From NCBI GenBank assembly GCA_009780115.1, contig WRAQ01000001.1, positions 124,001-188,000 of the forward strand: DNA of 64,000 nt. The letters run 5' to 3'. The notes under the pieces were generated by a model. It searched no databases, had not been told where the DNA came from, and saw nothing but the letters and a program-made list of their open reading frames with translations. The DNA comes from Lachnospiraceae bacterium (GTDB lineage Bacteria > Bacillota > Clostridia > Lachnospirales > Lachnospiraceae). The translations under genes were made by a program, and so were the position numbers. Shown here piece after piece: positions 1-64,000 of the stretch (position 1 is its first letter; each line of letters begins with the position of its first letter).

Positions 1-819
1 TTCTTGATACAATTCAATATTTATATTAGTTTTGGCAGCTAAATCATATTGAAACAAACCGTTTGGGGTCCCATCCCAGGAAAGATAAATGTCTTCACCA
101 TAGATTTCAAGGTTGCGTACCGCTTTCCGGGAGACAACATCTACAGCAAGCAGCCCGGCATTTCCATTTTCATGTTCAAGCGTTAGCAAATAACTATCAG
201 GATAATCAATTTTTAAAGTGGTATTTTTCCTTTTCACAGCCGATACATGTTTAATATTAGAAAATACCTCCGTTATCCACGGCAATTCAATCGCAAGAAT
301 CTCCCGGCAGCCATTTGTCCTTTTATCAGATACAAAGTACCCGGTATAATCTTCCCAGGGATGCCAATCCGGCAGGTACTGCCCGACGTGATAAACATAA
401 TTAAGGGGGCCGGAGATATCTTTTATTTTTTTATCGATATAGTTTATTTCTTCACGATACAGGAAAGTAGAAGACAAAAACAAAGTCAGGTTATTCTCTT
501 TAGCCTTTAAAATATTTTCATCGTATCCGTCTGCCACCAAATTAAGTTCGGTGAAAACATGCCAGCCATTCGTAAGGCATTCGGAAATTATATTATTATG
601 AGAAAGGGGTGAAGTTGCGATAAATGCACATTCTATTTCCTCATCAAAGCTGATTTTCGCCATATCGGCATAGGTTTTAACCGGAAATAGCGCTTCGGCT
701 TCCTTTCTTCTTTCTGCGGATGTGTCAATTCCAACAATATGAATCAAGGGGTCATATTTCATAATCAGCCGAATCCGGCGCTTGCCCATCGAACCTAAAC
801 CAATCACAATTACTTTCAT
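1..819 (-). CDS. Gfo/Idh/MocA-family oxidoreductase, C-terminus cut off by window edge
   Basis: 273 codons are open from an ATG at 819 to base 1, and no stop is seen, so the C-terminus lies outside the window. The start is preceded by AAAGGTTGG. The N-terminus reads KVIVIGLGSMGKRR, a Rossmann NAD(P)-binding loop. A stretch typical of the family follows (CAFIATSPLSHNN, then WHVFTELN). In most family members this second motif is E-K-P, with the lysine in catalysis; here it reads E-L-N. The start lies inside the end of the NeuC-like gene (68 nt overlap), so the two are probably translated together. The role is inferred only from context: oxidoreductases of this family occur beside nonulosonic-acid genes. 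Substrate unknown. The family call is firm; the function is not. Confidence 0.8.
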   Translation of the reverse strand, partial: MKVIVIGLGSMGKRRIRLIMKYDPLIHIVGIDTSAERRKEAEALFPVKTYADMAKISFDEEIECAFIATSPLSHNNIISECLTNGWHVFTELNLVADGYDENILKAKENNLTLFLSSTFLYREEINYIDKKIKDISGPLNYVYHVGQYLPDWHPWEDYTGYFVSDKRTNGCREILAIELPWITEVFSNIKHVSAVKRKNTTLKIDYPDSYLLTLEHENGNAGLLAVDVVSRKAVRNLEIYGEDIYLSWDGTPNGLFQYDLAAKTNINIELYQE

Positions 820-1990
820 TTTTTCCAACCTTTAATATATCATAAAATTTCTTTTTCAGATTCATTTTCCCTAAGGCCATATATTCCTTAATTACCGATA
901 CGATTTTTTTTGCGGTATCGCCATTGCCATAAGGATTAACTGTCGTTTTTGCTTTCTTTCTAAATTCATCCGTTAATGATTTTTTGATTGCCAAAATAAT
1001 TTCATCAGCATCAGGCGGACAATTTATGATACTATCCGCTTGCAGCCGCCCTTTTTGCCGGTCGCCGATATTTACCGTTGGAGTACCCAATGACGGCACT
1101 TCTATCAAACCGCTTGATGAATTGCCAATCACTACTGCTGAATACTTAACCGCACTCAAATAACGCCTCATACCAAGAGATGTAGTAACAAAGCAGTTGC
1201 TTCGCCCCGGCACAAATTGATCTATCTTTTGATTGATTATCTTGCTATCAGCATCAGCATTAGCCTTTGTAAAAATAAATCTCATTTCTGGAAAACTTTC
1301 GATTGCTTTTAACAGCTCGCCGATTTGTTCTTCAGCTGTTGATTCTTCAAGGGTGACTGGGTGGAAGGTCACTACTGCATAAATTTCTCCCAATTGAAAA
1401 GAAAGGCTTTTTTCCAGTTCTGGAAACGGCATCAGCGGGACAGAAAGAATGTTTTCGATGCCTAATGCGCCAACCGTAAAAACCCGCCCCGGTGATTCCC
1501 CAAGCTGAATAACCCGGTTCCGGTACGCTTCGGTACTAGTAAAATGCAAATAACTCATCTTGGTAATTGCATGACGGTATGCTTCATCGACAGCACCTTC
1601 AGTTGTTTCACCGCCATACAAATGCGCAATCGGGATCCGGGCATTAACCGCCGCAAGGCAAACCGCAATCGTCTCATGCCGGTCGCCTAAAACAATCAGC
1701 ATGTCCGGCTTATGATTCATAAAATACGTGCCAAAACTACTTAAGGCAGATGCCATCGTTTGCGAGATCCCTTCTGCAGTATCCGAATCCATTTTAAGCG
1801 GAATTTTTTCAGCAATTTCAAGACCATCTTCTTCGATTTCCTGATATGTTAAACCGTATTCCGGCGACAAATGCATCCCCGTCACAACAACAAATACCGC
1901 AAAATCAGCCTCGTTTTTCAAAGCAAGGATCAGCGGCTTTAGCAAGCCATATTCAGCCCTGGTGGCTGTTAAGATGCAAATTTTCATCAT
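752..1990 (-). CDS. neuC: UDP/GDP-N-acetylhexosamine 2-epimerase (hydrolysing), NeuC/LegG family
   Basis: Predicted to hydrolyse a nucleotide-linked N-acetylated sugar with inversion at C2. It would release the free ManNAc-like sugar (2,4-diacetamido-2,4,6-trideoxymannose in the legionaminic route) used by NeuB/LegI. The protein has 412 residues. Visible family marks are CILTATRAEYGLLKPL at the N-terminus, VLGDRHET near residue 100, HLYGGETTEGAVDEAYRHAITK, and GNSSSGLIEVPSLGTP near residue 290. ATGATG at the start overlaps the NeuB stop (ATGA). The usual product ends near the MNLKKKFYDI segment; here the frame runs on for about 25 residues through the start of the next gene, so the tail is probably not functional. 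LegG rather than plain NeuC is favoured by the PtmE-like gene nearby, but sequence alone does not decide. Confidence 0.9.
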   Translation of the reverse strand: MMKICILTATRAEYGLLKPLILALKNEADFAVFVVVTGMHLSPEYGLTYQEIEEDGLEIAEKIPLKMDSDTAEGISQTMASALSSFGTYFMNHKPDMLIVLGDRHETIAVCLAAVNARIPIAHLYGGETTEGAVDEAYRHAITKMSYLHFTSTEAYRNRVIQLGESPGRVFTVGALGIENILSVPLMPFPELEKSLSFQLGEIYAVVTFHPVTLEESTAEEQIGELLKAIESFPEMRFIFTKANADADSKIINQKIDQFVPGRSNCFVTTSLGMRRYLSAVKYSAVVIGNSSSGLIEVPSLGTPTVNIGDRQKGRLQADSIINCPPDADEIILAIKKSLTDEFRKKAKTTVNPYGNGDTAKKIVSVIKEYMALGKMNLKKKFYDILKVGKNESNCDWFRFDGQAPDSADYEI

Positions 1991-2982
1991 ATTTCGATCA
2001 GTTCATCTTCCCTGAAATTTTTCTTCGCAGCTTTTCCAAGTAACTCGTTCCATTTCATCGGCGAAATTCCATTACCCGGACGTTTTACGGTAATATTATC
2101 CCCGTTAAATATTTCACCTTCACTGATATCACAAGCGGCGACAATACTTTTTCGGGCGATGTTTAAATTTTTCCGCTCCGATTCGCTTACTTTTTTTTCC
2201 GGCGTGCCGAGCGACTTCTCGATGTTCCTAATACTTTCAACCATCTCTTTAAGCTCATCCGGCTCAAGGCTTGCTTTGTGGTCAGGGCCTTCCATATCCC
2301 GGTCAAGGGTAAAGTGCTTTTCAATGATACCCGCCCCAAGGGCAACTGCAGCAATGGATACCGCGGTACCCTGCGTATGGTCTGAATAACCAACTTCGCA
2401 ATCAAATTCGTTTCTTAATGTCTGCATTGCTAAAAGATTCACATCTTCATATGGAGTGGGGTACTCGGTATTACAATGAAGCAACTTAATAAGCTTTGCG
2501 CCATTTTCTTCTAAAACGCGAACGGCGGCTTTGATTTCATCCATTTCACTCATTCCGGTAGACATAATAACCGGTTTATTCGTATTGGCAATTTTTATTA
2601 AGTAGGGTAAATTCGTAATTTCCCCGGAAGGGATTTTCCATACCGGCATCCCTATCTTTTCAAGAAAATCGATGCTCTCCAAGTCAAAAGGTGTCGAAAG
2701 AAATAATATCTTTTTATCCATGCAATATTCGTTAAGCAAGCTAAACTCATCATATGATAACGCTAATTTCTCCACCATCTGCAATTGCGATTCATTATTC
2801 CGGGTATTGTCTATTTGGTAATCAGCCTTGGGGGCTATTTTTGAAACCAGATTTTCCGCTTTAAAAGTTTGAAACTTAATTGCATCAACATCGCATAAAA
2901 CAGCAGCATCAACCATTTTCTTCGCTATCTTTAGGTTTCCATTATGATTAACACCGGCTTCGGCAATAATGAATGTCTTCAT
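1987..2982 (-). CDS. neuB: N-acetylneuraminate/legionaminate synthase (NeuB/LegI family)
   Basis: Condenses phosphoenolpyruvate with a ManNAc-type sugar to give a nine-carbon acid. The 331-residue protein has the NeuB TIM barrel (about 1-255: IIAEAGVNHNGNLKIAKKM, KFQTFKAENLVS, KIPSGEITNLPYL, MSTGMSEMDEI, HCNTEYPTPYEDVNL, GYSDHTQG, EKHFTLDRDMEGPDH). It ends in a C-terminal SAF/antifreeze-like domain (about 275-331, ARKSIVAACDISEGE). Length is typical. The ATG at 2982 follows GAGGAAAGCCGA, a good ribosome binding site. It is the first gene of the minus-strand run NeuB-NeuC-oxidoreductase, divergent from the amidotransferase at 3059. The PtmE-like neighbour points to legionaminic rather than neuraminic or pseudaminic acid, which is inference. 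Confidence 0.92.
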   Translation of the reverse strand: MKTFIIAEAGVNHNGNLKIAKKMVDAAVLCDVDAIKFQTFKAENLVSKIAPKADYQIDNTRNNESQLQMVEKLALSYDEFSLLNEYCMDKKILFLSTPFDLESIDFLEKIGMPVWKIPSGEITNLPYLIKIANTNKPVIMSTGMSEMDEIKAAVRVLEENGAKLIKLLHCNTEYPTPYEDVNLLAMQTLRNEFDCEVGYSDHTQGTAVSIAAVALGAGIIEKHFTLDRDMEGPDHKASLEPDELKEMVESIRNIEKSLGTPEKKVSESERKNLNIARKSIVAACDISEGEIFNGDNITVKRPGNGISPMKWNELLGKAAKKNFREDELIEI

Positions 2983-2998
2983 TCGGCTTTCCTCAATA

Positions 2999-3027
2999 TT
3001 GACAATATATGTAAAAACATATATAAT
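2999..3027 (+). promoter_or_regulatory. Consensus sigma-70/sigma-A promoter for the amidotransferase gene
   Basis: TTGACA at 2999-3004, 17 nt, then TATAAT at 3022-3027: a perfect match to the housekeeping consensus with ideal spacing. It lies 31 bp before the ATG at 3059, whose ribosome binding site is AGGAG at 3048-3052. No other promoter this strong was noticed in the window. Confidence 0.85.
3005..3024. promoter_or_regulatory. Inverted repeat inside the promoter spacer, possible operator
   Basis: ATATATGT (3005-3012), AAAA, ACATATAT (3017-3024): a perfect 8-bp inverted repeat that fills the spacer and runs into the -10 box. A repressor bound here would block the strong plus-strand promoter. 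An AT-rich chance palindrome is possible. No regulator gene is visible in the window. Confidence 0.4.
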
Positions 3028-3035
3028 TTAACGAC

Positions 3036-3041
3036 ATTATA
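3036..3041 (-). promoter_or_regulatory. Possible -10 box for the neuB operon
   Basis: On the minus strand 3041-3036 reads TATAAT, 53 bp before the neuB ATG. Seventeen nt upstream is TTGCAT, only a partial -35. It overlaps the divergent transcription start region of the amidotransferase gene, so the two genes may be controlled together. Weak evidence. Confidence 0.3.
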
Positions 3042-3058
3042 CTATATAGGAGTCGCTT

Positions 3059-4168
3059 ATGCAATATTGCAAAAAGTGTGTGATGCCTGATACCAGGCCG
3101 GGTATCAGTTTTGATAAAGATGGAATTTGTTCTGCATGTACTTCATATGCCCGCAGAAGTGAAATTGATTGGGACAAAAGATATCGCGAGCTTGAAGAAT
3201 TATGTAACAAATACCGCCGGTCTAACGGAAAATATAACTATGACTGCGCAATTGCTGTAAGCGGGGGGAAAGACAGCCATTATCAGGTTTATGTAATGAA
3301 AGAAGTAATGGGAATGAACCCCATCCTTTTTTCGGTTGAAGATAATTTCCCCAAAACCAATGCCGGTACCCATAACATCAAAAATATCGCTGAATCCTTT
3401 GGCTGCAATATTATCACATTAAACCCCGATATAAAAACGCAGAAAATATTAACCCGCTATAATTTCGAGAATCATGGTAAGCCAATGTCGTTTATTGAAC
3501 GGCTTATCTTTAATTATCCAATGCATATGGCAATAAAATTCAATACGCCTTTATTAGTTTACGGTGAAAATGCCAGCTATGAATATGGCGGCACAGACAG
3601 CATTGAAACATATTCGGCCCGGAATCAAATCAATAGTGCCGTTGCCTCTTTTATGGATATAGAGGAGCTGGAAGCTTTAGCTATTGACCAAAGTTCTTTA
3701 TCAATGACAATCTCGCCCTCCAAAGAGGATTTGGTTTGGCTTGACCCAATGTATCTTTCATATTTCATTCCCTGGAACAGTGTCAGGAATTACAATGTTG
3801 CAAAATCGCGCGGGTTCCATGATTTAACGCATGAATGGGACAGGACTCACCATATTGAGAATTATGACCAAATCGAAAGCCCGGCATACCTGCTTCATTC
3901 ATGGCTGAAGTATCCGAAATTCGGTCACGCTTCAGCTACTGATTATGCGGCCCGTTTTGTTAGATACGGTTCACTTTCGCGGGAAGAAGCCAAGATCCTT
4001 GTCAAAAAGCATGACCACCGACTTGACCCGCGAACAGTTGATGAATTTATCAAATTCTGCGGATATACAGAAACAGAGTTTTATCAAATCTTGGATACAT
4101 TATATAATCCTGAATTATTTGAAAAAAATGAAAATGGCGAGTGGGTATTAAAACATATTCGGGAATGA
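3059..4168 (+). CDS. N-acetyl sugar amidotransferase (WbpG/PseA type)
   Basis: Probably converts an N-acetyl group on a sugar precursor to an acetamidino group, using ammonia and ATP. The 369-residue protein has a zinc-finger-like N-terminus with cysteines at 4, 7, 24 and 27 (CKKC and CSAC). A PP-loop ATP pyrophosphatase motif SGGKDS follows at about residues 68-73. These are the hallmarks of the WbpG/PseA family. It is one of only two plus-strand genes here and has its own consensus promoter (2999-3027). It sits inside the nonulosonic-acid module, so the likely product is an acetamidino derivative of a legionaminic-type acid or its precursor. In Pseudomonas, WbpG works with HisH/HisF-like partners that supply ammonia; none are in this window. 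A second, fused member lies at 15451-17088. Confidence 0.85.
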   Translation: MQYCKKCVMPDTRPGISFDKDGICSACTSYARRSEIDWDKRYRELEELCNKYRRSNGKYNYDCAIAVSGGKDSHYQVYVMKEVMGMNPILFSVEDNFPKTNAGTHNIKNIAESFGCNIITLNPDIKTQKILTRYNFENHGKPMSFIERLIFNYPMHMAIKFNTPLLVYGENASYEYGGTDSIETYSARNQINSAVASFMDIEELEALAIDQSSLSMTISPSKEDLVWLDPMYLSYFIPWNSVRNYNVAKSRGFHDLTHEWDRTHHIENYDQIESPAYLLHSWLKYPKFGHASATDYAARFVRYGSLSREEAKILVKKHDHRLDPRTVDEFIKFCGYTETEFYQILDTLYNPELFEKNENGEWVLKHIRE

Positions 4169-4179
4169 TTTTGATATTT

Positions 4180-5244
4180 TTATCCCTCAAATCCAAGTTT
4201 CCGCAACATCTTTTCCATCTCATCCGGCTGCCCCATATCAAGCCATGATGCTTCGCTGACCGGATAAACGCCTATTTTTTGATTTTTCATTTGCAGTTTG
4301 TTGATAATTTCAACAAAGGTTATTACGGTATCATCTTCAATTTCCGGTAAGACTTCCGGTTCAACCACATAAAATCCGGTATTTGCCAAAAAAGACTGCT
4401 CCGGTTTTTCTTCCATTCCGGAAATGGCCCCATTTTCGCCCATCGTAATAACCCCATAAGGCACGACAAAATGTTTGTATACACATACCATAGTGATAAG
4501 GTTTTTGTTTTCCTTGTGAAATTCCAGGATACTATTATAGTCAGCAAACAAGAGACTGTCGCAATTCGTTAGAAAGAAAGTTTCCTTAATGTTTTCCTTT
4601 AACAGACTAAGGCCGCCCCCGGTACCAAGAGGCTTTTCCTCATCATAAAATGATGTTTGGTATTCCGTCGCTTCTTCAGCGAAGTATGCTTTAATCATTT
4701 GCTTTTTGTGATGAACAATATAATGAAAATCAGTACAGCCGTATTCATTGAACCGTTTCATGATATGTTCGGTAATCGGAAGGTCGCCAATCGGGATAAG
4801 AGGTTTCGGCAATACTTTTGTATAGGGGTATAACCGCTTCCCTTTACCTCCAGCCATGATAACCACGGGAATGTTAAGGTTCTTTTTTTTCTTTAGGTGG
4901 ACATCTGATAAAAAAATGACATCTTCTATTATCAAAAGGTCATTGACTACCGGGATTGAGGAAATTTGTTCCCGGATCATAACTGCTTTCGCATTTGCTG
5001 CATCCTTTAAATAAACATAATGAGGTTGATAGACTGCCACTTCGTTGACCGAATCAGTCAATTTTCCGCCGTTTAACAAAAAGCGCCTTATATCACCATC
5101 CGTTAAGGTCGCTAATAATTTTCGCCCTTCGCTTACAAATAAAATTTGCATCGCGCTTTTATCAAGCTGCTTCATTGCATCGAGTAAAGTTTCTTTTTCA
5201 GATATGCATAATGCATCTATATCCATAATTTCTTCCTTGTTCAT
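4180..5244 (-). CDS. CBS-domain nucleotidyltransferase (PtmE/LegX-like sugar-phosphate guanylyltransferase)
   Basis: The protein has 354 residues. A CBS pair covers about 1-118 (AMQILFVSEGRKLLATLTDGDIRR; SSIPVVND). A nucleotidyltransferase domain follows, with VVIMAGGKGKRLYPYT near residues 127-140, KPLIPIGDLPI, TNCDSLL and an EEKPE segment. The CBS plus NTP-transferase arrangement matches Campylobacter PtmE, which makes GDP-glucosamine for the GDP-linked legionaminic acid route. That assignment rests on architecture and on the neighbouring NeuB/NeuC genes. Other guanylyl-, uridylyl- or cytidylyltransferases of the same fold cannot be excluded. It converges on the amidotransferase gene with an 11-nt gap in which I see no clear terminator. 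Confidence 0.82.
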   Translation of the reverse strand: MNKEEIMDIDALCISEKETLLDAMKQLDKSAMQILFVSEGRKLLATLTDGDIRRFLLNGGKLTDSVNEVAVYQPHYVYLKDAANAKAVMIREQISSIPVVNDLLIIEDVIFLSDVHLKKKKNLNIPVVIMAGGKGKRLYPYTKVLPKPLIPIGDLPITEHIMKRFNEYGCTDFHYIVHHKKQMIKAYFAEEATEYQTSFYDEEKPLGTGGGLSLLKENIKETFFLTNCDSLLFADYNSILEFHKENKNLITMVCVYKHFVVPYGVITMGENGAISGMEEKPEQSFLANTGFYVVEPEVLPEIEDDTVITFVEIINKLQMKNQKIGVYPVSEASWLDMGQPDEMEKMLRKLGFEG

Positions 5245-5286
5245 TTATCTATATGTCCGTGATTATAACAATGGCTTCTGTAAATG

Positions 5287-6327
5287 TCAAATCAAAGGCT
5301 TACGTGTATATTTCTTTAGACACATTTCAATAAAATAATAGAATATAATTGCTACTATGTTGGATAATAAAATGCTAATGATTAAGTTGGTTAAATTACT
5401 ATATTCGCTAAATCTTCTGACAAAAGCACAAATTGTATAATGGCACAAATATAGAGGGTATGTATATGCGGCTAACCTTTTTAATGCCCCTCTGCCAAAA
5501 CAGCGTGATTCTTCATTTTTATTAAGAAATAAAACCCCAACAATAAAAACCGCTAAATAAACCCATTCGCGGTAAGCATTTTTCCAAAACCACAAAATCA
5601 ATATTAAAATGCTAAGGGACAAAACTTTTAAACTTAAATGATAAAGCTTATTTTTGATATTGTCATCAAATGTTTTAATAATAACCCGGTCAAACAATAA
5701 GTATACAATACATCCAATAAGCCAAACAAAAGCTACTCTTCCCCGGCCATAGGTTAGGCTATGTAAAGGAATAATTCCCAATAGCAGAACAATTAATATA
5801 TGACTCAAGTTCAATTTTTTATTAGTTGCCAGCGGGATAATTTTGTAAAATATATAGGCAGTAAAAAGATATAACCACCATTCGATCGCTAATGTCCATA
5901 GTGGCCTACCCGAACCAAATGAATTGATAATATCGTAATATGGCAAGTCCTGAAGCAGAAAAATACTTCCAATAAAATGTCTTATGCTGAAGGCATTATG
6001 ATATCGATAACTTTCAGAATCTATCAAAAGCCATATTCCATCTACTGCTAAAATAAATAATAAACTTAATATAAGCGGAGGATATATTCTAATAAAGCGA
6101 TTTTTCACAAACTGTCCGAAATCCATACGCTTAGTCATAAATGTATGCATCGTCAGGTAACCGGAAATAAAGAAAAGCAGGACAACACCGACCTGTTGTA
6201 AAGGCGCAAAATATTCTACGTCTTTGAAAATTGTTAATTGAAAAAATGAAAACCCGTGCCCTACCAAAACCAAATGGGCAGCAACCAGTCTGATGATATT
6301 TAATCGGTATGAGACTGCATTATTCAT
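5287..6327 (-). CDS. Acyltransferase 3 family membrane protein (sugar O-acyltransferase)
   Basis: Predicted to transfer an acetyl or similar group to a polysaccharide sugar at the membrane. The 346-residue protein is almost wholly hydrophobic, with about ten membrane segments. It starts with the family pattern NIIRLVAAHLVLVGHG (the R and H of the acyltransferase-3 signature), followed by GVVLLFFISGYL and KNRFIRIYPPLI. Length is typical of OafA-like proteins without the extra SGNH domain. I prefer the ATG at 6327, which has AAAGGA upstream and overlaps the previous gene by 8 nt; an in-frame ATG at 6333 is also possible. It is the last gene of the minus-strand run that starts at 12377. Which sugar it modifies is unknown. 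Confidence 0.85.
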   Translation of the reverse strand: MNNAVSYRLNIIRLVAAHLVLVGHGFSFFQLTIFKDVEYFAPLQQVGVVLLFFISGYLTMHTFMTKRMDFGQFVKNRFIRIYPPLILSLLFILAVDGIWLLIDSESYRYHNAFSIRHFIGSIFLLQDLPYYDIINSFGSGRPLWTLAIEWWLYLFTAYIFYKIIPLATNKKLNLSHILIVLLLGIIPLHSLTYGRGRVAFVWLIGCIVYLLFDRVIIKTFDDNIKNKLYHLSLKVLSLSILILILWFWKNAYREWVYLAVFIVGVLFLNKNEESRCFGRGALKRLAAYTYPLYLCHYTICAFVRRFSEYSNLTNLIISILLSNIVAIIFYYFIEMCLKKYTRKPLI

Positions 6328-7753
6328 AATCATCCTTTGTAAGCAGAGTCAATTCCCGGCGGATATTAGCACTGCTGCCAGATTTGTAAAAACGGCCGCC
6401 GATTTCTGAAACATCATTCTTAACCTTACTTTTGATACAGCTTAAAAGTTCATTTTCCGTTTCAAATAAATCAACATAACCTCGGTTTACTATTTCTTCA
6501 TAGATGTCCCCAAAGCTGTCCTTTAATTCTTCCTTATCCCAAATATATATCTTACAGCCAAAACTTATTGCTTCAAAAATAACCGTACTTGCAACACTGA
6601 CAACATGTTTTGCCCTGGACAATACTTCATAAATGTTGACCGGCTGGTCAATACACTCAATATGATTTAGTTCCGCTTCCGCTTTTGCCAGCCACGGATA
6701 ACGCTGCCGCCATGTCTTGCATTCACTGGGATGAAACTTGTATATTATACGATACCCTAGGGATTCAGTCAATCTGGCAAAGCTAATCGCATGTTTACTT
6801 AAATCCGCGCCAATAAATCCTGTCGAGATATAGACCACTACTTTATCGTCCATGATATTGTGCGCATATTCTTTCTTTGAATTATCAAATAATGGTGAAC
6901 CAACAGCGATTGCCTGCGCTTTTTCCGGCAAAGAACAAACCGAGTCCCAAAATTCCCCGTAGGTAAATAAATAATCCGGAAAATAATTCCCGGTTTCCCT
7001 GCAAGAGAGGAAATTATATTTAACATCACCTAACCCAATTACCCCGTGCTGGTATTCAATGGTTGGTATCTTGCATTGCCTTGCTGCGGCAATTAAGGAG
7101 TAATGCTCTATGCAGTGAGAGTCCGAAATAAATATCGCCCGATATTTGTTATTAATCATCCGGAGATAGTACCATTTCATCAATTTAAAGCTACAAACGA
7201 CATTATCAATCAATGCCATATATTTATCATGGCTTATGCTACATGAAAAACGTTCTTCAAACATCGTAAGATAATGATTGATTTGATTTTTTTCATCTTT
7301 TTTGAACTTCCATAATACCGAATGATATTTTGAATATAGGAAAAGCAATGCCCTCATCAAAGCGCTATTTGTTCCCTCCGGGGCTTTATCAGGCCAGCGA
7401 TCTGTAAAAAGGGTATTATGTTTAATTGAAAAATCATATTCTTCAAAAAAATACGTATGGGGGTTGGCAAGTTTCCCCTGTATCATTCGCTCAATATTTA
7501 CGCATGAAATCAGAATATCATATTGCTTGCGGTCAAAAAACTGTTTAATCTGCCCGGGGATATGTTTAATATATTTCCGTCTTTCATTTTTGGTACCCGC
7601 CAAAAAATCAGGATGAAAATTACTGTCCTTACCAAAGAACAAATCTTTTGTCAGCGTTTGCCTGATTAGATACCAAAAATATACCCCTCTATATTCCAAC
7701 TCAAGCAGGTTATGCTCTTTTTCAAATTCCAGATAATCATTTGTGATATTCAT
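6320..7753 (-). CDS. Putative GT-B glycosyltransferase / capsule polysaccharide synthesis protein
   Basis: With the ATG at 7753 (GAGAGG about 10 nt upstream) the product has 477 residues. A TTG 42 nt further upstream would add 14 residues but has no good ribosome binding site. The C-terminal half looks like a GT-B nucleotide-sugar transferase: IEYQHGVIG near residue 230, DYLFTYGEFWD, VVYISTGF, IIYKFHPSECKTW, then a VVSVASTVIFEAISFG stretch like the donor-binding end of capsule and sialic-type transferases. I do not recognise the exact family. The YQHG motif is shared with CDP-glycerol- and Kdo-transferase-like proteins. Given the nonulosonic-acid genes beside it, transfer of that acid is a reasonable but unproven guess. 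Confidence 0.65.
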   Translation of the reverse strand: MNITNDYLEFEKEHNLLELEYRGVYFWYLIRQTLTKDLFFGKDSNFHPDFLAGTKNERRKYIKHIPGQIKQFFDRKQYDILISCVNIERMIQGKLANPHTYFFEEYDFSIKHNTLFTDRWPDKAPEGTNSALMRALLFLYSKYHSVLWKFKKDEKNQINHYLTMFEERFSCSISHDKYMALIDNVVCSFKLMKWYYLRMINNKYRAIFISDSHCIEHYSLIAAARQCKIPTIEYQHGVIGLGDVKYNFLSCRETGNYFPDYLFTYGEFWDSVCSLPEKAQAIAVGSPLFDNSKKEYAHNIMDDKVVVYISTGFIGADLSKHAISFARLTESLGYRIIYKFHPSECKTWRQRYPWLAKAEAELNHIECIDQPVNIYEVLSRAKHVVSVASTVIFEAISFGCKIYIWDKEELKDSFGDIYEEIVNRGYVDLFETENELLSCIKSKVKNDVSEIGGRFYKSGSSANIRRELTLLTKDDYE

Positions 7754-7796
7754 CTTGCAAATGCCTCTCTGTATCTTTAGCAAAATAATTGCCAAT

Positions 7797-8888
7797 CTAT
7801 TTTTGTTTAGAACTCAAATTCAATCTAGGTTTTTGCAGTATAAATAAAACATCAACTAATTCTAATCCATTGCGACGGATATTTCTGCGTTGTAAAAATA
7901 GGAAATCTGCTATGCGTGATTTTTCATATCTTAATCGGTTACAAATTCTTTTTTTAAAGCTTACCCTTGGCTCAAAAGCTTGATTATACTTATGTGTTAG
8001 TGTGCGTGGTATATCCTGATGAAAAAAATAATATGCAAATATTAAATCAATAATTTTGCTGGCATGTTCTTTATCAATCTCTGGTAAGTATTTTAGGAGA
8101 ATGCCCCTATTTCTGCGGTGGGATTCGACAAAACTTGTTTCGTAATTCATTAAACCCATCGCATAATCGAGATTGTTCATAATCTGGGTTTTGTAGGATG
8201 ATTCTTCCCGTCTTATTTCTGGTTTTTCATACGAGCCTCTGCCAATATAAAAACTTTCAAGCCTCTTAAGTTTGCCGCAAGATGCAACAATAGCCGCCCA
8301 AAGAAGCTCTATCGTTGCGTAATCGTCGTCAAGGATTTTGGGAGCAGCATTGCTCAATTCCATAAATGTCAATTTAAGAGATGATGTTTTGTGCACGGCA
8401 TAACAAATCGGTGTAATATAAGGATTCAAAACAGCCCGTATTCTTTCTAATTGAGATTCCTGTTCAAAGCTTTGGCCTTGGTAACAATTACTAAAAGAAA
8501 TCCCGCTTTCAGCGTAGTGAAAAACTTTGTATTGACCGGCAGTTATGGAATAATCTTCATGTTCATTTAAGAAAGTGACACAATCCATAAGGCCTTTTAA
8601 CGAAATAATATCCTCATCGTCAAGCATCGAAACTGTAAGGGTGTCAACATCTTGTAATGCTTCATATACTCGCTTAAAGAAATGTAAATCCGGGTCATAG
8701 TGTTTGTAGCCTATCTTGTTAGCCAGGCATGCTTGTTCATTTCTCCGGGCTATATCATCACTTGTCGAACCATCCAGCACTTTTATCGTTATATCATAAT
8801 CTTCGGATTCTTTGGCAAGAAAACTGACAAGCCGCTCAATTCTTTCCGGCCGGTTGCGGGTTGGGATTAAAAGAGTTGTTTTATACAT
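7797..8888 (-). CDS. Glycosyltransferase, GT2-like (TIGR00180 type)
   Basis: I place the start at the ATG at 8888 because GGAGG lies just upstream and the family N-terminus (YKTTLLIPTRNRPERIERL) begins there. The open frame extends upstream to 8957, but that part lies inside the acetyltransferase gene. Product 363 residues; it overlaps the acetyltransferase gene by 8 nt. The GT-A fold is suggested by the N-terminal LIPTRNRP strand and by SMLDDEDI near residue 90, which supplies the metal-binding aspartates. The C-terminal third is basic and rich in arginine, often seen where such enzymes meet the membrane. Donor and acceptor are unknown. Confidence 0.75.
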   Translation of the reverse strand: MYKTTLLIPTRNRPERIERLVSFLAKESEDYDITIKVLDGSTSDDIARRNEQACLANKIGYKHYDPDLHFFKRVYEALQDVDTLTVSMLDDEDIISLKGLMDCVTFLNEHEDYSITAGQYKVFHYAESGISFSNCYQGQSFEQESQLERIRAVLNPYITPICYAVHKTSSLKLTFMELSNAAPKILDDDYATIELLWAAIVASCGKLKRLESFYIGRGSYEKPEIRREESSYKTQIMNNLDYAMGLMNYETSFVESHRRNRGILLKYLPEIDKEHASKIIDLIFAYYFFHQDIPRTLTHKYNQAFEPRVSFKKRICNRLRYEKSRIADFLFLQRRNIRRNGLELVDVLFILQKPRLNLSSKQK

Positions 8889-9396
8889 ATTTTGCTGCCT
8901 CCTCATCCCCCTGCCGGAAGCCAACCACCTTTGCCGGGCTGCCATAACAAATAGCATTGGGGGGAACCTCTTTATTCACAAGTGAATTAGCGCCGATAAT
9001 TGCGCCTTTTCTAAGGATTGCGCCGTCCAAGATAGAGCAATTAGAGCCAATCCACACATCATCTTCGATAATGATACCGCCCTTGCTTGGCGCAAATCGC
9101 TGGTCGTATACCGTTTCGTAGCTTTTTCTGTATTCATGATTTGAACCTGACAGCGTGCAGTTGGGGCCAATCAGCACATCGTTGCCTAATGTAATACCAT
9201 TTCCGGAATATATAACCGTACCGCAGTTGATATAACATCTTTCCCCTATCCTAATGTCCCCTATCCCGCCAACCGGCCGGATAAGGACAAAGACATCAAT
9301 ATACCCGCCGCCGCCGATACGGATTTCGGTCCCTTTTTTCGAATCTTCAATAATAGCATGGGCAGATATATTTGCCGCCGGGTCTATTATAATCAT
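8881..9396 (-). CDS. Hexapeptide-repeat O-acetyltransferase (WbbJ/MaaT-like)
   Basis: The 171-residue protein is built from left-handed beta-helix hexapeptide repeats (IRIGERCYINCGTVI, ITLGNDVLIGPNCTL, IIIEDDVWIGSNCSIL, AIIGANSLVNKEVPPN). It ends GSPAKVVGFR, as in xenobiotic- and sugar-acetyltransferases of the LbH family. The catalytic histidine is probably the one in SGSNHEY. It most likely O-acetylates a sugar, using acetyl-CoA in the cytoplasm. It lies between a CmcI-type enzyme (7-nt gap) and a glycosyltransferase (8-nt overlap) in the same run, so its substrate is probably the same decorated sugar or lipid-linked repeat. Confidence 0.85.
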   Translation of the reverse strand: MIIIDPAANISAHAIIEDSKKGTEIRIGGGGYIDVFVLIRPVGGIGDIRIGERCYINCGTVIYSGNGITLGNDVLIGPNCTLSGSNHEYRKSYETVYDQRFAPSKGGIIIEDDVWIGSNCSILDGAILRKGAIIGANSLVNKEVPPNAICYGSPAKVVGFRQGDEEAAKYV

Positions 9397-9403
9397 CTTT
9401 TCC

Positions 9404-10138
9404 CTACTTTACCCTTAATAAATACCCGTCAAACGCTTCGGTAATTCCAAGCTTGTTGACTGTCTCATAATCAATAACAAAATCATCGTTTGTTTTCATA
9501 AATTCTTTTAAAGCTGTATAGGGGTTGTCGCCTACATCCCAAGGGCGGTCTGCGTAATACCCTTTGGGGAAAAATTCGATAAAAGTATCCGGAAGCACCA
9601 TATAAGAATCTAATGTTACAAAAGGGGAATATAATTCAAGTTCTTTTAAAACATGTTCATGAGTATGAAGGGAATCCAAAAATACCATTACCGTTTGATA
9701 ATTTTTAGCAATTCCGGCAATTTGGTTTATGATTTTTTCGTCGGTAGATGACCCTTCGATCATCTTGATTCTTTTTGACATTGGATGCCCTTCGATCGCT
9801 TTGCGGTTGTGTTCGCGGATATCAATGTCAACGCCGATAACCAAACCATCATTGCCAAGCAATTCAATCATCGATGCGGAAAATATAATGCTTCCCCCGT
9901 GGGCAATGCCGGTTTCGATAATTAAATCCGGTTTTACTTTCCAAATAATTTCCTGGGCAGCTAAAATATCGTTAGGAAATTTAATGATTGGCCGGCCAAG
10001 CCAAGAATAATTATAGGTATACTTGTACTTATCCGCATGGATCATCCAATCTATGGATTTTTCTTTCAAACTTTCGTCCTGCGCCATTTTTTGCGCTTCG
10101 CAAATCCGTTCCTGTAAAAACTCCTGGTGTTTATCCAT
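9404..10138 (-). CDS. CmcI-family SAM-dependent methyltransferase (cephalosporin hydroxylase-like)
   Basis: The 244-residue protein carries a SAM-binding signature, LIIETGIAHGGSIIFSASM (about 70-90), then VIGVDIDIREHNRKAIEGHP and MVFLDSLHTHEHVLKELELY. This is the pattern of the CmcI/rhamnosyl-O-methyltransferase family. Members named for cephalosporin hydroxylase are methyltransferase-fold proteins, and in polysaccharide loci they are thought to methylate deoxysugars. The DSLHTHEH segment would hold the metal ligands. It starts 1 nt after the SDR gene stop with AGGAG upstream, so it is cotranslated. With the TylF-like gene at 11051 it gives this module two candidate sugar O-methyltransferases. 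Confidence 0.82.
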   Translation of the reverse strand: MDKHQEFLQERICEAQKMAQDESLKEKSIDWMIHADKYKYTYNYSWLGRPIIKFPNDILAAQEIIWKVKPDLIIETGIAHGGSIIFSASMIELLGNDGLVIGVDIDIREHNRKAIEGHPMSKRIKMIEGSSTDEKIINQIAGIAKNYQTVMVFLDSLHTHEHVLKELELYSPFVTLDSYMVLPDTFIEFFPKGYYADRPWDVGDNPYTALKEFMKTNDDFVIDYETVNKLGITEAFDGYLLRVK

Positions 10139-10139
10139 T

Positions 10140-11027
10140 TCATATACTCCTTTGTAACATCATTCCGATGGTATTATTAATATCTTCTTCAACTGTCAAT
10201 TCGGTGATTGACGGTAAGCTTGATAAATAATTAAATTCTTCCCCGCCTGCTATAATATCCCCGGTAACTATATGACAAGGCTTTCCGGTCAATTCTTCAA
10301 AACACCTTTTAACAAGTCCGGCGTATTCCAAAACACTTATATGCCTTAACCCTGCTTCATTATAGCATTTTCCCCATTCAAATCGCGGCGCGTTATCAAT
10401 TATTTCAGCTATACGCTTAGCGATTTGGCCGATATCAACAAAATTCAATTTTTGCATCCCGGTACTCAACAAAGTGATTTTTTGTTGCCGGACAGCCATG
10501 TTGGCAAAAGCATAAGGAATCAAATCATAGCGGGAAAAGGATTGAAAATATTTTGATACTCCATAAACAGTACTTGGCCGCAGAATAATCGAATCACAGA
10601 CGGAATTTCTAATGATTTGCTCCGTAAGATAATGTGCCATTGCATAGTCGTTTCTAGGGTTAACACTCTTATCTTCTTGAATTAGCCCATTTAATTTTCC
10701 ATAAACGTGAGCCGTTGATATATAAATAATGCGCTTAAGGCCGCCTTGCTTCATTTGCTCAATCAATGCCGGCAGTTTCATTACGGTACGGTTCCAGGCG
10801 CTCTCCGGGGACTTTTTCATTTCCTCATCCGTTACCCCGGCACAGTGTATTAAAGTATCAAAAGTTTGATTCGAAATAGTATCATAATTTGATTGATTCA
10901 AATCTAGAAAAAAATCCTGCCCTTCGCAACGCCCGGCAGTAAATATATTATGCGTTTCTTTTAACTGCTCATAAACAGCACTGCCAATAAACCCGCTGGA
11001 ACCAAGCAATAGTATTTTTTCATTCAT
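10140..11027 (-). CDS. NAD-dependent epimerase/dehydratase-like SDR (possible 4-ketoreductase)
   Basis: A 295-residue extended SDR. The N-terminal ILLLGSSGFIGSAV is the GxxGxxG cofactor loop, and HCAGVTD and YISTAHVYG are family strands. Where the active-site YxxxK is expected the protein reads YAMAHY, so the usual lysine is histidine. LRPSTVYG and the FVDIGQIA region are otherwise normal. It sits between the TylF-like and CmcI-like genes, downstream of the CDP-glucose dehydratase and RmlC-like epimerase. The simplest role is reduction of the CDP-4-keto-6-deoxyhexose, but the missing lysine leaves catalysis in doubt. Confidence 0.78.
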   Translation of the reverse strand: MNEKILLLGSSGFIGSAVYEQLKETHNIFTAGRCEGQDFFLDLNQSNYDTISNQTFDTLIHCAGVTDEEMKKSPESAWNRTVMKLPALIEQMKQGGLKRIIYISTAHVYGKLNGLIQEDKSVNPRNDYAMAHYLTEQIIRNSVCDSIILRPSTVYGVSKYFQSFSRYDLIPYAFANMAVRQQKITLLSTGMQKLNFVDIGQIAKRIAEIIDNAPRFEWGKCYNEAGLRHISVLEYAGLVKRCFEELTGKPCHIVTGDIIAGGEEFNYLSSLPSITELTVEEDINNTIGMMLQRSI

Positions 11028-11050
11028 ATCAAAACCTGCCTTATCTTATG

Positions 11051-11836
11051 CTATGGTTTTATTATGAGTCCCTGTCCACAGTTTAAATTCAAAACTTTCA
11101 CATTCCTGTTTTTAGCAAACTCGTCAATTGCTTTCATTTGAGCCTCAAAACCTCGATAAGCATAATCATCAAGGATAATAATACCGCCGCTTACGATTTT
11201 ATCCCAAAAGTACTCTAACGCTTTAATTTCAGGATATGCGCAATTCAAATCAAGAGCTAGATAGCAAATTTTATCAGCCTTTACCAGGGGTAAGGTATCA
11301 GGTATAATCCCTTTAACTAATTCAACATTGGAATATTGTTTAAATGCTTCTTTCACTTCACTATAAGTATCGGGGTATTGCCAAAAAAGTTCCCCGTCTT
11401 TCAATTGATTTTCAATTAAACCTTCAAACGTATCAAGTAAATATAGCTTCTTGTTTAATTTTTCAAATCCAATGTAGTGGGTTATTGCTTTTGAACACAT
11501 CCCTTTATGCACGCCACATTCGACATAGTCCCCTTCAAGAAAGCTGGCTTGAGCCGCCGCATAGCAGTAATTATATAACCTGAACCCAAGGCCAAGTTCA
11601 TCTTCTTCAATATCCCGGGCACCCGATCGCTCATATGCCTCTAAAAAACGTTCATCGTAAGCAAAATTAAAATTGTGGATTGTCGCCATTCCGTCACTAA
11701 AAAAATTAAATTTATAATGATCTATAAAGAGATTTTTAAGTTGGGGCGCATTTATCGACCGGAATACTTTATGCATCAAACGCACCCCGAATCTTGACTT
11801 CATTATTAGTCTTACCCCTTTACCTATTAAATCCAT
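11051..11836 (-). CDS. TylF/MycF-family sugar O-methyltransferase
   Basis: The 261-residue protein has the TylF signature: FLEGDYVECGVHKGMCSK (SAM loop, about 95-112), KLYLLDTFEGL, YLALDLNCAYPEIKALEYFW and GGIIILDDYAYRGFEAQ. The acidic DD pair is the metal-binding site in MycF/TylF. Characterised relatives methylate hydroxyls of 6-deoxysugars on macrolides; in polysaccharide loci the family is linked to methylated deoxyhexoses. The start at 11836 has GGAGG 4 nt upstream. Its place after the RmlC-like gene and before an SDR fits methylation of the CDP-derived deoxysugar, though the carbon position cannot be told. Confidence 0.85.
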   Translation of the reverse strand: MDLIGKGVRLIMKSRFGVRLMHKVFRSINAPQLKNLFIDHYKFNFFSDGMATIHNFNFAYDERFLEAYERSGARDIEEDELGLGFRLYNYCYAAAQASFLEGDYVECGVHKGMCSKAITHYIGFEKLNKKLYLLDTFEGLIENQLKDGELFWQYPDTYSEVKEAFKQYSNVELVKGIIPDTLPLVKADKICYLALDLNCAYPEIKALEYFWDKIVSGGIIILDDYAYRGFEAQMKAIDEFAKNRNVKVLNLNCGQGLIIKP

Positions 11837-11846
11837 ATAACCTCCA

Positions 11847-12377
11847 TCAACTTATCAAGTCCCAAAGTTTGTCTTTGCCGCTTAGAATATACGGCGCAGG
11901 CAGCGGCCAATCTATCCCGAAAGCAGGGTCGTCGAAACGATACCCGGCTTCTGAATCAGGGATATAAAATTGAGTAGTAAAATACAGTACTTGGGAATTA
12001 TCTGTCAGCGACAAATATCCATGGGCGCATCCCTTTGGCACATAAAGGGCATAGCCATTATCGTCAGTTAATGTTTCACCGACCCATTGCCCGAATGTCG
12101 GGGAGCCAAAACGTACATCAACACAAACATCAAAAACCGCCCCGCTTAAGCACGTTACCAGCTTGTCTTCAGCCGCTTCGCCTTTTTGCGAATGAAGGCC
12201 GCGTAAAGTACCTTTTTTAAGGTTAAGCGATAAATTTATTTGGGCAATATCGGCACAAAGCCCGGCGGCTTCCAGCTCTTTTTTACAAAACATCCGCTCA
12301 AAAGAACCGCGCTCATCGCTTAAGGGTTCCCGCTTTATGATATAAACACCGGAAAGTTTAGTTGCTTCTATCTTCAT
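11847..12377 (-). CDS. RmlC-like 4-keto-6-deoxysugar 3,5-epimerase
   Basis: A 176-residue cupin of the dTDP-4-dehydrorhamnose 3,5-epimerase family. Key segments are SDERGSFERMF, GTLRGLHSQKG (catalytic histidine), VFDVCVDVRFGSPTFGQW, YVPKGCAHGY and VLYFTTQFY. No rmlA, rmlB or rmlD is present. The adjacent sugar-nucleotide genes are CDP-glucose enzymes. The likely substrate is therefore CDP-4-keto-6-deoxyglucose, epimerised at C3 and/or C5, rather than the dTDP sugar (inference). It is the first gene after the hairpin element at 12378-12458 and probably starts a new translational unit. Confidence 0.86.
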   Translation of the reverse strand: MKIEATKLSGVYIIKREPLSDERGSFERMFCKKELEAAGLCADIAQINLSLNLKKGTLRGLHSQKGEAAEDKLVTCLSGAVFDVCVDVRFGSPTFGQWVGETLTDDNGYALYVPKGCAHGYLSLTDNSQVLYFTTQFYIPDSEAGYRFDDPAFGIDWPLPAPYILSGKDKLWDLIS

Positions 12378-12458
12378 TTTATACCCATGTCCGCTAATGG
12401 CGGTTAATAATCAAAACCTGAACTTCTTCAGGTGTTGAAAGTGTTTTTCTTTCAATCT
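12378..12458 (-). other. Intergenic element with three hairpins (diverged relative of the two-hairpin family)
   Basis: Between rfbG and the RmlC-like gene. Read on the minus strand: a TTGAAAG...CTTTCAA hairpin (12435-12455), an ACCTGAA-loop-TTCAGGT hairpin (12416-12433), then CCGC-loop-GCGG (12391-12403). GGACATGGGTATAAA leads to the ATG. The TGAAAG/CTTTCA stem, the GC-rich last stem and the ATGGG before the start resemble the elements at 18159 and 41194. The last hairpin is short (4 bp). No T-run follows any stem, so it is not a simple terminator. Confidence 0.5.
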
Positions 12459-13502
12459 TTACTCTTTATAAAATTCGGTGATTTGCTTGTCCATTATACT
12501 TTGTACATCTTTGCTTGTCAAATATACATTAGTCCACTCAACTGTCCTCTTAACTGCTTCAGCAACGTTCCAGCGCGGTTTCCACCCAAAAACAGCTTTA
12601 AGCTTTGAGCAATCCAGTTTTAAAAAGTTTGCTTCATGCGGGCCGTTGGCCTTTCTTTCTTCCCAATGCAACCCGGCACCCCATTCCCTACAAAAATAAT
12701 CTGCTAATTGCCCGGTAGTGACACAGTCATAATCATCTGGGCCTACGTTGTAGTATCCGGAAAACAGAGGGTCATCGTATTGTTTCTGTGCAATCATCAG
12801 ATATGCGGAAAGCGGTTCAAGCACATGCTGGTAAGGCCTTATCGATTGGGGGTTCCTAACAATGATAGTATCATTATTTGTTACCGCACGGACACAGTCC
12901 GGTATAATGCGGTTTAAGGAAAAATCCCCGCCGCCGATTACATTACCCGAACGGGCTGTTGAAATAGAAACATTTGTAAAAAAAGAATTTTTGTAAGAAT
13001 GGGTCACTAGCTCTGAACAGGATTTGGAATTTGAATAGGGGTCAAACCCGTTAAGCGGGTCCGTTTCACGATAACCCCAGTGCCATTCGTTATTTTGATA
13101 TACTTTGTCAGTCGTTACATTAAGAAAGCTTTTCACTCCTTCAAAAAGGCGGACACATTCTAAAATATTGACTGTCCCCATTATATTTGTTTCATAGGTA
13201 GATACAGGGCTTTCGTAACTCTCGCCAACCAAAGCTTGAGCGGCCATATGGATAACAATTTCCGGAGCTGATTGTTTAAACGATGCCTGAAGTTTTTCCG
13301 TATCCCGGATATCACCGATAACCGAGATCATTTTATTCTTTAACCCCAAAAGGGAAAATAAATTTGGTTCTGTCGGCGGTTCAAGCGAATAACCGGTTAA
13401 TTTTGCCCCGGCGCCCGTTAGGATATGACATAACCATGAACCTTTAAATCCGGTATGACCGGTTAAAAATACCCGTTTGTTTTCCCAAAACGATAAATCC
13501 AT
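12459..13502 (-). CDS. rfbG: CDP-glucose 4,6-dehydratase
   Basis: Converts CDP-glucose to CDP-4-keto-6-deoxyglucose. It is an extended SDR with the diagnostic GHTGFKGSWLCHIL cofactor loop. It also has HMAAQALVGESYESP, NVTTDKVYQN, YSNSKSCSE (intact YxxxK), RSGNVIGGGDF and RPYQHVLEPLSAYL. I choose the ATG at 13502: GGAGG lies 8 nt upstream, and TAATG overlaps the rfbF stop by 1 nt. An ATG at 13508 is too close to that site. Length 347 is typical. With RfbF upstream it forms the standard CDP-sugar entry pair. No DdhC-type 3-dehydrase follows, so the path is probably not the usual 3,6-dideoxyhexose one. Confidence 0.94.
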   Translation of the reverse strand: MDLSFWENKRVFLTGHTGFKGSWLCHILTGAGAKLTGYSLEPPTEPNLFSLLGLKNKMISVIGDIRDTEKLQASFKQSAPEIVIHMAAQALVGESYESPVSTYETNIMGTVNILECVRLFEGVKSFLNVTTDKVYQNNEWHWGYRETDPLNGFDPYSNSKSCSELVTHSYKNSFFTNVSISTARSGNVIGGGDFSLNRIIPDCVRAVTNNDTIIVRNPQSIRPYQHVLEPLSAYLMIAQKQYDDPLFSGYYNVGPDDYDCVTTGQLADYFCREWGAGLHWEERKANGPHEANFLKLDCSKLKAVFGWKPRWNVAEAVKRTVEWTNVYLTSKDVQSIMDKQITEFYKE

Positions 13503-14272
13503 TACCATTTCCTCCAAGGTGCCTGTCCTTTTTCCCAGAGCTGTTCTAATTTATTTCTGTCACGCTGTGTATCCATACACTGCCAAAAGCCATTATGTTT
13601 GAATGCAATTAGTTCACCATCTTTCGCCAAATTTTCTAATGGTTCCCTTTCCAGATATGTATCATCACATTCAAGGTAGTTGAAAATCTGCGGCTCCATT
13701 ACCATAAACCCCGCGTTAATCCATCCAATATCATCCTGGCTTTTTTCGCGAAATGATACAATGCGATTTTCTTCAATATCAAGTACACCAAATCTGTTTT
13801 CCGGCTGAACCGTCGTGACGGTAACAAATTTACCGTGATTTTTATGATATGCAAGTAATTCATTAATATTCACATCAGAAACCCCGTCGCCATAGGTGAG
13901 CATAAAGGTTTCACTACCTATATAAGGCCGGATGCGTTTGATACGGCCGCCTGTCATTGTATCAAGCCCCGTATCGACCAAGGTGACACGCCAAGGTTCT
14001 GCTGAATTAGTATGTGTCTCCATAATACTGCCGTTTCGGAAATCAAAAGTAATATCTGAATTATGTAGATAGTAATCCGCAAAGTATTCTTTGATTACAA
14101 AAGATTTGTACCCACAGCAGATAACAAAGTCATTAAACCCATATGAAGAATAGCATTTCATAATATGCCAGAGAATTGGTTTGTCACCGATCTCGATCAT
14201 CGGTTTTGGTTTTAAATGACTTTCCTCGGAAATACGAGTCCCTAAGCCGCCGGCTAAAATAACAACCTTCAT
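13502..14272 (-). CDS. rfbF: Glucose-1-phosphate cytidylyltransferase
   Basis: Makes CDP-glucose from CTP and glucose-1-phosphate in the cytoplasm. The 256-residue protein matches the RfbF family closely: VVILAGGLGTRISEESHLKP, KPMIEIGDKPILWHIM, LTYGDGVSDVNI, FVTVTTVQPENRFGVL, FREK and INAGFMV. The ATG at 14272 has GGAGGG just upstream; an upstream in-frame GTG (14284) would add four residues that fit no family pattern. It ends in the TAATG overlap with rfbG, so the two are translationally coupled. It follows the DegT-type aminotransferase by 23 nt. Confidence 0.95.
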   Translation of the reverse strand: MKVVILAGGLGTRISEESHLKPKPMIEIGDKPILWHIMKCYSSYGFNDFVICCGYKSFVIKEYFADYYLHNSDITFDFRNGSIMETHTNSAEPWRVTLVDTGLDTMTGGRIKRIRPYIGSETFMLTYGDGVSDVNINELLAYHKNHGKFVTVTTVQPENRFGVLDIEENRIVSFREKSQDDIGWINAGFMVMEPQIFNYLECDDTYLEREPLENLAKDGELIAFKHNGFWQCMDTQRDRNKLEQLWEKGQAPWRKW

Positions 14273-14295
14273 AATACCCTCCACTAAGTTTGCGC

Positions 14296-15417
14296 CTATA
14301 TTTGATTCATTATGTCCGTTATCATCAAGATATCGCTTTCTTTCATATCCGCCCCAAGCGGCAAGCTTAAAACTTTTTTTACCAGTTTTTCTGTGACTGG
14401 AAAATCCTCATCCTTACACATCATACTTTGATACGCACCTTGTCTGTGTAATGGAATCGGGTAATGGATGACCGATGGTATACCGCTTTCGGCCAATTTT
14501 TTCATGATTTTTTCGCGTATTTCTTCATCTTTTATCTTGATGGTATATTGGGCAAAACTAGAATAATACCCATCCGGAATGACAGGGCACTCGTAGCGGT
14601 TGCTTAGATTATCCATATACCATTTTGCGGCTTTGTTTACCGCCTCAAGTTCAAAATCAATAAATGCTTTAAGCTTTACTTCCAATATTGCCGCCTGAAT
14701 CGTATCAAGGCGTGAGTTCCGCCCGGTACGGATATTCTCATATTTGCTTTTTCCTTGCCCATGAATACAAAAAGAGCGCATATAGTCAGCCCATTCATCA
14801 TTATTGGTAAAAATCGCACCGCCATCACCATAACAACCAAGTGGTTTAGCCGGAAAAAATGAGGTGATTGCAATCTCACCAAAAGTACCGGATTTTTGCT
14901 TTCCGATTTTTCCGCCAAAGCTTTGCGCAGCATCCTCAAGGATAAGAAGTTTATATTTTTTAGCCACTTCGTCTAACCGTGCATGATCGGCTGGTAAACC
15001 AAAGAGGCCGACCGGAATGATTACTTTCGGGCAAAGTTTTCCTTGCCGCAAGGTTTTTTCGATTGCCGCCTCAAGGCTTTCAACCGAAATATTACATGTA
15101 TCATAATAAACATCAACGAATACCGGAGTTGCACCAATGGTATTGACAGCTTCGGCAGTTGAAAGAAAAGTGAAGTCGGGGACAAAAACGGCATCGCCTT
15201 TTTTTATGCCCATGGTCTTTAACGCTACCTCAAGGGCATCGGTCCCGTTGGCACAGGTGATGCAATGTTTCACCCCGACATAGTCAGCAAGCTTTTCTTC
15301 CAATCGTTTGACCGGCTCGCCGCGGATGAATTGGGTACTGTCAAGAACCGAAGCGATAGCAGCATCTATTTCCGGCTTAAGTCTTATATATTGCGCTTTT
15401 AAATCACGAAATTGCAT
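14296..15417 (-). CDS. DegT/DnrJ/EryC1 sugar aminotransferase (WbpE/WlbC-like)
   Basis: A PLP-dependent aminotransferase of 373 residues. MQFRDLKAQYIRLKPEID at the start, GTDALEVAL, DFTFLSTAEAV, LEDAAQSFGG, the PLP-lysine segment SFFPAKPLGCYGDGGA, and NSRLDTIQAAIL are all present. The sequence style and the two upstream genes (3-dehydrogenase and N-acetyltransferase) match the WbpE/WlbC enzymes, which aminate UDP-3-keto-GlcNAcA. It could instead aminate the CDP-4-keto sugar made by the genes downstream. The first reading is preferred because MocA-type dehydrogenase, acetyltransferase and aminotransferase recur together in WbpB-D-E sets. AGAGGG precedes the start. Confidence 0.88.
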   Translation of the reverse strand: MQFRDLKAQYIRLKPEIDAAIASVLDSTQFIRGEPVKRLEEKLADYVGVKHCITCANGTDALEVALKTMGIKKGDAVFVPDFTFLSTAEAVNTIGATPVFVDVYYDTCNISVESLEAAIEKTLRQGKLCPKVIIPVGLFGLPADHARLDEVAKKYKLLILEDAAQSFGGKIGKQKSGTFGEIAITSFFPAKPLGCYGDGGAIFTNNDEWADYMRSFCIHGQGKSKYENIRTGRNSRLDTIQAAILEVKLKAFIDFELEAVNKAAKWYMDNLSNRYECPVIPDGYYSSFAQYTIKIKDEEIREKIMKKLAESGIPSVIHYPIPLHRQGAYQSMMCKDEDFPVTEKLVKKVLSLPLGADMKESDILMITDIMNQI

Positions 15418-15450
15418 TGATTTTCCCTCTTGTTAAATAACAAGTGTTAT

Positions 15451-17088
15451 TTATTTCGTTATCTGTAGTAATTTACGTTTTATTTTCCCTAGCTTTATCC
15501 TTACCTTAAGGTTAAAGTGATAAAATAAAATCTTTCTGTCTGTTTTGAACTCATTATGCCGGCGCGGCCGGTTTAACATGATCTCATCAAATCCGGTGTC
15601 TGTCAAATTTAGCTTTTCTTTTACTTGACTGGTAATCCGGCTCATTGCTTTTTCATCATAAAGCGGTACATCTAAATAAAGTTTAAGCGCTTCGTCACGG
15701 GTTAATTGACCCGAAATAATCATGCTGGATAAATGAGACTTTCTTTTGTCAACGCCGAATTTTTTTGGGAGCCAGTATAACTGGATAAAAGCCGTCAGAT
15801 TATTTTCCAAATGTTTGCTTCCATAATATTCAAAGCCGCAAAAGTCAGCAAGTTCGGCAAAAGCCCGGTCGCGGTTATAATCAATAAAATTAAGCGGTGT
15901 TACTGTTTTTATGCCAATTTTATTTTCAATAACCCGCTTGCGCGCGTGAGAAATAAAGTCAAGTTTGTCAATTGGCTCTTTTCCAAATTTCCGATTGATA
16001 TCATTCAAATTAACGAGATCCCTGGTACTATGATTGTTGCTCCGTTCAAGGATACATTCAAGCGCATAGTTTTCGCCGGACAAGAAATATTTTATATTTT
16101 TTTCTTCCGCATACTTAAACAAAGTAGCCGATAAAATATTATCCTGCGGGATATCGAGCTTGGGCACCCCGGCTTTCATATATGCCTTTATCAGTGCATT
16201 ATACTGTTTTTGGTCAGGGCAAATATTGATGAACTTAAACCCGGTTGCCTGTTTTAATTTTTCCAGGTTGCCCCGCGAAATATCACTGTCAAATCCATCG
16301 TCAATATGGACACAGATGACCCTAAGTCCCCATTTGTACCCCAAGTATGCCAGATAGGAAGAATCCAGCCCTCCGGACACACCCATCAGGCAATCATACT
16401 CATTATTTTTATTTTCTGTTTTAATCAGACTTAATAATTCGGCCAGTTTTTCCGTGCCGGTATCATCGGGAAAATAACGTAAAGCCTTTGATTCAAGGGC
16501 GCTGTTACAATAATTGCAATAACCGTTTGTGTCAAAAATGATGGTATCATCTGAAGAGCTGTCCATTATACAACGGCGGCATCTAATTATTTGGTTTTTT
16601 AATATCTCCCCGCTTTCACTTACCCAGCCCTTTTGTTTTGCCGGGACACCCATCATCAGGGCATAATCCGGTACATCTTTGGTGACGACCGCACCGGCAC
16701 CGATAAAAGCATACCGGCCAATGGTATTTCCGCAAACAATCGTTGCGTTCGCCCCGATGGTTGCGCCTTTCTTAATCAATGTTTTGCGATAACCGGCCGG
16801 CCCTTTCCGAAAGCCGCTCCGGGGGGTATAGTCATTTGTGAAAACACAGGACGGCCCGCAAAAAACTTCATCTTCAAGTTCCACGCATTCATATATCGAA
16901 ACATTATTTTGAATCCGGACATTGTTTCCAATGATAACATTATTTGAAACATTGACATTTTGACCCATTGTACAGTTTTCGCCGATGACAGCACCGCTTT
17001 GGATATGGGAAAAATGCCATATCTTTGTCCCTTTGCCAATCTTAACATTAGCATCAATATATGAGGATTCATGCGCGAAATAATCCAT
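15451..17088 (-). CDS. Fusion: N-acetyltransferase (WbpD-like) + N-acetyl sugar amidotransferase (WbpG-like)
   Basis: One frame of 545 residues with two enzymes that are normally separate. Residues 1 to about 160 are a left-handed beta-helix N-acetyltransferase ([65 protein letters not shown]) like WbpD/WlbB. After a short SESGEIL linker comes a WbpG/PseA-type amidotransferase: zinc-site cysteines at about 170 and 173 (CRRC), a second CxxC in GYCNYC, and a PP-loop SGGLDSS from residue 238. The WbpD part would acetylate the 3-amino group and the WbpG part would convert an acetamido group to acetamidino. TAATG couples it to the dehydrogenase gene. No HisH/HisF-like ammonia suppliers are seen. 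Confidence 0.88.
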
Positions 17089-18158
17089 TAAAACTCACCT
17101 TTCATGTCTAAGGTCGAAAAGTCATCGAGCGGAAATTTTATTGTCCGCCCCTCTTTCTGGCTTTTATAAATTGCCAGGACAAGCTCTAATGCTTTTTTTC
17201 CTGCTTCGGCATCAATATACGGCGCCCGGTTTTTCTTAATCGCTTCAATCACATCACTATAGAGCGGGGTATGCCCATAACCGTATACACTAGGGGGTTT
17301 TTCATGGTATTTTTTCTTGACCTCATCCGGGTCATCCAAGCTATCGGAAAAAATCCATTCCTCAATCATATTTACTGACTCACCGCCGGCTTTTACCGTA
17401 CCTTTGTCACCAAATAAATAAAGGGTTTCTTCCAAATTGCGCGGATATATGTTAGTTGTGCCTTCAATAATGCCATAACTGCCGTTTTTAAACCGGATTA
17501 AGGCAATCCCTAAGTCTTCGGCTTCAATATATTCATGCTTTAAACGGTCAGTCATCCCAACCACTTCCGTAATTTCATCACCCATCATCCACCGCAGCAA
17601 ATCAATATTATGAATGCATTGATTCATCAACGCACCGCCGTCCTGCCCCCAAGTACCACGCCATTTCGCCCGTGCATAATACTCATAATCCCTTGCCCAG
17701 CGCACATGGGCCGTCCCGTACAAAAGCCGCCCGAAGCGATTCTTTTCGACTGCCTCCCTGATTTTCTGAATCGATTTATTAAAACGGTTTTGATGGCAGG
17801 CACATACTTTGACATTCTTTTCTTTTGCTTTTTCAATAATCCTGTCGGCATCAAATAATGATAAGGCAATTGGCTTTTCAATAATTAAGTGGCAACCGGC
17901 TTCAATGCAATCAAGCGCAATATCAGCATGGTTCCCGCTTTCAGTTGCGATGGTGACAAGCTCCGGTTTTATTTCCTTTAACATTTGTTTATAATCGGTA
18001 TATAAAGGGGTTGCAGCATTTAGCTCAAACTTTAAAACCTTATCTTGCATATATGCAGGAACGATGTCACAAAGCGCCCCGATTTCTAAATGGTTATTTT
18101 GGGCGGCGACGATATGGTTTGGTGATATCCGGCCGCAACCGATAAGTGCATATTTCAT
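17088..18158 (-). CDS. MocA-family UDP-GlcNAcA 3-dehydrogenase (WbpB/WlbA-like)
   Basis: Probably oxidises C3 of UDP-N-acetylglucosaminuronic acid with NAD. The 356-residue protein begins [15 protein letters not shown] and has a complete EKPIALS motif (lysine present, unlike the protein at 1-819). It also has CACHQNRFN and [16 protein letters not shown], the active-site histidine region. The ATG at 18158 follows GGGAGTTAAG; an upstream ATG at 18170 overlaps that ribosome binding site and is rejected. It heads a five-gene coupled run (dehydrogenase, acetyltransferase-amidotransferase, aminotransferase, RfbF, RfbG) directly after the two-hairpin element. The UDP-GlcNAc 6-dehydrogenase expected before this step is not in the window. 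Confidence 0.82.
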
Positions 18159-18224
18159 CTTAACTCCCATCTGTCTGCTTTAGCAGACGTGCAAAACAGG
18201 ATTGTGAAAGATTTATCTTTCACA
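18159..18224 (-). repeat. Two-hairpin intergenic element, copy 1
   Basis: On the minus strand: hairpin A, TGTGAAAGA-TAAA-TCTTTCACA (18224-18203), then linker ATCCTGTTTTGCAC, then hairpin B, GTCTGC-TAAA-GCAGAC (18188-18173), then AGATGGGAGTTAAG and the ATG at 18158. The TGA stop of the upstream glycosyltransferase lies inside hairpin A, and the ribosome binding site of the next gene lies just after hairpin B. A close copy with compensating stem changes is at 41194-41259. There is no T-tract after either stem, so it does not look like an intrinsic terminator. Confidence 0.85.
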
Positions 18225-19560
18225 TTGTAATCGTCCTTTTATTTGACTCAATAATGTCGGCAAATTTTAATGCCAAATTTTTCCAATTGAATTGTTCAAT
18301 ATACTCTAACCTGGGCTGATACTCCAATGGTTCACCGTTCTCAAATAGAGTATATTGCTTTAAAATATATTTTTTAAGATTAATAAAATCCGCTTCTTTG
18401 TTTACTTCTTCATATAAAAAACCACTGTTTGCATTAATAATAATTTCTTTGAAAATACTGTTCCCTACCTGCCCGGCGATAAGGGCAATAAGCGGTTTGT
18501 CCTGCATTAAATACTCAAACACTTTGCCGGTCAAAATCCCGGTTTCTTCAGTGCTGTTCCATGATGCAACAAGCAATAGCGAAGCTTCGGACTGCAAGCG
18601 CAGTGATTCATCCCGGGAAATGAAACCATAATTTTTACAAAAATCCTGCATGTTGTTTTCTTTTGCTGCTTCAAGCATCAAACCATAAGTAAAACCTGCA
18701 TATTCAATGCAAATCTTTTCTTCTTTTAATTTCCCCTCGGTTATTAGTTCTTTTACCGCTCTAAATAAGGGGGTAAGGTCACTTCTATTTCGTTTGATTG
18801 TGCCTGTATAAAGGATTTTAAACAGGTCAGCTTTTTTTCCATTTTCAAGTCCGGCCCTATCGTCACGGTCGAACCCATTCGTGATGATGCGGATATCCGC
18901 ATCTCTGCCCCATTGCTTATAAACACTTGCACATGGACCCGATACAGCGGTAAAATAATCCGCTTTTTCCCCGACTTTTCTTGCTATACGATGATAATAC
19001 CTGCGCTCTCTTCCCGTCGAAAAGGGTTTTGTAAATGGGTCGCGCATATCCATAATCCATAACGCCTTGGGATATTTTTTACTTATGTTAAGCCCCAATT
19101 CGGCAGATGAGTATGGGCCGAAAGAGGATATAATAACATCGAACTGCTTATCTGTTTCTTTGATTGCTTTCATAGCTTCATGAATGAACTTTTCTGTCCT
19201 AAGCCAATCCCTTAAATTAAGCAAATATTTTCTTAGTTTATTTTTTGTACTAATGCCAAAGCGCATTTTCTGTGATTTATTTGCATCATTTTGCGAAAAC
19301 GTAACGTTACTGTAATTTTGAACCGTTTTCGTTATTTCTTGCACCTTTTTATCTTTGCCTACCGCAATATAATTATCAACATATTTTATGTCTTTATTTA
19401 AAATCGGGTCTTTTACTTCATGGGGGTATAATTTGCGGGTTAAAACCGTGACATGATAATTTCGTTCCATTTTAAGATATTTTGCCAGCTTAGTTACCCT
19501 AATAGCTGCTATGATATTATTAGGCGCAAAATACTCCGCTATGATTAAGATGTTCTTCAT
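18220..19560 (-). CDS. Glycosyltransferase family 4-like protein
   Basis: A 446-residue GT-B glycosyltransferase. The N-terminus (MKNILIIAEYFAPNNIIAA) is the acceptor-domain strand and loop. The C-terminal half has FKILYTGTIKRNRSDLTPL and a GKVFEYLMQDKPLIALI stretch, which is the donor-site E-x7-E-like region, though only partly conserved. Donor and acceptor are unknown. Only 21 nt separate it from the ABC exporter gene, and no good Shine-Dalgarno sequence is seen; a TATAAT lies 6 nt before the ATG, probably by chance. Its stop codon is inside the hairpin element at 18203-18224. Confidence 0.82.
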   Translation of the reverse strand: MKNILIIAEYFAPNNIIAAIRVTKLAKYLKMERNYHVTVLTRKLYPHEVKDPILNKDIKYVDNYIAVGKDKKVQEITKTVQNYSNVTFSQNDANKSQKMRFGISTKNKLRKYLLNLRDWLRTEKFIHEAMKAIKETDKQFDVIISSFGPYSSAELGLNISKKYPKALWIMDMRDPFTKPFSTGRERRYYHRIARKVGEKADYFTAVSGPCASVYKQWGRDADIRIITNGFDRDDRAGLENGKKADLFKILYTGTIKRNRSDLTPLFRAVKELITEGKLKEEKICIEYAGFTYGLMLEAAKENNMQDFCKNYGFISRDESLRLQSEASLLLVASWNSTEETGILTGKVFEYLMQDKPLIALIAGQVGNSIFKEIIINANSGFLYEEVNKEADFINLKKYILKQYTLFENGEPLEYQPRLEYIEQFNWKNLALKFADIIESNKRTITM

Positions 19561-19581
19561 GTAAGCATTATACTGTATTGG

Positions 19582-21336
19582 TCAGGTTATGTCTATGATA
19601 TCCTTTTTATCACGTTTAGTAATTTTCCCGTCAGCGATTTCATAAATAATATCGGCATTCTTAATTGTCGTCATCCGATGCGCAATAATCAGCATAGTTT
19701 TTAACCCTTTCAAGCTGTCTATTGCTTCCATTACCGCTATTTCTGTTTCATTATCAAGTGCTGATGTCGCTTCATCAAGCACCAAGATCTCCGGGTCATG
19801 GTAAAGCGCCCTTGCTATCCCAATCCTCTGCCTTTGCCCGCCGGACAAACGGATGCCGCGGTCACCAACGAAAGTATCAAGGCCTTCCGGCAGATTATCA
19901 ACAAAATCATACAACTGTGCTTTTTTTAGGGCGGCTTCAACGGAAGCTTCATCGATTGATTCTTCATTTACTCCAAAAGCAATATTATTACGAATCGTAT
20001 CATCAGCAAGATAAATTACCTGCGGAATATAGCCAACTTGCTTATGCCACAAATCAATATTTTTAAAGATGTCCATTCCGTCAGCAAGTACTTTCCCTCT
20101 TTGGGGCGGTAAAAGGCCCAGGATGATATCGGCAAGCGTTGTTTTTCCTGCCCCTGAACTGCCAATAAAAGCCGCAGTTTTCCCTTTTGGAATCTCACAG
20201 CAAGCATCATCCAGCACATTTTCATCAGTATTGGGGTAAGCATAACTGATATTGCGGATAACAATACTGTTTTCGAAATTCCAGTCTGTCTGTGTCTCCT
20301 GTTTCCTTGCGGCTGTGCCATCATGGTTTTCTATTTCGACTAAATCCTCATATATTAAGTCAATTGAGGCCGAAGCATAATTCATCGTACTAAAATGCTC
20401 ATTGATGCGGTTTGCTGCCGGTAACAAACGAAAAGCGGCCATCGCAAACACAGCAAGTTGTGCCACAAAAGTTGATGTATCATGTTGGCTATAATAAATC
20501 CGGGCGATGATTACCAAAAATAATCCCACCATGCAAACAGTCTCGACCAAATATTTAGAAGAACCTTGAATCAATTTATTAATACCATTCATTCTGACCG
20601 CAAGCTTATTGTATTTTCCAAATGATTCAATAAAAAATTCTTCCCGGCTTAATACTTTTACTTCTTTTATCCCGCTTAATGACTGGTTAATCCACTGATA
20701 TATTTTTGCACTATAAAACTGAAATTCTTTTCCGAGTTTTTTGATAAACCGGCGCGTTATTTTCATATACAATCCAACGCAGACGAACAGTAATAACGCT
20801 ACAATCATCGCCATCGAACGGCTGACAACAAAGAGCATCATACCAAGGGAGAAACAAACAAGAATTTCGCTCAATAACTGAACCATATTCACCATGGCAA
20901 TTGAAAATTGTAAGGTATCGTTTTGGATGCTGCGCTGTAAGACCGCAATATTTTTGTTAAGGTGAAAAGTATAAGGCTCACGCATATATACGGATAGCAT
21001 TCTAACGGCAAGGCGATTTTGGACATCATTTGAAAAGCGGATATTATACCACTGTTTAAATAATAAAAAGATGTTTTTCGCAACATAAATAATAATTATG
21101 ATGATACACATAAAGGTCAGGAACTGCTCATAAGTATTCAAATGAAATTGAGTGCTTATCCGGCTTAAGATACCGTTATTTTCAACTTCTGACGGATTCA
21201 TCAAGAAGTTAATGAAAGGCGAAAAGATAGCAACTGCCGCAAGCTCTAAAAAACTGCCGATAACAATCAGGATAAATAAGAAAAAAAGCTTGATTTTGTC
21301 TTTCCTGTCAAATATATATGCCAATTTATTTATCAT
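19582..21336 (-). CDS. ABC exporter, fused membrane and ATPase domains (PglK/MsbA-like flippase)
   Basis: A 584-residue half-transporter that dimerises. Residues 1 to about 330 hold six membrane segments; the rest is an ATPase with Walker A GSSGAGKTTL (about 388-397), signature LSGGQRQRIGIARAL (about 492) and Walker B ILVLDEATSALD (about 512), then the H-loop in IIAHRMTT. The overall look, including an N-terminal AIFSPFINFLMNP segment, is that of PglK-type exporters that flip lipid-linked oligosaccharides. Protein, lipid or drug export cannot be excluded from the ATPase alone. It lies 3 nt after a GT4 gene. A second such exporter is at 56778-58538, about 35 kb away. Confidence 0.88.
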   Translation of the reverse strand: MINKLAYIFDRKDKIKLFFLFILIVIGSFLELAAVAIFSPFINFLMNPSEVENNGILSRISTQFHLNTYEQFLTFMCIIIIIIYVAKNIFLLFKQWYNIRFSNDVQNRLAVRMLSVYMREPYTFHLNKNIAVLQRSIQNDTLQFSIAMVNMVQLLSEILVCFSLGMMLFVVSRSMAMIVALLLFVCVGLYMKITRRFIKKLGKEFQFYSAKIYQWINQSLSGIKEVKVLSREEFFIESFGKYNKLAVRMNGINKLIQGSSKYLVETVCMVGLFLVIIARIYYSQHDTSTFVAQLAVFAMAAFRLLPAANRINEHFSTMNYASASIDLIYEDLVEIENHDGTAARKQETQTDWNFENSIVIRNISYAYPNTDENVLDDACCEIPKGKTAAFIGSSGAGKTTLADIILGLLPPQRGKVLADGMDIFKNIDLWHKQVGYIPQVIYLADDTIRNNIAFGVNEESIDEASVEAALKKAQLYDFVDNLPEGLDTFVGDRGIRLSGGQRQRIGIARALYHDPEILVLDEATSALDNETEIAVMEAIDSLKGLKTMLIIAHRMTTIKNADIIYEIADGKITKRDKKDIIDIT

Positions 21337-21339
21337 TTT

Positions 21340-22479
21340 TTACACCTTTTCTTTCGTAATCTCAATTATACTATCAAAATAGCTATTGAAGCAACATTTA
21401 TTGGCAATGATATCATAACTTGCCGCCCCCATCGCCGGAATTTGCGCTATATTTTCGTATACTTTAATTAATGCCTCTGTTAGCGATTCTCTTTGTTTCT
21501 CAATCGCAATATACCCGTTTACCCCATACTCTACATAACATGAGCTACCATCTGTATCAGAGCAGATTACCGGCAAAGAGTGAGCCATCGCCTCAAGCAT
21601 TGAGATGCCGGCAACCTCACCGATAGCGGCAATGATAAAAAGGTCAGCTTTTTCGTATTCACGGAAAACCTCTTCACGATTCAGGTTCTTGTATAGTATA
21701 ACATTCTCATTTAACTTACACTCGCTAATCTTTTTTTCCAACCGCCTAAAATAATCTTCTTGTACTTCTGATGCACATTCACCAACGATTGTCAGATGAA
21801 TATTTCCTTGCGAATAATTCATCAAATCAGATATTGCATCAATCATCATAAAATAATTCTTTTGCTCTTTATATTTACCAATCGTCAGAATCCGCAGTAT
21901 GCCGTCGGAATTATATTTTTTTTGTTCCGGTGAAAACATTAGCGGCATCACAAATGGTACAAAATAGCTATTACTATCTATCATTTTCCCATCTCCAATT
22001 GTGCCGGATACAGGTGTCATTCGCTTTTCGGGAGTCAGGCTCCGGACAATACGATGTGCTAAATCATTTTTGGGCGGCAAATCCCAAAGCGGGCTTTGAT
22101 TATAAAGAATCGTTGGTATTTTTAATCTCCGGCATATCCGGGTCGCATAGATTGTATAAACGGAGCGCTCCCGAAGAATCGCAATATCCGGACGAAAATC
22201 TTTAATATATTGATATAATTTACGATAGCGGGGAAAGCCCGATTTCATTTTTTTGAGACTTAATTGTTCCGGCGACCACTTTTTTATTTTGCCTATTATC
22301 CCAAATAATAAATTTGATAACGGTGAATAACCTACAATAACCGGCATAATATAATTATAATCTTCCGTGTCCCCGGCATAATGGCTTAAAAACAAAATTT
22401 CATTGCCATCCTTTATTAAACCCTCCATAATCGGGACTTGATTTGTGTGATACCGCGGTGCGACATATAAAAAGCGCAT
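21340..22479 (-). CDS. Glycosyltransferase family 4
   Basis: A 379-residue GT-B enzyme. MRFLYVAPRYHTNQ at the start and the C-terminal series LRILTIGKYKEQKNYFMM, DLFIIAAIGEVAGISMLEAMAHSLPVICSDTDG show the GT4 donor-binding domain with the E-x7-E pair (E-VAGISML-E). AGGAG lies a few bases upstream of the ATG. It transfers an unknown sugar to the growing lipid-linked chain. The 80-nt gap before it is one of the few in this part of the locus and may hold an internal promoter. Confidence 0.87.
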   Translation of the reverse strand: MRFLYVAPRYHTNQVPIMEGLIKDGNEILFLSHYAGDTEDYNYIMPVIVGYSPLSNLLFGIIGKIKKWSPEQLSLKKMKSGFPRYRKLYQYIKDFRPDIAILRERSVYTIYATRICRRLKIPTILYNQSPLWDLPPKNDLAHRIVRSLTPEKRMTPVSGTIGDGKMIDSNSYFVPFVMPLMFSPEQKKYNSDGILRILTIGKYKEQKNYFMMIDAISDLMNYSQGNIHLTIVGECASEVQEDYFRRLEKKISECKLNENVILYKNLNREEVFREYEKADLFIIAAIGEVAGISMLEAMAHSLPVICSDTDGSSCYVEYGVNGYIAIEKQRESLTEALIKVYENIAQIPAMGAASYDIIANKCCFNSYFDSIIEITKEKV

Positions 22480-22559
22480 AAAATTCTCCTAAAGCTGCCT
22501 TACATCAAACTATTATACTTGGATTATAATAATTGAAAGTATATTTATTATTTTGCTAG
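22480..22559 (-). promoter_or_regulatory. AT-rich gap with two -10-like boxes and an inverted repeat
   Basis: On the minus strand TATAAT occurs at 22528-22523 and again at 22517-22512, but neither has a recognisable -35 at 16-18 nt. TATACTT/AAGTATA (22514-22520 and 22537-22543) can pair around a 16-nt loop. It may be an internal promoter for the three genes downstream. Evidence is weak. Confidence 0.3.
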
Positions 22560-23648
22560 CTACTTGCTTGTTTTCTTGACAACATCAAGCCACTGTCCGG
22601 CAATGACGTCGACTGAATATAGGTCTCGTGCTTTTGATGCCTTTTCTCCCATTGCTTTGGCTGAATCGGGATTCCGGACTAAGGTGAATATCGCATTCGC
22701 AAGAGCTTCTATATCACCAACCGGAACAAGGATGCCATTTTCACCATCTTGAATCAATGCTTTAGAACCCCCAATCGGACAGTCGGTTGATATAACCGGA
22801 AGCCCAATTGCCATCGCTTCAAGCAGCGAATTAGGTATGCCTTCATAATCTGATGAAAGTATATACATTGCACTATTTTTTATTTTTTCCATTACATCAA
22901 AATGAAAACCGGCGAAAATAATTTTTTTCTCTATCCCAAGGATTTTGGCTTGATTTTTCAACTCATTATCAAGACTTCCGTTTCCATAAATAGCGAGCGT
23001 ATATTGCTCGGTTATATCAACATGATTTTTACGGATAAATAAAGCAAAAGCTTCTAAAAGTAAAGCATAATTTTTTTGCGGTTCCAGTCTTCCGACCGCA
23101 ACTATTTCAAATTTGCGCCCGTTTTCATTTTCATTACGAATCGGCAATAGTTTATCATCAAGCGGGTTTCCAATTACAAAACCTTTTTTCCGGATTGAAC
23201 GCGGAAAGCACTTAAGGGCGGCATCAGTTTGAAAGACTAGATATTTTGCCCGCTGGTAAATTAAATTACGCAGACGGGGATAAGGGCAAACCGCCGGGTC
23301 ATTCCGTTCGGATATTATGATACGGTTTGGCAAAAATAATGCGGAAGTTACGGCAAAAAAACTTGTTCCCGGGCCAAAGGAAATAATGATTGCATCTTTT
23401 TGTTTTTTAAAAATACGCCGCATTTTCGCAACCCGCTTAAAGCGTTTTGACAAACTGCCGCCGCTTGTACCACCGGCACTAATCAATTTGATTCGTTCAT
23501 CAAGCTGATAAGAAACCGGCATTTCATCACCGGCAGTCATTATAATTGTGACACCAATACTTTGTTTGACAAACTGGTTAGCCAGAATCGAAATCACTCG
23601 TTCCGCCCCGCCGCCGGCCATGCTGACAATTACAAAAATAATGTTCAT
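22560..23648 (-). CDS. Glycosyltransferase family 4
   Basis: A 362-residue GT4 enzyme with the classic N-terminus MNIIFVIVSMAGGGAERVISIL (the GGAER loop). The C-terminal part has VAVGRLEPQKNYALLLEAF, IFAGFHFDVMEKI and SDYEGIPNSLLEAMAIGLPVISTD (E-GIPNSLL-E pair). Such enzymes are retaining transferases using UDP- or GDP-sugars. Its ATG overlaps the stop of the previous gene by 4 nt (ATGA), so the genes are cotranslated. The stop is followed by an 80-nt AT-rich gap. Sugar specificity cannot be inferred. Confidence 0.9.
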   Translation of the reverse strand: MNIIFVIVSMAGGGAERVISILANQFVKQSIGVTIIMTAGDEMPVSYQLDERIKLISAGGTSGGSLSKRFKRVAKMRRIFKKQKDAIIISFGPGTSFFAVTSALFLPNRIIISERNDPAVCPYPRLRNLIYQRAKYLVFQTDAALKCFPRSIRKKGFVIGNPLDDKLLPIRNENENGRKFEIVAVGRLEPQKNYALLLEAFALFIRKNHVDITEQYTLAIYGNGSLDNELKNQAKILGIEKKIIFAGFHFDVMEKIKNSAMYILSSDYEGIPNSLLEAMAIGLPVISTDCPIGGSKALIQDGENGILVPVGDIEALANAIFTLVRNPDSAKAMGEKASKARDLYSVDVIAGQWLDVVKKTSK

Positions 23649-24751
23649 AATTTTCTACTTTTACCTAATAACTCATTAATAAATTTTTCTACTTGTCCCG
23701 CCATTTTTTCTTCGTTAAATTCTTTTTTAATACTAGCGGCCGCTGCGGTGCCCAGTTGATTGCGCTTATTTTCATCTTTTATTAACTGCATCATTTTTTC
23801 TGCTAAATCATCACTATCACCAGGCTGATAAAAAAGCAAGGTTTCGTTATCATACCCATAATCTGCTAAACTAGGGACATGGGCAGCAATCACTGCTTTA
23901 CCAAGCGCCATTTGTTGTAACAGGGTCATTTGCCCATATGAATAAAGAAAGTACTCAAGCGGTAAAACACAAAAATCAGCCGCTTTTATTTCGCTTATCA
24001 GTTGCCGGATCGGGATATAAGGCATAAAAATTATGTTATTACTAATATTCTTAATCAGATTAGCCGGACTATCATTTTTTCCGATTAATTTCAGCTTAAT
24101 ATTGGGATTAGGGTTACATTCTAAAAGCTTTGAAAATGCGGCAAAAAGTGTCGGCCAATCACGTTTGGCATAACCTACACAGAGAATGCTTATTTCGCTT
24201 CCTTGTGTTTTTGCTTCCTGCCTGGCCGGATTAAAAAACTCAAAATCGGCGCCAAACGGGATAAATTCGGATTTTTCCGCCAGCCAAGGAAACTTAAGTT
24301 GATAATAACTCTTTTGCGCACCGGTATGATAAATAAGGCCGTCAATTGATTTCGAGGCATATTGCATAAATTTCAAGGCTTTTCCGCTCTCGGCCGCGCT
24401 ATTAAATGAGCCAATTTCAAAAACAAGATGCTTAGCTTTTGTTTTGAACCACCGCCGTAATAAGCTTAGCACTACACCGCTTTGCATTCCATGAGAAATT
24501 ATTAAATCATAATGTTTTAGTTTTGGTAAAGCACGTAAAGTCTGAATGATATAAAAGCGCAATTTGTATTGCTCAAACCATTCCCACCATTTGAAGCTGC
24601 GGATATCCAAAACATCAACGTGCGGCCGATGCTTAAAATAGCGGAAAAACCAGTAAATCTGGCCAGCTACATAATAGTCCGGCGGTTGCTTTTCCGTGGG
24701 GGCAGCAATGCAATATTCAATTTTCCAGTTTACCAGCATTAGAATTTTCAT
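23645..24751 (-). CDS. Glycosyltransferase (GT4-like, GT-B fold)
   Basis: 368 residues from the ATG at 24751 (GGGGTGG upstream). A GTG at 24760 would add three residues. It overlaps the radical SAM gene by 35 nt. The N-terminal MKILMLVNWKIEYC strand, SHGMQSGVVLSLLRR, EISILCVGYAKRDWPTLFAAF and the DFCVLPLEYFLYSYGQMTLLQQMALGKAVIAA segment mark a GT-B transferase related to GT4. The E-x7-E pair is less clear than in its neighbours. Donor and acceptor are unknown. The long overlap with the radical SAM gene suggests the two are made in step. Confidence 0.8.
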   Translation of the reverse strand: MKILMLVNWKIEYCIAAPTEKQPPDYYVAGQIYWFFRYFKHRPHVDVLDIRSFKWWEWFEQYKLRFYIIQTLRALPKLKHYDLIISHGMQSGVVLSLLRRWFKTKAKHLVFEIGSFNSAAESGKALKFMQYASKSIDGLIYHTGAQKSYYQLKFPWLAEKSEFIPFGADFEFFNPARQEAKTQGSEISILCVGYAKRDWPTLFAAFSKLLECNPNPNIKLKLIGKNDSPANLIKNISNNIIFMPYIPIRQLISEIKAADFCVLPLEYFLYSYGQMTLLQQMALGKAVIAAHVPSLADYGYDNETLLFYQPGDSDDLAEKMMQLIKDENKRNQLGTAAAASIKKEFNEEKMAGQVEKFINELLGKSRKL

Positions 24752-25715
24752 ATTTTCCACCCCGGAAAAATTTATGTTTGATAACCCACCACGCCGGGAT
24801 CCAAATATATTTCTTCATCGCCGGTGATACCGAGCCAATCATCCAGCAATTACGCTCACACTTGCGAACCTTTGCCCGTACCTCTTCGGCAGCTTTGCTG
24901 TTCCATAACTCGTCCCAGGCCTGAGTATTAAGGTTTCCCATGACCTCTTTTTCTTCGGTGCCATTGCATGGCATAACATCACCGAACGGGTCAATGAAAA
25001 AGGTATCGAAACTCATATCGCAAGGAAGCAGCCGCGGTTTGTTATTTATATAATTTATTAATCCATGATTAAAGTAAGCGCGGAACCATTTTTTGGGGCT
25101 TTTTGCTTTAAGCAGCTTATTAATAAGCCCGGAAATTTGCCCGGTAACCATGGCTTTATCATGAATAGCATTCTTGCTTTCAACAAAATAAAAGCTGTTA
25201 TGAAGGGTAGCGGTAGCAAATTCCATATCTAAATCATCGGAAATATTGTATAGCGGCAGCAAATCCTGACAGTTCATATCTTGGATTGTCATACCAAAAC
25301 CAACATCTTTCATACCCATTTCTTTCAGTTTCTTTAAGGTATTATAACCGCGATTAAAACCATCATCAAGCCCGCGGATTTTGTTATTTGTTTCTTCAAG
25401 GCCTTCAATCGAAATTCTGATTCCAACTTGAGGGAACTCTTCACATAAGCTAATGATACGCTCTGTATAGAAACCATTCGTTGAAATGACGATTCTGTCA
25501 CTTTTTTTATATAATTCACGGATAACTTCAGCTAAATCATCACGCATAAAAGGCTCGCCGCCGGTGACATTGGTAAAATACATCGGCGGTAATTTCTTAA
25601 TAATCTCAATTGTTAGCTCATCTTCAGGCCGTGAGGGCTCTTTGTAGCGGTTGCACATGTTACAAAGAGCATTACAACGATAGGTGACAATGACGGTCCC
25701 ATTTAATTTAGGCAT
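24717..25715 (-). CDS. Radical SAM/SPASM protein
   Basis: 332 residues. The [4Fe-4S] cysteines are at 14, 18 and 21 (CNALCNMC). VTGGEPFMRDDL is the SAM-binding GGEP segment, and ISTNGFYT and IRISIEGLEE are further barrel strands. The C-terminal region has the SPASM-like pattern: LPCDMS, DPFGDVMPCNGT, MGNLNTQAWDELWNS and KCERNCWMIG. SPASM proteins bind extra iron-sulfur clusters and modify peptides or, as in BtrN and heparinase-maturase relatives, sugars or proteins. It lies between two glycosyltransferase genes with overlaps on both sides, so a role in making or modifying this glycan is likely. The substrate cannot be named. Confidence 0.88.
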   Translation of the reverse strand: MPKLNGTVIVTYRCNALCNMCNRYKEPSRPEDELTIEIIKKLPPMYFTNVTGGEPFMRDDLAEVIRELYKKSDRIVISTNGFYTERIISLCEEFPQVGIRISIEGLEETNNKIRGLDDGFNRGYNTLKKLKEMGMKDVGFGMTIQDMNCQDLLPLYNISDDLDMEFATATLHNSFYFVESKNAIHDKAMVTGQISGLINKLLKAKSPKKWFRAYFNHGLINYINNKPRLLPCDMSFDTFFIDPFGDVMPCNGTEEKEVMGNLNTQAWDELWNSKAAEEVRAKVRKCERNCWMIGSVSPAMKKYIWIPAWWVIKHKFFRGGKYENSNAGKLEN

Positions 25716-26946
25716 ATATATCCTCCAACAATTTCCGGCAGTATTCGTCTAATGATAAAAATAATGATTTATTACAGGCTGCTTGATAAGCATTACGCCG
25801 GTCAGGGTCATTCCATAGCAAATATATTTTTTCACATAAGTCTTCGGCATCACCGCAATTAAACAGCTCACCGTTTATTCCAACCCGGATTAATTCCGAT
25901 GTTCCGCCGATATCCGATGCAATAACCGGAGTGCCAAGGCTAATTGCTTCCATAACCGTAAACGGGCAGTTTTCATAACATTCGGAAGTAAAAACGGTAA
26001 ACTCGGCCCCTCTAATAATATTTGTTAACTGCCTACCCTCAAGAAAACCTTTATTGGTTATATTATCAAGCTCATTAACTTCATGGTTAAGCGGACCGGC
26101 ACCGGCAAAAACAAAAGGGATTTCCGGGAGGCTGTTAACAACATTCAAAAGTGTGTCTATGCCTTTCTCTGGTGCATATCGGCCAAAATACAGCACATAA
26201 GAATTTTCACCAACATCAGAAAACAGTTCATCTACGCTAATTTCATCATCTACCTCGACAAAATTGTGAATTACTATCGTTTTTTCCCGCAATACCGGAT
26301 AACTGTCCAATTGTTTTTTCATAAAATGACTAGGACAGATAATGATATCTATCTTACGATAAGTTTTTAATAAGCGATAAATTAAAGCTTCAATACTTCC
26401 AAGAATACTCTTAATAAAAGAGCCATGGATACATTTATATTTTATACAATTCAAAACTTGAATATTTTTAAAATTTCTTTTACTTACGCAACGGGTACAT
26501 CGTTCGCCGGAGAGATATTGCCGCAATAAATGATTTGGGCAAACTAATTGACTATCATGTGCAGTATAAACAATTTTTATCTTATTTTTATTTTTTCTCT
26601 CAAATGCCCTAATTTCATAAATAATTGACGGGGTAAGCTGAAAATTAAAATTATTTAGATGAACAACATCCGGCCGGAAGTCAGATAGGACCGCCCTTAG
26701 TTTCTTCCTTGCTTCATTTGAGTAGATAATCCGGAAAGGATAAGTAAAGCGCTTGATTCCGGTTGCTTTAAAATCCAAATTAGAAGTATAACTTTCCGCA
26801 CGGTTCCCGACAATCCGCTCCGGGTGCCCCATCCCAAAATACTGTACCTCATGCCCTAATTTTTCAAGACCTTTACCAAGGCCAAAAATATATGTTTCCG
26901 AACCGCCGTTGGGGTAAAGGAATTTATTAATAATCAGTATTTTCAT
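25708..26946 (-). CDS. Glycosyltransferase family 4
   Basis: A 412-residue GT4 enzyme. The N-terminus KFLYPNGGSETYIFGLGKGL is a typical acceptor-domain loop. NHLLRQYLSGERCTRC is a cysteine-bearing insert often seen in one GT4 subgroup. The donor domain has YVLYFGRYAPEKGIDTLL, PFVFAGAGPL and SECYENCPFTVMEAISLGTPVIASDIGG (E-NCPFTVM-E pair). It overlaps the upstream double-GT4 gene by 4 nt (ATGA) and the radical SAM gene by 8 nt. Donor sugar unknown. Confidence 0.9.
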   Translation of the reverse strand: MKILIINKFLYPNGGSETYIFGLGKGLEKLGHEVQYFGMGHPERIVGNRAESYTSNLDFKATGIKRFTYPFRIIYSNEARKKLRAVLSDFRPDVVHLNNFNFQLTPSIIYEIRAFERKNKNKIKIVYTAHDSQLVCPNHLLRQYLSGERCTRCVSKRNFKNIQVLNCIKYKCIHGSFIKSILGSIEALIYRLLKTYRKIDIIICPSHFMKKQLDSYPVLREKTIVIHNFVEVDDEISVDELFSDVGENSYVLYFGRYAPEKGIDTLLNVVNSLPEIPFVFAGAGPLNHEVNELDNITNKGFLEGRQLTNIIRGAEFTVFTSECYENCPFTVMEAISLGTPVIASDIGGTSELIRVGINGELFNCGDAEDLCEKIYLLWNDPDRRNAYQAACNKSLFLSLDEYCRKLLEDIYA

Positions 26947-29288
26947 AAATAAAGTCTCACCGTCTGATCCACAACTTCTTCCCAGTCATATTTATTACAA
27001 ATAAAGTCACTGCTTCCGTGACGATATTTTTCTACCACTTCCGGTTTTGCAAATAAATATTCTATCTTTTCTTTTAAGTCAGTCACATTACCCTTGCGGA
27101 AACTAATTGCTGCTTCTTCGACTACCTCGGTATTCTCCGGGATATCGCTAACCAGACAGCAATTACCATAACTCATCGCCTCTAAAAGGCTGATTGACAT
27201 ACCTTCAACGTCACTTGGCAAGACAAAAATATAGGCATTGGAAAGTAATTCCGTCAATTCCCGGCCCTGAATAAATCCGGTCATAATTATATTTGGATTA
27301 GCATTTGCATCTTTTTTGATTTGCTCTGCATATTCACTGATTTGACTATGGCCGCCAACAATAACCAGCTTTTTAAGCATTACGTTTCCATTAGCTTTCG
27401 ATAGCTGATTATAAGCCTCAATCAAATAATGAACCCCTTTTTCCGGTACAAGACGAGCCAAAAATAAGATATAATCATCTTTTTTTAAATCATATTTGTC
27501 AGTTATAATTTCCGCCGGGAAGATTTCCGGTTTGGCTATACCATTCGAAATAAACTTCACATCCCGCCCATACGTTGATTTAAAATACTCTTTCATATTT
27601 TGCGATAAAACAATTACTTCATTGGCCTTTTTAGCCGCGGTTTTTTCCCCGAATTTCAGCATCTTTGATGCAAAACCGCCCCATTTGGCACGTTGCCAGT
27701 CAAGGCCGTGGATTGTTGCAACAACTCTAATGCCAAAAAAACGGGGTAGTCTAAGCATGATACAAGGCCCTTCGGCATGATAATGGATCACGTCATATCC
27801 GCCGAAAAGGGCGTGTATTGTCGCCGAAGCCGCATAGACAATCGCATTTAACTTGTCACTTCTAAAAGTCTTTATATTGATTATTCTAATACCATTATAC
27901 CGTTTTTGCTTTGTATTTCCTACTTTTTTCTTCTTCGAAGTCGGGCGTTCATAACGATTGTAAGCATCTACCTGATAACCTCTTGCCACTAAGCGGGTTG
28001 CCAATTCATCTACGACAATTTCTACTCCGCCTTCGCGCGAAGGAATCCGCTTATGGCCAATCATCGCGATTTTTTTGCTTTTTTTATCAAACTCACCGGT
28101 AAATAATTTTTCATATCCCTCTAATAATGCCTTACTGGTATGTTCCCAGCTAAGCTCGTTAATAATGCGGTTATAACCATATTCACCCATTTCTTTTCTT
28201 TTGTCAGGGTCGGCTAATAAGCTGATAATTTTATCCGCCAAATCGCGGGCGTTATTTTGTTCGGCATACAAAGAAGCTTCCTGGGCGGAATAACGCCCCT
28301 CTTTTAAATCAAACTGAACAATTGGTTTTTTTAGCGCCATATACTCTAAAATTTTGTTCATCGTTGATTTGTCATTCATACTGTTGTATGTATCAGAATT
28401 AACACATATATCAGCCGTATTCAAATAATCAAGCATCATTTCATCGGGCACCCGGCCGGTAAACTCAACGCAATCTTCCAATCCCATTTCCGTGCCCATT
28501 TTTTTCATTGTTTCGAGATGATTGCCGCCGCCGACGATACCCCAAAAAATATCATCACGCCCGAGTACTTCTTTGCAGTACTTTGCCGCCTGCAAGATAT
28601 ACTCAATCCCCTCCTGTGCGCCGATGACCCCTAAGTATCCGACCATGTATTTTTTTCCGCGTTTAATACTTTCAACCGGCGACTGGATTTTTAAACGCTC
28701 AAATTTCGGGCCGCTGCGCAGGACAATAACTTTCCCCGGTGCCATTTTTCCGCGGTTGATGGCGATTTCTTTGTATGATTCGTTGGTCGCAAATGAAAAG
28801 GTGCAGTGTTTAAATGTTTGCCTTTCCAAATATACCTGGCTAAGATAGAGTAAGTTTTTTATCAAACCTTTCTTGCCAAATTTTGCTTCAAAAAGCTCCG
28901 GACAGATATCATGATGGTCAAAAACGTATTTTACGCCATATTTCTTAAATTTTTTTGCCACTAAATAAATATTATCCGGCGGGTTACAGCCATGGATAAC
29001 ATCAAACCCAATTTCTTTATGAATTAGTTTGGCCAGCCTTGTTTCTTCTCTCAAAGCCTTGGTATATTCACGTAAATAACCAAAAGCGGCCTTACCTTCG
29101 AGCGGTAAATCATGGCGGAAAATATTTACGCCTTCGATTATTTCCCGTTCCGCGGTAAACCCCTTTCCTTTGGGGCAGATTACCGATACAATATAGCCAT
29201 TTTGCACCAGCGTTGTTGCTTCCTGCCAAACGCGGGTATCAAAAGGTACCGGGAGGTTTTCTACTATGATGAGGATCTTTCTTGACAT
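26943..29288 (-). CDS. Tandem double GT4 glycosyltransferase
   Basis: 781 residues from the ATG at 29288 (AAAAGGTAAGTATAAA upstream); the frame is open to 29372, but the added 28 residues fit no family. Residues 1 to about 400 are one GT4 (NLPVPFDTRVWQEA, KKYMVGYLGVIGAQEGIEY, MNKILEYMALKKPIV). From about 405 (KKIAMIGHKRIPSREGGVE) a second complete GT4 follows, with ILFLARLVPEKGVHYL and SDVEGMSISLLEAMSYGN. The first half resembles WecB/WbuB-like transferases and the second the GT4 group beginning with GHKRIPS. The two halves probably add consecutive sugars. The coding strand at the join reads A7-GC-A7, a possible slippage site. It heads a minus-strand run, divergent from 29485. Confidence 0.87.
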   Translation of the reverse strand: MSRKILIIVENLPVPFDTRVWQEATTLVQNGYIVSVICPKGKGFTAEREIIEGVNIFRHDLPLEGKAAFGYLREYTKALREETRLAKLIHKEIGFDVIHGCNPPDNIYLVAKKFKKYGVKYVFDHHDICPELFEAKFGKKGLIKNLLYLSQVYLERQTFKHCTFSFATNESYKEIAINRGKMAPGKVIVLRSGPKFERLKIQSPVESIKRGKKYMVGYLGVIGAQEGIEYILQAAKYCKEVLGRDDIFWGIVGGGNHLETMKKMGTEMGLEDCVEFTGRVPDEMMLDYLNTADICVNSDTYNSMNDKSTMNKILEYMALKKPIVQFDLKEGRYSAQEASLYAEQNNARDLADKIISLLADPDKRKEMGEYGYNRIINELSWEHTSKALLEGYEKLFTGEFDKKSKKIAMIGHKRIPSREGGVEIVVDELATRLVARGYQVDAYNRYERPTSKKKKVGNTKQKRYNGIRIINIKTFRSDKLNAIVYAASATIHALFGGYDVIHYHAEGPCIMLRLPRFFGIRVVATIHGLDWQRAKWGGFASKMLKFGEKTAAKKANEVIVLSQNMKEYFKSTYGRDVKFISNGIAKPEIFPAEIITDKYDLKKDDYILFLARLVPEKGVHYLIEAYNQLSKANGNVMLKKLVIVGGHSQISEYAEQIKKDANANPNIIMTGFIQGRELTELLSNAYIFVLPSDVEGMSISLLEAMSYGNCCLVSDIPENTEVVEEAAISFRKGNVTDLKEKIEYLFAKPEVVEKYRHGSSDFICNKYDWEEVVDQTVRLYL

Positions 29289-29484
29289 TTTATACTTACC
29301 TTTTCTTGATAATAGTTCGTATAAACATTTATTTGCTATCTTAGCATAATTTTTATGACTAAACAAGCACACCCCTTCGGCCCTTATAACTTTAGCCTCT
29401 CTATTGACGGTTCAATATGTGGCTGATAATATAGTGTAAGAACTATTACTACTAATTAATCTGGAAAAGCGATGAGTAACCAAA
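29289..29484. promoter_or_regulatory. Divergent intergenic region between the double GT4 and the GtrII-like gene
   Basis: For the plus strand TTGACG (29404-29409) is followed by TAATAT after 17 nt (29427-29432) or GATAAT after 15 nt (29425-29430), a moderate promoter about 50 bp before the ATG. For the minus strand only weak -10-like boxes are seen. A 9-codon reading frame starting at an ATG at 29472 (stop at 29499-29501) overlaps the true start out of frame. No terminator or strong hairpin was noticed. Confidence 0.4.
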
Positions 29485-31323
29485 ATGAGTTTAGATATTG
29501 ATAAAATATTATCAAAATGGTGGGGCAATCAACTGCAAACTTCAAAAGTTGCTTTTTTCAGCACCCTCATAGTAGGCTTTTTTTCACATCTTTTTGTTTA
29601 TACGGGAAGATATTTCGGGGATCACGATATGGGTATGGTCTTGCGCCCGCATCCCAATGTTGCATCAGGAAGATGGTTAAGCACAATCATTAATCAAATA
29701 AGTTTTGGTTATGTAATACCATATACAAGCGGAATTTTTGTATCGCTATTTCTTGCAATATCAGCTTTTTATATCTGTAACTTATTTAAAATCAATAGTA
29801 AAATGAATTCTTTTTTAATCGGGTCGCTTCTTGCAACTTTTCCAACCATTTCCGTTACAAATTTATTTTTGTATGACTCACCTAATTATCATTTTGGGGT
29901 TTTACTTGCAGTAATAGCTGTTTATATAACAACAAAGTATAAATTCGGCTTACTTATAGGTGCTTTTTTATTGATGTGTACCTTAGCAATCTACCAATCC
30001 AAATTAAATATAGCGGTGATGCTGTGCTTACTTATTATAGTAAAGGAATTGCTTTGTATTGATTTCAATATTAATAGAATCAAGAATTTATCGTTGCGGT
30101 TTTCATTATTAGGTATTCTTGGCGGTTTGCTGTATGTCATATCCTTACCACTTTCAACTTATATTTTTGGCATCCAGCTTACAGGTTATAAAGGTATGAG
30201 TTCAGAAAGCATAGGTGACAGGCTTTTTTCTGCTTCCGCATTAATTAATGCCTTAAAATCTACTTATTTTAGTTTCATTGATGGTTTTGTCAAAAATTTT
30301 TATTTTTATTTATACATTGATATTATCAGGTTGGCATATCTATTTTTGTTTGCGCTTTTACTTATATTTTTAACCGCTATCATTATTAAGCAAAAAATAT
30401 ATAAATACCCTTGCCGTTTAATTGCATTAATATTCATGTTGCTAATAATACCTTTAGCAGCAAATTTCGCGGTGTTTTTTACTGAAGATGGTATGCGGGT
30501 TGATATGGTTTATGCATTTGTTTTTGCCTTAATTTTTGTCATCATAATCTCAGAGTCAATATTTTCTGAAACTTTCAATAATATATTTATAGCATTAAAA
30601 TCCGCTCTCGTTTTATGTATTTTTATCATAATTGTATATTATGTTATGGCAAATAATACTTATTATCTGAAAGCCTATTATTTTAATCAGAGGACTACCG
30701 CCCTTACAACAAGGATTGCTTCTAATATAGATCCTTTAATTACACAAACCCGTTCCGATTACCTTGCCTTTTTTGGCGGAGTTCCAAATGAGTATTATCA
30801 GGTAGTCCGTAATAGATTTACTGAAATGGATGGGTACTCGCTCGGAAGGTATTCATTTTTTAGGATGCACGAAGATAACGAATGGGCTCATTGGATGTTT
30901 ATTTCTAATCTTGGCAATCTTCAAGGTATACATTTAGAGCCATTGCTTGACGTCGGTGAGCGAAAAATGATTCGCGATGTGATTCTTACCTCCAATATAC
31001 CAATCTGGCCAGCAAAAGATTCGATAAACGTTATAAATGATGTAATTGTAATTAATTTTGGCGTAACTGATATTGTCTATGAAGAAAATAAGGGAATTTT
31101 GCGGGCCAGACATTGGATAAATGAAAATCTTGCCCCATATGATTATGAGTATTCATGGGATTTTTACCGAAATGGCAGCTTAATAAATAGCATTATCACC
31201 AATACTAATCAATTGAATCTGGATATAGTAATTGTAGATGATATTGACCAGATTACAGTCATAATAAAGAATATTAATACAAATTTTGAATATCCCAAGG
31301 CAGAAATTAAATTACCTTTTTAA
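29485..31323 (+). CDS. GtrII-like glucosyltransferase-domain membrane protein
   Basis: 612 residues with about ten hydrophobic segments up to residue 400, followed by a soluble C-terminal part. The first loop reads YFGDHDMGMVLRPHP and then GRWLSTIINQ. This matches the acidic motif and arrangement of the GtrII-type glucosyltransferase family, which moves a sugar from undecaprenyl phosphate to a polymer outside the membrane. It is one of only two plus-strand genes and has its own likely promoter. Its last 12 nt overlap the 3' end of the polymerase gene on the other strand. By eye its codons are more A+T-rich than the flanking GT4 genes, which may mean a separate origin. No typical Shine-Dalgarno sequence is seen before the ATG. 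Confidence 0.75.
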   Translation: MSLDIDKILSKWWGNQLQTSKVAFFSTLIVGFFSHLFVYTGRYFGDHDMGMVLRPHPNVASGRWLSTIINQISFGYVIPYTSGIFVSLFLAISAFYICNLFKINSKMNSFLIGSLLATFPTISVTNLFLYDSPNYHFGVLLAVIAVYITTKYKFGLLIGAFLLMCTLAIYQSKLNIAVMLCLLIIVKELLCIDFNINRIKNLSLRFSLLGILGGLLYVISLPLSTYIFGIQLTGYKGMSSESIGDRLFSASALINALKSTYFSFIDGFVKNFYFYLYIDIIRLAYLFLFALLLIFLTAIIIKQKIYKYPCRLIALIFMLLIIPLAANFAVFFTEDGMRVDMVYAFVFALIFVIIISESIFSETFNNIFIALKSALVLCIFIIIVYYVMANNTYYLKAYYFNQRTTALTTRIASNIDPLITQTRSDYLAFFGGVPNEYYQVVRNRFTEMDGYSLGRYSFFRMHEDNEWAHWMFISNLGNLQGIHLEPLLDVGERKMIRDVILTSNIPIWPAKDSINVINDVIVINFGVTDIVYEENKGILRARHWINENLAPYDYEYSWDFYRNGSLINSIITNTNQLNLDIVIVDDIDQITVIIKNINTNFEYPKAEIKLPF

Positions 31324-32886
31324 TAATTCATCTTTGCGTTTTACAATCAATAAATATATAAAAATACCTAATCCCCCAATCACGATTCCAAATGTCAGCT
31401 TATCACGTACCCGCTCCAAGATAACAATATTTCCGGTGAAATATTCCATTGGAGTTTCAATATCAATATATTCCAGAACTTTCATCTTTTTTTCATCTAA
31501 ATACGTAATTGAATCATACCCAAAGTCATAATCAAGATATATTGATGTATTCTTTTCTTTCATTTCACAATGCTTTCTCGGGGCAATATAACCATCCGGG
31601 TATGATATTATCAGGCTACATAATAAGATACCGATTAATGAAGCTGCCGCAAAAACCAAATAAAGTTGTCGGCAATTACTTTGTAAGCAGCCATATTTAT
31701 TTCTCAATCCACTCAATAACAAAGCGAAGTCCGGTAAAGAGATACAAATCATTCTAAGTCTTTCCGGTAAAATTTTAAGCGGGGAATTATTGTTAGGATG
31801 AGTAAAAATCAAAATGCCTAAAAAGAATAGCGGAATATTTTTAAATGATGTGTTAAACAAAAAGGGTTCTGTCACCCCGGCGGCCAGGGTAGCAATAATC
31901 AAACCAAGTTCAATACCTTTTTGCTCTTTTAAAAACTTATGAATTATCGTGAAATAAGCAATCATTACGATGATAAACAGAATCACCCCGTATATTACAT
32001 AAGCAAACAAAAAAGAATTATCCATTGTATACCAATGATTAGCTACTTCTGAAAGCTTTGTACCAAATAAGGATATCGGCACATTTGTCAAGAAATGTTT
32101 TGATAAGTTTAAACGAGTATTAACAATCCTATTCACCATATCAAAAGCTTGCCCGGTAAGAAGCAAGGGCACGCCAAACGACAGGAAAAGGCAGATTGGC
32201 AAAAAAGCGGTGACAAGTATTTTTTCAAGTAAGCAAAATCTTTTCCGATAATACCAGTAAAGATTTAGGGCAAGCAAAAAGCTGACTGCTACAAATCCGG
32301 TGGTACTTAATGAATATAAATATACATATAAATTCCCTAGCATTAATAATGCCAAAAGTTTAAGTGTCGAAATTTTCAGCCAACTTTTATACTGCAAATA
32401 CATCGCAAATGTCACCAAGGTAAAATAAGAAATATGCAATACGTTAGGATGTGAATGCCCTAGCCCCCAGCGGATTAGGAAACCAAGCCCGAATCTTTCA
32501 TGTATTTTGAAAGATGAATCAATGATACGGGTTGCCGTCAAAAAAAACATTCCGCCAAAAGAAATAACCCAAGTTACAAAAGCGGTCTTGAATATCCTGT
32601 CTAAAGGGACATTCTTCATTCCCGTTACCATCATAATATAAATAATCGCACCTTTTTCACCGGAATTAAGATAAGTAAAGCCTCCAATAATAATAAGAAG
32701 AGCGATAATTATCAATTCCCGCCAACTATAAGTCGTCATAATCATTTTCATGCCATAACAAAAAATGGCAATTATCAGGCAAATTTTAAATGCAAACTGT
32801 CCGTCATAAAGGCCAATGCCTTTGGCGAAAAAAAGTATGATAAGATAACTTAAATAAAATATTTCGGCAAGCGAATACTGTTTCAT
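31312..32886 (-). CDS. O-antigen/capsule polymerase-like membrane protein (Wzy-like)
   Basis: A 524-residue integral membrane protein with ten or more hydrophobic segments. LGFLIRWGLGHSHPNVLHISYFTL near residue 145 is very like the GHPNTFY segment of the polymerase at 54517; such GH-N motifs are common in EpsG/Wzy-type polymerases. Near the C-terminus a soluble, charged stretch (about 420-500) precedes a final membrane helix and KRKDELLKR. It probably joins repeat units outside the membrane. Wzy proteins are poorly conserved, so ligase or another function is possible. It follows the CapK-like gene by 39 nt and converges on the GtrII-like gene with a 12-nt overlap. Confidence 0.7.
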   Translation of the reverse strand: MKQYSLAEIFYLSYLIILFFAKGIGLYDGQFAFKICLIIAIFCYGMKMIMTTYSWRELIIIALLIIIGGFTYLNSGEKGAIIYIMMVTGMKNVPLDRIFKTAFVTWVISFGGMFFLTATRIIDSSFKIHERFGLGFLIRWGLGHSHPNVLHISYFTLVTFAMYLQYKSWLKISTLKLLALLMLGNLYVYLYSLSTTGFVAVSFLLALNLYWYYRKRFCLLEKILVTAFLPICLFLSFGVPLLLTGQAFDMVNRIVNTRLNLSKHFLTNVPISLFGTKLSEVANHWYTMDNSFLFAYVIYGVILFIIVMIAYFTIIHKFLKEQKGIELGLIIATLAAGVTEPFLFNTSFKNIPLFFLGILIFTHPNNNSPLKILPERLRMICISLPDFALLLSGLRNKYGCLQSNCRQLYLVFAAASLIGILLCSLIISYPDGYIAPRKHCEMKEKNTSIYLDYDFGYDSITYLDEKKMKVLEYIDIETPMEYFTGNIVILERVRDKLTFGIVIGGLGIFIYLLIVKRKDELLKR

Positions 32887-32925
32887 TCAATAAACCCTTC
32901 ACATCACACAAAGTTTTAGATATTA

Positions 32926-34248
32926 TTAGTCATGGTTTTCCGCATGACTTAGAATATCTTTTTGTGTTTGAATAATCAGCGGCATCTTTCCCCGGCTAGT
33001 AAAAATCATATCTTTAGTTATTTCTACTTCAATATCAATCGAAGTACCTAATTTAGCCTGATAATATTCTTCTACCGCCTTGCGGTCATTTTCTGTCAAT
33101 TCATTCACCGGGCAAATCAGCATTTTCATTTTTCCGGCTGTTTCCTGGATAAATTGCTGGTTAGCGACTTTTTCCATTGTTGAATCATGGATATATAAGG
33201 AAGCGGCAGAAATAATTTCTCCATTTTTTCCATATAAAATACCATCGCGATGCCCGGTTATCCGGTATGAATCTGTATTTGATATTTGCGAAACACTATC
33301 ATCAAGCTCATAACGAATCAAAGGCATCTTTCGATTAATAAAGCCGGTGGTAATAATTGTACTATTATCTTCGCCGCCAAATTCGACATAACAATAATTA
33401 TCATTAAAACGATAACCCGTTTCCGTTTGTTCGGCGAAAACCGCCCTTTCGGTATGGCCATAATAGGCATACGATTTACAGCCTAATATTTTTTCAATAA
33501 GTTCCCTTTGATAATCGTAAACATTTTCGGAAATAAAAAATACGGCTTTATATTTATTCTTTAAATTCGTATTTGCGCCGGCCGCATGTTTACAAAAACT
33601 ATAAATAGCCGAAGGAAGCCCGTGAATAAATTGCGGGTTAAACTTATCGATAACCGCAAGATATTTATTAAAGGTATCATTATTGATTAAACAGGGGTTT
33701 AATTGAATCTCATTGTATAAAGGGTTATATTTGTGAATTTTGCCCTTAAAGTCTATTCCCCCGCGAAAAGAAGCCATTTTTGAGGTTTTGTAATCATAAC
33801 CGGCCTGCGCCCAAAAACTATAAATAAAAGCCCGTTCCCGGTAAATCGAATCTTTGTCCAACAATATTTTCAAGGAAGCACCAGAGCTTCCGCCGGTTGC
33901 CGATTGATAAAAGTCAGTAACATTATCAGCTTGTAAATCTGCAAAATTTTCGATTATATCCGCCCTTTTTAATAAAGGTATCTTTTTCATTTCTTCGATA
34001 TCAGAAAAAGTATGCACATCAAAACCGCAATCATCAAATAATTTCCGGTAGTATTTGGTGCTTACATAGGCATGAAACAAGATATTTTTGAGTTTAAAAA
34101 ATTGAGGTTCCCCGGCCATTTGATTCTGAACCAATTGTTCTTGAAAAACATGGTTATTATATAGTTTCCGCCTTATGACCGGGCCAAGTAATCTTTTAAC
34201 CGAATCAGGTAAGGCTGTATTTAGTTTTTTTAATATTGCACTTTTCAT
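32926..34248 (-). CDS. CapK/PaaK-like AMP-forming ligase (phenylacetate-CoA ligase family)
   Basis: A 440-residue member of the adenylate-forming family, similar to CapK of staphylococcal capsule loci and PaaK. SATGGSSGASLKILLD is the ATP-binding loop (about 116-131), YYGHTERAVFAEQ the adenine-binding motif, and TGHRDGILYGKNGEIIS the hinge region. The name phenylacetate-CoA ligase is misleading here. Members in polysaccharide loci probably activate an acid so it can be attached to a sugar (inference). It overlaps the heparinase-like gene by 4 nt (ATGA). The AlgD-like, heparinase-like and CapK-like genes form a set that recurs in exopolysaccharide loci. Confidence 0.82.
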   Translation of the reverse strand: MKSAILKKLNTALPDSVKRLLGPVIRRKLYNNHVFQEQLVQNQMAGEPQFFKLKNILFHAYVSTKYYRKLFDDCGFDVHTFSDIEEMKKIPLLKRADIIENFADLQADNVTDFYQSATGGSSGASLKILLDKDSIYRERAFIYSFWAQAGYDYKTSKMASFRGGIDFKGKIHKYNPLYNEIQLNPCLINNDTFNKYLAVIDKFNPQFIHGLPSAIYSFCKHAAGANTNLKNKYKAVFFISENVYDYQRELIEKILGCKSYAYYGHTERAVFAEQTETGYRFNDNYCYVEFGGEDNSTIITTGFINRKMPLIRYELDDSVSQISNTDSYRITGHRDGILYGKNGEIISAASLYIHDSTMEKVANQQFIQETAGKMKMLICPVNELTENDRKAVEEYYQAKLGTSIDIEVEITKDMIFTSRGKMPLIIQTQKDILSHAENHD

Positions 34249-36122
34249 AGTTTGATCTTCGTTGTGATTACTTTTCCGCTCGTCCTAACCGTTATTTTCG
34301 GTGCTTGTGATTGCTTTCCGTATTTTTGTGAAACCATCGTTTTCCCGATAAAAAATTCGATTTTTTCAAAACAATTAAAACTTAGCTTTGCTTCCAGTTT
34401 CTTTAGCCGTATTTTTATAGCATTTGCTTTATTATCTGTTTCTATTTCGACCCCGGGTGCTAAAATAAAGTTAAGTTCCTTTATTGCTTCCGTTTTAAAC
34501 TCATCTTCGATGAGAAGCTCGTCCATATTGTTAAAGGTAAAAGTCCGCCGGTGTATTTCCGGGTAATAACCATTATGCTCGGTTACTAAAAAAACATCTT
34601 CTTTTGTATCGCGAAACATTAATAAACGGCTTTCCGCCCTTTTACCCCAAAGAAACGCCCCCAGCATTTCTGATTGGTCATGCCCGTCTATACATACCGT
34701 ATTATGATTTTTCGTTTTACGGTACTCATTTCTACTTTTAAGGTCAGTATGATATATATATGTGCCGGGGTCAACAAATAAAGGTTTCCCTTTTACAAAT
34801 ATTTGAAAACTAAGGGCATCAGCATGGCCGTGGGCAGCGATACTGCCAAAACCTAATTCACCGTGGTCGATACCGATTAGTACCCGCTTATCCCGGCTGC
34901 GGAGAATCGAAACGCCCCCCTCCCGGTAACAAACATTAGCTTGCGGTTTATATAATGGTTTCGTTTTTACTTTATTAAAGTCACTTAGGTTAAAAAGCCA
35001 GGCCAGATTTTCATTAACTTCCGTAATATTTTTAATATAACCGGCCGGAAGCAAAAAGCTAAATAAACCTAAAACATATTCATAATGGTTCCAGTCCCTG
35101 CCGGTAAGGTCAAGGATTTTTCCCTCGTCATTATCGCCAAACTCAATGATTTCCCCAAATGTACCCCGGCAATCGGACATATATTGGCACATTTTTTCAA
35201 GCATCGGTATCCAGGTACCGGGGACCGGATATTGATTTTTTTGGAGCAATCTTAACGTCAGCCCCATTGCTTCCATATAAAAACTCTGGTAATGAAGTGA
35301 TAGTTCTTTATTTATCCCATCGGTATAATTCTGTAAAGGTAACTCATTGGTTAATAGTGAAATACCCAAGTCAACCCACGGTTTATGCTTGAATAAGACT
35401 CCGCTTTGTGCGATTGCAAAGGCCTCGACAATTAAATGATTGTTGGCAGATGAATAACGGGAATAATGCCGGGCGACATAATCAGTCATGTTAATAATGC
35501 CAATCCGCAATTCTTCTAAAAGTTCGCTGCGGGCCCCGCCTGCCCCTTTGAGGAAACAATAAGTATAACACCAGTTGCTCAAGCGCAGGGCAAATTCCAT
35601 CACACTTGTCCATGAAATGCCCCAAAGAAAGGGGTTTTCTTTATTCCAGTCATTAAATAAGGCTTCAAATTCGTCGAGATACACTTTTTTTCCGGAAGCG
35701 GCGTAATTTTTCGCTAATAGGGCAAATTGTAAGTGCCGGTTTAGCTCCCAGTTGGTTCTTGCATCACCGATATCGTCGCGTTGCTTGTAGTCAAGCGCAT
35801 ATGAAAAGGTCTTTGGCCATTGATTGTTGGTTTGAAACCCGCAATGCCAATTTTTTTTGTTCAATTCATAATCATAGCCCCCTAATAAAGACAACGATGT
35901 TATGAACGAAAAATCTGAATTTCTTAGATTAATAAAAAATAACTCTTCATGCGGTAAAAGATTTTTCAAAGACTTGTTGAATACTTTTGCCGTAACTGAA
36001 ATTGGCTCCGGCTTAAAAATCCGTTTTTCTTTTTTTTGCAAATATGATTGCGATAAACGCCAGGTAATTTCCGGAAAGCTCATCGCTTTTAAGCGATTAA
36101 ACAGCCATTTGGTATTTGGCAT
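34245..36122 (-). CDS. Heparinase II/III-family protein (polysaccharide lyase-like)
   Basis: 625 residues. The N-terminal half is an alpha-toroid typical of Hepar_II_III_N (NWELNRHLQFALLAKNYA, YSSANNHLIVEAFAIAQSG). The C-terminal half is the beta-sandwich with GSIAAHGHADALSFQIF, VDPGTYIYHTD and NHNTVCIDGHDQSE. These hold the histidines, tyrosine and asparagine used for beta-elimination of uronic-acid chains. No signal peptide is evident, as in other members encoded in biosynthetic loci. It may trim or edit a uronic-acid polymer, matching the AlgD-like dehydrogenase next to it. A structural, non-catalytic role cannot be excluded. It is preceded by the hairpin element at 36123-36213. Confidence 0.86.
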   Translation of the reverse strand: MPNTKWLFNRLKAMSFPEITWRLSQSYLQKKEKRIFKPEPISVTAKVFNKSLKNLLPHEELFFINLRNSDFSFITSLSLLGGYDYELNKKNWHCGFQTNNQWPKTFSYALDYKQRDDIGDARTNWELNRHLQFALLAKNYAASGKKVYLDEFEALFNDWNKENPFLWGISWTSVMEFALRLSNWCYTYCFLKGAGGARSELLEELRIGIINMTDYVARHYSRYSSANNHLIVEAFAIAQSGVLFKHKPWVDLGISLLTNELPLQNYTDGINKELSLHYQSFYMEAMGLTLRLLQKNQYPVPGTWIPMLEKMCQYMSDCRGTFGEIIEFGDNDEGKILDLTGRDWNHYEYVLGLFSFLLPAGYIKNITEVNENLAWLFNLSDFNKVKTKPLYKPQANVCYREGGVSILRSRDKRVLIGIDHGELGFGSIAAHGHADALSFQIFVKGKPLFVDPGTYIYHTDLKSRNEYRKTKNHNTVCIDGHDQSEMLGAFLWGKRAESRLLMFRDTKEDVFLVTEHNGYYPEIHRRTFTFNNMDELLIEDEFKTEAIKELNFILAPGVEIETDNKANAIKIRLKKLEAKLSFNCFEKIEFFIGKTMVSQKYGKQSQAPKITVRTSGKVITTKIKL

Positions 36123-36213
36123 AATCCACCACCTACACTTTTCTATGCCTGCAAACTTTGAGCCGAAGGCGCAAATTTGCCGATTGAAAGAATATTATTC
36201 TTTCAATCTTCTC
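36123..36213 (-). other. Intergenic two-hairpin element, diverged relative
   Basis: Between the AlgD-like and heparinase-like genes. Hairpin A is GATTGAAAGAA-loop-TTCTTTCAATC (36182-36208, 11 perfect pairs). Hairpin B spans 36151-36180, with about 12 pairs, one bulge and one mismatch closed on a small GC-rich loop. GGTGGTGG then precedes the ATG. The TGAAAGA/TCTTTCA core, the A-then-B order, and the position between a stop and a ribosome binding site match copies 1 and 2. The linker and hairpin B sequences do not. Confidence 0.6.
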
Positions 36214-37587
36214 CTAAAATTCTGTTTTCACCATATCACGCGTTAAATAATCATCCTGAGCCTGATTTTTGTTAATATTGCCCCAGCTAATTCCCTCATA
36301 GTTTCCTTCGTAATCGAGTTCATTATATTGACGGACTAAATCAACAATAACTTTGTTCGGATAACGCGCCGGCAAACCGGCAAACTCTTTTTCTTTATTC
36401 GTAATCACCAGCACATCACAAACCGAAGCAACGGCCTCGATATCATCGGTGATGATTTCATGTAAATGCGGCAGTTTCGCGGCAATAAAATCAGCATTGG
36501 TCCCGGTTAATTGTGAGATACGGACATTTTTGTCATAAATATGAATCTCATATCCCTTACCAAGCAGATTTTCAACAACATCAACACTAGGGCTGCAACG
36601 TAAGTCATCAGTCCCTGATTTGAAGCTCAAGCCAAAGATACCGATTTTCCGTTTCCCTTTGCTTTCAATAATTTCAATAGCCCGCTGCTTTTGTTGTTCA
36701 TTACTTAAATTAATCGCATTAATAACCGGGACGTCAAGATACAAATCATGAGCCAGTGTTTTGAGCGCTTTTGAATCTTTCGGCAGACAGGAACCACCAT
36801 AAGCAAAACCGGGTTTAAGATAATACGACGAAAGATTCAATTGAGTATCTTTGCAGAATATTTCCATTACTTTGTGGCTGTCAATATTCAATTCTTTGCA
36901 TATGTTTCCGATTTCATTGCCAAAGACTACTTTTAAGGCATGGAAGGTATTGTTAACGTATTTCATTATTTCCGCGACTTCAATTTCAGCGGCAATAAAT
37001 TCACCGGGGATATCTTTATAAAGCTCTTTGAATTTCGCAAGTGCGTATTCGCTGTCAGTCCCTACTAAGGTAAAAGGAGGGTCCATATAATCATTTACCG
37101 CCGACCCTTCCCTTAAAAACTCGGGATTAGATACAATCGCAAAATCTTTCCCGCACTCTTTGCCGGAAATTTCCGCTATCATTGCGCCGACTTTTTTGTT
37201 AGTCCCCGGCAAAACAGTACTTCTGATCGCAATAATGTGAAATGAATCTTTATCACGTAAGGCTTCGCCGATTTGTTTTGCAACCGCATAAATATAACTT
37301 AAGTTTAAATGCCCCTCTTTGCTGCTTGGGGTACCAACCGCAATAAAAGAAACCTCTGACTGATGGACGGCATAACGGGAATCCATTGTCGCTTCAAGCA
37401 GCTTTTTTTCATGTGCTTCTTTGATTAGCTCATCTATTTCAGCTTCGATAATCGTCGGGCGGCCTTGATTAATCAAGTTGACCTTCGTTTCCGAGATATC
37501 ATTGCCAATTATATGATGGCCTAGTTTTGCACAGCATGCCGCTCCGACACAACCGACGTAACCAAGCCCGAAAATGCTGATGTTCAC
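36214..37587 (-). CDS. AlgD-like nucleotide-sugar 6-dehydrogenase (GDP-mannose dehydrogenase type)
   Basis: Oxidises C6 of a nucleotide hexose to a uronic acid, using two NAD. The start is a GTG at 37587 with AGGAG 8 nt upstream; 457 residues. SIFGLGYVGCVGAACCAKLGH is the cofactor loop. VGTPSSKEGHLNL, IRSTVLPGT, NPEFLREGSAV, FGNEIGNICKELNID, GFAYGGSCLPKDSKAL (catalytic cysteine) and FGLSFKSGTDDLR follow. The residues around each motif are closer to AlgD (GDP-mannose) than to typical UDP-glucose dehydrogenases as I recall them. The substrate is therefore probably GDP-mannose, but UDP-glucose or UDP-HexNAc is possible. No manA/B/C genes are in view. Confidence 0.85.
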   Translation of the reverse strand: MNISIFGLGYVGCVGAACCAKLGHHIIGNDISETKVNLINQGRPTIIEAEIDELIKEAHEKKLLEATMDSRYAVHQSEVSFIAVGTPSSKEGHLNLSYIYAVAKQIGEALRDKDSFHIIAIRSTVLPGTNKKVGAMIAEISGKECGKDFAIVSNPEFLREGSAVNDYMDPPFTLVGTDSEYALAKFKELYKDIPGEFIAAEIEVAEIMKYVNNTFHALKVVFGNEIGNICKELNIDSHKVMEIFCKDTQLNLSSYYLKPGFAYGGSCLPKDSKALKTLAHDLYLDVPVINAINLSNEQQKQRAIEIIESKGKRKIGIFGLSFKSGTDDLRCSPSVDVVENLLGKGYEIHIYDKNVRISQLTGTNADFIAAKLPHLHEIITDDIEAVASVCDVLVITNKEKEFAGLPARYPNKVIVDLVRQYNELDYEGNYEGISWGNINKNQAQDDYLTRDMVKTEF

Positions 37588-37620
37588 GTGTTTTTCTCCT
37601 GTTAAAATATTCCAAACCAC

Positions 37621-37637
37621 TATGTTATATTAACATA
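37621..37637. other. Perfect hairpin upstream of the AlgD-like gene
   Basis: TATGTTA-TAT-TAACATA, a 7-bp inverted repeat, 34 bp before the GTG start, in the 83-nt gap after the DUF6056-like gene. It may be an operator or RNA hairpin; no T-run follows. Function unknown. Confidence 0.4.
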
Positions 37638-37670
37638 TTCTTGCCCGCTAAACAAGTTTTCTGCATTCTT

Positions 37671-39302
37671 TCATTCTTTTCTGTAATCAGGCCACAAATG
37701 TCCATACAATTCATTCCATTCCAGTCTATCAATAGCAATAACACTGGTTTTACCATAAAACAACCTCGTGACACTATTTGTAAATGATGCCGGATCGTCG
37801 GTAATATTCATATGCATAAGCGGCCCCTGCCAATAATTGATGAATGGAACAACAGCATCTTTTATCGTATCATCACGCAATATTGCTGTCTGTAAATCCA
37901 TTTGCCACCGATACTCCTCTGCCCGGCCTGTTCTTAAATAGTCATAACTAACCCAAAAAGTAGTATGGGATAACCCTAACTCATACTTCGGCGATAATGC
38001 TAAAAGGATAACTACAATAAATGATGATACGTATCCAATAATAGCCGCCTTTTGTAAAATTCTGACATGCTTCCTTATAAAATCACCAAATTTTGCAAAA
38101 AGCCAACCGCTTAAATAAATACCATTTGCCAAAATCATCAATGTGAAGATATAGAAATTAAAGTTCGCTACTCCTCCTGACGTGCCTGCACCATCATTAA
38201 TAATAACTGATATCACGCCGCGGGCTGCCGCAGCTACCTCCGCTCTGGCATAAATGCTGACACCGGCATATACTTGCGGGGCCTGCATTGCAACAAACAA
38301 TAAAAATGTGAATAAAAAAAACAGGCACGGAAGCGGATAACAGAAATTATTTTTTTCTTTGCACTTTACGCGGCACGAAAAAACTACTGTTAGCATAATA
38401 AAGAGCAAAACAATAGCTAACGGTTTTTCTTGAAAATATGCGCCAATATCACGCATTGCCCATTGAAAAGATGCTATAATGGATCCCCCTGCGCGCTCAA
38501 AGCTAAAGCCAAAATCAGAACCTCCGCGCACCTTATTCCCCGGGGCCCTCATGCTGATAATCAAACCTGTTAAAGCCAATGAAATAGGTACCAATAATGA
38601 AATCGCTTTTTTATTATGTCTTAAGAAATAGTAAAAGATAGTACAAAAGATTAATACCAACAATGAGAATAAAGCCGCTTGATATGCAGAACCCCCTATA
38701 AAAATAGCTATTAAGCAAATGCCGATAAACTCCCTAATTCGAAAATGTTTTGCATAATATATAACCAGAATGATTAAAATCATACATAAAAAATACGGAA
38801 GCTGATAAGCAATAACTCCTGTGTACCAAAATAACGCCGCCCTATAGCTATCAACAAAATGAATATTAACTAATAAAAATAAGGAATTGATTAATATGAA
38901 ACTGTTAAAAGGAAATCCTAACATCCGTACTAAGATGCTATACAGTACTAGCGAAGTTATCAGTATCCAAAAAAATATCGTCACGATAGTAACGGCCGTA
39001 TACGCCCTGTCATTAAATACTTCCGGTTGTAATGCCAGGAAAAAATTCGTTGACCAACGTGAATCCCAAGCATGATAAGTTTGATAAACCGTAGTAGCAG
39101 CAGCGGTCAAAAGTTCTTTTAATGATTGAGTATTCTGGTATATAATATGAGTACGCCAACTGTAACCCAAATCATCCCCCGATGCCCGGTTAACCAACCC
39201 TGCCATCACTATCGGAACAAGACTAACCAAAAATGCCGCCGAAGCCGCAATCGCAAAGGTAGTCATATTACACAATTTTTTCATCTTTAATATCATCTGC
39301 AT
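37671..39302 (-). CDS. DUF6056-like integral membrane protein, copy 1
   Basis: 543 residues with about ten to twelve membrane segments. The first outside loop has LVNRASGDDLGYSWR, and the middle of the protein has MRAPGNKVRGGSDFGFSFE. Both segments recur in the protein at 52998-54515 (VNRATGDDISFS; SMRAPGNKIRGGEEFGFS), so the two are paralogues. The paired acidic residues in the first loop and many membrane helices resemble GT-C glycosyltransferases that use polyprenyl-phosphate sugars. A role in side-chain addition outside the membrane is an inference. It follows the 621-residue GT-C-like gene by 25 nt. Confidence 0.75.
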   Translation of the reverse strand: MQMILKMKKLCNMTTFAIAASAAFLVSLVPIVMAGLVNRASGDDLGYSWRTHIIYQNTQSLKELLTAAATTVYQTYHAWDSRWSTNFFLALQPEVFNDRAYTAVTIVTIFFWILITSLVLYSILVRMLGFPFNSFILINSLFLLVNIHFVDSYRAALFWYTGVIAYQLPYFLCMILIILVIYYAKHFRIREFIGICLIAIFIGGSAYQAALFSLLVLIFCTIFYYFLRHNKKAISLLVPISLALTGLIISMRAPGNKVRGGSDFGFSFERAGGSIIASFQWAMRDIGAYFQEKPLAIVLLFIMLTVVFSCRVKCKEKNNFCYPLPCLFFLFTFLLFVAMQAPQVYAGVSIYARAEVAAAARGVISVIINDGAGTSGGVANFNFYIFTLMILANGIYLSGWLFAKFGDFIRKHVRILQKAAIIGYVSSFIVVILLALSPKYELGLSHTTFWVSYDYLRTGRAEEYRWQMDLQTAILRDDTIKDAVVPFINYWQGPLMHMNITDDPASFTNSVTRLFYGKTSVIAIDRLEWNELYGHLWPDYRKE

Positions 39303-39327
39303 ATGTTAACACCACTTATCAATATCG

Positions 39328-41193
39328 TCAAGGTAATGTGTATATTTCTACGAAGGGAAATACAGGATGATGTTCTGGATTGTATAAAAAATAATAATGA
39401 GCCGTTGGTAAATAAACAAAATTAAAGTGCCATAAATAAGCAATTGTATAAAACGCGATTATAAACAATGATAAGATAAGAGTTATTTTCGCAAAAAGAT
39501 GTTTTTGGTTTTGATAAAGTTTGATTAACCCTATCGATACTAAGATAACAATAAAAATCCATGTACCGCATGAACGTAAACTATGCGGATTACCTTCTAC
39601 GGTAAGAGCTGCAGGCAACAAACTTAGAAAAAATCCGCTTATTGAGATTACTCCCAGAAATGCTTCACTTTTGTTCAATTTTCCTTTAACGCAGAAATAA
39701 AGTAAGGTGAGCGAAGGCAGAATTGAGCCGATACCAAGCATACCGCTAATGGCGCCAGTAGCGTGCCGCAAATTCTTATCGCCTGTAAAAAACAAATAAT
39801 CAAATGATAAGAGCATGTCCATGTTTTGAATAAATGCGCTGATTCTTTCCCTTCTGCCAATAATACTTGTAATAGCTATTCCACCTACTCGTCCTGTATA
39901 TGCCGGCCAAGTAAAAAAAGCTATCACCAAAGGAAGAGCATAAATGAAAGAAAGTACTAAAACAATGGAAATTTGTTTTACATTAATATGCTTGTTACGA
40001 AATAGATAAACATAAAACAGAATATATAAGCTAACCGCAAGAAAGCTTATAGATACATAAGTATAGACACTAGCAACTAAAGCAAGCGGTAAAAGAACAT
40101 ATGCTGCTATATGGCTTACTTTATAGAAAGCTTTATCCCAAGCTACTGGATTTGCTAAGCGGCTAAAAGCCCAAAAAGCTATGATAATATATATTGTTAC
40201 GAAAGTCGGATCCCAAAATAGCATACCTTGCAGAAAATTCCATGGAATCAATAAGCCAATAATTGTCGCTAATAGCCATACTAATAAATTGCCTTTATAC
40301 CAATATGAAATAGCCCTGCCTAGTAAAATAATTGAACCGATTGTCGATAAGCTTACAAATAATCGAAGTGAGATTATGGAATAACCAAAAATGGTTGCCC
40401 AAAGTGTAGCAGGCCCTAAAAATGTTATTGGAGAATAGTCCCCATCCGTTTTAACAAAAAATAGACCGAAATGATCAAACTCCGTTGGGAAATTGTTGGT
40501 TAGAATTGCTTTGACAACACCGGCCCGCGATTCTTCGTCAATGTAAAAGGTATCATGCTGAATAGCAAAAATCAGTCTAAATATAATCAAAAGTACTATG
40601 AACGTATAACCAAGAGCTTTAATTATACTTAGCTTATTTTTGCGTTTTATAAAACAATAAAATGCTATATTAATCAAGAATAATACCAATAAGCATAAAA
40701 AAATATAAAATCTTATTTCTGACGTAGAGGAAGAGATAGATATACTGCGCACAAGCAAATAATTGTTTTCTTTATCATCCCCCACAAGGTTTAGATGAAA
40801 TTTTATCGGGTCATTATTTCTGCTAACGATTAGATTAAACGAATGTTCACCAACAAAATCTCTAAGATACCGAGTGCCGTTTATGCTGCCCGCATATTTC
40901 CCCCCGCCAATAACATAATCAGCATATATAGAGCCTTTACCATTTGATTCGTATACAACAGATATATCATATACGCCGGGACGCAACTGTATTTCCGGAG
41001 TTATAAGCGTAGCTGTTTCATCATAAATATCAAAAGCTATATAAAAGCCCGGTTCGGTATTTTCATAATATTTTAAATACAAATCATTTTGCGAAAATTC
41101 CAGATTTATTTGCGGCAATTTATTTACTAGGGCAATTACAATGAATACAATCAAGATTTGCACTGCCGCAAATACTATAATTACTTTTTTCAT
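39328..41193 (-). CDS. GT-C-like membrane protein with N-terminal ectodomain (ArnT/PMT-like)
   Basis: 621 residues. One N-terminal helix is followed by about 140 extracellular residues (NLEFSQNDLYL, TPEIQLRPGVYDISVVYE, NYLLVRSISIS), then about ten to twelve membrane segments. FYIDEESRAGVVKAIL after the second helix is the acidic loop of ArnT/PMT-type GT-C enzymes. The ectodomain is shared with the 771-residue neighbour at 41255-43570, but the membrane cores differ. The product probably moves a sugar from a lipid carrier to a glycan outside the cell. It starts directly after hairpin element copy 2, with GGGAGTTTAA before the ATG. Confidence 0.72.
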   Translation of the reverse strand: MKKVIIVFAAVQILIVFIVIALVNKLPQINLEFSQNDLYLKYYENTEPGFYIAFDIYDETATLITPEIQLRPGVYDISVVYESNGKGSIYADYVIGGGKYAGSINGTRYLRDFVGEHSFNLIVSRNNDPIKFHLNLVGDDKENNYLLVRSISISSSTSEIRFYIFLCLLVLFLINIAFYCFIKRKNKLSIIKALGYTFIVLLIIFRLIFAIQHDTFYIDEESRAGVVKAILTNNFPTEFDHFGLFFVKTDGDYSPITFLGPATLWATIFGYSIISLRLFVSLSTIGSIILLGRAISYWYKGNLLVWLLATIIGLLIPWNFLQGMLFWDPTFVTIYIIIAFWAFSRLANPVAWDKAFYKVSHIAAYVLLPLALVASVYTYVSISFLAVSLYILFYVYLFRNKHINVKQISIVLVLSFIYALPLVIAFFTWPAYTGRVGGIAITSIIGRRERISAFIQNMDMLLSFDYLFFTGDKNLRHATGAISGMLGIGSILPSLTLLYFCVKGKLNKSEAFLGVISISGFFLSLLPAALTVEGNPHSLRSCGTWIFIVILVSIGLIKLYQNQKHLFAKITLILSLFIIAFYTIAYLWHFNFVYLPTAHYYFLYNPEHHPVFPFVEIYTLP

Positions 41194-41259
41194 TTAAACT
41201 CCCATCTGCCTGCCATAGCAGGCGTACAAATCAGGATTATGAAAGATTTATCTTTCATA
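41194..41259 (-). repeat. Two-hairpin intergenic element, copy 2
   Basis: On the minus strand: hairpin A, TATGAAAGA-TAAA-TCTTTCATA (41259-41238), linker ATCCTGATTTGTAC, hairpin B, GCCTGC-TATG-GCAGGC (41223-41208), then AGATGGGAGTTTAA and the ATG at 41193. Compared with copy 1 at 18159-18224, the second pair of each stem has changed on both sides (G-C to A-T in A; T-A to C-G in B). The linker and ribosome-binding segment are nearly unchanged. The TGA stop of the 771-residue gene is inside hairpin A at the same place as in copy 1. Confidence 0.85.
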
Positions 41260-43570
41260 CTATTCTTCCTCGTCTCTTAACTTTCCGCAAGATTGCCCTA
41301 CCTGCGGGCATTAATAAATATACTAAAGTTATCAGTGATATAAATTCTGCTATCCGCCAATAAAAAGGTGATATAAATTCTATTTTTAATGTTCCGCTAA
41401 AATCGGCGGGTATCTCAATTTGTAGCCGCCCTAAGTTCCCATCCGAAATAGCCATTAAATTATTGCTTTCTAAATGCCTTGCCTGATAACCCTTATAATT
41501 TACCCTAGGAACCTCAATAAAAGTTTGCGCCGCCGAATTTATCAGCTTAATTTCCAAATAACTTAATTGATTATTCCACTCTATCACCTGTATATCTTTA
41601 CTTATAATCGTGATTTCATTGATATAATTGATAAGATCATTATCCGGGTCCACTCCGGCAGGCAAATATTCACCGCCGGTTACATAATCTCTTGTAGGGT
41701 CAATTTCATAAATAAATTGCGGCCTCATTTCACTTAAAATATTACTTACAAAGTGAGATCCCTGCCAGCATGAAATTACAATAATGGAAATAATGAACCC
41801 ATACCGGATATTTTTATTTACTGCGATTTTTTGCGCCGTAAGGCCGGCCAATAAAGCTACTAGCAAAATTATTATTGCATTCAAACGGAATGGAAATTGT
41901 AAAGATTTTGCGACATAAGCAGTCAGCGGGATGATTCGAGATAAAATGTGCCATGGAAATAATGTCGAAGCAGTAAACATAGTAAAAGCAATCATAATAT
42001 ATAGGAAAACTTCTTGATTTCTTGATTCTCTTTTTCTATCCCCTTTAAGTAAAAGCCCGGTGGCCAAAATCAAGGCTGATGACATTCCAATACTAAGAGG
42101 CCCATCGCCTCTTACCCCGGCTTGATACACAGTTTGCCCGGCCCCAAAATTGTAATCGGACATAAAAAATTGTGGTACAAATACAGCCTGTCTCCTAAAA
42201 TTCAATACATGGTGCATAGGGTCGGCAATTGTATTTCCAACCCAATCATATTGCATATAATCTATAAATGGCACCAAAAACCAGGCGTTTAATAGAATTA
42301 TCAGAATAAACGCTTTCACCAATTGCAATAATTTTTCTTTTTGCCATATCTTTTTTATCAGAATAATTATAGTTAATAGAGTAAATCCAAAAACCATTAA
42401 CATCGTAATCGCATGTGAAATGATAATACCGGAATATCCTATTACGAGGGGTATCCACGCTTTCTTGTATTCCTCCATGTTTTGTTTCGTAATCAAAATA
42501 TATAATCCTAAAGCTATTAAAGGTAAAAAAGTAATAGCTGTGTATTCACCAACTGCTGACCTATTGTAGATATTAATTAACCGATAAATATTTGCAGAAT
42601 AGAAAACCGCCATCATTAACCCTATTAAAGATTGGCCGGAAATCTTACGGAAACAATAATAAGCAATTAAAACCGTAGCGATATTAATAATAATAATATA
42701 TAAATTGTATACAAAATATAAAGGCAAACCAAACCATCTTAGCAGAGCGGGAAGATAGAGAAAAAGATCACCATACATGATGCTGGTGGCATACCCATGC
42801 CCACTTAACCAGCTAGGCTGAATCCGTACCGGGAACTGACCGGCCAAAAATCCATCTTTTAAACCTTCAATTCGCATCAAGTGAAACCCAAAATCAGCAC
42901 CCGCAACCGAGTAGCCCACTAATGCCGGCATACTGATAAGAAAAATTGTAAACAGTAAACTGCCGCTGATAAATCTTTGATTGATTGATAAGGAGTTAAA
43001 CATGGATATTAACTTTTTCCGCTTATAAAAACAGTAAAGCACGATATCAAACAGGATGAATAAAAAAATGCAGATAAAGCCGTAGTACCTTACTCCTATT
43101 GCGGAGGCAGATATAGATACATTCTTAACCAAAAGATAATCGCCATCGCCGCTACTGTTTAAGCTAAGATATATTTTTGTCGGATTTCCTCTTTCGTTAT
43201 TGGTTAGGTTAAACGAAAGATTATCAGATTTGCTATCGAAATTTATAATGCCGCTTAAACTGCCTTTTAGGCTTCCTTTACTATAATCAGCATATACCAC
43301 ACCTTTACCTTCTATTTCATAATCTATTGAGATAGTGTAAGCACCAATACGCAAGTACATTTCAGGTGTAACAATACTGGCAGCATCTCCCCCATCCAAT
43401 TTATAACCTGCTGCTAAATTAGTATCTTTATCCATTATAAGTAATTCATCTTGTGAAAAATCCAAATTTGATAGTGATGCCTTCGATATTGTATTAATAA
43501 CAAAAACCAGAATTAAAATCTGGGTTAGGGCTATTATAGCGGTTATGATTATTTTTTTATAATTTTTCAC
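41255..43570 (-). CDS. Large GT-C-like membrane protein with N-terminal ectodomain (YfhO-like core)
   Basis: 771 residues starting at a GTG (43570) with CCGAGG upstream. A first helix and an ectodomain (SNLDFSQDELLI, TPEMYLRIGAYTISIDYE, DYLLVKNVSIS) are shared with the 621-residue protein. About twelve membrane segments follow, beginning with SVAGADFGFHLMRIEGLKDGF, which places acidic residues and a histidine in the first loop as in YfhO/GT-C proteins. A C-terminal outside domain (about 620-740) precedes the last helix and a basic tail. It likely glycosylates the glycan outside the membrane. The stop codon is contributed by hairpin element copy 2. Confidence 0.7.
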   Translation of the reverse strand: MKNYKKIIITAIIALTQILILVFVINTISKASLSNLDFSQDELLIMDKDTNLAAGYKLDGGDAASIVTPEMYLRIGAYTISIDYEIEGKGVVYADYSKGSLKGSLSGIINFDSKSDNLSFNLTNNERGNPTKIYLSLNSSGDGDYLLVKNVSISASAIGVRYYGFICIFLFILFDIVLYCFYKRKKLISMFNSLSINQRFISGSLLFTIFLISMPALVGYSVAGADFGFHLMRIEGLKDGFLAGQFPVRIQPSWLSGHGYATSIMYGDLFLYLPALLRWFGLPLYFVYNLYIIIINIATVLIAYYCFRKISGQSLIGLMMAVFYSANIYRLINIYNRSAVGEYTAITFLPLIALGLYILITKQNMEEYKKAWIPLVIGYSGIIISHAITMLMVFGFTLLTIIILIKKIWQKEKLLQLVKAFILIILLNAWFLVPFIDYMQYDWVGNTIADPMHHVLNFRRQAVFVPQFFMSDYNFGAGQTVYQAGVRGDGPLSIGMSSALILATGLLLKGDRKRESRNQEVFLYIMIAFTMFTASTLFPWHILSRIIPLTAYVAKSLQFPFRLNAIIILLVALLAGLTAQKIAVNKNIRYGFIISIIVISCWQGSHFVSNILSEMRPQFIYEIDPTRDYVTGGEYLPAGVDPDNDLINYINEITIISKDIQVIEWNNQLSYLEIKLINSAAQTFIEVPRVNYKGYQARHLESNNLMAISDGNLGRLQIEIPADFSGTLKIEFISPFYWRIAEFISLITLVYLLMPAGRAILRKVKRRGRIV

Positions 43571-43598
43571 TCTTTTACCTCGGATTTTTTATTTAAAC

Positions 43599-44501
43599 TT
43601 ATAATGATAATACTTTACCCTCACTATCAATCAATGTCCATCCGGGCCATAAAGGCAGAAGCGCCGCCGGGTCAATCTCTTGGGTATTCTTATGCCGGGC
43701 CGGGCGAATCATGATTTTTCCCGGGTTTTTGTTGAGCCGCGCCCCCCAAAAACTAAAGGTGGAGTTGGCGCAAATAATATGCTTACATTGGCTCATTAAA
43801 TATATATCATAGATACTTTCATCATCCTTATTCCAATCTATATGGCTATACTCATTACCCTGATATTGGGCACGTATATAATCGGTATCATCGGAAAAAA
43901 GGAAAAAATGTGCTTTCGGATAACGTTGACCAATGCAGTCAATAGCTGCTTTGTAATACTCTTCTGTGCATATGTTTCCGAATAATCTTTGATTTTCTTG
44001 ATCTAAATAATCGCCGCGGCGGATGTGGACAGCAACAGAACCGCAATTATTCATTTCCTTAATTATGTCAATATTCTTAGGGTTCATGCTTGGCTTAAAA
44101 TGAATTAATTCACGAAGCTCCGGCAGGATATCGGCATAATACATTTCACATGCGAAATAACCAGTTAGATACATATTCTTAAAACCAAGAACTTCGGGAT
44201 GATATATTTGAGATTCCTGAAAGGTATGAACCGAAAACGGAAATAATTTACGGCGGATTTTTCCGCTTAAACTATCTGAACCAATTAGCTTTTTCTTTTC
44301 TAAAGGGGTACATGCCTGATATTCCAATTGGTCAAAAAAATCAAGCTCAAGTTTTCTTTTAGTTTGTAAGTTAATTTGAGTTTTTGCCTGAAACCAGGAA
44401 ATATCAAGCCGCGCTTCGATGCCGAGGCTAAGAAATTTGCGATATAAGGCATATTGCTGGAGCTGATTGCCCAGGCCTCCGGCGACTTGTATGATAATCA
44501 T
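43599..44501 (-). CDS. Alpha-1,2-fucosyltransferase family (GT11)
   Basis: 300 residues. The N-terminal IIIQVAGGLGNQLQQYALYRK and the VAVHIRRGDYLDQ segment (about 154-166) are the GDP-binding marks of GT11. YKAAIDCIGQRYPKAHFFLFSDD and HIICANSTFSFWGARLN complete the family pattern. Members transfer L-fucose, or a related GDP-sugar, from a GDP donor. No gmd/fcl genes for GDP-fucose are in the window. It lies 2 nt after the GH88-like gene and 28 nt before the 771-residue membrane protein gene. Copies of the family occur also at 61497 and, more divergent, 55704. Confidence 0.92.
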   Translation of the reverse strand: MIIIQVAGGLGNQLQQYALYRKFLSLGIEARLDISWFQAKTQINLQTKRKLELDFFDQLEYQACTPLEKKKLIGSDSLSGKIRRKLFPFSVHTFQESQIYHPEVLGFKNMYLTGYFACEMYYADILPELRELIHFKPSMNPKNIDIIKEMNNCGSVAVHIRRGDYLDQENQRLFGNICTEEYYKAAIDCIGQRYPKAHFFLFSDDTDYIRAQYQGNEYSHIDWNKDDESIYDIYLMSQCKHIICANSTFSFWGARLNKNPGKIMIRPARHKNTQEIDPAALLPLWPGWTLIDSEGKVLSL

Positions 44502-44503
44502 AA

Positions 44504-45589
44504 TTAATCCTGCTTTAATGTAATGCTATTAACCGAAAAAAGTGAAAGGGCCGGGCCAAGCGACCAGGGATAGGCATCATACTTCTGCGGATAAATGCCA
44601 AACCCGCCGCACTCGGCTAAACAATTATATAGTTTCCCATCAGTCACCGTATTAATCAAAGCATCGCGCCCCCTTAATAACCGTGAGCGATGAATACCGA
44701 TTAAAATATCATTATCAAGTCCTTTGGCAATTGCGTACAAAATCATCGCGGTCGCAGATGTATCAAAGGGCCCTTCCCTGGCCGGAAGCTGCCAGGGATA
44801 AAACCCGTCTTCGCGCTGGTATGCTTCAACTTTGTCTACTAAACGGCGGAAGTTTTGCTTAATTTCATCATACTCGGCATTTTCTTTATCCATATAAATC
44901 AGGCTTTCTACCATACCGGTCATCAGCCAGCCGCAGGCCCGCCCCCATCCGATAACTCCATGCTTCGTCTGACTTTTATAATCATAACCATGGTAAGGTA
45001 AACCAGTTCGGTTATCCATCCCGTTTTTGAAAAAATTTTGAATTTGTTTTACCGCTAAGCTAATTGCATTAGAATCACCATATGTATGGCCGTATTTGCA
45101 TAGAAACGGGCATATCATGCCAATACCATCAGCAAAAATATCCATACTTTGTAATGGGCGATATGGTAAGCTTCCTTCATCATCAGCAATATGACGTTTT
45201 AGATATTTCACCATCTCATCAAGCAGTTCCTTAAAACGCTCATCACCGGTGGTTTGATGGAGGTCAATTAAGGTTTGCCCCGCAAAAGCATTATCAAGAT
45301 AATAAAACTCTTGTCTGCTATTAATAAAACGGCGATAGTATTTGATTAAGGCCTGTTTGATAACCAGCGAAATCTCTAAATTAAGATTATTTTTGTAGTA
45401 AGCAAATAAAGCGTTTGCCAATAATGCCGTCGGCCAGTTAAGCCGGTCGTATTTTGGTACTTTGCGGCCGGTCAGTTTTTTCAAAATCCGCAGTATGCGG
45501 TTGGTAAAGCGGTATTTGGAATATCTGTCAAGCTCAAACAGTGCTTGTTCAACCATAACTCTTGATTTTTCTTTTATTATATTATCCAT
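44504..45589 (-). CDS. Glycoside hydrolase family 88/105-like protein
   Basis: 361 residues from the ATG at 45589, which has AGGAG 8 nt upstream and overlaps the Wzx stop by 8 nt; a TTG at 45595 is less likely. The (alpha/alpha)6-barrel family of unsaturated uronyl hydrolases is indicated by LDNAFAGQTLIDLH, FADGIGMICPFLCKYG, GLPYHGYDYKS, GVIGWGRACGWLMTGM and GPFDTSATAMILYAI. These enzymes hydrate the unsaturated sugar left at the end of a chain after a lyase has cut it. That would fit with the heparinase-like protein at 34245. No signal peptide is seen, so action in the cytoplasm is expected. Confidence 0.82.
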   Translation of the reverse strand: MDNIIKEKSRVMVEQALFELDRYSKYRFTNRILRILKKLTGRKVPKYDRLNWPTALLANALFAYYKNNLNLEISLVIKQALIKYYRRFINSRQEFYYLDNAFAGQTLIDLHQTTGDERFKELLDEMVKYLKRHIADDEGSLPYRPLQSMDIFADGIGMICPFLCKYGHTYGDSNAISLAVKQIQNFFKNGMDNRTGLPYHGYDYKSQTKHGVIGWGRACGWLMTGMVESLIYMDKENAEYDEIKQNFRRLVDKVEAYQREDGFYPWQLPAREGPFDTSATAMILYAIAKGLDNDILIGIHRSRLLRGRDALINTVTDGKLYNCLAECGGFGIYPQKYDAYPWSLGPALSLFSVNSITLKQD

Positions 45590-47138
45590 TATCAACGCTC
45601 CTATTTCTTTTCTCTTTGAACATAAGCATTAAATATTTAAATTCTTCACTCCGGCAAAACAAGGCGGCAAAAATACCATTAAAAACTATTGTAATTATAA
45701 TTGCTGTAACGGCAAATGTCAAAATACCAAGGTTATCCCTCATAATAAAACACCCCGCCGTCTGGCATATTGATAAGGCAATCATTGTTACTATTAAATA
45801 CTTCAGCCAGTCAATAAAGTATCTTGTCGCTTTCATATCAAAACAAACACGATAGATAATCCACGGGCGGACGAAATTTGCAATCAAACCGGAAATCACC
45901 ATCCCGGTGAAAACACCTATCAAACCTAAACTATGAACAAGGCTAAGTGAAATAATCAGGCTTACGACACCTTGAATTAATGGTAAATATTTATCCTGCT
46001 CAAATACCCCAGCGGCTGTCTTGAAATTCGAAAGGACTAACCGGTCGCCTTTAAAATAGTATTCAACTAACATCATGTAAACTACCGCAGTCCCTAGTAA
46101 TGGCTCCGGCCCTAGCCAAAGATTGACAAATGGTGTAAGCAAAACAAAAAAGCCGACCGCGGTAAAACCATAAATCCAACAGGCAAAAAAGCGGTATATC
46201 CGGAACATCAAAAATTGTTTTTCTTTTGATTCAGTCGCAATCAGATTCCCGAAACTGCTAATAACCGAATTAAAAATTACATTTACAAAATTGGAAACAA
46301 AATTTATCACTAAGTTATAATTACTGACAAAACCGGTTATCGTGACATTAATAAAAGCGCTGATTATCATGCTGTCGGTCTGCAATCTGGCTGTATCACC
46401 GATTTTGTGCAGCATCAAAGCTTTTGTTTTTCTGATAACTACGCTTGTTTCTTCACGGGAAAGGGCAGTTACCCTGGGTGTCTTCCCGAATATTCTTAGG
46501 CCGCGCAAGTATGGGTAGAGGCGATTCAAATACCAACTTGCAAAAATCTTTTGTGAAAGTTCCACCACCGCTTGAGTAAGCAAAAACCAATAGTAATTAC
46601 GGGTTACAATAATAACAATAATCTGTGCGACGACAGTGATAATCTTGGTGACGGTAAATATATTAGTCTGGATATAGTTTTTCTGTTCAGCGTTAACCAG
46701 GCTGAATTTGAAAGCAACGAAATAAGTACTTACTGTATTAAACAAAAAAATGAAATAATACAGGGTAAGGTCGCGGTTAGGTAAATCAGCCCCCTTCACT
46801 AAATATGGTAAAAAAGGTGATATTGAAATACCAATTACAGCAATTACAAAGCCAATTGTGAGATAGGCTTTTTTGTATAACTGCATGTAAGCTTTAATTT
46901 TTTCTGTTTCTTTCCGGGCTACCGGGGCGTACAAACTATAGTTGAGGGCTGTCCCAACCCCCAGCTCGGCTAATGAGAGGACGGACAAAATCCCGGTATA
47001 CAAAGCATTAACGCCATTTAAAACATTACCCAGATAAAAAATAAAAATCTGCCTTAAAGCAAAATTTAGTAACCCGGTAATCAGATTTCCCAGATATCCA
47101 AAAGCAATATTCTTCGCGGCAAATTTTACTCGGCTCAT
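45582..47138 (-). CDS. wzx: Wzx-like polysaccharide flippase (MATE/MVF-like)
   Basis: 518 residues with about 12-14 hydrophobic segments and few charges inside them. The N-terminus KFAAKNIAFGYLGNLITGLLNFALRQIFIFYLG and the following LSVLSLAELGVGTALNYSLY are typical of Wzx/PST exporters. The C-terminal end is basic. It would move undecaprenyl-diphosphate-linked repeat units across the membrane. It overlaps both neighbours (4 nt with the GT2-pyruvyltransferase gene, 8 nt with the GH88-like gene). Two PglK-like ABC exporters in the same window could do the same job for other lipid-linked glycans. Confidence 0.87.
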   Translation of the reverse strand: MSRVKFAAKNIAFGYLGNLITGLLNFALRQIFIFYLGNVLNGVNALYTGILSVLSLAELGVGTALNYSLYAPVARKETEKIKAYMQLYKKAYLTIGFVIAVIGISISPFLPYLVKGADLPNRDLTLYYFIFLFNTVSTYFVAFKFSLVNAEQKNYIQTNIFTVTKIITVVAQIIVIIVTRNYYWFLLTQAVVELSQKIFASWYLNRLYPYLRGLRIFGKTPRVTALSREETSVVIRKTKALMLHKIGDTARLQTDSMIISAFINVTITGFVSNYNLVINFVSNFVNVIFNSVISSFGNLIATESKEKQFLMFRIYRFFACWIYGFTAVGFFVLLTPFVNLWLGPEPLLGTAVVYMMLVEYYFKGDRLVLSNFKTAAGVFEQDKYLPLIQGVVSLIISLSLVHSLGLIGVFTGMVISGLIANFVRPWIIYRVCFDMKATRYFIDWLKYLIVTMIALSICQTAGCFIMRDNLGILTFAVTAIIITIVFNGIFAALFCRSEEFKYLMLMFKEKRNRSVDNG

Positions 47139-49462
47139 TTTATATCTTCCTGAAAAGAATTAAGGATTTTTGTAAGCTTAGGGCCGATGCGTTTTGCCTG
47201 GCTGATATAATCAGGCATTCGTCCCTTAAGCTTAATCCGGATATCCGTTTCGTTTTCTAAAAGCCACTTAAATGCAACAATAATGTCTTCTTCTTTTTTT
47301 AGTGACTGAACCGGGACGACATAGTTTTCAGCCGTTCCAAACAAATCAATTGCAATACCTCTTGCTTTGACAGAATAACCGATGACTAAAGTCGGTACCA
47401 GACTGGAATAGGCGGCAATTGTCGCATGTGTCCTTGCGCCGATAAAAAAACGCAGCCGGGCGATATAGCCTTTCAACTCTTCACACGAAGCATCAGCAAT
47501 CATTATTACCCGCCCTGACGGGGCAAAAGTATCATAAAGTTCCTGCAAAGGAATACGGTCGTCATTTCGCTGCCATACAACATGGGGAATCAAAGCAATC
47601 TGCATATCGGTAGTTTCAATGATACGTTTAACTAAAGCCTTGTATCCGCTCATTGTAATTCCGGCTTCCCGCTCATTAGCCTGAATCAAGGGGCTTATAT
47701 TGATACCAATAGTATTACCTTCAATAAAACCCTCCGGGATAGGCAATTCCCTTTTCGCTAAAGTAAAAGCCGGGTCAGGGTACAGCGATACCCGCGGATG
47801 CCCAATTTTTTTTAATGCTTCAAAAGTAATTGATTCACGGGTTATGATTGCATAATAACGCTTCATGTCCGCGGTAATTTCCGGATTTTCAAGTAAATCC
47901 GGCTCTACCGAGCAACCTAACAAGACCGTCTTAACCCCCTTAGCATTAAAGGCCTTATTCATCAAAACCAAATCATTTACCATTATATCATAACAATAGT
48001 TATCACCACCAATAGAAATTGCCAGCAAAGGTTTTTCTTTTGCATCAAAAATTTCGTGGTAACGATATCTGATGAAGCTCTCACCATCGCCGGTTAATTT
48101 ACGATAAATATAATACAAAATATGAACCGGGCGGTAACGTTTAAAGTGGCGCTCTTGTAAAAATGTAAGACACCCCCCGTCACTTAATTCTTTAAGGGAA
48201 TAAGTCTCATCCTCATTTACATTAACGCTCAAAACCGAAGCCGGGTTATCAAGCATCTTTACCGTACTGTTAACAATTGCCTCACAACCATGATTGCCGC
48301 TGCCGGCATGCATGTATAAAACGATTTTATTTAATTGCTCACTACACCGCAGTCCGCAGTTAAATTTTTTACTGAATAGGAAATTGCTACGCAACCGCGC
48401 TCGGCGCGAGGGTTTGCCAAGGCGAACCCTTTCTTGTCCAATAGCACTTCCTCCAAACCGCTTCCAAAAATGATATATCGCAAGATAAAATCCCGGTAAT
48501 AAGCCAAATATTTTCGTTTTTACCCGGTATCCGCGGCTTAGGTTTTCATATGCACCCGGTATCATTTTTGCTTCTAACAACTGTTCCTGACAATATTTAA
48601 TCTTTTCCTGATGTGTTTTCCGATATTTCTTTGGCAGAACGGCTATTTTTCCAACGGTCAACATAACTGAAATCATGATATTTGTTGTCACGCGGTATTT
48701 TAAGTCAGGGCGAATTTCGGTAATCCGTTCACGCGCAATCAGCCAGCAAGTTATCTGATCCATATATTCCGGTTTAAACGGCCGGAGTGTCAACCCCGCC
48801 GGGTTATAATAGTATCCATATACATATTGATTTGAAATAGCAATCCGCTTTGAGTTAATAACCACCGCCAAAAGAAAGAGCATATCCTCACCAATCGTAA
48901 GATTTTTTTCAAAGCGGATACTGCCAATCGCCCCGCGGCGATACAGTTTACCCCAGCAACGGCTGTCACCGGATAAAATCCCTCTTTCAAGATATTCGTA
49001 ACCGGTATAAATTTTGGTTTCTAATTTCAATAAAGGCGGGTTTTTCAATTTATTCAATAATTCAGTATATTCTTTTTCATCACGCCACATCAAAAATTCA
49101 CAGCCGGCGAAATCCACTTCATTTTTTTTGCATATTTCATACATAAACTTAAGCGCACCCGGAAGGAGCCGGTCGTCGGCATCAACAAAAGTAATAAATT
49201 CACCTTTTGCCGCTTCAAGCCCGGCATTTCTGCCCCATGAAACACCAAGGTCCTGCATCGTAATAACATTGATTATATCATACTCTTTGCTTAAGTTTTC
49301 ACAGATATGGCCGGTATTATCAGCCGAACCGTCATTAACAATAATAATTTCCATCTCATATAAAGTATCGTTTTGCGATAAGATGCTTTCGATACAATTT
49401 TTGAGATAAGCCTCGCCATTGTGGACAGGGATTATAATACTGATAATATCTTTTTTTTCCAT
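47135..49462 (-). CDS. Fusion: GT2 glycosyltransferase + polysaccharide pyruvyl transferase
   Basis: 775 residues in one frame. The N-terminal GT2 domain (about 1-240) has IISIIIPVHNGEAYLKNC, IIVNDGSADNTG and FVDADDRLLPG (DxD site), then a helical stretch. From about residue 378 (KIVLYMHAGSGNHGCEAIV) a complete pyruvyl-transferase domain follows. It has ISIGGDNYCYD, VLLGCSVEPDLL, ITRES and ARTHATIAAYSSLVPTLVIGYSVK, as in PF04230 proteins that add a pyruvate ketal from PEP. The enzyme probably adds a sugar and then ketalises it or its neighbour. The linker DNA holds two GC-rich hairpins (48396-48429). TGATG couples it to the upstream GT2 gene. Confidence 0.87.
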   Translation of the reverse strand: MEKKDIISIIIPVHNGEAYLKNCIESILSQNDTLYEMEIIIVNDGSADNTGHICENLSKEYDIINVITMQDLGVSWGRNAGLEAAKGEFITFVDADDRLLPGALKFMYEICKKNEVDFAGCEFLMWRDEKEYTELLNKLKNPPLLKLETKIYTGYEYLERGILSGDSRCWGKLYRRGAIGSIRFEKNLTIGEDMLFLLAVVINSKRIAISNQYVYGYYYNPAGLTLRPFKPEYMDQITCWLIARERITEIRPDLKYRVTTNIMISVMLTVGKIAVLPKKYRKTHQEKIKYCQEQLLEAKMIPGAYENLSRGYRVKTKIFGLLPGFYLAIYHFWKRFGGSAIGQERVRLGKPSRRARLRSNFLFSKKFNCGLRCSEQLNKIVLYMHAGSGNHGCEAIVNSTVKMLDNPASVLSVNVNEDETYSLKELSDGGCLTFLQERHFKRYRPVHILYYIYRKLTGDGESFIRYRYHEIFDAKEKPLLAISIGGDNYCYDIMVNDLVLMNKAFNAKGVKTVLLGCSVEPDLLENPEITADMKRYYAIITRESITFEALKKIGHPRVSLYPDPAFTLAKRELPIPEGFIEGNTIGINISPLIQANEREAGITMSGYKALVKRIIETTDMQIALIPHVVWQRNDDRIPLQELYDTFAPSGRVIMIADASCEELKGYIARLRFFIGARTHATIAAYSSLVPTLVIGYSVKARGIAIDLFGTAENYVVPVQSLKKEEDIIVAFKWLLENETDIRIKLKGRMPDYISQAKRIGPKLTKILNSFQEDIK
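48396..48429. other. Pair of GC-rich hairpins inside the GT2-pyruvyltransferase linker
   Basis: CGCGC-TCG-GCGCG (48396-48408), then GGGTTTGCC-AA-GGCGAACCC (48410-48429, nine pairs with one G-T). The translated stretch (RVRLGKPSRRARLR) is low-complexity and basic. It lies at the join of two protein domains in otherwise A+T-rich DNA. Confidence 0.55.
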
Positions 49463-50535
49463 CAGTTTCTGCCTTTTGAGTTTTTGACCCTGGTACCATA
49501 AAATAGTTTTGCAGCAATTCTTAGAAGCAAAATTGAAAAATAATTTGGATATTTTAAAACTAAATAAAGCAGACGGTTTGCTAACCCGGTAACTTTTGGC
49601 GGATATTGCCGGATTAAATCACGGGTTTTTTCCTTGCGGCATATTTCTTTGATTCGCTGCCGGTATTTTTTACTGTTATGGTTACCCCTTGCTTCATTTT
49701 TCAAAACCACCATTAAGTTGATTAAATGTTCGCGTTTACATTGCACTTTTATTTCTTCATTTGATATTTTATATCCATGCTGCTTAACCTTTTGTTCCAT
49801 AATTTGGCAAGTTATTTGATAAAAACGGCAAATCTGCTGATATAAGTCAGGCATATATCCGTGAACAAGTGATTCGTTATTATAGTAGTAATGATAATAA
49901 AATGCCCCTTCCATTATAACAATCCGTTTACTGTCAAATAAAGCGGGTAATATCATAACCGAATCTTCACCCATTCTTAAGTCATCATCACAATATTGCA
50001 GATTATTGATAATCAAGCTTCGCGATATCAATTTCATACAGCGTGAAAGGATAATTTGCCGGTTTTCATTTCCCAGGATATTCTGAAATATCTTGCTATG
50101 TTTTTCACCTTCATATTCGCCGGGTGGTAAGCCATGCTTTTCATAAGAAATACCAAACGCCCGCTCGACAATTATATTACAGCAGATGATTTCTTCGCTA
50201 ACGAATTTTAATTGCTTAACCATTTCTTGAATCATTTCTGCTTCGACTTCATCATCGCTATCCATAAAGCAGAAATAACCGCCTTTACTTAAGCTAATCC
50301 CCTTACGGCATGCCAGCATCGGGCCGCCATTTTCCTGATGGACAGATTTAACCCGCCGGTCTTTATCCCGGTAACGGTCACAAATAATACCACTTTCATC
50401 TGTTGAACCATCATTCACAAGGATGATTTCAATATTGTGATATGTTTGCGCAAGAAGGCTTAGAAGGCAGCGTTCAAGATAAGGGGCGGTATTATAAACC
50501 GGTACGATAATACTGATTAATGGTCCAATATTCAT
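49462..50535 (-). CDS. Glycosyltransferase family 2
   Basis: A 357-residue GT2 enzyme. ISIIVPVYNTAPYLERCLLSLLAQTY, IILVNDGSTDESG and FCFMDSDDEVEAEMI (DxD) define the GT-A domain in the first 110 residues. The region up to 260 holds the acceptor part (GEDSVMILPALF) and the last 90 residues are basic and helical. Inverting transfer from a UDP- or GDP-sugar is expected. It overlaps the GT4 gene upstream by 4 nt and the fusion gene downstream by 1 nt (TGATG), so this part of the operon is tightly coupled. Confidence 0.92.
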   Translation of the reverse strand: MNIGPLISIIVPVYNTAPYLERCLLSLLAQTYHNIEIILVNDGSTDESGIICDRYRDKDRRVKSVHQENGGPMLACRKGISLSKGGYFCFMDSDDEVEAEMIQEMVKQLKFVSEEIICCNIIVERAFGISYEKHGLPPGEYEGEKHSKIFQNILGNENRQIILSRCMKLISRSLIINNLQYCDDDLRMGEDSVMILPALFDSKRIVIMEGAFYYHYYYNNESLVHGYMPDLYQQICRFYQITCQIMEQKVKQHGYKISNEEIKVQCKREHLINLMVVLKNEARGNHNSKKYRQRIKEICRKEKTRDLIRQYPPKVTGLANRLLYLVLKYPNYFSILLLRIAAKLFYGTRVKNSKGRN

Positions 50536-51587
50536 CCGGCACTCTCTTTCGCCATTGCTGAATCATATATCTGGCCTAACTTTTCAACTAAATCAACGAT
50601 ATCAAACTTTTCTTTGATATGCTTGCGGGCTGCTTCGCCGTAATTTCGCCGTAAATCCTCATTATCCAGCAGTTCTGCTAAAGCTTCATAAAGCGCATCC
50701 GTATCTCTTGGGTTAATCAAGCGGCCATTTACCTTGTCAAGGATCATTTGCGGGATACCCCCTACCGCTGTTGCTACCGGTACCATTCCGTATGCCATCG
50801 CTTCAATCACTGAATTAGGCTGTCCCTCAAAATAGGTCGGAAGAACAAATATACTGCATATTCCGGCATATTTCTGCTGTGTTTCTTTATCAATCCAACC
50901 TAAGCATTTCACCATATCTTTCATGCTATCAGCCTTTTTCTTAAGCTCATCATCAGTCCAAATCCCCCCCAAATACAGCTTAACATCAGGAAATCGTTCT
51001 TTGAGGCGCGGCATTACCTCAAGTAATTCCCCGATCCCTTTATCCCGGCACATCCGGCCTAGAAAAAGTAAATCATGACTTGAATAATCATTTTTTTTCA
51101 TTTCCGGCAGCGGTACCGCATTCCCTAAAATAATTATCTTGCCCGGAGATATTAATGGGTCAAAAACCGCTTTCCATTCCGGTGAAAGAACGAGAAAGAT
51201 ATGGGCTTTATTAAGGGTCCGGCGAATAGTTTCTTGTGATTTTTGCGTAGATTGCTGATAAAAAGTCTGGAAATCACCGCCGTGGAAATGGATAATAATT
51301 TTTTTATTAAAAAAAGCCGCCGTATCGATGAAAAATTTCTTGCGATAATAACTGGCATTCGGCGACATATTTGCATGAAGGATATCCATTCCCGGTATAA
51401 AAGTAAGAAAAACCAAGTAAGCCCAAACCGCCTGAAGCAGCTTACGGAATTTGCTTCCGTCAACCATCGTGCTGATATATGTCAAATTAACACATTTATC
51501 AAGTCCGGCGGCATAATAATTATTTACCATCGTTGATACTCCGCCATGCACATTCCTTGCCGGCCCGATCATCACAACTTTGACCAT
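50532..51587 (-). CDS. Glycosyltransferase family 4
   Basis: A 351-residue GT4 enzyme. VVMIGPARNVHGGVSTMV at the N-terminus, DLLFLGRMCRDKGIGELLE, VKYLGWID-like text (VKCLGWIDKETQQKYA) and PTYFEGQPNSVIEAMAYGMVPVATAVGG (E-GQPNSVI-E pair) are typical. It directly follows the phosphoglycosyltransferase gene with a 1-nt gap and may therefore add the second sugar of the repeat unit. That position is often, but not always, informative. Donor unknown. Confidence 0.92.
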   Translation of the reverse strand: MVKVVMIGPARNVHGGVSTMVNNYYAAGLDKCVNLTYISTMVDGSKFRKLLQAVWAYLVFLTFIPGMDILHANMSPNASYYRKKFFIDTAAFFNKKIIIHFHGGDFQTFYQQSTQKSQETIRRTLNKAHIFLVLSPEWKAVFDPLISPGKIIILGNAVPLPEMKKNDYSSHDLLFLGRMCRDKGIGELLEVMPRLKERFPDVKLYLGGIWTDDELKKKADSMKDMVKCLGWIDKETQQKYAGICSIFVLPTYFEGQPNSVIEAMAYGMVPVATAVGGIPQMILDKVNGRLINPRDTDALYEALAELLDNEDLRRNYGEAARKHIKEKFDIVDLVEKLGQIYDSAMAKESAG

Positions 51588-51588
51588 T

Positions 51589-53001
51589 TTATTTTGAACC
51601 TCGTCCCGAAAAAACTACCGCAATGGTTTTTAATAGTATTTTAAAATCTAATAATAGTGACCACTCATCGATATATTGAAGGTCAAGTTTCACTACGTCA
51701 TCAAATTTTTCGATATCACTACGCCCGCTTACCTGCCATAAACCAGTCAAACCCGGGGTCATACTAATCCGGCGGCGATAATAATGATTGTATTTTTCAA
51801 ATTCATCTGCTGTCGGTGGCCTTGTCCCGACCAGACTCATATCACCTTTAATAATATTGATAAACTGCGGCAGTTCATCAATTGATGTTTTGCGGATAAA
51901 CTTTCCGACTTTGGTAATCCGGGGGTCATTTTCTATTTTGAACATCAGGCCGTCAATTTCGTTTTGTGATTCCAATTCCTTTTTCCTTGCTTCGGCATCC
52001 CGGTACATTGAACGGAATTTGTATATTTTGAAACGGCGCCCATTCCTCCCTACTCGTATTTGCGAAAATAATACCGGCCCGGGCGATTCAAGTTTGATGG
52101 CTAAAGCAATAAAAGGGAAAAACAAGACCGTGATAACCGTACCGGCAATACCGCCGGTTATATCAATCAGCCGCTTAATTAATAGACGTTTTTGGCTTTT
52201 AAGAAGATGGGTGTAGGTGACAACGGTATAATCCCCAAACTCTTCAATCTTATTAAAATCTGCCCCCTTATTTGCAAATGACAAATTATAATGGCAATTA
52301 ACGCCCATTTCAGAAAAACCTTGGATTAATTCTTTTATTTTGGCTTGTGAAATGTCGGGGGCATTAATAAATACTTCATCTAATATTAACTGTGTTGTTA
52401 AATCAACTAAGTTATCCGGCCCGGCGATAATCGGAATATCGTCAACGCATTGACCCGTTCGGTCAATGTCGAGGCAAGCTAGGGCGGTTATTTGATAGTT
52501 AGCATCTAATCTGATTTTGAGCTGTTTAACGGTATCCGCCAGGTTGTTTTGTTGAGCAATCGCTAATATTTTCGTTACTGTCTTGTCGGAAGCATAATAA
52601 AAACGGAGGATTCTTTTAAGTAAGGTATGAACAAGCAAAGTTAATGAGAAATTCAGAATTGTAAAGTAAGTTAAAATCAAGCGGGACAAAGTATCAGCCC
52701 ATTTTAAGAAAGTCATGATGCTGATGATAATAAGCAACATGAATGCCATATATTGAAAAATAGCAACGACTTCCCGCTTCCAGCCCCGCTTAATAAAATC
52801 ATGGTTCCAATCAAGAATAAAATTATAAACGGTGCAGAAAACCAGAAATAATATCCCGACTTGAAAATGAATCGTTTGATCCCCCATATCGCTAAAATTG
52901 GGATGACGAATATATGTGGCCAAAATAAAAGTTGTCCAAATGCAAAAAAGGTCTATTAACCATAATCCATATACTTCAATGATTTTGTTTTTCCGGTTCA
53001 T
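51589..53001 (-). CDS. Undecaprenyl-phosphate sugar phosphotransferase (WbaP/CpsE-type PGT)
   Basis: 470 residues. Four or five N-terminal membrane helices, a CoA-binding-like central domain (about 130-250), then the C-terminal catalytic domain. The latter has KRLIDITGGIAGT, ESPGPVLFSQIRVGRNG, FKIYKFRSMYRDAE, DELPQFINIIKGDMSLVGTRPP and PGLTGLWQVSGRS. It transfers a sugar-1-phosphate (Glc, Gal or a HexNAc) from UDP to undecaprenyl phosphate and so begins repeat-unit assembly. It is the only PGT in the window. It overlaps the DUF6056-like gene by 4 nt. The DE-PQ catalytic pair is intact. Confidence 0.94.
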   Translation of the reverse strand: MNRKNKIIEVYGLWLIDLFCIWTTFILATYIRHPNFSDMGDQTIHFQVGILFLVFCTVYNFILDWNHDFIKRGWKREVVAIFQYMAFMLLIIISIMTFLKWADTLSRLILTYFTILNFSLTLLVHTLLKRILRFYYASDKTVTKILAIAQQNNLADTVKQLKIRLDANYQITALACLDIDRTGQCVDDIPIIAGPDNLVDLTTQLILDEVFINAPDISQAKIKELIQGFSEMGVNCHYNLSFANKGADFNKIEEFGDYTVVTYTHLLKSQKRLLIKRLIDITGGIAGTVITVLFFPFIALAIKLESPGPVLFSQIRVGRNGRRFKIYKFRSMYRDAEARKKELESQNEIDGLMFKIENDPRITKVGKFIRKTSIDELPQFINIIKGDMSLVGTRPPTADEFEKYNHYYRRRISMTPGLTGLWQVSGRSDIEKFDDVVKLDLQYIDEWSLLLDFKILLKTIAVVFSGRGSK

Positions 53002-54515
53002 TCAAATTCTCCGCCATACAACTCAAACCATTCATTTTTTCCGATTGCAACAACACTTTTTTTTCCATAGTAATCCCGCAATGCGATATTATAAAAAGCA
53101 TTAGGGTCAGGCTCGGCCATTAAATTCATCAGCGGGCTGTAATCTTCGAAAACTCCCGGCATTATTGCATCTTTTATTTCCTCATCAAGTAAAATCCGGG
53201 TCTGGATATCCATCAAGCGCTTATATTCGGCCGCACGGCCGGAGTAAATCAAATTAAAACTTTGAAACATTACCGTATCTTTGATATCCTGATATCTAAT
53301 ACCGGCCGGAACTAAACATAAAATTATCAATATTATTAAAGCTGACGGATAATTAATAAACCTCTTTATTGCCGGTTCTGTTTTTTTTACTTTATAGTAA
53401 TTTGCCAAGTATCCTGAAAAATATATCCCGTTAGCTAAAATAAATAGTAAAAATACTTGATAATAAATATTATCGACCCCTTGTGAAACCCATGACCCGG
53501 AATAGATTTCCGGCGCATACATTGCTGCATAAATACCGTATGTCAAAAGCAAAAAGATTCCGGGATAGGGATATCTTTTTGTTTTTTCATTATTAATCTG
53601 GACGTAAAAAACTATAAATAAGATAAATATCAGGCAAATCACCGCTAATGGCCTTTCGGCAAGAAATAGTAAGCCTTGTTGAATGGATTTTGTCAGTGAC
53701 TGCCAAACCGTAACTAATATTCTTGCTAAACTAAAGCCAAATTCTTCACCCCCGCGGATTTTGTTACCCGGGGCCCGCATACTTATATATAACCCAATTA
53801 ACTGCAATACAAGCGGTATCGTCAAAATCATTGCCTTTTCCCGCTGCTTATTTAAAAATAAAAATAGGATTGCCATAAATACAAGTAAAAAAGCAAATAA
53901 AGCTGATAGATAATTAGAGCCGCCTAACAATACCATAATCAGGGTAATACCAAGGTAAATCCAAAAATTTGCTTTTCTTGCGAGTATAATTAGTAAATAT
54001 AAGAGCCAAACACTCATTAAAAAAGGTAATTGATAATGGATTATCCCATTATACCAAAATAATGCTGATTGAACACCCGGTATAAACTGCATATTAACTA
54101 ATAAAAATAAAAAATTAATGATTAAAACGCTTTTTTTATCGAAATCAGCTAATTTTACAAGTATATGATACATCACAATCATGATTGTAACAACCCAAAA
54201 AGCAATAATTAAAGGAGTTACGTAAAGATAAGCTTTTACATTAAATACTTCCGGCTGAAGGGTAAACAAAAATATCGAGAACCACGTCCCTTGCCAACTA
54301 TCATAAACCTGTGATAGTTTTTGAAACGATGCTTTGACTGTTTCGGTCAATGAGTTCGTTGTAACCCAAGCCTGGCGCGGCAAAACGCTAAAAGAAATAT
54401 CATCACCGGTGGCGCGGTTAACATAAGATGTTGCTAATATTGGAAGCAGACTAATAAAAAAAATAGTTGCCGTAAGAAGCACAAGAAGCGCTATTTTTTT
54501 GTTCATCGCCTGCAT
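52998..54515 (-). CDS. DUF6056-like integral membrane protein, copy 2
   Basis: 505 residues, about ten to twelve membrane segments. It shares its first loop (VNRATGDDISFS), QPEVFNVKAYLYV, YNGIIHYQLPFL, ISMRAPGNKIRGGEEFGFS and the C-terminal pattern LIYSGRAAEYKRLMDIQ with the 543-residue protein at 37671-39302. The paired acidic residues in the first outside loop suggest a GT-C type sugar transferase. It lies between a polymerase gene (1-nt gap) and the PGT gene (4-nt overlap), with GGGGG before the start. Two copies about 14 kb apart may decorate two different positions or two polymers. Confidence 0.75.
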   Translation of the reverse strand: MQAMNKKIALLVLLTATIFFISLLPILATSYVNRATGDDISFSVLPRQAWVTTNSLTETVKASFQKLSQVYDSWQGTWFSIFLFTLQPEVFNVKAYLYVTPLIIAFWVVTIMIVMYHILVKLADFDKKSVLIINFLFLLVNMQFIPGVQSALFWYNGIIHYQLPFLMSVWLLYLLIILARKANFWIYLGITLIMVLLGGSNYLSALFAFLLVFMAILFLFLNKQREKAMILTIPLVLQLIGLYISMRAPGNKIRGGEEFGFSLARILVTVWQSLTKSIQQGLLFLAERPLAVICLIFILFIVFYVQINNEKTKRYPYPGIFLLLTYGIYAAMYAPEIYSGSWVSQGVDNIYYQVFLLFILANGIYFSGYLANYYKVKKTEPAIKRFINYPSALIILIILCLVPAGIRYQDIKDTVMFQSFNLIYSGRAAEYKRLMDIQTRILLDEEIKDAIMPGVFEDYSPLMNLMAEPDPNAFYNIALRDYYGKKSVVAIGKNEWFELYGGEFE

Positions 54516-54516
54516 C

Positions 54517-55707
54517 TTAACCCCCTATCCGCCACCAATAATTATCATCACCGTCACTTATCTTGAGCATCTGTCCCCAATATACCCCAAAAATAAATAG
54601 CAAAAAATTTCTTCCTAAATATAGTGATATAAACTGCGGTTCAACAACGGTATAAATTGCAACGATAGTGATTAATAATAAAGCAATATAATCTTTTTCC
54701 CGCCGGCACTCATTTATTAATACGAGATACAAGGCAATAAATACAATCCCCGGAATGATACCAAACCAGTAAAACATCCTGACCCAGCCCATATCAAAAA
54801 CACGGCTATAATCCGCGTTACTTGCAAATAGTGTCCATTCTTCTATTCTGCCGCTCGCGCTTGGCCTTTCCCAGTGAATTTCATTTATACGCCCGGTAAG
54901 GATTTTATCAATTTTTAAAATCTGTGAACCCGGTTTCCAATAATACTCAGTATCAGTACGAGTTGTTGCGTTACTCGCCGCCCATATAGAAAATCCGATA
55001 CATACCAAAAATATTGCTATTCCAACATAATAAATCCAATTTGCCCGCTTTAGCTTCGGTAATATAGTAAATAAAATTGCCAGCATTATTGTTAAAGTAC
55101 AAACCGCAAAACCAGTTCTTGAATCGGTAAACAAAAACAAGCCGATATTTACAGCAAAAAGCCCTGTTAGAATTGACAACTTTAACTTTTCTTGATAGCA
55201 ATAGAGGAATAGTAATAATAAGGTTAATACAATACAGTAAAATGTATTCGGATGCCCAATGCCAAAATGATAGCGCGTTTCCAGGACTTCCCGATATACT
55301 TCCACCGATTTTAGCTCCCGCCCGATTCCCATAAATGATAAGGCAATTATCAGTAGAAAACCGGATAGTGTCAGCCAGAATGTATACTTCAATGCGGTTT
55401 TTATATCTATGCCCCGCATTGCCGCGACAAAAAATACCGCCCTAAAGGCAACGTTTTGGCCCGTTACCCGATACATGATAAATGTAAATACTGAAAAAAT
55501 AATCAGCAACAACCATTCTTTTTTTGTATATTTTGTAAAGCATACTTTCAGGGCAAATAAGGCGAATGTCACCCGGTAAATCTGCCCTTCCGGAATCGGC
55601 GGCAAAGCTGTGCGTTCCATTAATACAACTATCATCTCAATCGTCAAACCAAGATAGAATAAATAATATGGAATTTTTGGGGCATACCCCCGCAATTTGC
55701 TTATCAT
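54517..55707 (-). CDS. Polysaccharide polymerase-like membrane protein (Wzy-like)
   Basis: 396 residues with ten or more hydrophobic segments. A GIGHPNTFYCIVLTLLLLF stretch near residue 150 and FDMGWVRMFYWFG near 310 resemble Wzy/EpsG-family polymerases. The first is close to GHSHPNVLHISYF in the protein at 31312. Its place between a GT11-like gene and the DUF6056/PGT pair fits a repeat-unit polymerase. Because these proteins vary greatly, a ligase cannot be ruled out. It overlaps the GT11-like gene by 4 nt (ATGA) and has GGAATGAG a few bases upstream. Confidence 0.72.
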   Translation of the reverse strand: MISKLRGYAPKIPYYLFYLGLTIEMIVVLMERTALPPIPEGQIYRVTFALFALKVCFTKYTKKEWLLLIIFSVFTFIMYRVTGQNVAFRAVFFVAAMRGIDIKTALKYTFWLTLSGFLLIIALSFMGIGRELKSVEVYREVLETRYHFGIGHPNTFYCIVLTLLLLFLYCYQEKLKLSILTGLFAVNIGLFLFTDSRTGFAVCTLTIMLAILFTILPKLKRANWIYYVGIAIFLVCIGFSIWAASNATTRTDTEYYWKPGSQILKIDKILTGRINEIHWERPSASGRIEEWTLFASNADYSRVFDMGWVRMFYWFGIIPGIVFIALYLVLINECRREKDYIALLLITIVAIYTVVEPQFISLYLGRNFLLFIFGVYWGQMLKISDGDDNYWWRIGG

Positions 55708-56741
55708 ATTTTTCTCATTCCAAATCCAAGCTTGCGACTAAGGCTAAGTAATATTCTTATAAACCAAAACTGGCCGTGGATAAAATAAGCATGTACTTTT
55801 TTTGCCATTAATGATAACCCGCCCGGATATTGATTCAGTTTTCGATAAAGTAAGCTCTTTTTTTTGTATTCCGCAAGTTCCCTGCGGCATTCTCCGGCAG
55901 TAAAAATCCTTCCGCCCCGGTCCATATAATGAAAATCACGGTAAATATTTTGTTCCCCGCACCAATACCCGTCAGAGACATTGTGCCGCCCCCAATATTT
56001 CGGGGCAAGAATATATTTTACTGTTTCACTTAAAAATGCCGGTAAACAAGCAAATGATGAATTGGATAAAAGTAAGTAGTAAGCGTTTTTGATAATTGCG
56101 AAATCTGTCCCAATATCATGACGGTAAGCCGGTATTTCCGGAAGTATTTTCTTAATTGAATCCGGGTCATCTGTGATAATCATAAATTCCATATCCGGAC
56201 GAAGCGCCCTCATGTGTTTAATGCCTTTCAGCCAGTAATTGCGCTTAAGCGTAAATTCCGCCTGCTCAAAATAATCGCCGCCCCGCATATGGATAATACA
56301 AAGATTTTCTTTGCTGTATTCAAAGGTATCATATTCTTTTTTTACTAAAAGCCAGGATTTTAACTCATCATAATATTTTGCGAAATAACTTTCATCTTGC
56401 ATATTGCCATAAATTAAAGTATTAGCTTCAATTTCCTGCATTCTTTTATCAGCACCACTAACATAACAACCATGCTTTAAATCATGAAAGGTACCAAGAT
56501 ATAACCGTTCGTCAGCTTCTTCAAAGCGGAAAAACCCCTTTTTTTCTTCCTCACTGATAGCATATCCAAGGTCAATATCCATAAAATACATTCCTTGATT
56601 ATTATGGATATTATGATTAAGTAATTCTTGCCCGGCTGTACCAAACGGGACACCCTTATCAGTTGCAACCGCCCGCGCAGTCACATAGCAGAAAAGCTGA
56701 TTCCCTAACCCCTGGCCCTTTAGAAACTCTGTCCCAATCAT
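55704..56741 (-). CDS. GT11-like glycosyltransferase (divergent alpha-1,2-fucosyltransferase family)
   Basis: 345 residues. KGQGLGNQLFCYVTARAVA is a GT11-like N-terminus, and IIHMRGGDYFEQ (about 146-157) stands in place of the usual HIRRGDY, with the first arginine changed to methionine and a glycine after the remaining one. LLLSNSSFACLPAFLS matches the C-terminal ANSSFSWWGA motif only loosely. The last 100 residues are basic. The family link is good; fucose as donor is not certain. It lies 36 nt after the ABC exporter gene and overlaps the polymerase gene by 4 nt. Confidence 0.78.
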   Translation of the reverse strand: MIGTEFLKGQGLGNQLFCYVTARAVATDKGVPFGTAGQELLNHNIHNNQGMYFMDIDLGYAISEEEKKGFFRFEEADERLYLGTFHDLKHGCYVSGADKRMQEIEANTLIYGNMQDESYFAKYYDELKSWLLVKKEYDTFEYSKENLCIIHMRGGDYFEQAEFTLKRNYWLKGIKHMRALRPDMEFMIITDDPDSIKKILPEIPAYRHDIGTDFAIIKNAYYLLLSNSSFACLPAFLSETVKYILAPKYWGRHNVSDGYWCGEQNIYRDFHYMDRGGRIFTAGECRRELAEYKKKSLLYRKLNQYPGGLSLMAKKVHAYFIHGQFWFIRILLSLSRKLGFGMRKI

Positions 56742-56777
56742 GAAATCTTTGTTTCCCCCAATTTATTATTTAGCAAA

Positions 56778-58538
56778 CTAAGCTATTTCAGTTACTTCCA
56801 GCTTCCCGTTAACCACCTTATAAATTATATCACATTTTGCAATCGTATTCAGGCGGTGGGCAATAATTATCATTGTTTTGCGGCCATGGAAATTGTTTAT
56901 TGCATCCATAACAGCTTGTTCTGTTTCATTATCAAGAGCTGATGTCGCTTCATCGAAAACGAGGATTTCCGGATTGTGATACAAAGCCCGGGCAATGCCA
57001 ATCCGTTGTCTTTGCCCGCCGGAAAGGCGGACACCCCGTTCACCAATAAAAGTATTTATCCCTTCCGGTAATTCTTTCACGAAATCATCTAACTGCGCTT
57101 CTTTTAAAACTTCCCAAATCCGCTCTTCATTAATTTCTTTTTCATTGATACCAAAGGCAATATTATCACGGACCGACTCATCAACCAAATAAATCGACTG
57201 GGGGATATAGCCAATCTGGGCGAGCCAGGATTCATAATTTTCATAAATATCCCGCCCGTCGCAAGTAATGCTTCCTGAACCGGCATGGAGCAAGCCTAAT
57301 AGGATATCAACAATTGTTGATTTACCCGCCCCGGATACACCCATAATACCAACTGACTTTCCTTTTGGTACCCGCATTGATGCATCGGCAAAGATTTTTT
57401 TGTCCGTGCCCGGATAAGCATAGGTAATTTCATTGAGTCTAATTTCATTATTCAAGACAAGTTTTGCGGTTAACGCTTTTTGCTTCTGTTCCGCTATATT
57501 GGCATCAGTTTTCATGCCTTCCTGCATATTTTCATATACATATTCAAATGCCGGTTGGTTAAAAGCTATCTCGGAAAAATAAGTATTCATCCGGGTAAAA
57601 CTTGGTAACATCCGCAAGGCTACTACGCCGAAAGCAACCAAAGTGGCCATCATATTATCAACCGAACTTCCGCCAAGCATAAATAATAGGATAAAACTGA
57701 AGACACCGGCAATAAATACCGTCTCAACCAGCAAGCGCGGGGTATTATTAAAAAAGGTATATGTTCGGGTCGTATTAGCAGCAATATATCCGGTTTCCCG
57801 GTATTTGTTTACAAAAAAGTCCTCGCGGTTAAGAACTTTAATATCCTTTAAACCGTAAACAGTATAGTGGCGCCAGCGTGAGGTTTGGGCTTCAATTGCA
57901 TGGTTTTTTTCGCCAACCCGGTTAATAATTGGCCTAAGCACCTTTAAGAAAAATATTGTTACCCCGCCGAATAATGCCATGATAAATAAGGTAAACTGCC
58001 AGTTTGAAATAATCAGGACAAAGAAAAGCAAAACCGCAACACAAGCTTCAGTCGCAAGTTGCAATACTGCCAGAATTAAAGAAAAGCATTTGGGGATGTC
58101 CACACCAACCAGGCGGAAAACAGTCGGGATATCAGCGCCAAGATATGCTTCATAGGGGCGGTTAAGAAATTCGCGAAGAACGCGGCTGGTTAATTTTATC
58201 TTGCTATAATTAATAAATGAAGCCTGATAATAAGCAAGAAGTAGGGCAAAAAGGTTTTTGACGATAAAAATTATAATAATACTAACCAGCAAAATAATAA
58301 CTAGTTGATTAAAGCTTTTGATTCCTAAGAAATTATATATATTCAATAGAATAGCATTATTTTCAATTATCGGCATAATACTATCCGGGTTCATAATCAC
58401 TGTTATTACCGGAATTAAAGCAGATATCCCTAATGTTTCCAAAATACCGCCAACAAAAATCATAATCCCCAAAACAGCAAATTGCTTTTTTTGCTTTTTG
58501 TCTAAGATGAATCTAATCTTCTTTATTATGGTGAGCAT
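56778..58538 (-). CDS. ABC exporter, fused membrane and ATPase domains (PglK-like), copy 2
   Basis: 586 residues. Six membrane segments lie in residues 1 to about 320; the ATPase has Walker A GVSGAGKSTIVD (about 395), signature LSGGQRQRIGIARAL (about 500), Walker B ILVFDEATSALD and the IIAHRLNT histidine loop. It resembles the exporter at 19582-21336 along its whole length (both have VRDNIAFG- or IRNNIAFG-type segments and GERG/GDRG before the signature). The likely role is flipping a lipid-linked oligosaccharide. The start at 58538 has GAGG 5 nt upstream. It is preceded by a 120-nt gap holding two large hairpins. Confidence 0.88.
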   Translation of the reverse strand: MLTIIKKIRFILDKKQKKQFAVLGIMIFVGGILETLGISALIPVITVIMNPDSIMPIIENNAILLNIYNFLGIKSFNQLVIILLVSIIIIFIVKNLFALLLAYYQASFINYSKIKLTSRVLREFLNRPYEAYLGADIPTVFRLVGVDIPKCFSLILAVLQLATEACVAVLLFFVLIISNWQFTLFIMALFGGVTIFFLKVLRPIINRVGEKNHAIEAQTSRWRHYTVYGLKDIKVLNREDFFVNKYRETGYIAANTTRTYTFFNNTPRLLVETVFIAGVFSFILLFMLGGSSVDNMMATLVAFGVVALRMLPSFTRMNTYFSEIAFNQPAFEYVYENMQEGMKTDANIAEQKQKALTAKLVLNNEIRLNEITYAYPGTDKKIFADASMRVPKGKSVGIMGVSGAGKSTIVDILLGLLHAGSGSITCDGRDIYENYESWLAQIGYIPQSIYLVDESVRDNIAFGINEKEINEERIWEVLKEAQLDDFVKELPEGINTFIGERGVRLSGGQRQRIGIARALYHNPEILVFDEATSALDNETEQAVMDAINNFHGRKTMIIIAHRLNTIAKCDIIYKVVNGKLEVTEIA

Positions 58539-58658
58539 ATATACCTCATAAAATACAATCGTATAGATTATTTCTACAAGAATACAAAGATTCTTGCCAA
58601 GTAAAGTATAGTTTATCTTTGGTGTCGGACCCCTTGTCCGGTGCCTTAGATAAACTCT
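58539..58658 (-). other. Intergenic region with a long compound hairpin and a second hairpin
   Basis: Three nt after the GT17 stop begins a long hairpin (58656-58610): AGTTTATCT pairs with AGATAAACT (9 pairs). After a 2-by-2 loop an inner stem of ten pairs (three G-T) closes on five bases. A second hairpin, CAAGAAT-6 nt-ATTCTTG (58596-58577), follows before the ABC gene. A TTGGCA with TAGAAA 18 nt on brackets this second hairpin and could be a weak promoter. No T-run follows the long hairpin, so a simple terminator is unlikely. Confidence 0.55.
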
Positions 58659-59612
58659 TCACTTTCGTATTTTCCCCGTTTTTATAAAGCGGATAATTCT
58701 CATAATTATTTTTCGAAAAAAGCGTTTAACCTGCATGGTGATTTTCGTATATCTTATTTGCGCTTTCGTAACCTGCGGCATAATAAGATGTTCATATTCG
58801 CTTAAATTTTCCCGTAAATACCCGGGGAAACTTTCATCAATCGGAACACAAGCAAATTTGGCCTCACTACCCAAAAAATCTTTGCCAAGAACTGTTTTGT
58901 CCACTATTTCCGCCAAAGTATGCCGCTCATTATATTCTTGATGGGCGGCCGCAATAATTTTTTCAATTACTCGTTTAGAAACATCCTTTTCACCTTTGCC
59001 GCCCATATAACTAAAATGCCAGCCGCCATCGTCAACCCGCAGACAATTCGGTGAATTAACATCTGCTTCCCGAATATAGACGATTCCTGTTTCCGGGATA
59101 CTTTTTTTTGAAAAAACTTTCGTCCCTAACCATTTACGTCTTGCAATCCCCGGAAATTCACCGGTTATCGAAAGTAATTTTCCGGAAATTTCTTCCCGGT
59201 TAAGATAACCATGAAACATCCGTTGTGCCAAATGATAAATTTTATTTTTGTCAAATTCAGCAATGATTTTTTTTAGAATTAAGGGGTTCGGTATCTCGTC
59301 CAAATCACTAAAAATTATCACATCATCTTCATTTATATCTGTAAGCCCACGAACTAAATGGTTTTTTTGATAATTATCACGTTGAAAGGGATTAAACTCA
59401 ATTGGAGAGTCATCAATGATTATATATCTTATTTTCGGCAAAAATTCAGCAAAAATTGGTTTGTTTTTTTCAAAAATCAACTCCTTTTGCGCACCAGAAA
59501 ATGTATGCGTAGATTCAGCAATTATAAAATAATCAACGTAAGGATTCATAATATTAAGTCGAATTTTAAGTATATCTAGTTCATTAAAAAAAGGGAAAAC
59601 ATCATATACCAT
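58659..59612 (-). CDS. GT17 family glycosyltransferase (beta-1,4-N-acetylglucosaminyltransferase-like)
   Basis: 317 residues. MVYDVFPFFNELDILKIRL, FIIAESTHTFSGAQKEL, FQRDNYQKN, IIFSDLDEIPNP (DxD site, about 98-109) and GGWHFSYMGG match GT17, the family of animal bisecting GlcNAc-transferase that also has bacterial members in surface-glycan loci. The C-terminal 40 residues are very basic. Donor in bacteria is not established; a UDP-sugar is likely. It follows the O-methyltransferase gene by 16 nt and ends at the hairpin region. Confidence 0.87.
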   Translation of the reverse strand: MVYDVFPFFNELDILKIRLNIMNPYVDYFIIAESTHTFSGAQKELIFEKNKPIFAEFLPKIRYIIIDDSPIEFNPFQRDNYQKNHLVRGLTDINEDDVIIFSDLDEIPNPLILKKIIAEFDKNKIYHLAQRMFHGYLNREEISGKLLSITGEFPGIARRKWLGTKVFSKKSIPETGIVYIREADVNSPNCLRVDDGGWHFSYMGGKGEKDVSKRVIEKIIAAAHQEYNERHTLAEIVDKTVLGKDFLGSEAKFACVPIDESFPGYLRENLSEYEHLIMPQVTKAQIRYTKITMQVKRFFRKIIMRIIRFIKTGKIRK

Positions 59613-59628
59613 TTTATTTCACCTATCA

Positions 59629-60489
59629 TTAACTCCAAAATAGAATTTTGTTTTTTTCATCTGTTACAGGCATTTCATCTTCAATCATAAGGTTGGGGAT
59701 TTTCTTAATATAATCCTCTAATGTATATACATTTTCAGAATGTGAAGAATGTGTACTTCGATTATAGGTTATATATCCTTTTGATGAATTGTCTATTACT
59801 TTATGTTGGTAACATTCTTGAATATCCAATCGTAATTCTGAAAATGCATAATTGCTAATCACTAAATCATATTTCTGTTTCGGATTAAGCTCATTCATTG
59901 TAAGAAATCTAATTTCACTTGATAGGACATATTTATTTAGGTATGTTTTTGCGAGAGCAATTACTTGAGACAAATCAACAAGTGTATAGCTTTTCACATT
60001 AAAGTATGATGCTATGATTCGGCATTGTCCTCCATAACCAATACCTATTTCACAAATATCCATATCCTCCAAGCTACCAAATTTAATTATTAAATCTTGT
60101 AATACCTTAATATATCTAAGTGTTGTTGGCGAAATGATTCCAATTTTTGTATAATTAAAGCATAATGGAGAGCCATACAAATCATTTTGCTTAAACAATT
60201 CCCATGTTATTTCATCGAATGTATCCCTTGACAAAATTATTTCCAGATATTCATTTCCAATGGATTCGGTTAAATGTTCAAGAACTACATTGTATATTTC
60301 GTTTTTTCTAAAACTATCAAATACTTCTGAATTTACGCTTGCCAAAAAGCAGAAATCAGGATAATTTCCATTATCAGATGCACTTGTTTTCAGCGATTTT
60401 TCAGTTATTATATATCCCCGCCTACCATTACGCTTAAAATACCCTATCCACGGAAAAAAGTGAAGTATCGCTCTTTTTATTCCATTCAT
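59629..60489 (-). CDS. Putative sugar O-methyltransferase (TIGR04371-like)
   Basis: 286 residues. MDICEIGIGYGGQCRIIASYF near residue 140 is a SAM-binding loop, and YTLVDLSQVIALAKTYL and YDLVISNYAFSEL give the following strands. This matches the family annotated as putative sugar O-methyltransferase, which is found in glycan loci. The codons look more A+T-rich than those of the GT2 and GT11 genes beside it, which suggests a different origin. The gene is separated from its neighbours by short gaps (9 and 16 nt) instead of overlaps. Which sugar and which hydroxyl is methylated is unknown. Confidence 0.75.
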   Translation of the reverse strand: MNGIKRAILHFFPWIGYFKRNGRRGYIITEKSLKTSASDNGNYPDFCFLASVNSEVFDSFRKNEIYNVVLEHLTESIGNEYLEIILSRDTFDEITWELFKQNDLYGSPLCFNYTKIGIISPTTLRYIKVLQDLIIKFGSLEDMDICEIGIGYGGQCRIIASYFNVKSYTLVDLSQVIALAKTYLNKYVLSSEIRFLTMNELNPKQKYDLVISNYAFSELRLDIQECYQHKVIDNSSKGYITYNRSTHSSHSENVYTLEDYIKKIPNLMIEDEMPVTDEKNKILFWS

Positions 60490-60498
60490 ATAAATACC

Positions 60499-61500
60499 TC
60501 ATTCAGTTAGTTTTAATCGCACAGACAATACCAATACATTATAACCCTTTACCAAAAAATAGTAAAGACTTGGACACGACAGAAATATTCTCATTCTGAC
60601 CTTATCACCCACCTTAGCCCATGAATTTCGATATACACTCTTAATTTTTTTTTGTTCTTCTTTCAGCATTTTCACGACTTGTCTTGCTTGTTTTTTCTGC
60701 TTTTCATTCTTAAAATCAATAAAATAAAATAACATCCGCCGGTAAAAATAATATGCGGCTTTGTCGGAAAGCTCATCAAGGCCGCGGCTTTTAAGATATT
60801 CTATCCCTTTTCGTAAAGGCTCTAACTCTACATTTAAGCGCTTTTCTGTACTTTTCTTATTAGTAATGCTGTCATTGCGGCCGACATTGTAATTATACAG
60901 ATAGTTATCCAAATAAACTATCTTTTCAGCTTGACATAATGCCGCCATTGTATACATGATGTCCTGGGATGTTTTGCCAATCGTAAAACTTAAGCCCTCA
61001 ACTACCCCGCGGGTAAATAATTTGCTCCAAACTGACGGCATAATAACAAATTGTTTGTTTTCACTAATATAATACTCTAAAGCTTCTGCCCGGGATAAAG
61101 GATAAATTTCATTAGTAGTTTCGTTATTGACCGCCTTATCACCCCATTTCTTAAAACGGCAGACTGCTAACCCGGCTTGATATTCAATAATTGCCCCCAA
61201 CATCTTTTCATACATATCAGGTTCTATAAAATCATCACCATCAACGAAACCTAAATAATCACCGGATACAGCAGCAAGGCCGGTATTCCAAGCATCGGAA
61301 AGGCCGCCGTTTTTTTTATGGATTACCTTGATGCGGTTATCTTTTCCGGCGTACTCATCACATATCATCCCTGAATTGTCAGTTGAACCATCGTTTACTA
61401 AAATGATTTCCAGATTTTGATAAGTCTGGCCGATAATTGACTCAATACAGCGGCGGAGATATGACTCGATATTATAGATAGCAACTATTATTGAAATCAT
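60499..61500 (-). CDS. Glycosyltransferase family 2
   Basis: 333 residues. ISIIVAIYNIESYLRRCIESIIGQTY, IILVNDGSTDNSG, NGGLSDAWNTGL and LGFVDGDDFIEPDMY (DxD-type site) define the GT-A domain. The rest is helical and basic, typical of EpsJ/WcaA-like transferases. It overlaps the GT11 gene by 4 nt (ATGA), so the two are probably made together and may act in sequence. Donor sugar unknown. Confidence 0.92.
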   Translation of the reverse strand: MISIIVAIYNIESYLRRCIESIIGQTYQNLEIILVNDGSTDNSGMICDEYAGKDNRIKVIHKKNGGLSDAWNTGLAAVSGDYLGFVDGDDFIEPDMYEKMLGAIIEYQAGLAVCRFKKWGDKAVNNETTNEIYPLSRAEALEYYISENKQFVIMPSVWSKLFTRGVVEGLSFTIGKTSQDIMYTMAALCQAEKIVYLDNYLYNYNVGRNDSITNKKSTEKRLNVELEPLRKGIEYLKSRGLDELSDKAAYYFYRRMLFYFIDFKNEKQKKQARQVVKMLKEEQKKIKSVYRNSWAKVGDKVRMRIFLSCPSLYYFLVKGYNVLVLSVRLKLTE

Positions 61501-62420
61501 ACCAGTTTTCCCTCTGCTGATATCTTAATCATATTATCTGTATATACATCGATACTTTCAGAATTGTTAAGCCATCTTTCGGGGGCAATAATAATTTTTT
61601 CCGGATTTTCATTTAGGTAAGCCCCCCACCAGCTAAAGCTTGAATTAGCAATAATATGATGTTTACATTTGCTCATCAGCATCATGTCCAGATAACCGGT
61701 AAATTCAGTAGTTTCATCAATTAAACAAAATCTGTCATTCAATTCCTCATCACCCGGTTCCATATAACGAGTTTCAAGCCAATTTTTTGCCCATTTCATT
61801 TCATTGCTGAAGATATAGAATACCGCGTTGGGAAATCTTGTCCGCATATAAGCAAATGCCGTTTCATAATAGGCATCCGTGCATATTCCGCCGTGAGTTT
61901 CATATGCCAGCAAGTAATCCCCGCGCCGGATATGGACCCCGATTGATTCAGTATGCTCAATCATATATTGATGTTTACTAATATGCTGCTCTAATTCTTT
62001 GGGTAATTGCATACTTGTCCGGTCAGGGAAAGTAAAAACCTTACGGACGTCTGCTTCAATATCCTTAAAATATTTTTCGGTTTGAAAATAGCCGGTCAAA
62101 TAAGCCGGGTCATGATCAAGAAGATTAGGGTCAAAATTCACACTGTTTTCTTTAATCTCAAGTGATTTCCGGCCAAACAATCTACGGCGGACCCGATGAG
62201 TTATCCTAAGCGAACCATCAATATGGCCGATAATTTCATCCCAGCCGGCCCGCGGATATTCAATCCCGAAAACCGATAACATAATCGGGCGGGCAATATC
62301 AGTACGGTACTCATTAATATCATCGAACTTCACTTCTTTTCCTTGAGATACCAGCTTCATATATAGGGCATACTGGAACATCTGATTACCAAGCCCGCCG
62401 CTCATTCGTATTATGACCAT
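61497..62420 (-). CDS. Alpha-1,2-fucosyltransferase family (GT11)
   Basis: 307 residues. IIRMSGGLGNQMFQYALYMKL, SIGVHIRRGDYLLAYETHGG (about 155-174), YYETAFAYMRTRFPNAVFYIFSNE and HHIIANSSFSWWGAYLN are textbook GT11 motifs. AAGGAG lies 7 nt before the ATG. It is expected to add L-fucose or a related GDP-sugar. The 183-nt gap upstream makes it the likely first gene of a transcription unit or subunit. Compared with the copy at 43599 the motifs are nearer to the standard family. Confidence 0.94.
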   Translation of the reverse strand: MVIIRMSGGLGNQMFQYALYMKLVSQGKEVKFDDINEYRTDIARPIMLSVFGIEYPRAGWDEIIGHIDGSLRITHRVRRRLFGRKSLEIKENSVNFDPNLLDHDPAYLTGYFQTEKYFKDIEADVRKVFTFPDRTSMQLPKELEQHISKHQYMIEHTESIGVHIRRGDYLLAYETHGGICTDAYYETAFAYMRTRFPNAVFYIFSNEMKWAKNWLETRYMEPGDEELNDRFCLIDETTEFTGYLDMMLMSKCKHHIIANSSFSWWGAYLNENPEKIIIAPERWLNNSESIDVYTDNMIKISAEGKLV

Positions 62421-62603
62421 AAGGATCTCCTTGTTTGAAATAATTTTCCACGTGTAGCATCTCTGTACTTTGCCGCAGTTGATGCTGCGCTCGTTTTATC
62501 GCGCTCCGCTCTGATGTAAAACGTAACGGACACTATAGTTTCTGAAATACGAAACCTAGTGCCGACGTTTTCCAACGCACTGCTTGCGAAGTCAGAATGT
62601 CAC
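62421..62603 (-). other. 183-nt gap of atypical composition with hairpins
   Basis: Between the AsnB-like and GT11 genes. The region is richer in G+C than its surroundings in its middle part. A hairpin at 62558-62581 pairs AGTG/CACT and CGTT/AACG around a bulge, and a 5-bp one lies at 62474-62489 (CGCAG/CTGCG). TATAGT occurs on the minus strand near 62532-62537 without a clear -35. No reading frame looks real. It may hold a leader or a remnant of lost DNA. Confidence 0.4.
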
Positions 62604-64000
62604 TCACGACTGCAAAAAGCTTTGAAACATCAGTATATACCATATTTGAGGGATAAACCGGTCATTTTTTATATAGTTATCCCACAAAAAATGCACTGTA
62701 TCCGGATTAAGAAAACCTTGCTTGAGCAAAGTTTCGCGGTTTATCAATTGTTCAGCCCAAGCCCTAAGTGCCGGCTCTTTTAACCATTTTTCAATCGGGA
62801 TACCAAAACCCTGTTTCGGCCGTTCCATAAGTTCACGCGGCACATAACGATAAAGTACATCCCGCAAAACGACTTTCCCTATTTTCTCATCTCTTTTGTA
62901 ATCAATCGGCAAACTCCAGGCAAATTCGACGACATCTTTATCAAGCAATGGCGCCCTTGTTTCCAATGAAGCCGCCGCCGCTGCCCGCTCAACCTTAACT
63001 AATATATCATCCGGCGTAGCAGTAAGCATATCAATTAGCATCATCTGATGGTTTGGTTCCGACAAAAAACGAGGGTCAAGTTCATTATATTTACAAGGGA
63101 GATTGGCATCCTTTAAACTGATATTGCGAAGAACCGGGTCATAATCAATCGAATTGATATATAGTTCTGCCGCACTATCCATATTGAGAAGCTTTGCCCG
63201 GATTTGATTATTCGGACTCATGGTAAGAGGGCCATTAAGTAATAAGCGGCTCAACGGGCGGCGGATTGCAAAGGGAATTTTCGTAAGCTTCCGATAAGCC
63301 CGTTCAATTGAGCGGTATGAGTTATAACCGCAAAAAAGTTCATCACCGGCATCACCACTTAAGCAAACCGTAACATTTTCACGAGCAATTTTGCTGACAA
63401 GGTAAGTAGGGATTTGTGAAGAATCGGCAAACGGCTCACCAAACATACTACCAAGAAGCGGAATAATATCTTTCACATCCTCTAAACTTATGTAATGCTC
63501 AATATGATCTAAGCCGATATGAGCCGCGATTTCTTTTGCATGGATTTCTTCGTTTTTTGCCCCTTCCGGCATTCCAATCGTAAAACTCTTTACCTTATCG
63601 GCGGATAGTGATTGCATCAGCGCGGCAATAGTACTTGAATCTATGCCCCCTGAAAGAAAAGTACCTGCCGGTGTGTCGGCCGCCATTTGCTCCCGGATTG
63701 CCCCCTTAAGCAATCTTTCCAGCTCATCAGCCGCTTCAATACGGCTTCCTTTAAATAAATTGTTCTGCCCATAAGCGGCGGCTTCTTTCATCGACCAATA
63801 AGGAGTAATCTTGTATTCTGTAAAAGGTTCTTTAATTTCCAGAATAGTCCCGGCATCAAGCTTATTGATATCCTGATAAATTGAATAGGGTGCCGGTACA
63901 TAACCATGGATAAAATAAAGACTTAAAACATCAGGGTTAACCGGATTATTGAAACCTTTTTCTGCCGTAATGGTATTAAGGTCTGAAGCAAAAACAAAAA
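62604..64000 (-). CDS. asnB: Asparagine synthase-like glutamine-dependent amidotransferase, N-terminus outside window
   Basis: The frame is open from 64000 to the stop at 62604, so about 465 C-terminal residues are visible and the glutaminase half is mostly outside the window; an ATG at 63791 is internal, because the preceding codons (KEPFTEYKITPYWS) belong to the protein. The synthetase domain has GTFLSGGIDSSTIAALMQ (PP-loop), SFTIGMPEGAKNEE, FGEPFADSSQIPTYLVSK, CLSGDAGDELFCGY, RAAAAASLETRAPLLD and the GKVVLRDVLYRYVP region. AsnB-like enzymes in polysaccharide loci often amidate uronic acids. The AlgD-like dehydrogenase and diamino-uronic acid genes here could supply such a substrate. True asparagine synthesis is possible. 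Confidence 0.9.
   Translation of the reverse strand, partial: FVFASDLNTITAEKGFNNPVNPDVLSLYFIHGYVPAPYSIYQDINKLDAGTILEIKEPFTEYKITPYWSMKEAAAYGQNNLFKGSRIEAADELERLLKGAIREQMAADTPAGTFLSGGIDSSTIAALMQSLSADKVKSFTIGMPEGAKNEEIHAKEIAAHIGLDHIEHYISLEDVKDIIPLLGSMFGEPFADSSQIPTYLVSKIARENVTVCLSGDAGDELFCGYNSYRSIERAYRKLTKIPFAIRRPLSRLLLNGPLTMSPNNQIRAKLLNMDSAAELYINSIDYDPVLRNISLKDANLPCKYNELDPRFLSEPNHQMMLIDMLTATPDDILVKVERAAAAASLETRAPLLDKDVVEFAWSLPIDYKRDEKIGKVVLRDVLYRYVPRELMERPKQGFGIPIEKWLKEPALRAWAEQLINRETLLKQGFLNPDTVHFLWDNYIKNDRFIPQIWYILMFQSFLQS

Follow-up and report, generated by a model that had tools for sequence, protein, structure and literature searches.

Two near-identical elements in the window

The window, by which we mean the whole 64,000-nucleotide stretch of DNA analysed here, holds two short elements of 65-66 nt that are near-copies of each other, and the question they raise is whether they are structured regulatory RNAs or copies of something that moves. 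Both have a common order, running from hairpin A through a linker and hairpin B to ATGGGAGTT and a start codon, and their features are as follows (SD, Shine-Dalgarno).

18159..18224, minus strand: element copy 1 (L001/L032), preceding a MocA-family gene (sequence and model match)
18203..18224, minus strand: copy 1 hairpin A, TGTGAAAGA-TAAA-TCTTTCACA, holding the element's GTG start and the upstream gene's TGA (fold, ORF ends)
18189..18202, minus strand: copy 1 linker, ATCCTGTTTTGCAC (sequence; a conserved column block in 83 copies)
18173..18188, minus strand: copy 1 hairpin B, GTCTGC-TAAA-GCAGAC (fold, covariation)
18162..18172, minus strand: copy 1 tail, AGATGGGAGTT, with SD GGGAG, probably used by the downstream gene (sequence; start codon at 18158)
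18155..18223, minus strand: copy 1 leader mini-ORF, its stop overlapping the MocA start codon at 18158-18156 (ORF reading)
41194..41259, minus strand: element copy 2 (L002/L029), preceding ORF 39328-41193 (sequence and model match)
41238..41259, minus strand: copy 2 hairpin A, TATGAAAGA-TAAA-TCTTTCATA, holding the element's ATG and the upstream TGA stop (fold, ORF ends)
41224..41237, minus strand: copy 2 linker, ATCCTGATTTGTAC (sequence)
41208..41223, minus strand: copy 2 hairpin B, GCCTGC-TATG-GCAGGC (fold)
41197..41207, minus strand: copy 2 tail, AGATGGGAGTT, with SD (sequence)
41190..41258, minus strand: copy 2 leader mini-ORF, MKDKSFIILICTPAMAGRWEFK, its stop overlapping the downstream ATG at 41193-41191 (ORF reading)
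41267..41271, minus strand: GAGGA, a putative native SD, now ahead of copy 2's own ATG (sequence)

These features agree with the sequence-only reading that had singled out the locus. The stem of hairpin A is 9 bp long and its loop is TAAA, the ATCCTG linker is 14 nt long, the stem of hairpin B is 6 bp long, and the two copies do differ by the paired stem changes it described (TG/CA against TA/TA, and GTC/GAC against GCC/GGC). Each copy is also, as it had said, an exact gene-to-gene connector, with the upstream TGA stop inside hairpin A (18222-18220 in copy 1, 41257-41255 in copy 2). Of the two downstream genes it named, the MocA dehydrogenase was confirmed (17088-18170), whereas "GT-C protein" could not be upheld for ORF 39328-41193, for which no Pfam match was found at E≤0.001. 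It had counted four copies here; the window holds only two, and no third was found, the next model matches being reverse-strand or chance (E 0.03 or worse). With up to 3 mismatches allowed, a 25-nt probe drawn from the 3′ half matched twice in the window against 0 expected from shuffles, and the folding of both element RNAs beat 200 of 200 shuffles (z -3.9 and -3.4). Rfam, searched at two thresholds, gave 0 matches at gathering score in the window and one chance miRNA (E 0.67), so that neither element belongs to a named family there, as the reading had supposed. Elsewhere in the window, a 300-nt direct repeat with 72% identity (19625-19924 and 56803-57102) lies inside two similar-sized ORFs, 19582-21336 and 56778-58538, which are probably paralogous genes.

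Copy number, subfamilies, and distribution

The search was then extended to the window's own genome, that of a gut Lachnospiraceae bacterium (3.08 Mb in 72 contigs, 96% complete). BLAST returned 28 matches, the last few weak or partial, and a covariance model returned 28 strong copies plus weaker ones, giving a total of at least 28 dispersed copies, with tandem copies at two places. Further copies therefore exist and their stems are kept, on both of which the sequence-only reading had depended. By hairpin B, the copies fall into subfamilies with GCCTGC/GCAGGC, GCCGCTC/GAGCGGC, or GCGCAC/GTGCGC.

The 14 stretches that a pattern scan of named public genomes picked up all come from metagenome bins, whose labels are Lachnospiraceae, Roseburia, Acetatifactor, or Clostridia. 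With a second model, the element type was seen in just 15 of 397 sampled Lachnospiraceae and, in a class-level sample of Clostridia, in none besides the query genome, both among the matches listed; the compared genomes were mostly draft or metagenome assemblies. Four amplified genomes had 36 to 143 matches among those listed, many of them tandem with a period of ~65 nt. The distribution is thus patchy, with amplification confined to particular lineages. Phage, plasmid, and viral-contig searches yielded no element matches. Congener G005 carries ~50 matches (L163-L182) to a second repeat type, GTGGAAATTAAAATTTCCAC...TTTCACAAGCTCCGCTTGTGAAATGCATGGGGTATA-ATG, which has the same plan in a different sequence and often directly precedes gene starts. 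In a Roseburia sp. metagenome bin (L120, L121, L126, L130), copies of the repeat are joined in a chain with a third hairpin module, GTGAAAAGTACTTGTAA ... ACAAGTACTAAGTTTCAC; when this chain is translated in-frame, some ORFs gain an N-terminal stretch, KSTCK..QNAKQVRA..STKFHA, and at L126 the frame bearing it has 801 codons.

Placement at gene starts and inside genes

Read by hand, 21 of the 28 strong own-genome copies are directly followed by a gene start. Among the other seven, two lead into a tandem copy, one leads into a degenerate copy, and two lie inside genes, with L042 and L053 making up the number. When 20 cleaned copies were counted automatically, 15 had a frame of at least 60 codons starting no more than 8 nt downstream (~5% at random positions), and 14 had an SD-like motif ahead of the element's own start codon (10% at random positions). 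Placement is looser in other genomes, a gene start following 6 of 13 copies in G284, 7 of 11 in G365, and about half overall; copies in other Lachnospiraceae are often chained to other hairpin modules, and one G284 copy (L224) sits upstream of a native SD. The downstream genes, named by reading the sequence, include thrS, murG, ribF, tmcAL, ligA, spoIIIAC, yabP, and asp23-like genes, among others, and they form no regulon.

The two copies within genes differ in orientation. L045 lies in-frame and in sense within a 5-formyl-THF cyclo-ligase gene, to which it adds MKDKSFIHLELNAAQRRLMGVG. L049 is a 66-nt in-frame insertion in an anti-sigma-like gene, with TCGCGTTA on both sides, and, being antisense, it is unable to act as a 5′ leader. 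At L030 and L033 (G000:C2:42086-42233 and C50:16184-16330), L038, and L066, the element's ATG directly follows a -10-like box (TATGAT-AATAAC-ATG, TATACT-AAT-ATG); a transcript would start at or close to that ATG, giving a leaderless mRNA whose 5′ end would form a hairpin.

Orthologous sites in congeners

The downstream genes were located in five congeners by joint protein query, and none of the 49 orthologous loci gave a significant match to the element models. At ribF, the window's own genome reads GGTGTTATA-element-AAATGAAAATAATC, and the empty site in G005 is GGTGTTATTAAATGAAAATTATC; at spoIIIAC, it reads AGAAGGGGATTAAA-element-CTATGGCAATA, and the empty site in G002 is AGAAAGGAATTTTCAATGGCAATA. 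The cyclo-ligase ortholog in G005 lacks the L045 element, and there is an empty site at the anti-sigma-like gene also. The ribF and spoIIIAC comparisons place the element downstream of the native SD and upstream of the native start. From these alignments, the element's RTG would appear to replace the old start codon, with GGGAG as the new SD.

An element of different sequence and the same plan occurs in a congener at tmcAL, at a LytTR-type regulator, and at secA-thrS. This sharing of a position by unlike types, seen in three genes or more, tells to some extent against mobility, as it could also mean an old conserved element. Elements of different types also directly follow secA (L087, L119): those in the window's own genome and in G003 precede thrS, and a further Lachnospiraceae bin has one as well; the secA 3′ end may be either a hot spot or the site of an old element with sequence turnover.

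A probable mobile repeat with its own start codon

We think it probable that both elements belong to an interspersed palindromic repeat of Lachnospiraceae that is mobile but non-autonomous, is ~65-66 nt long, and mostly sits just before start codons. At least 28 short dispersed copies and presence/absence at orthologous sites mark it as a small mobile palindrome, MITE-like in the broad sense. It does not look like a MITE in the strict sense, as each hairpin is internal, no terminal inverted repeats of a known IS were seen, and flank duplication is not general.

The ends of the repeat suggest how it could be tolerated. The left end, RTGAAA, is one arm of hairpin A and would supply a start codon and a lysine codon, and the right end, hairpin B plus ATGGGAGTT, would supply an SD. 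Where present, the old SD would serve the element's start codon and a mini-ORF, usually of 6-25 codons, and the element's GGGAG would serve the downstream gene, probably via reinitiation or coupling. Insertion at a start codon would create a decoy mini-ORF, would be near-neutral, and could recur to build tandem arrays. That the element comes with a start codon and a ribosome-binding site would explain how it can spread without silencing genes; active movement, mini-ORF translation, reinitiation, and near-neutrality are all inferred.

No transposase or other mover was identified for the element. General target-site duplication was not found, the identity of left and right flanks mostly not exceeding that of shuffles (p values of 0.14, 0.01, and 0.49 in three sets). 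Duplication had seemed plausible from L034, L035, and L049 alone and was rejected, since the three-set test fails and the left start codon in G284 is the element's own. The strict spacing at own-genome starts would argue for targeting or for RTGAAA microhomology. We raise, tentatively and as something possible rather than probable, a broader start-codon-targeting mobile class, in which diverse hairpin families of Lachnospiraceae with one plan (a start codon in the first hairpin and an SD at the end) would recognize RTGAAA or the initiation region, insert there repeatedly, and build chains of decoy mini-cistrons, instead of being the survivors of random insertions.

Covariation of the stems

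The paired stem changes had been taken by the sequence-only reading as a sign of selection on RNA structure. In 83 copies, which are not independent, hairpin B and the linker helix together had both sides changed in 87 cells, nearly all of them in hairpin B, where shuffles gave 23 and slid controls gave 6 to 35 for the two helices. These double changes mark off one subfamily or species type from another. A stem selected in sense RNA should favour G.U mismatches; the single mismatches in hairpin B were 19 G.U against 14 A.C (p 0.49), or 13 against 11 over distinct stems. Hairpin A had 13 G.U against 4 A.C, a count biased by how the hairpins were found. As hairpin B has no G.U preference and the changes lie between subfamilies, the covariation is no argument for an RNA regulator, and the claim of selection for such a regulator is not supported. 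Upkeep of the palindrome at the DNA level or founder subfamilies account for the covariation equally well. The practical warning is that paired stem changes within a genome can stem from repeat subfamilies rather than from RNA selection.

Alternative explanations

Strong folding, stem covariation, and a position between operon genes are what would be expected of a cis-acting regulatory RNA selected for structure in operons, be it a riboswitch, an attenuator, or a processive antitermination leader of the EAR or LoaP-dependent kind, the last being the nearest idea of the sequence-only reading. We regard this as quite improbable and do not retain that idea: no Rfam family matches, the downstream genes are unrelated, copies occur within coding sequence (one of them antisense), 0 of 49 orthologous congener loci carry the element, and hairpin B lacks wobble asymmetry. 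Mobilization of a REP element by a RAYT (Y1) transposase is very improbable, too. Short hairpin repeats that sometimes overlap the upstream stop codon do resemble GTAG REPs (PMC3733652), but no GTAG or GGAG tag lies directly 5′ of the hairpin, and Y1_Tnp (PF01797) was absent in the window's own genome (where controls were positive), G005, G127, G369, and G320. Of 10 genomes that carry the repeat or are related, 5 also lacked it, and several high-copy genomes are among those without it; it is possible that a RAYT transposase has since been lost from the genome. That a conserved leader-peptide gene (MKDKSFTILICTPAKAGRWEL-like) was copied many times is scarcely credible. The copies have their own SD and start codon, and several frames of 22-23 codons finish at or near the next start codon, but many others stop at 6-10 codons or shift frame (VKSRFHNPELRAHINVR, VKLNFTILI) while the hairpins and linker are kept, and we rejected this candidate on those frame changes.

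A further explanation is compatible with the mobile repeat: an ex-mobile copy might be kept as a translational coupler, in which pairing of UCCUG with UGGGA would hide the SD until the ribosome on the mini-ORF opens the helix, so that translation of the gene would keep pace with that of the leader. This pairing, between linker and tail, is possible in 96.6% of cells across the 83 copies, which were partly chosen by these motifs, and structure prediction shows the helix in copy 1 but not in copy 2. Its covariation did not exceed that of shuffles in the 83 copies. Leader reinitiation has been proposed as a general means of raising translation (PMC4833913), a role that would suit the coupler. On balance, we think such a function rather unlikely.

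Comparison with known systems

Small repeats are usually viewed as lying in harmless gaps or as tolerated within genes. If true, a mobile repeat able to sit at a gene's most sensitive point, because its opposite ends provide a start codon and a ribosome-binding site, would represent an unusual strategy. It would also mean mini-ORFs and N-terminal extensions on many gut-bacterial genes, confused start-site annotation, and a repeat that imitates a covarying regulatory RNA in motif searches. Our literature search, incomplete and without most subscription journals, found no description of this repeat in Lachnospiraceae, nor of any repeat that sits at start codons and brings both a start codon and an SD.

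EAR and LoaP-dependent leaders are structured RNAs associated with polysaccharide operons of Firmicutes. The Lachnospiraceae repeat is likewise structured; unlike them, it has no Rfam match, precedes unrelated housekeeping genes, and also occurs inside genes. REPs are short multi-copy palindromes, some of which give stop codons to their neighbours (PMC3733652). The present repeat is also a short palindrome in many copies, although it differs from REP/RAYT systems in having no Y1 transposase in its own genome and no GTAG tag.

The pneumococcal BOX, RUP, and SPRITE are small hairpin repeats of a Firmicute that form modular arrays and sometimes ORFs (PMC3049150, PMC10969869), and the Lachnospiraceae repeat is similarly small, hairpin-forming, interspersed, and chained in arrays. 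BOX is built of boxA-boxB-boxC modules, and BOX-encoded ORFs have no good SD candidates (PMC3049150), whereas the present repeat, compared with BOX by description, has a pair of hairpins and an SD that is positioned at the start codon of the gene. Rickettsia palindromic elements are dispersed palindromes of several sequence families, without a transposase of their own, that lie in-frame inside unrelated protein genes (PMC10969869). In-frame copies within genes occur here as well, in 2 of 28, as the exception to what is the rule in Rickettsia. Those elements are ~150 bp long and mostly intragenic, whereas the Lachnospiraceae repeat is 65-66 nt long, lies mostly at start codons, and has its own start and SD, a comparison made by description and not by sequence. 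The Rickettsia palindromic elements and pneumococcal BOX, RUP, and SPRITE come closest in kind.
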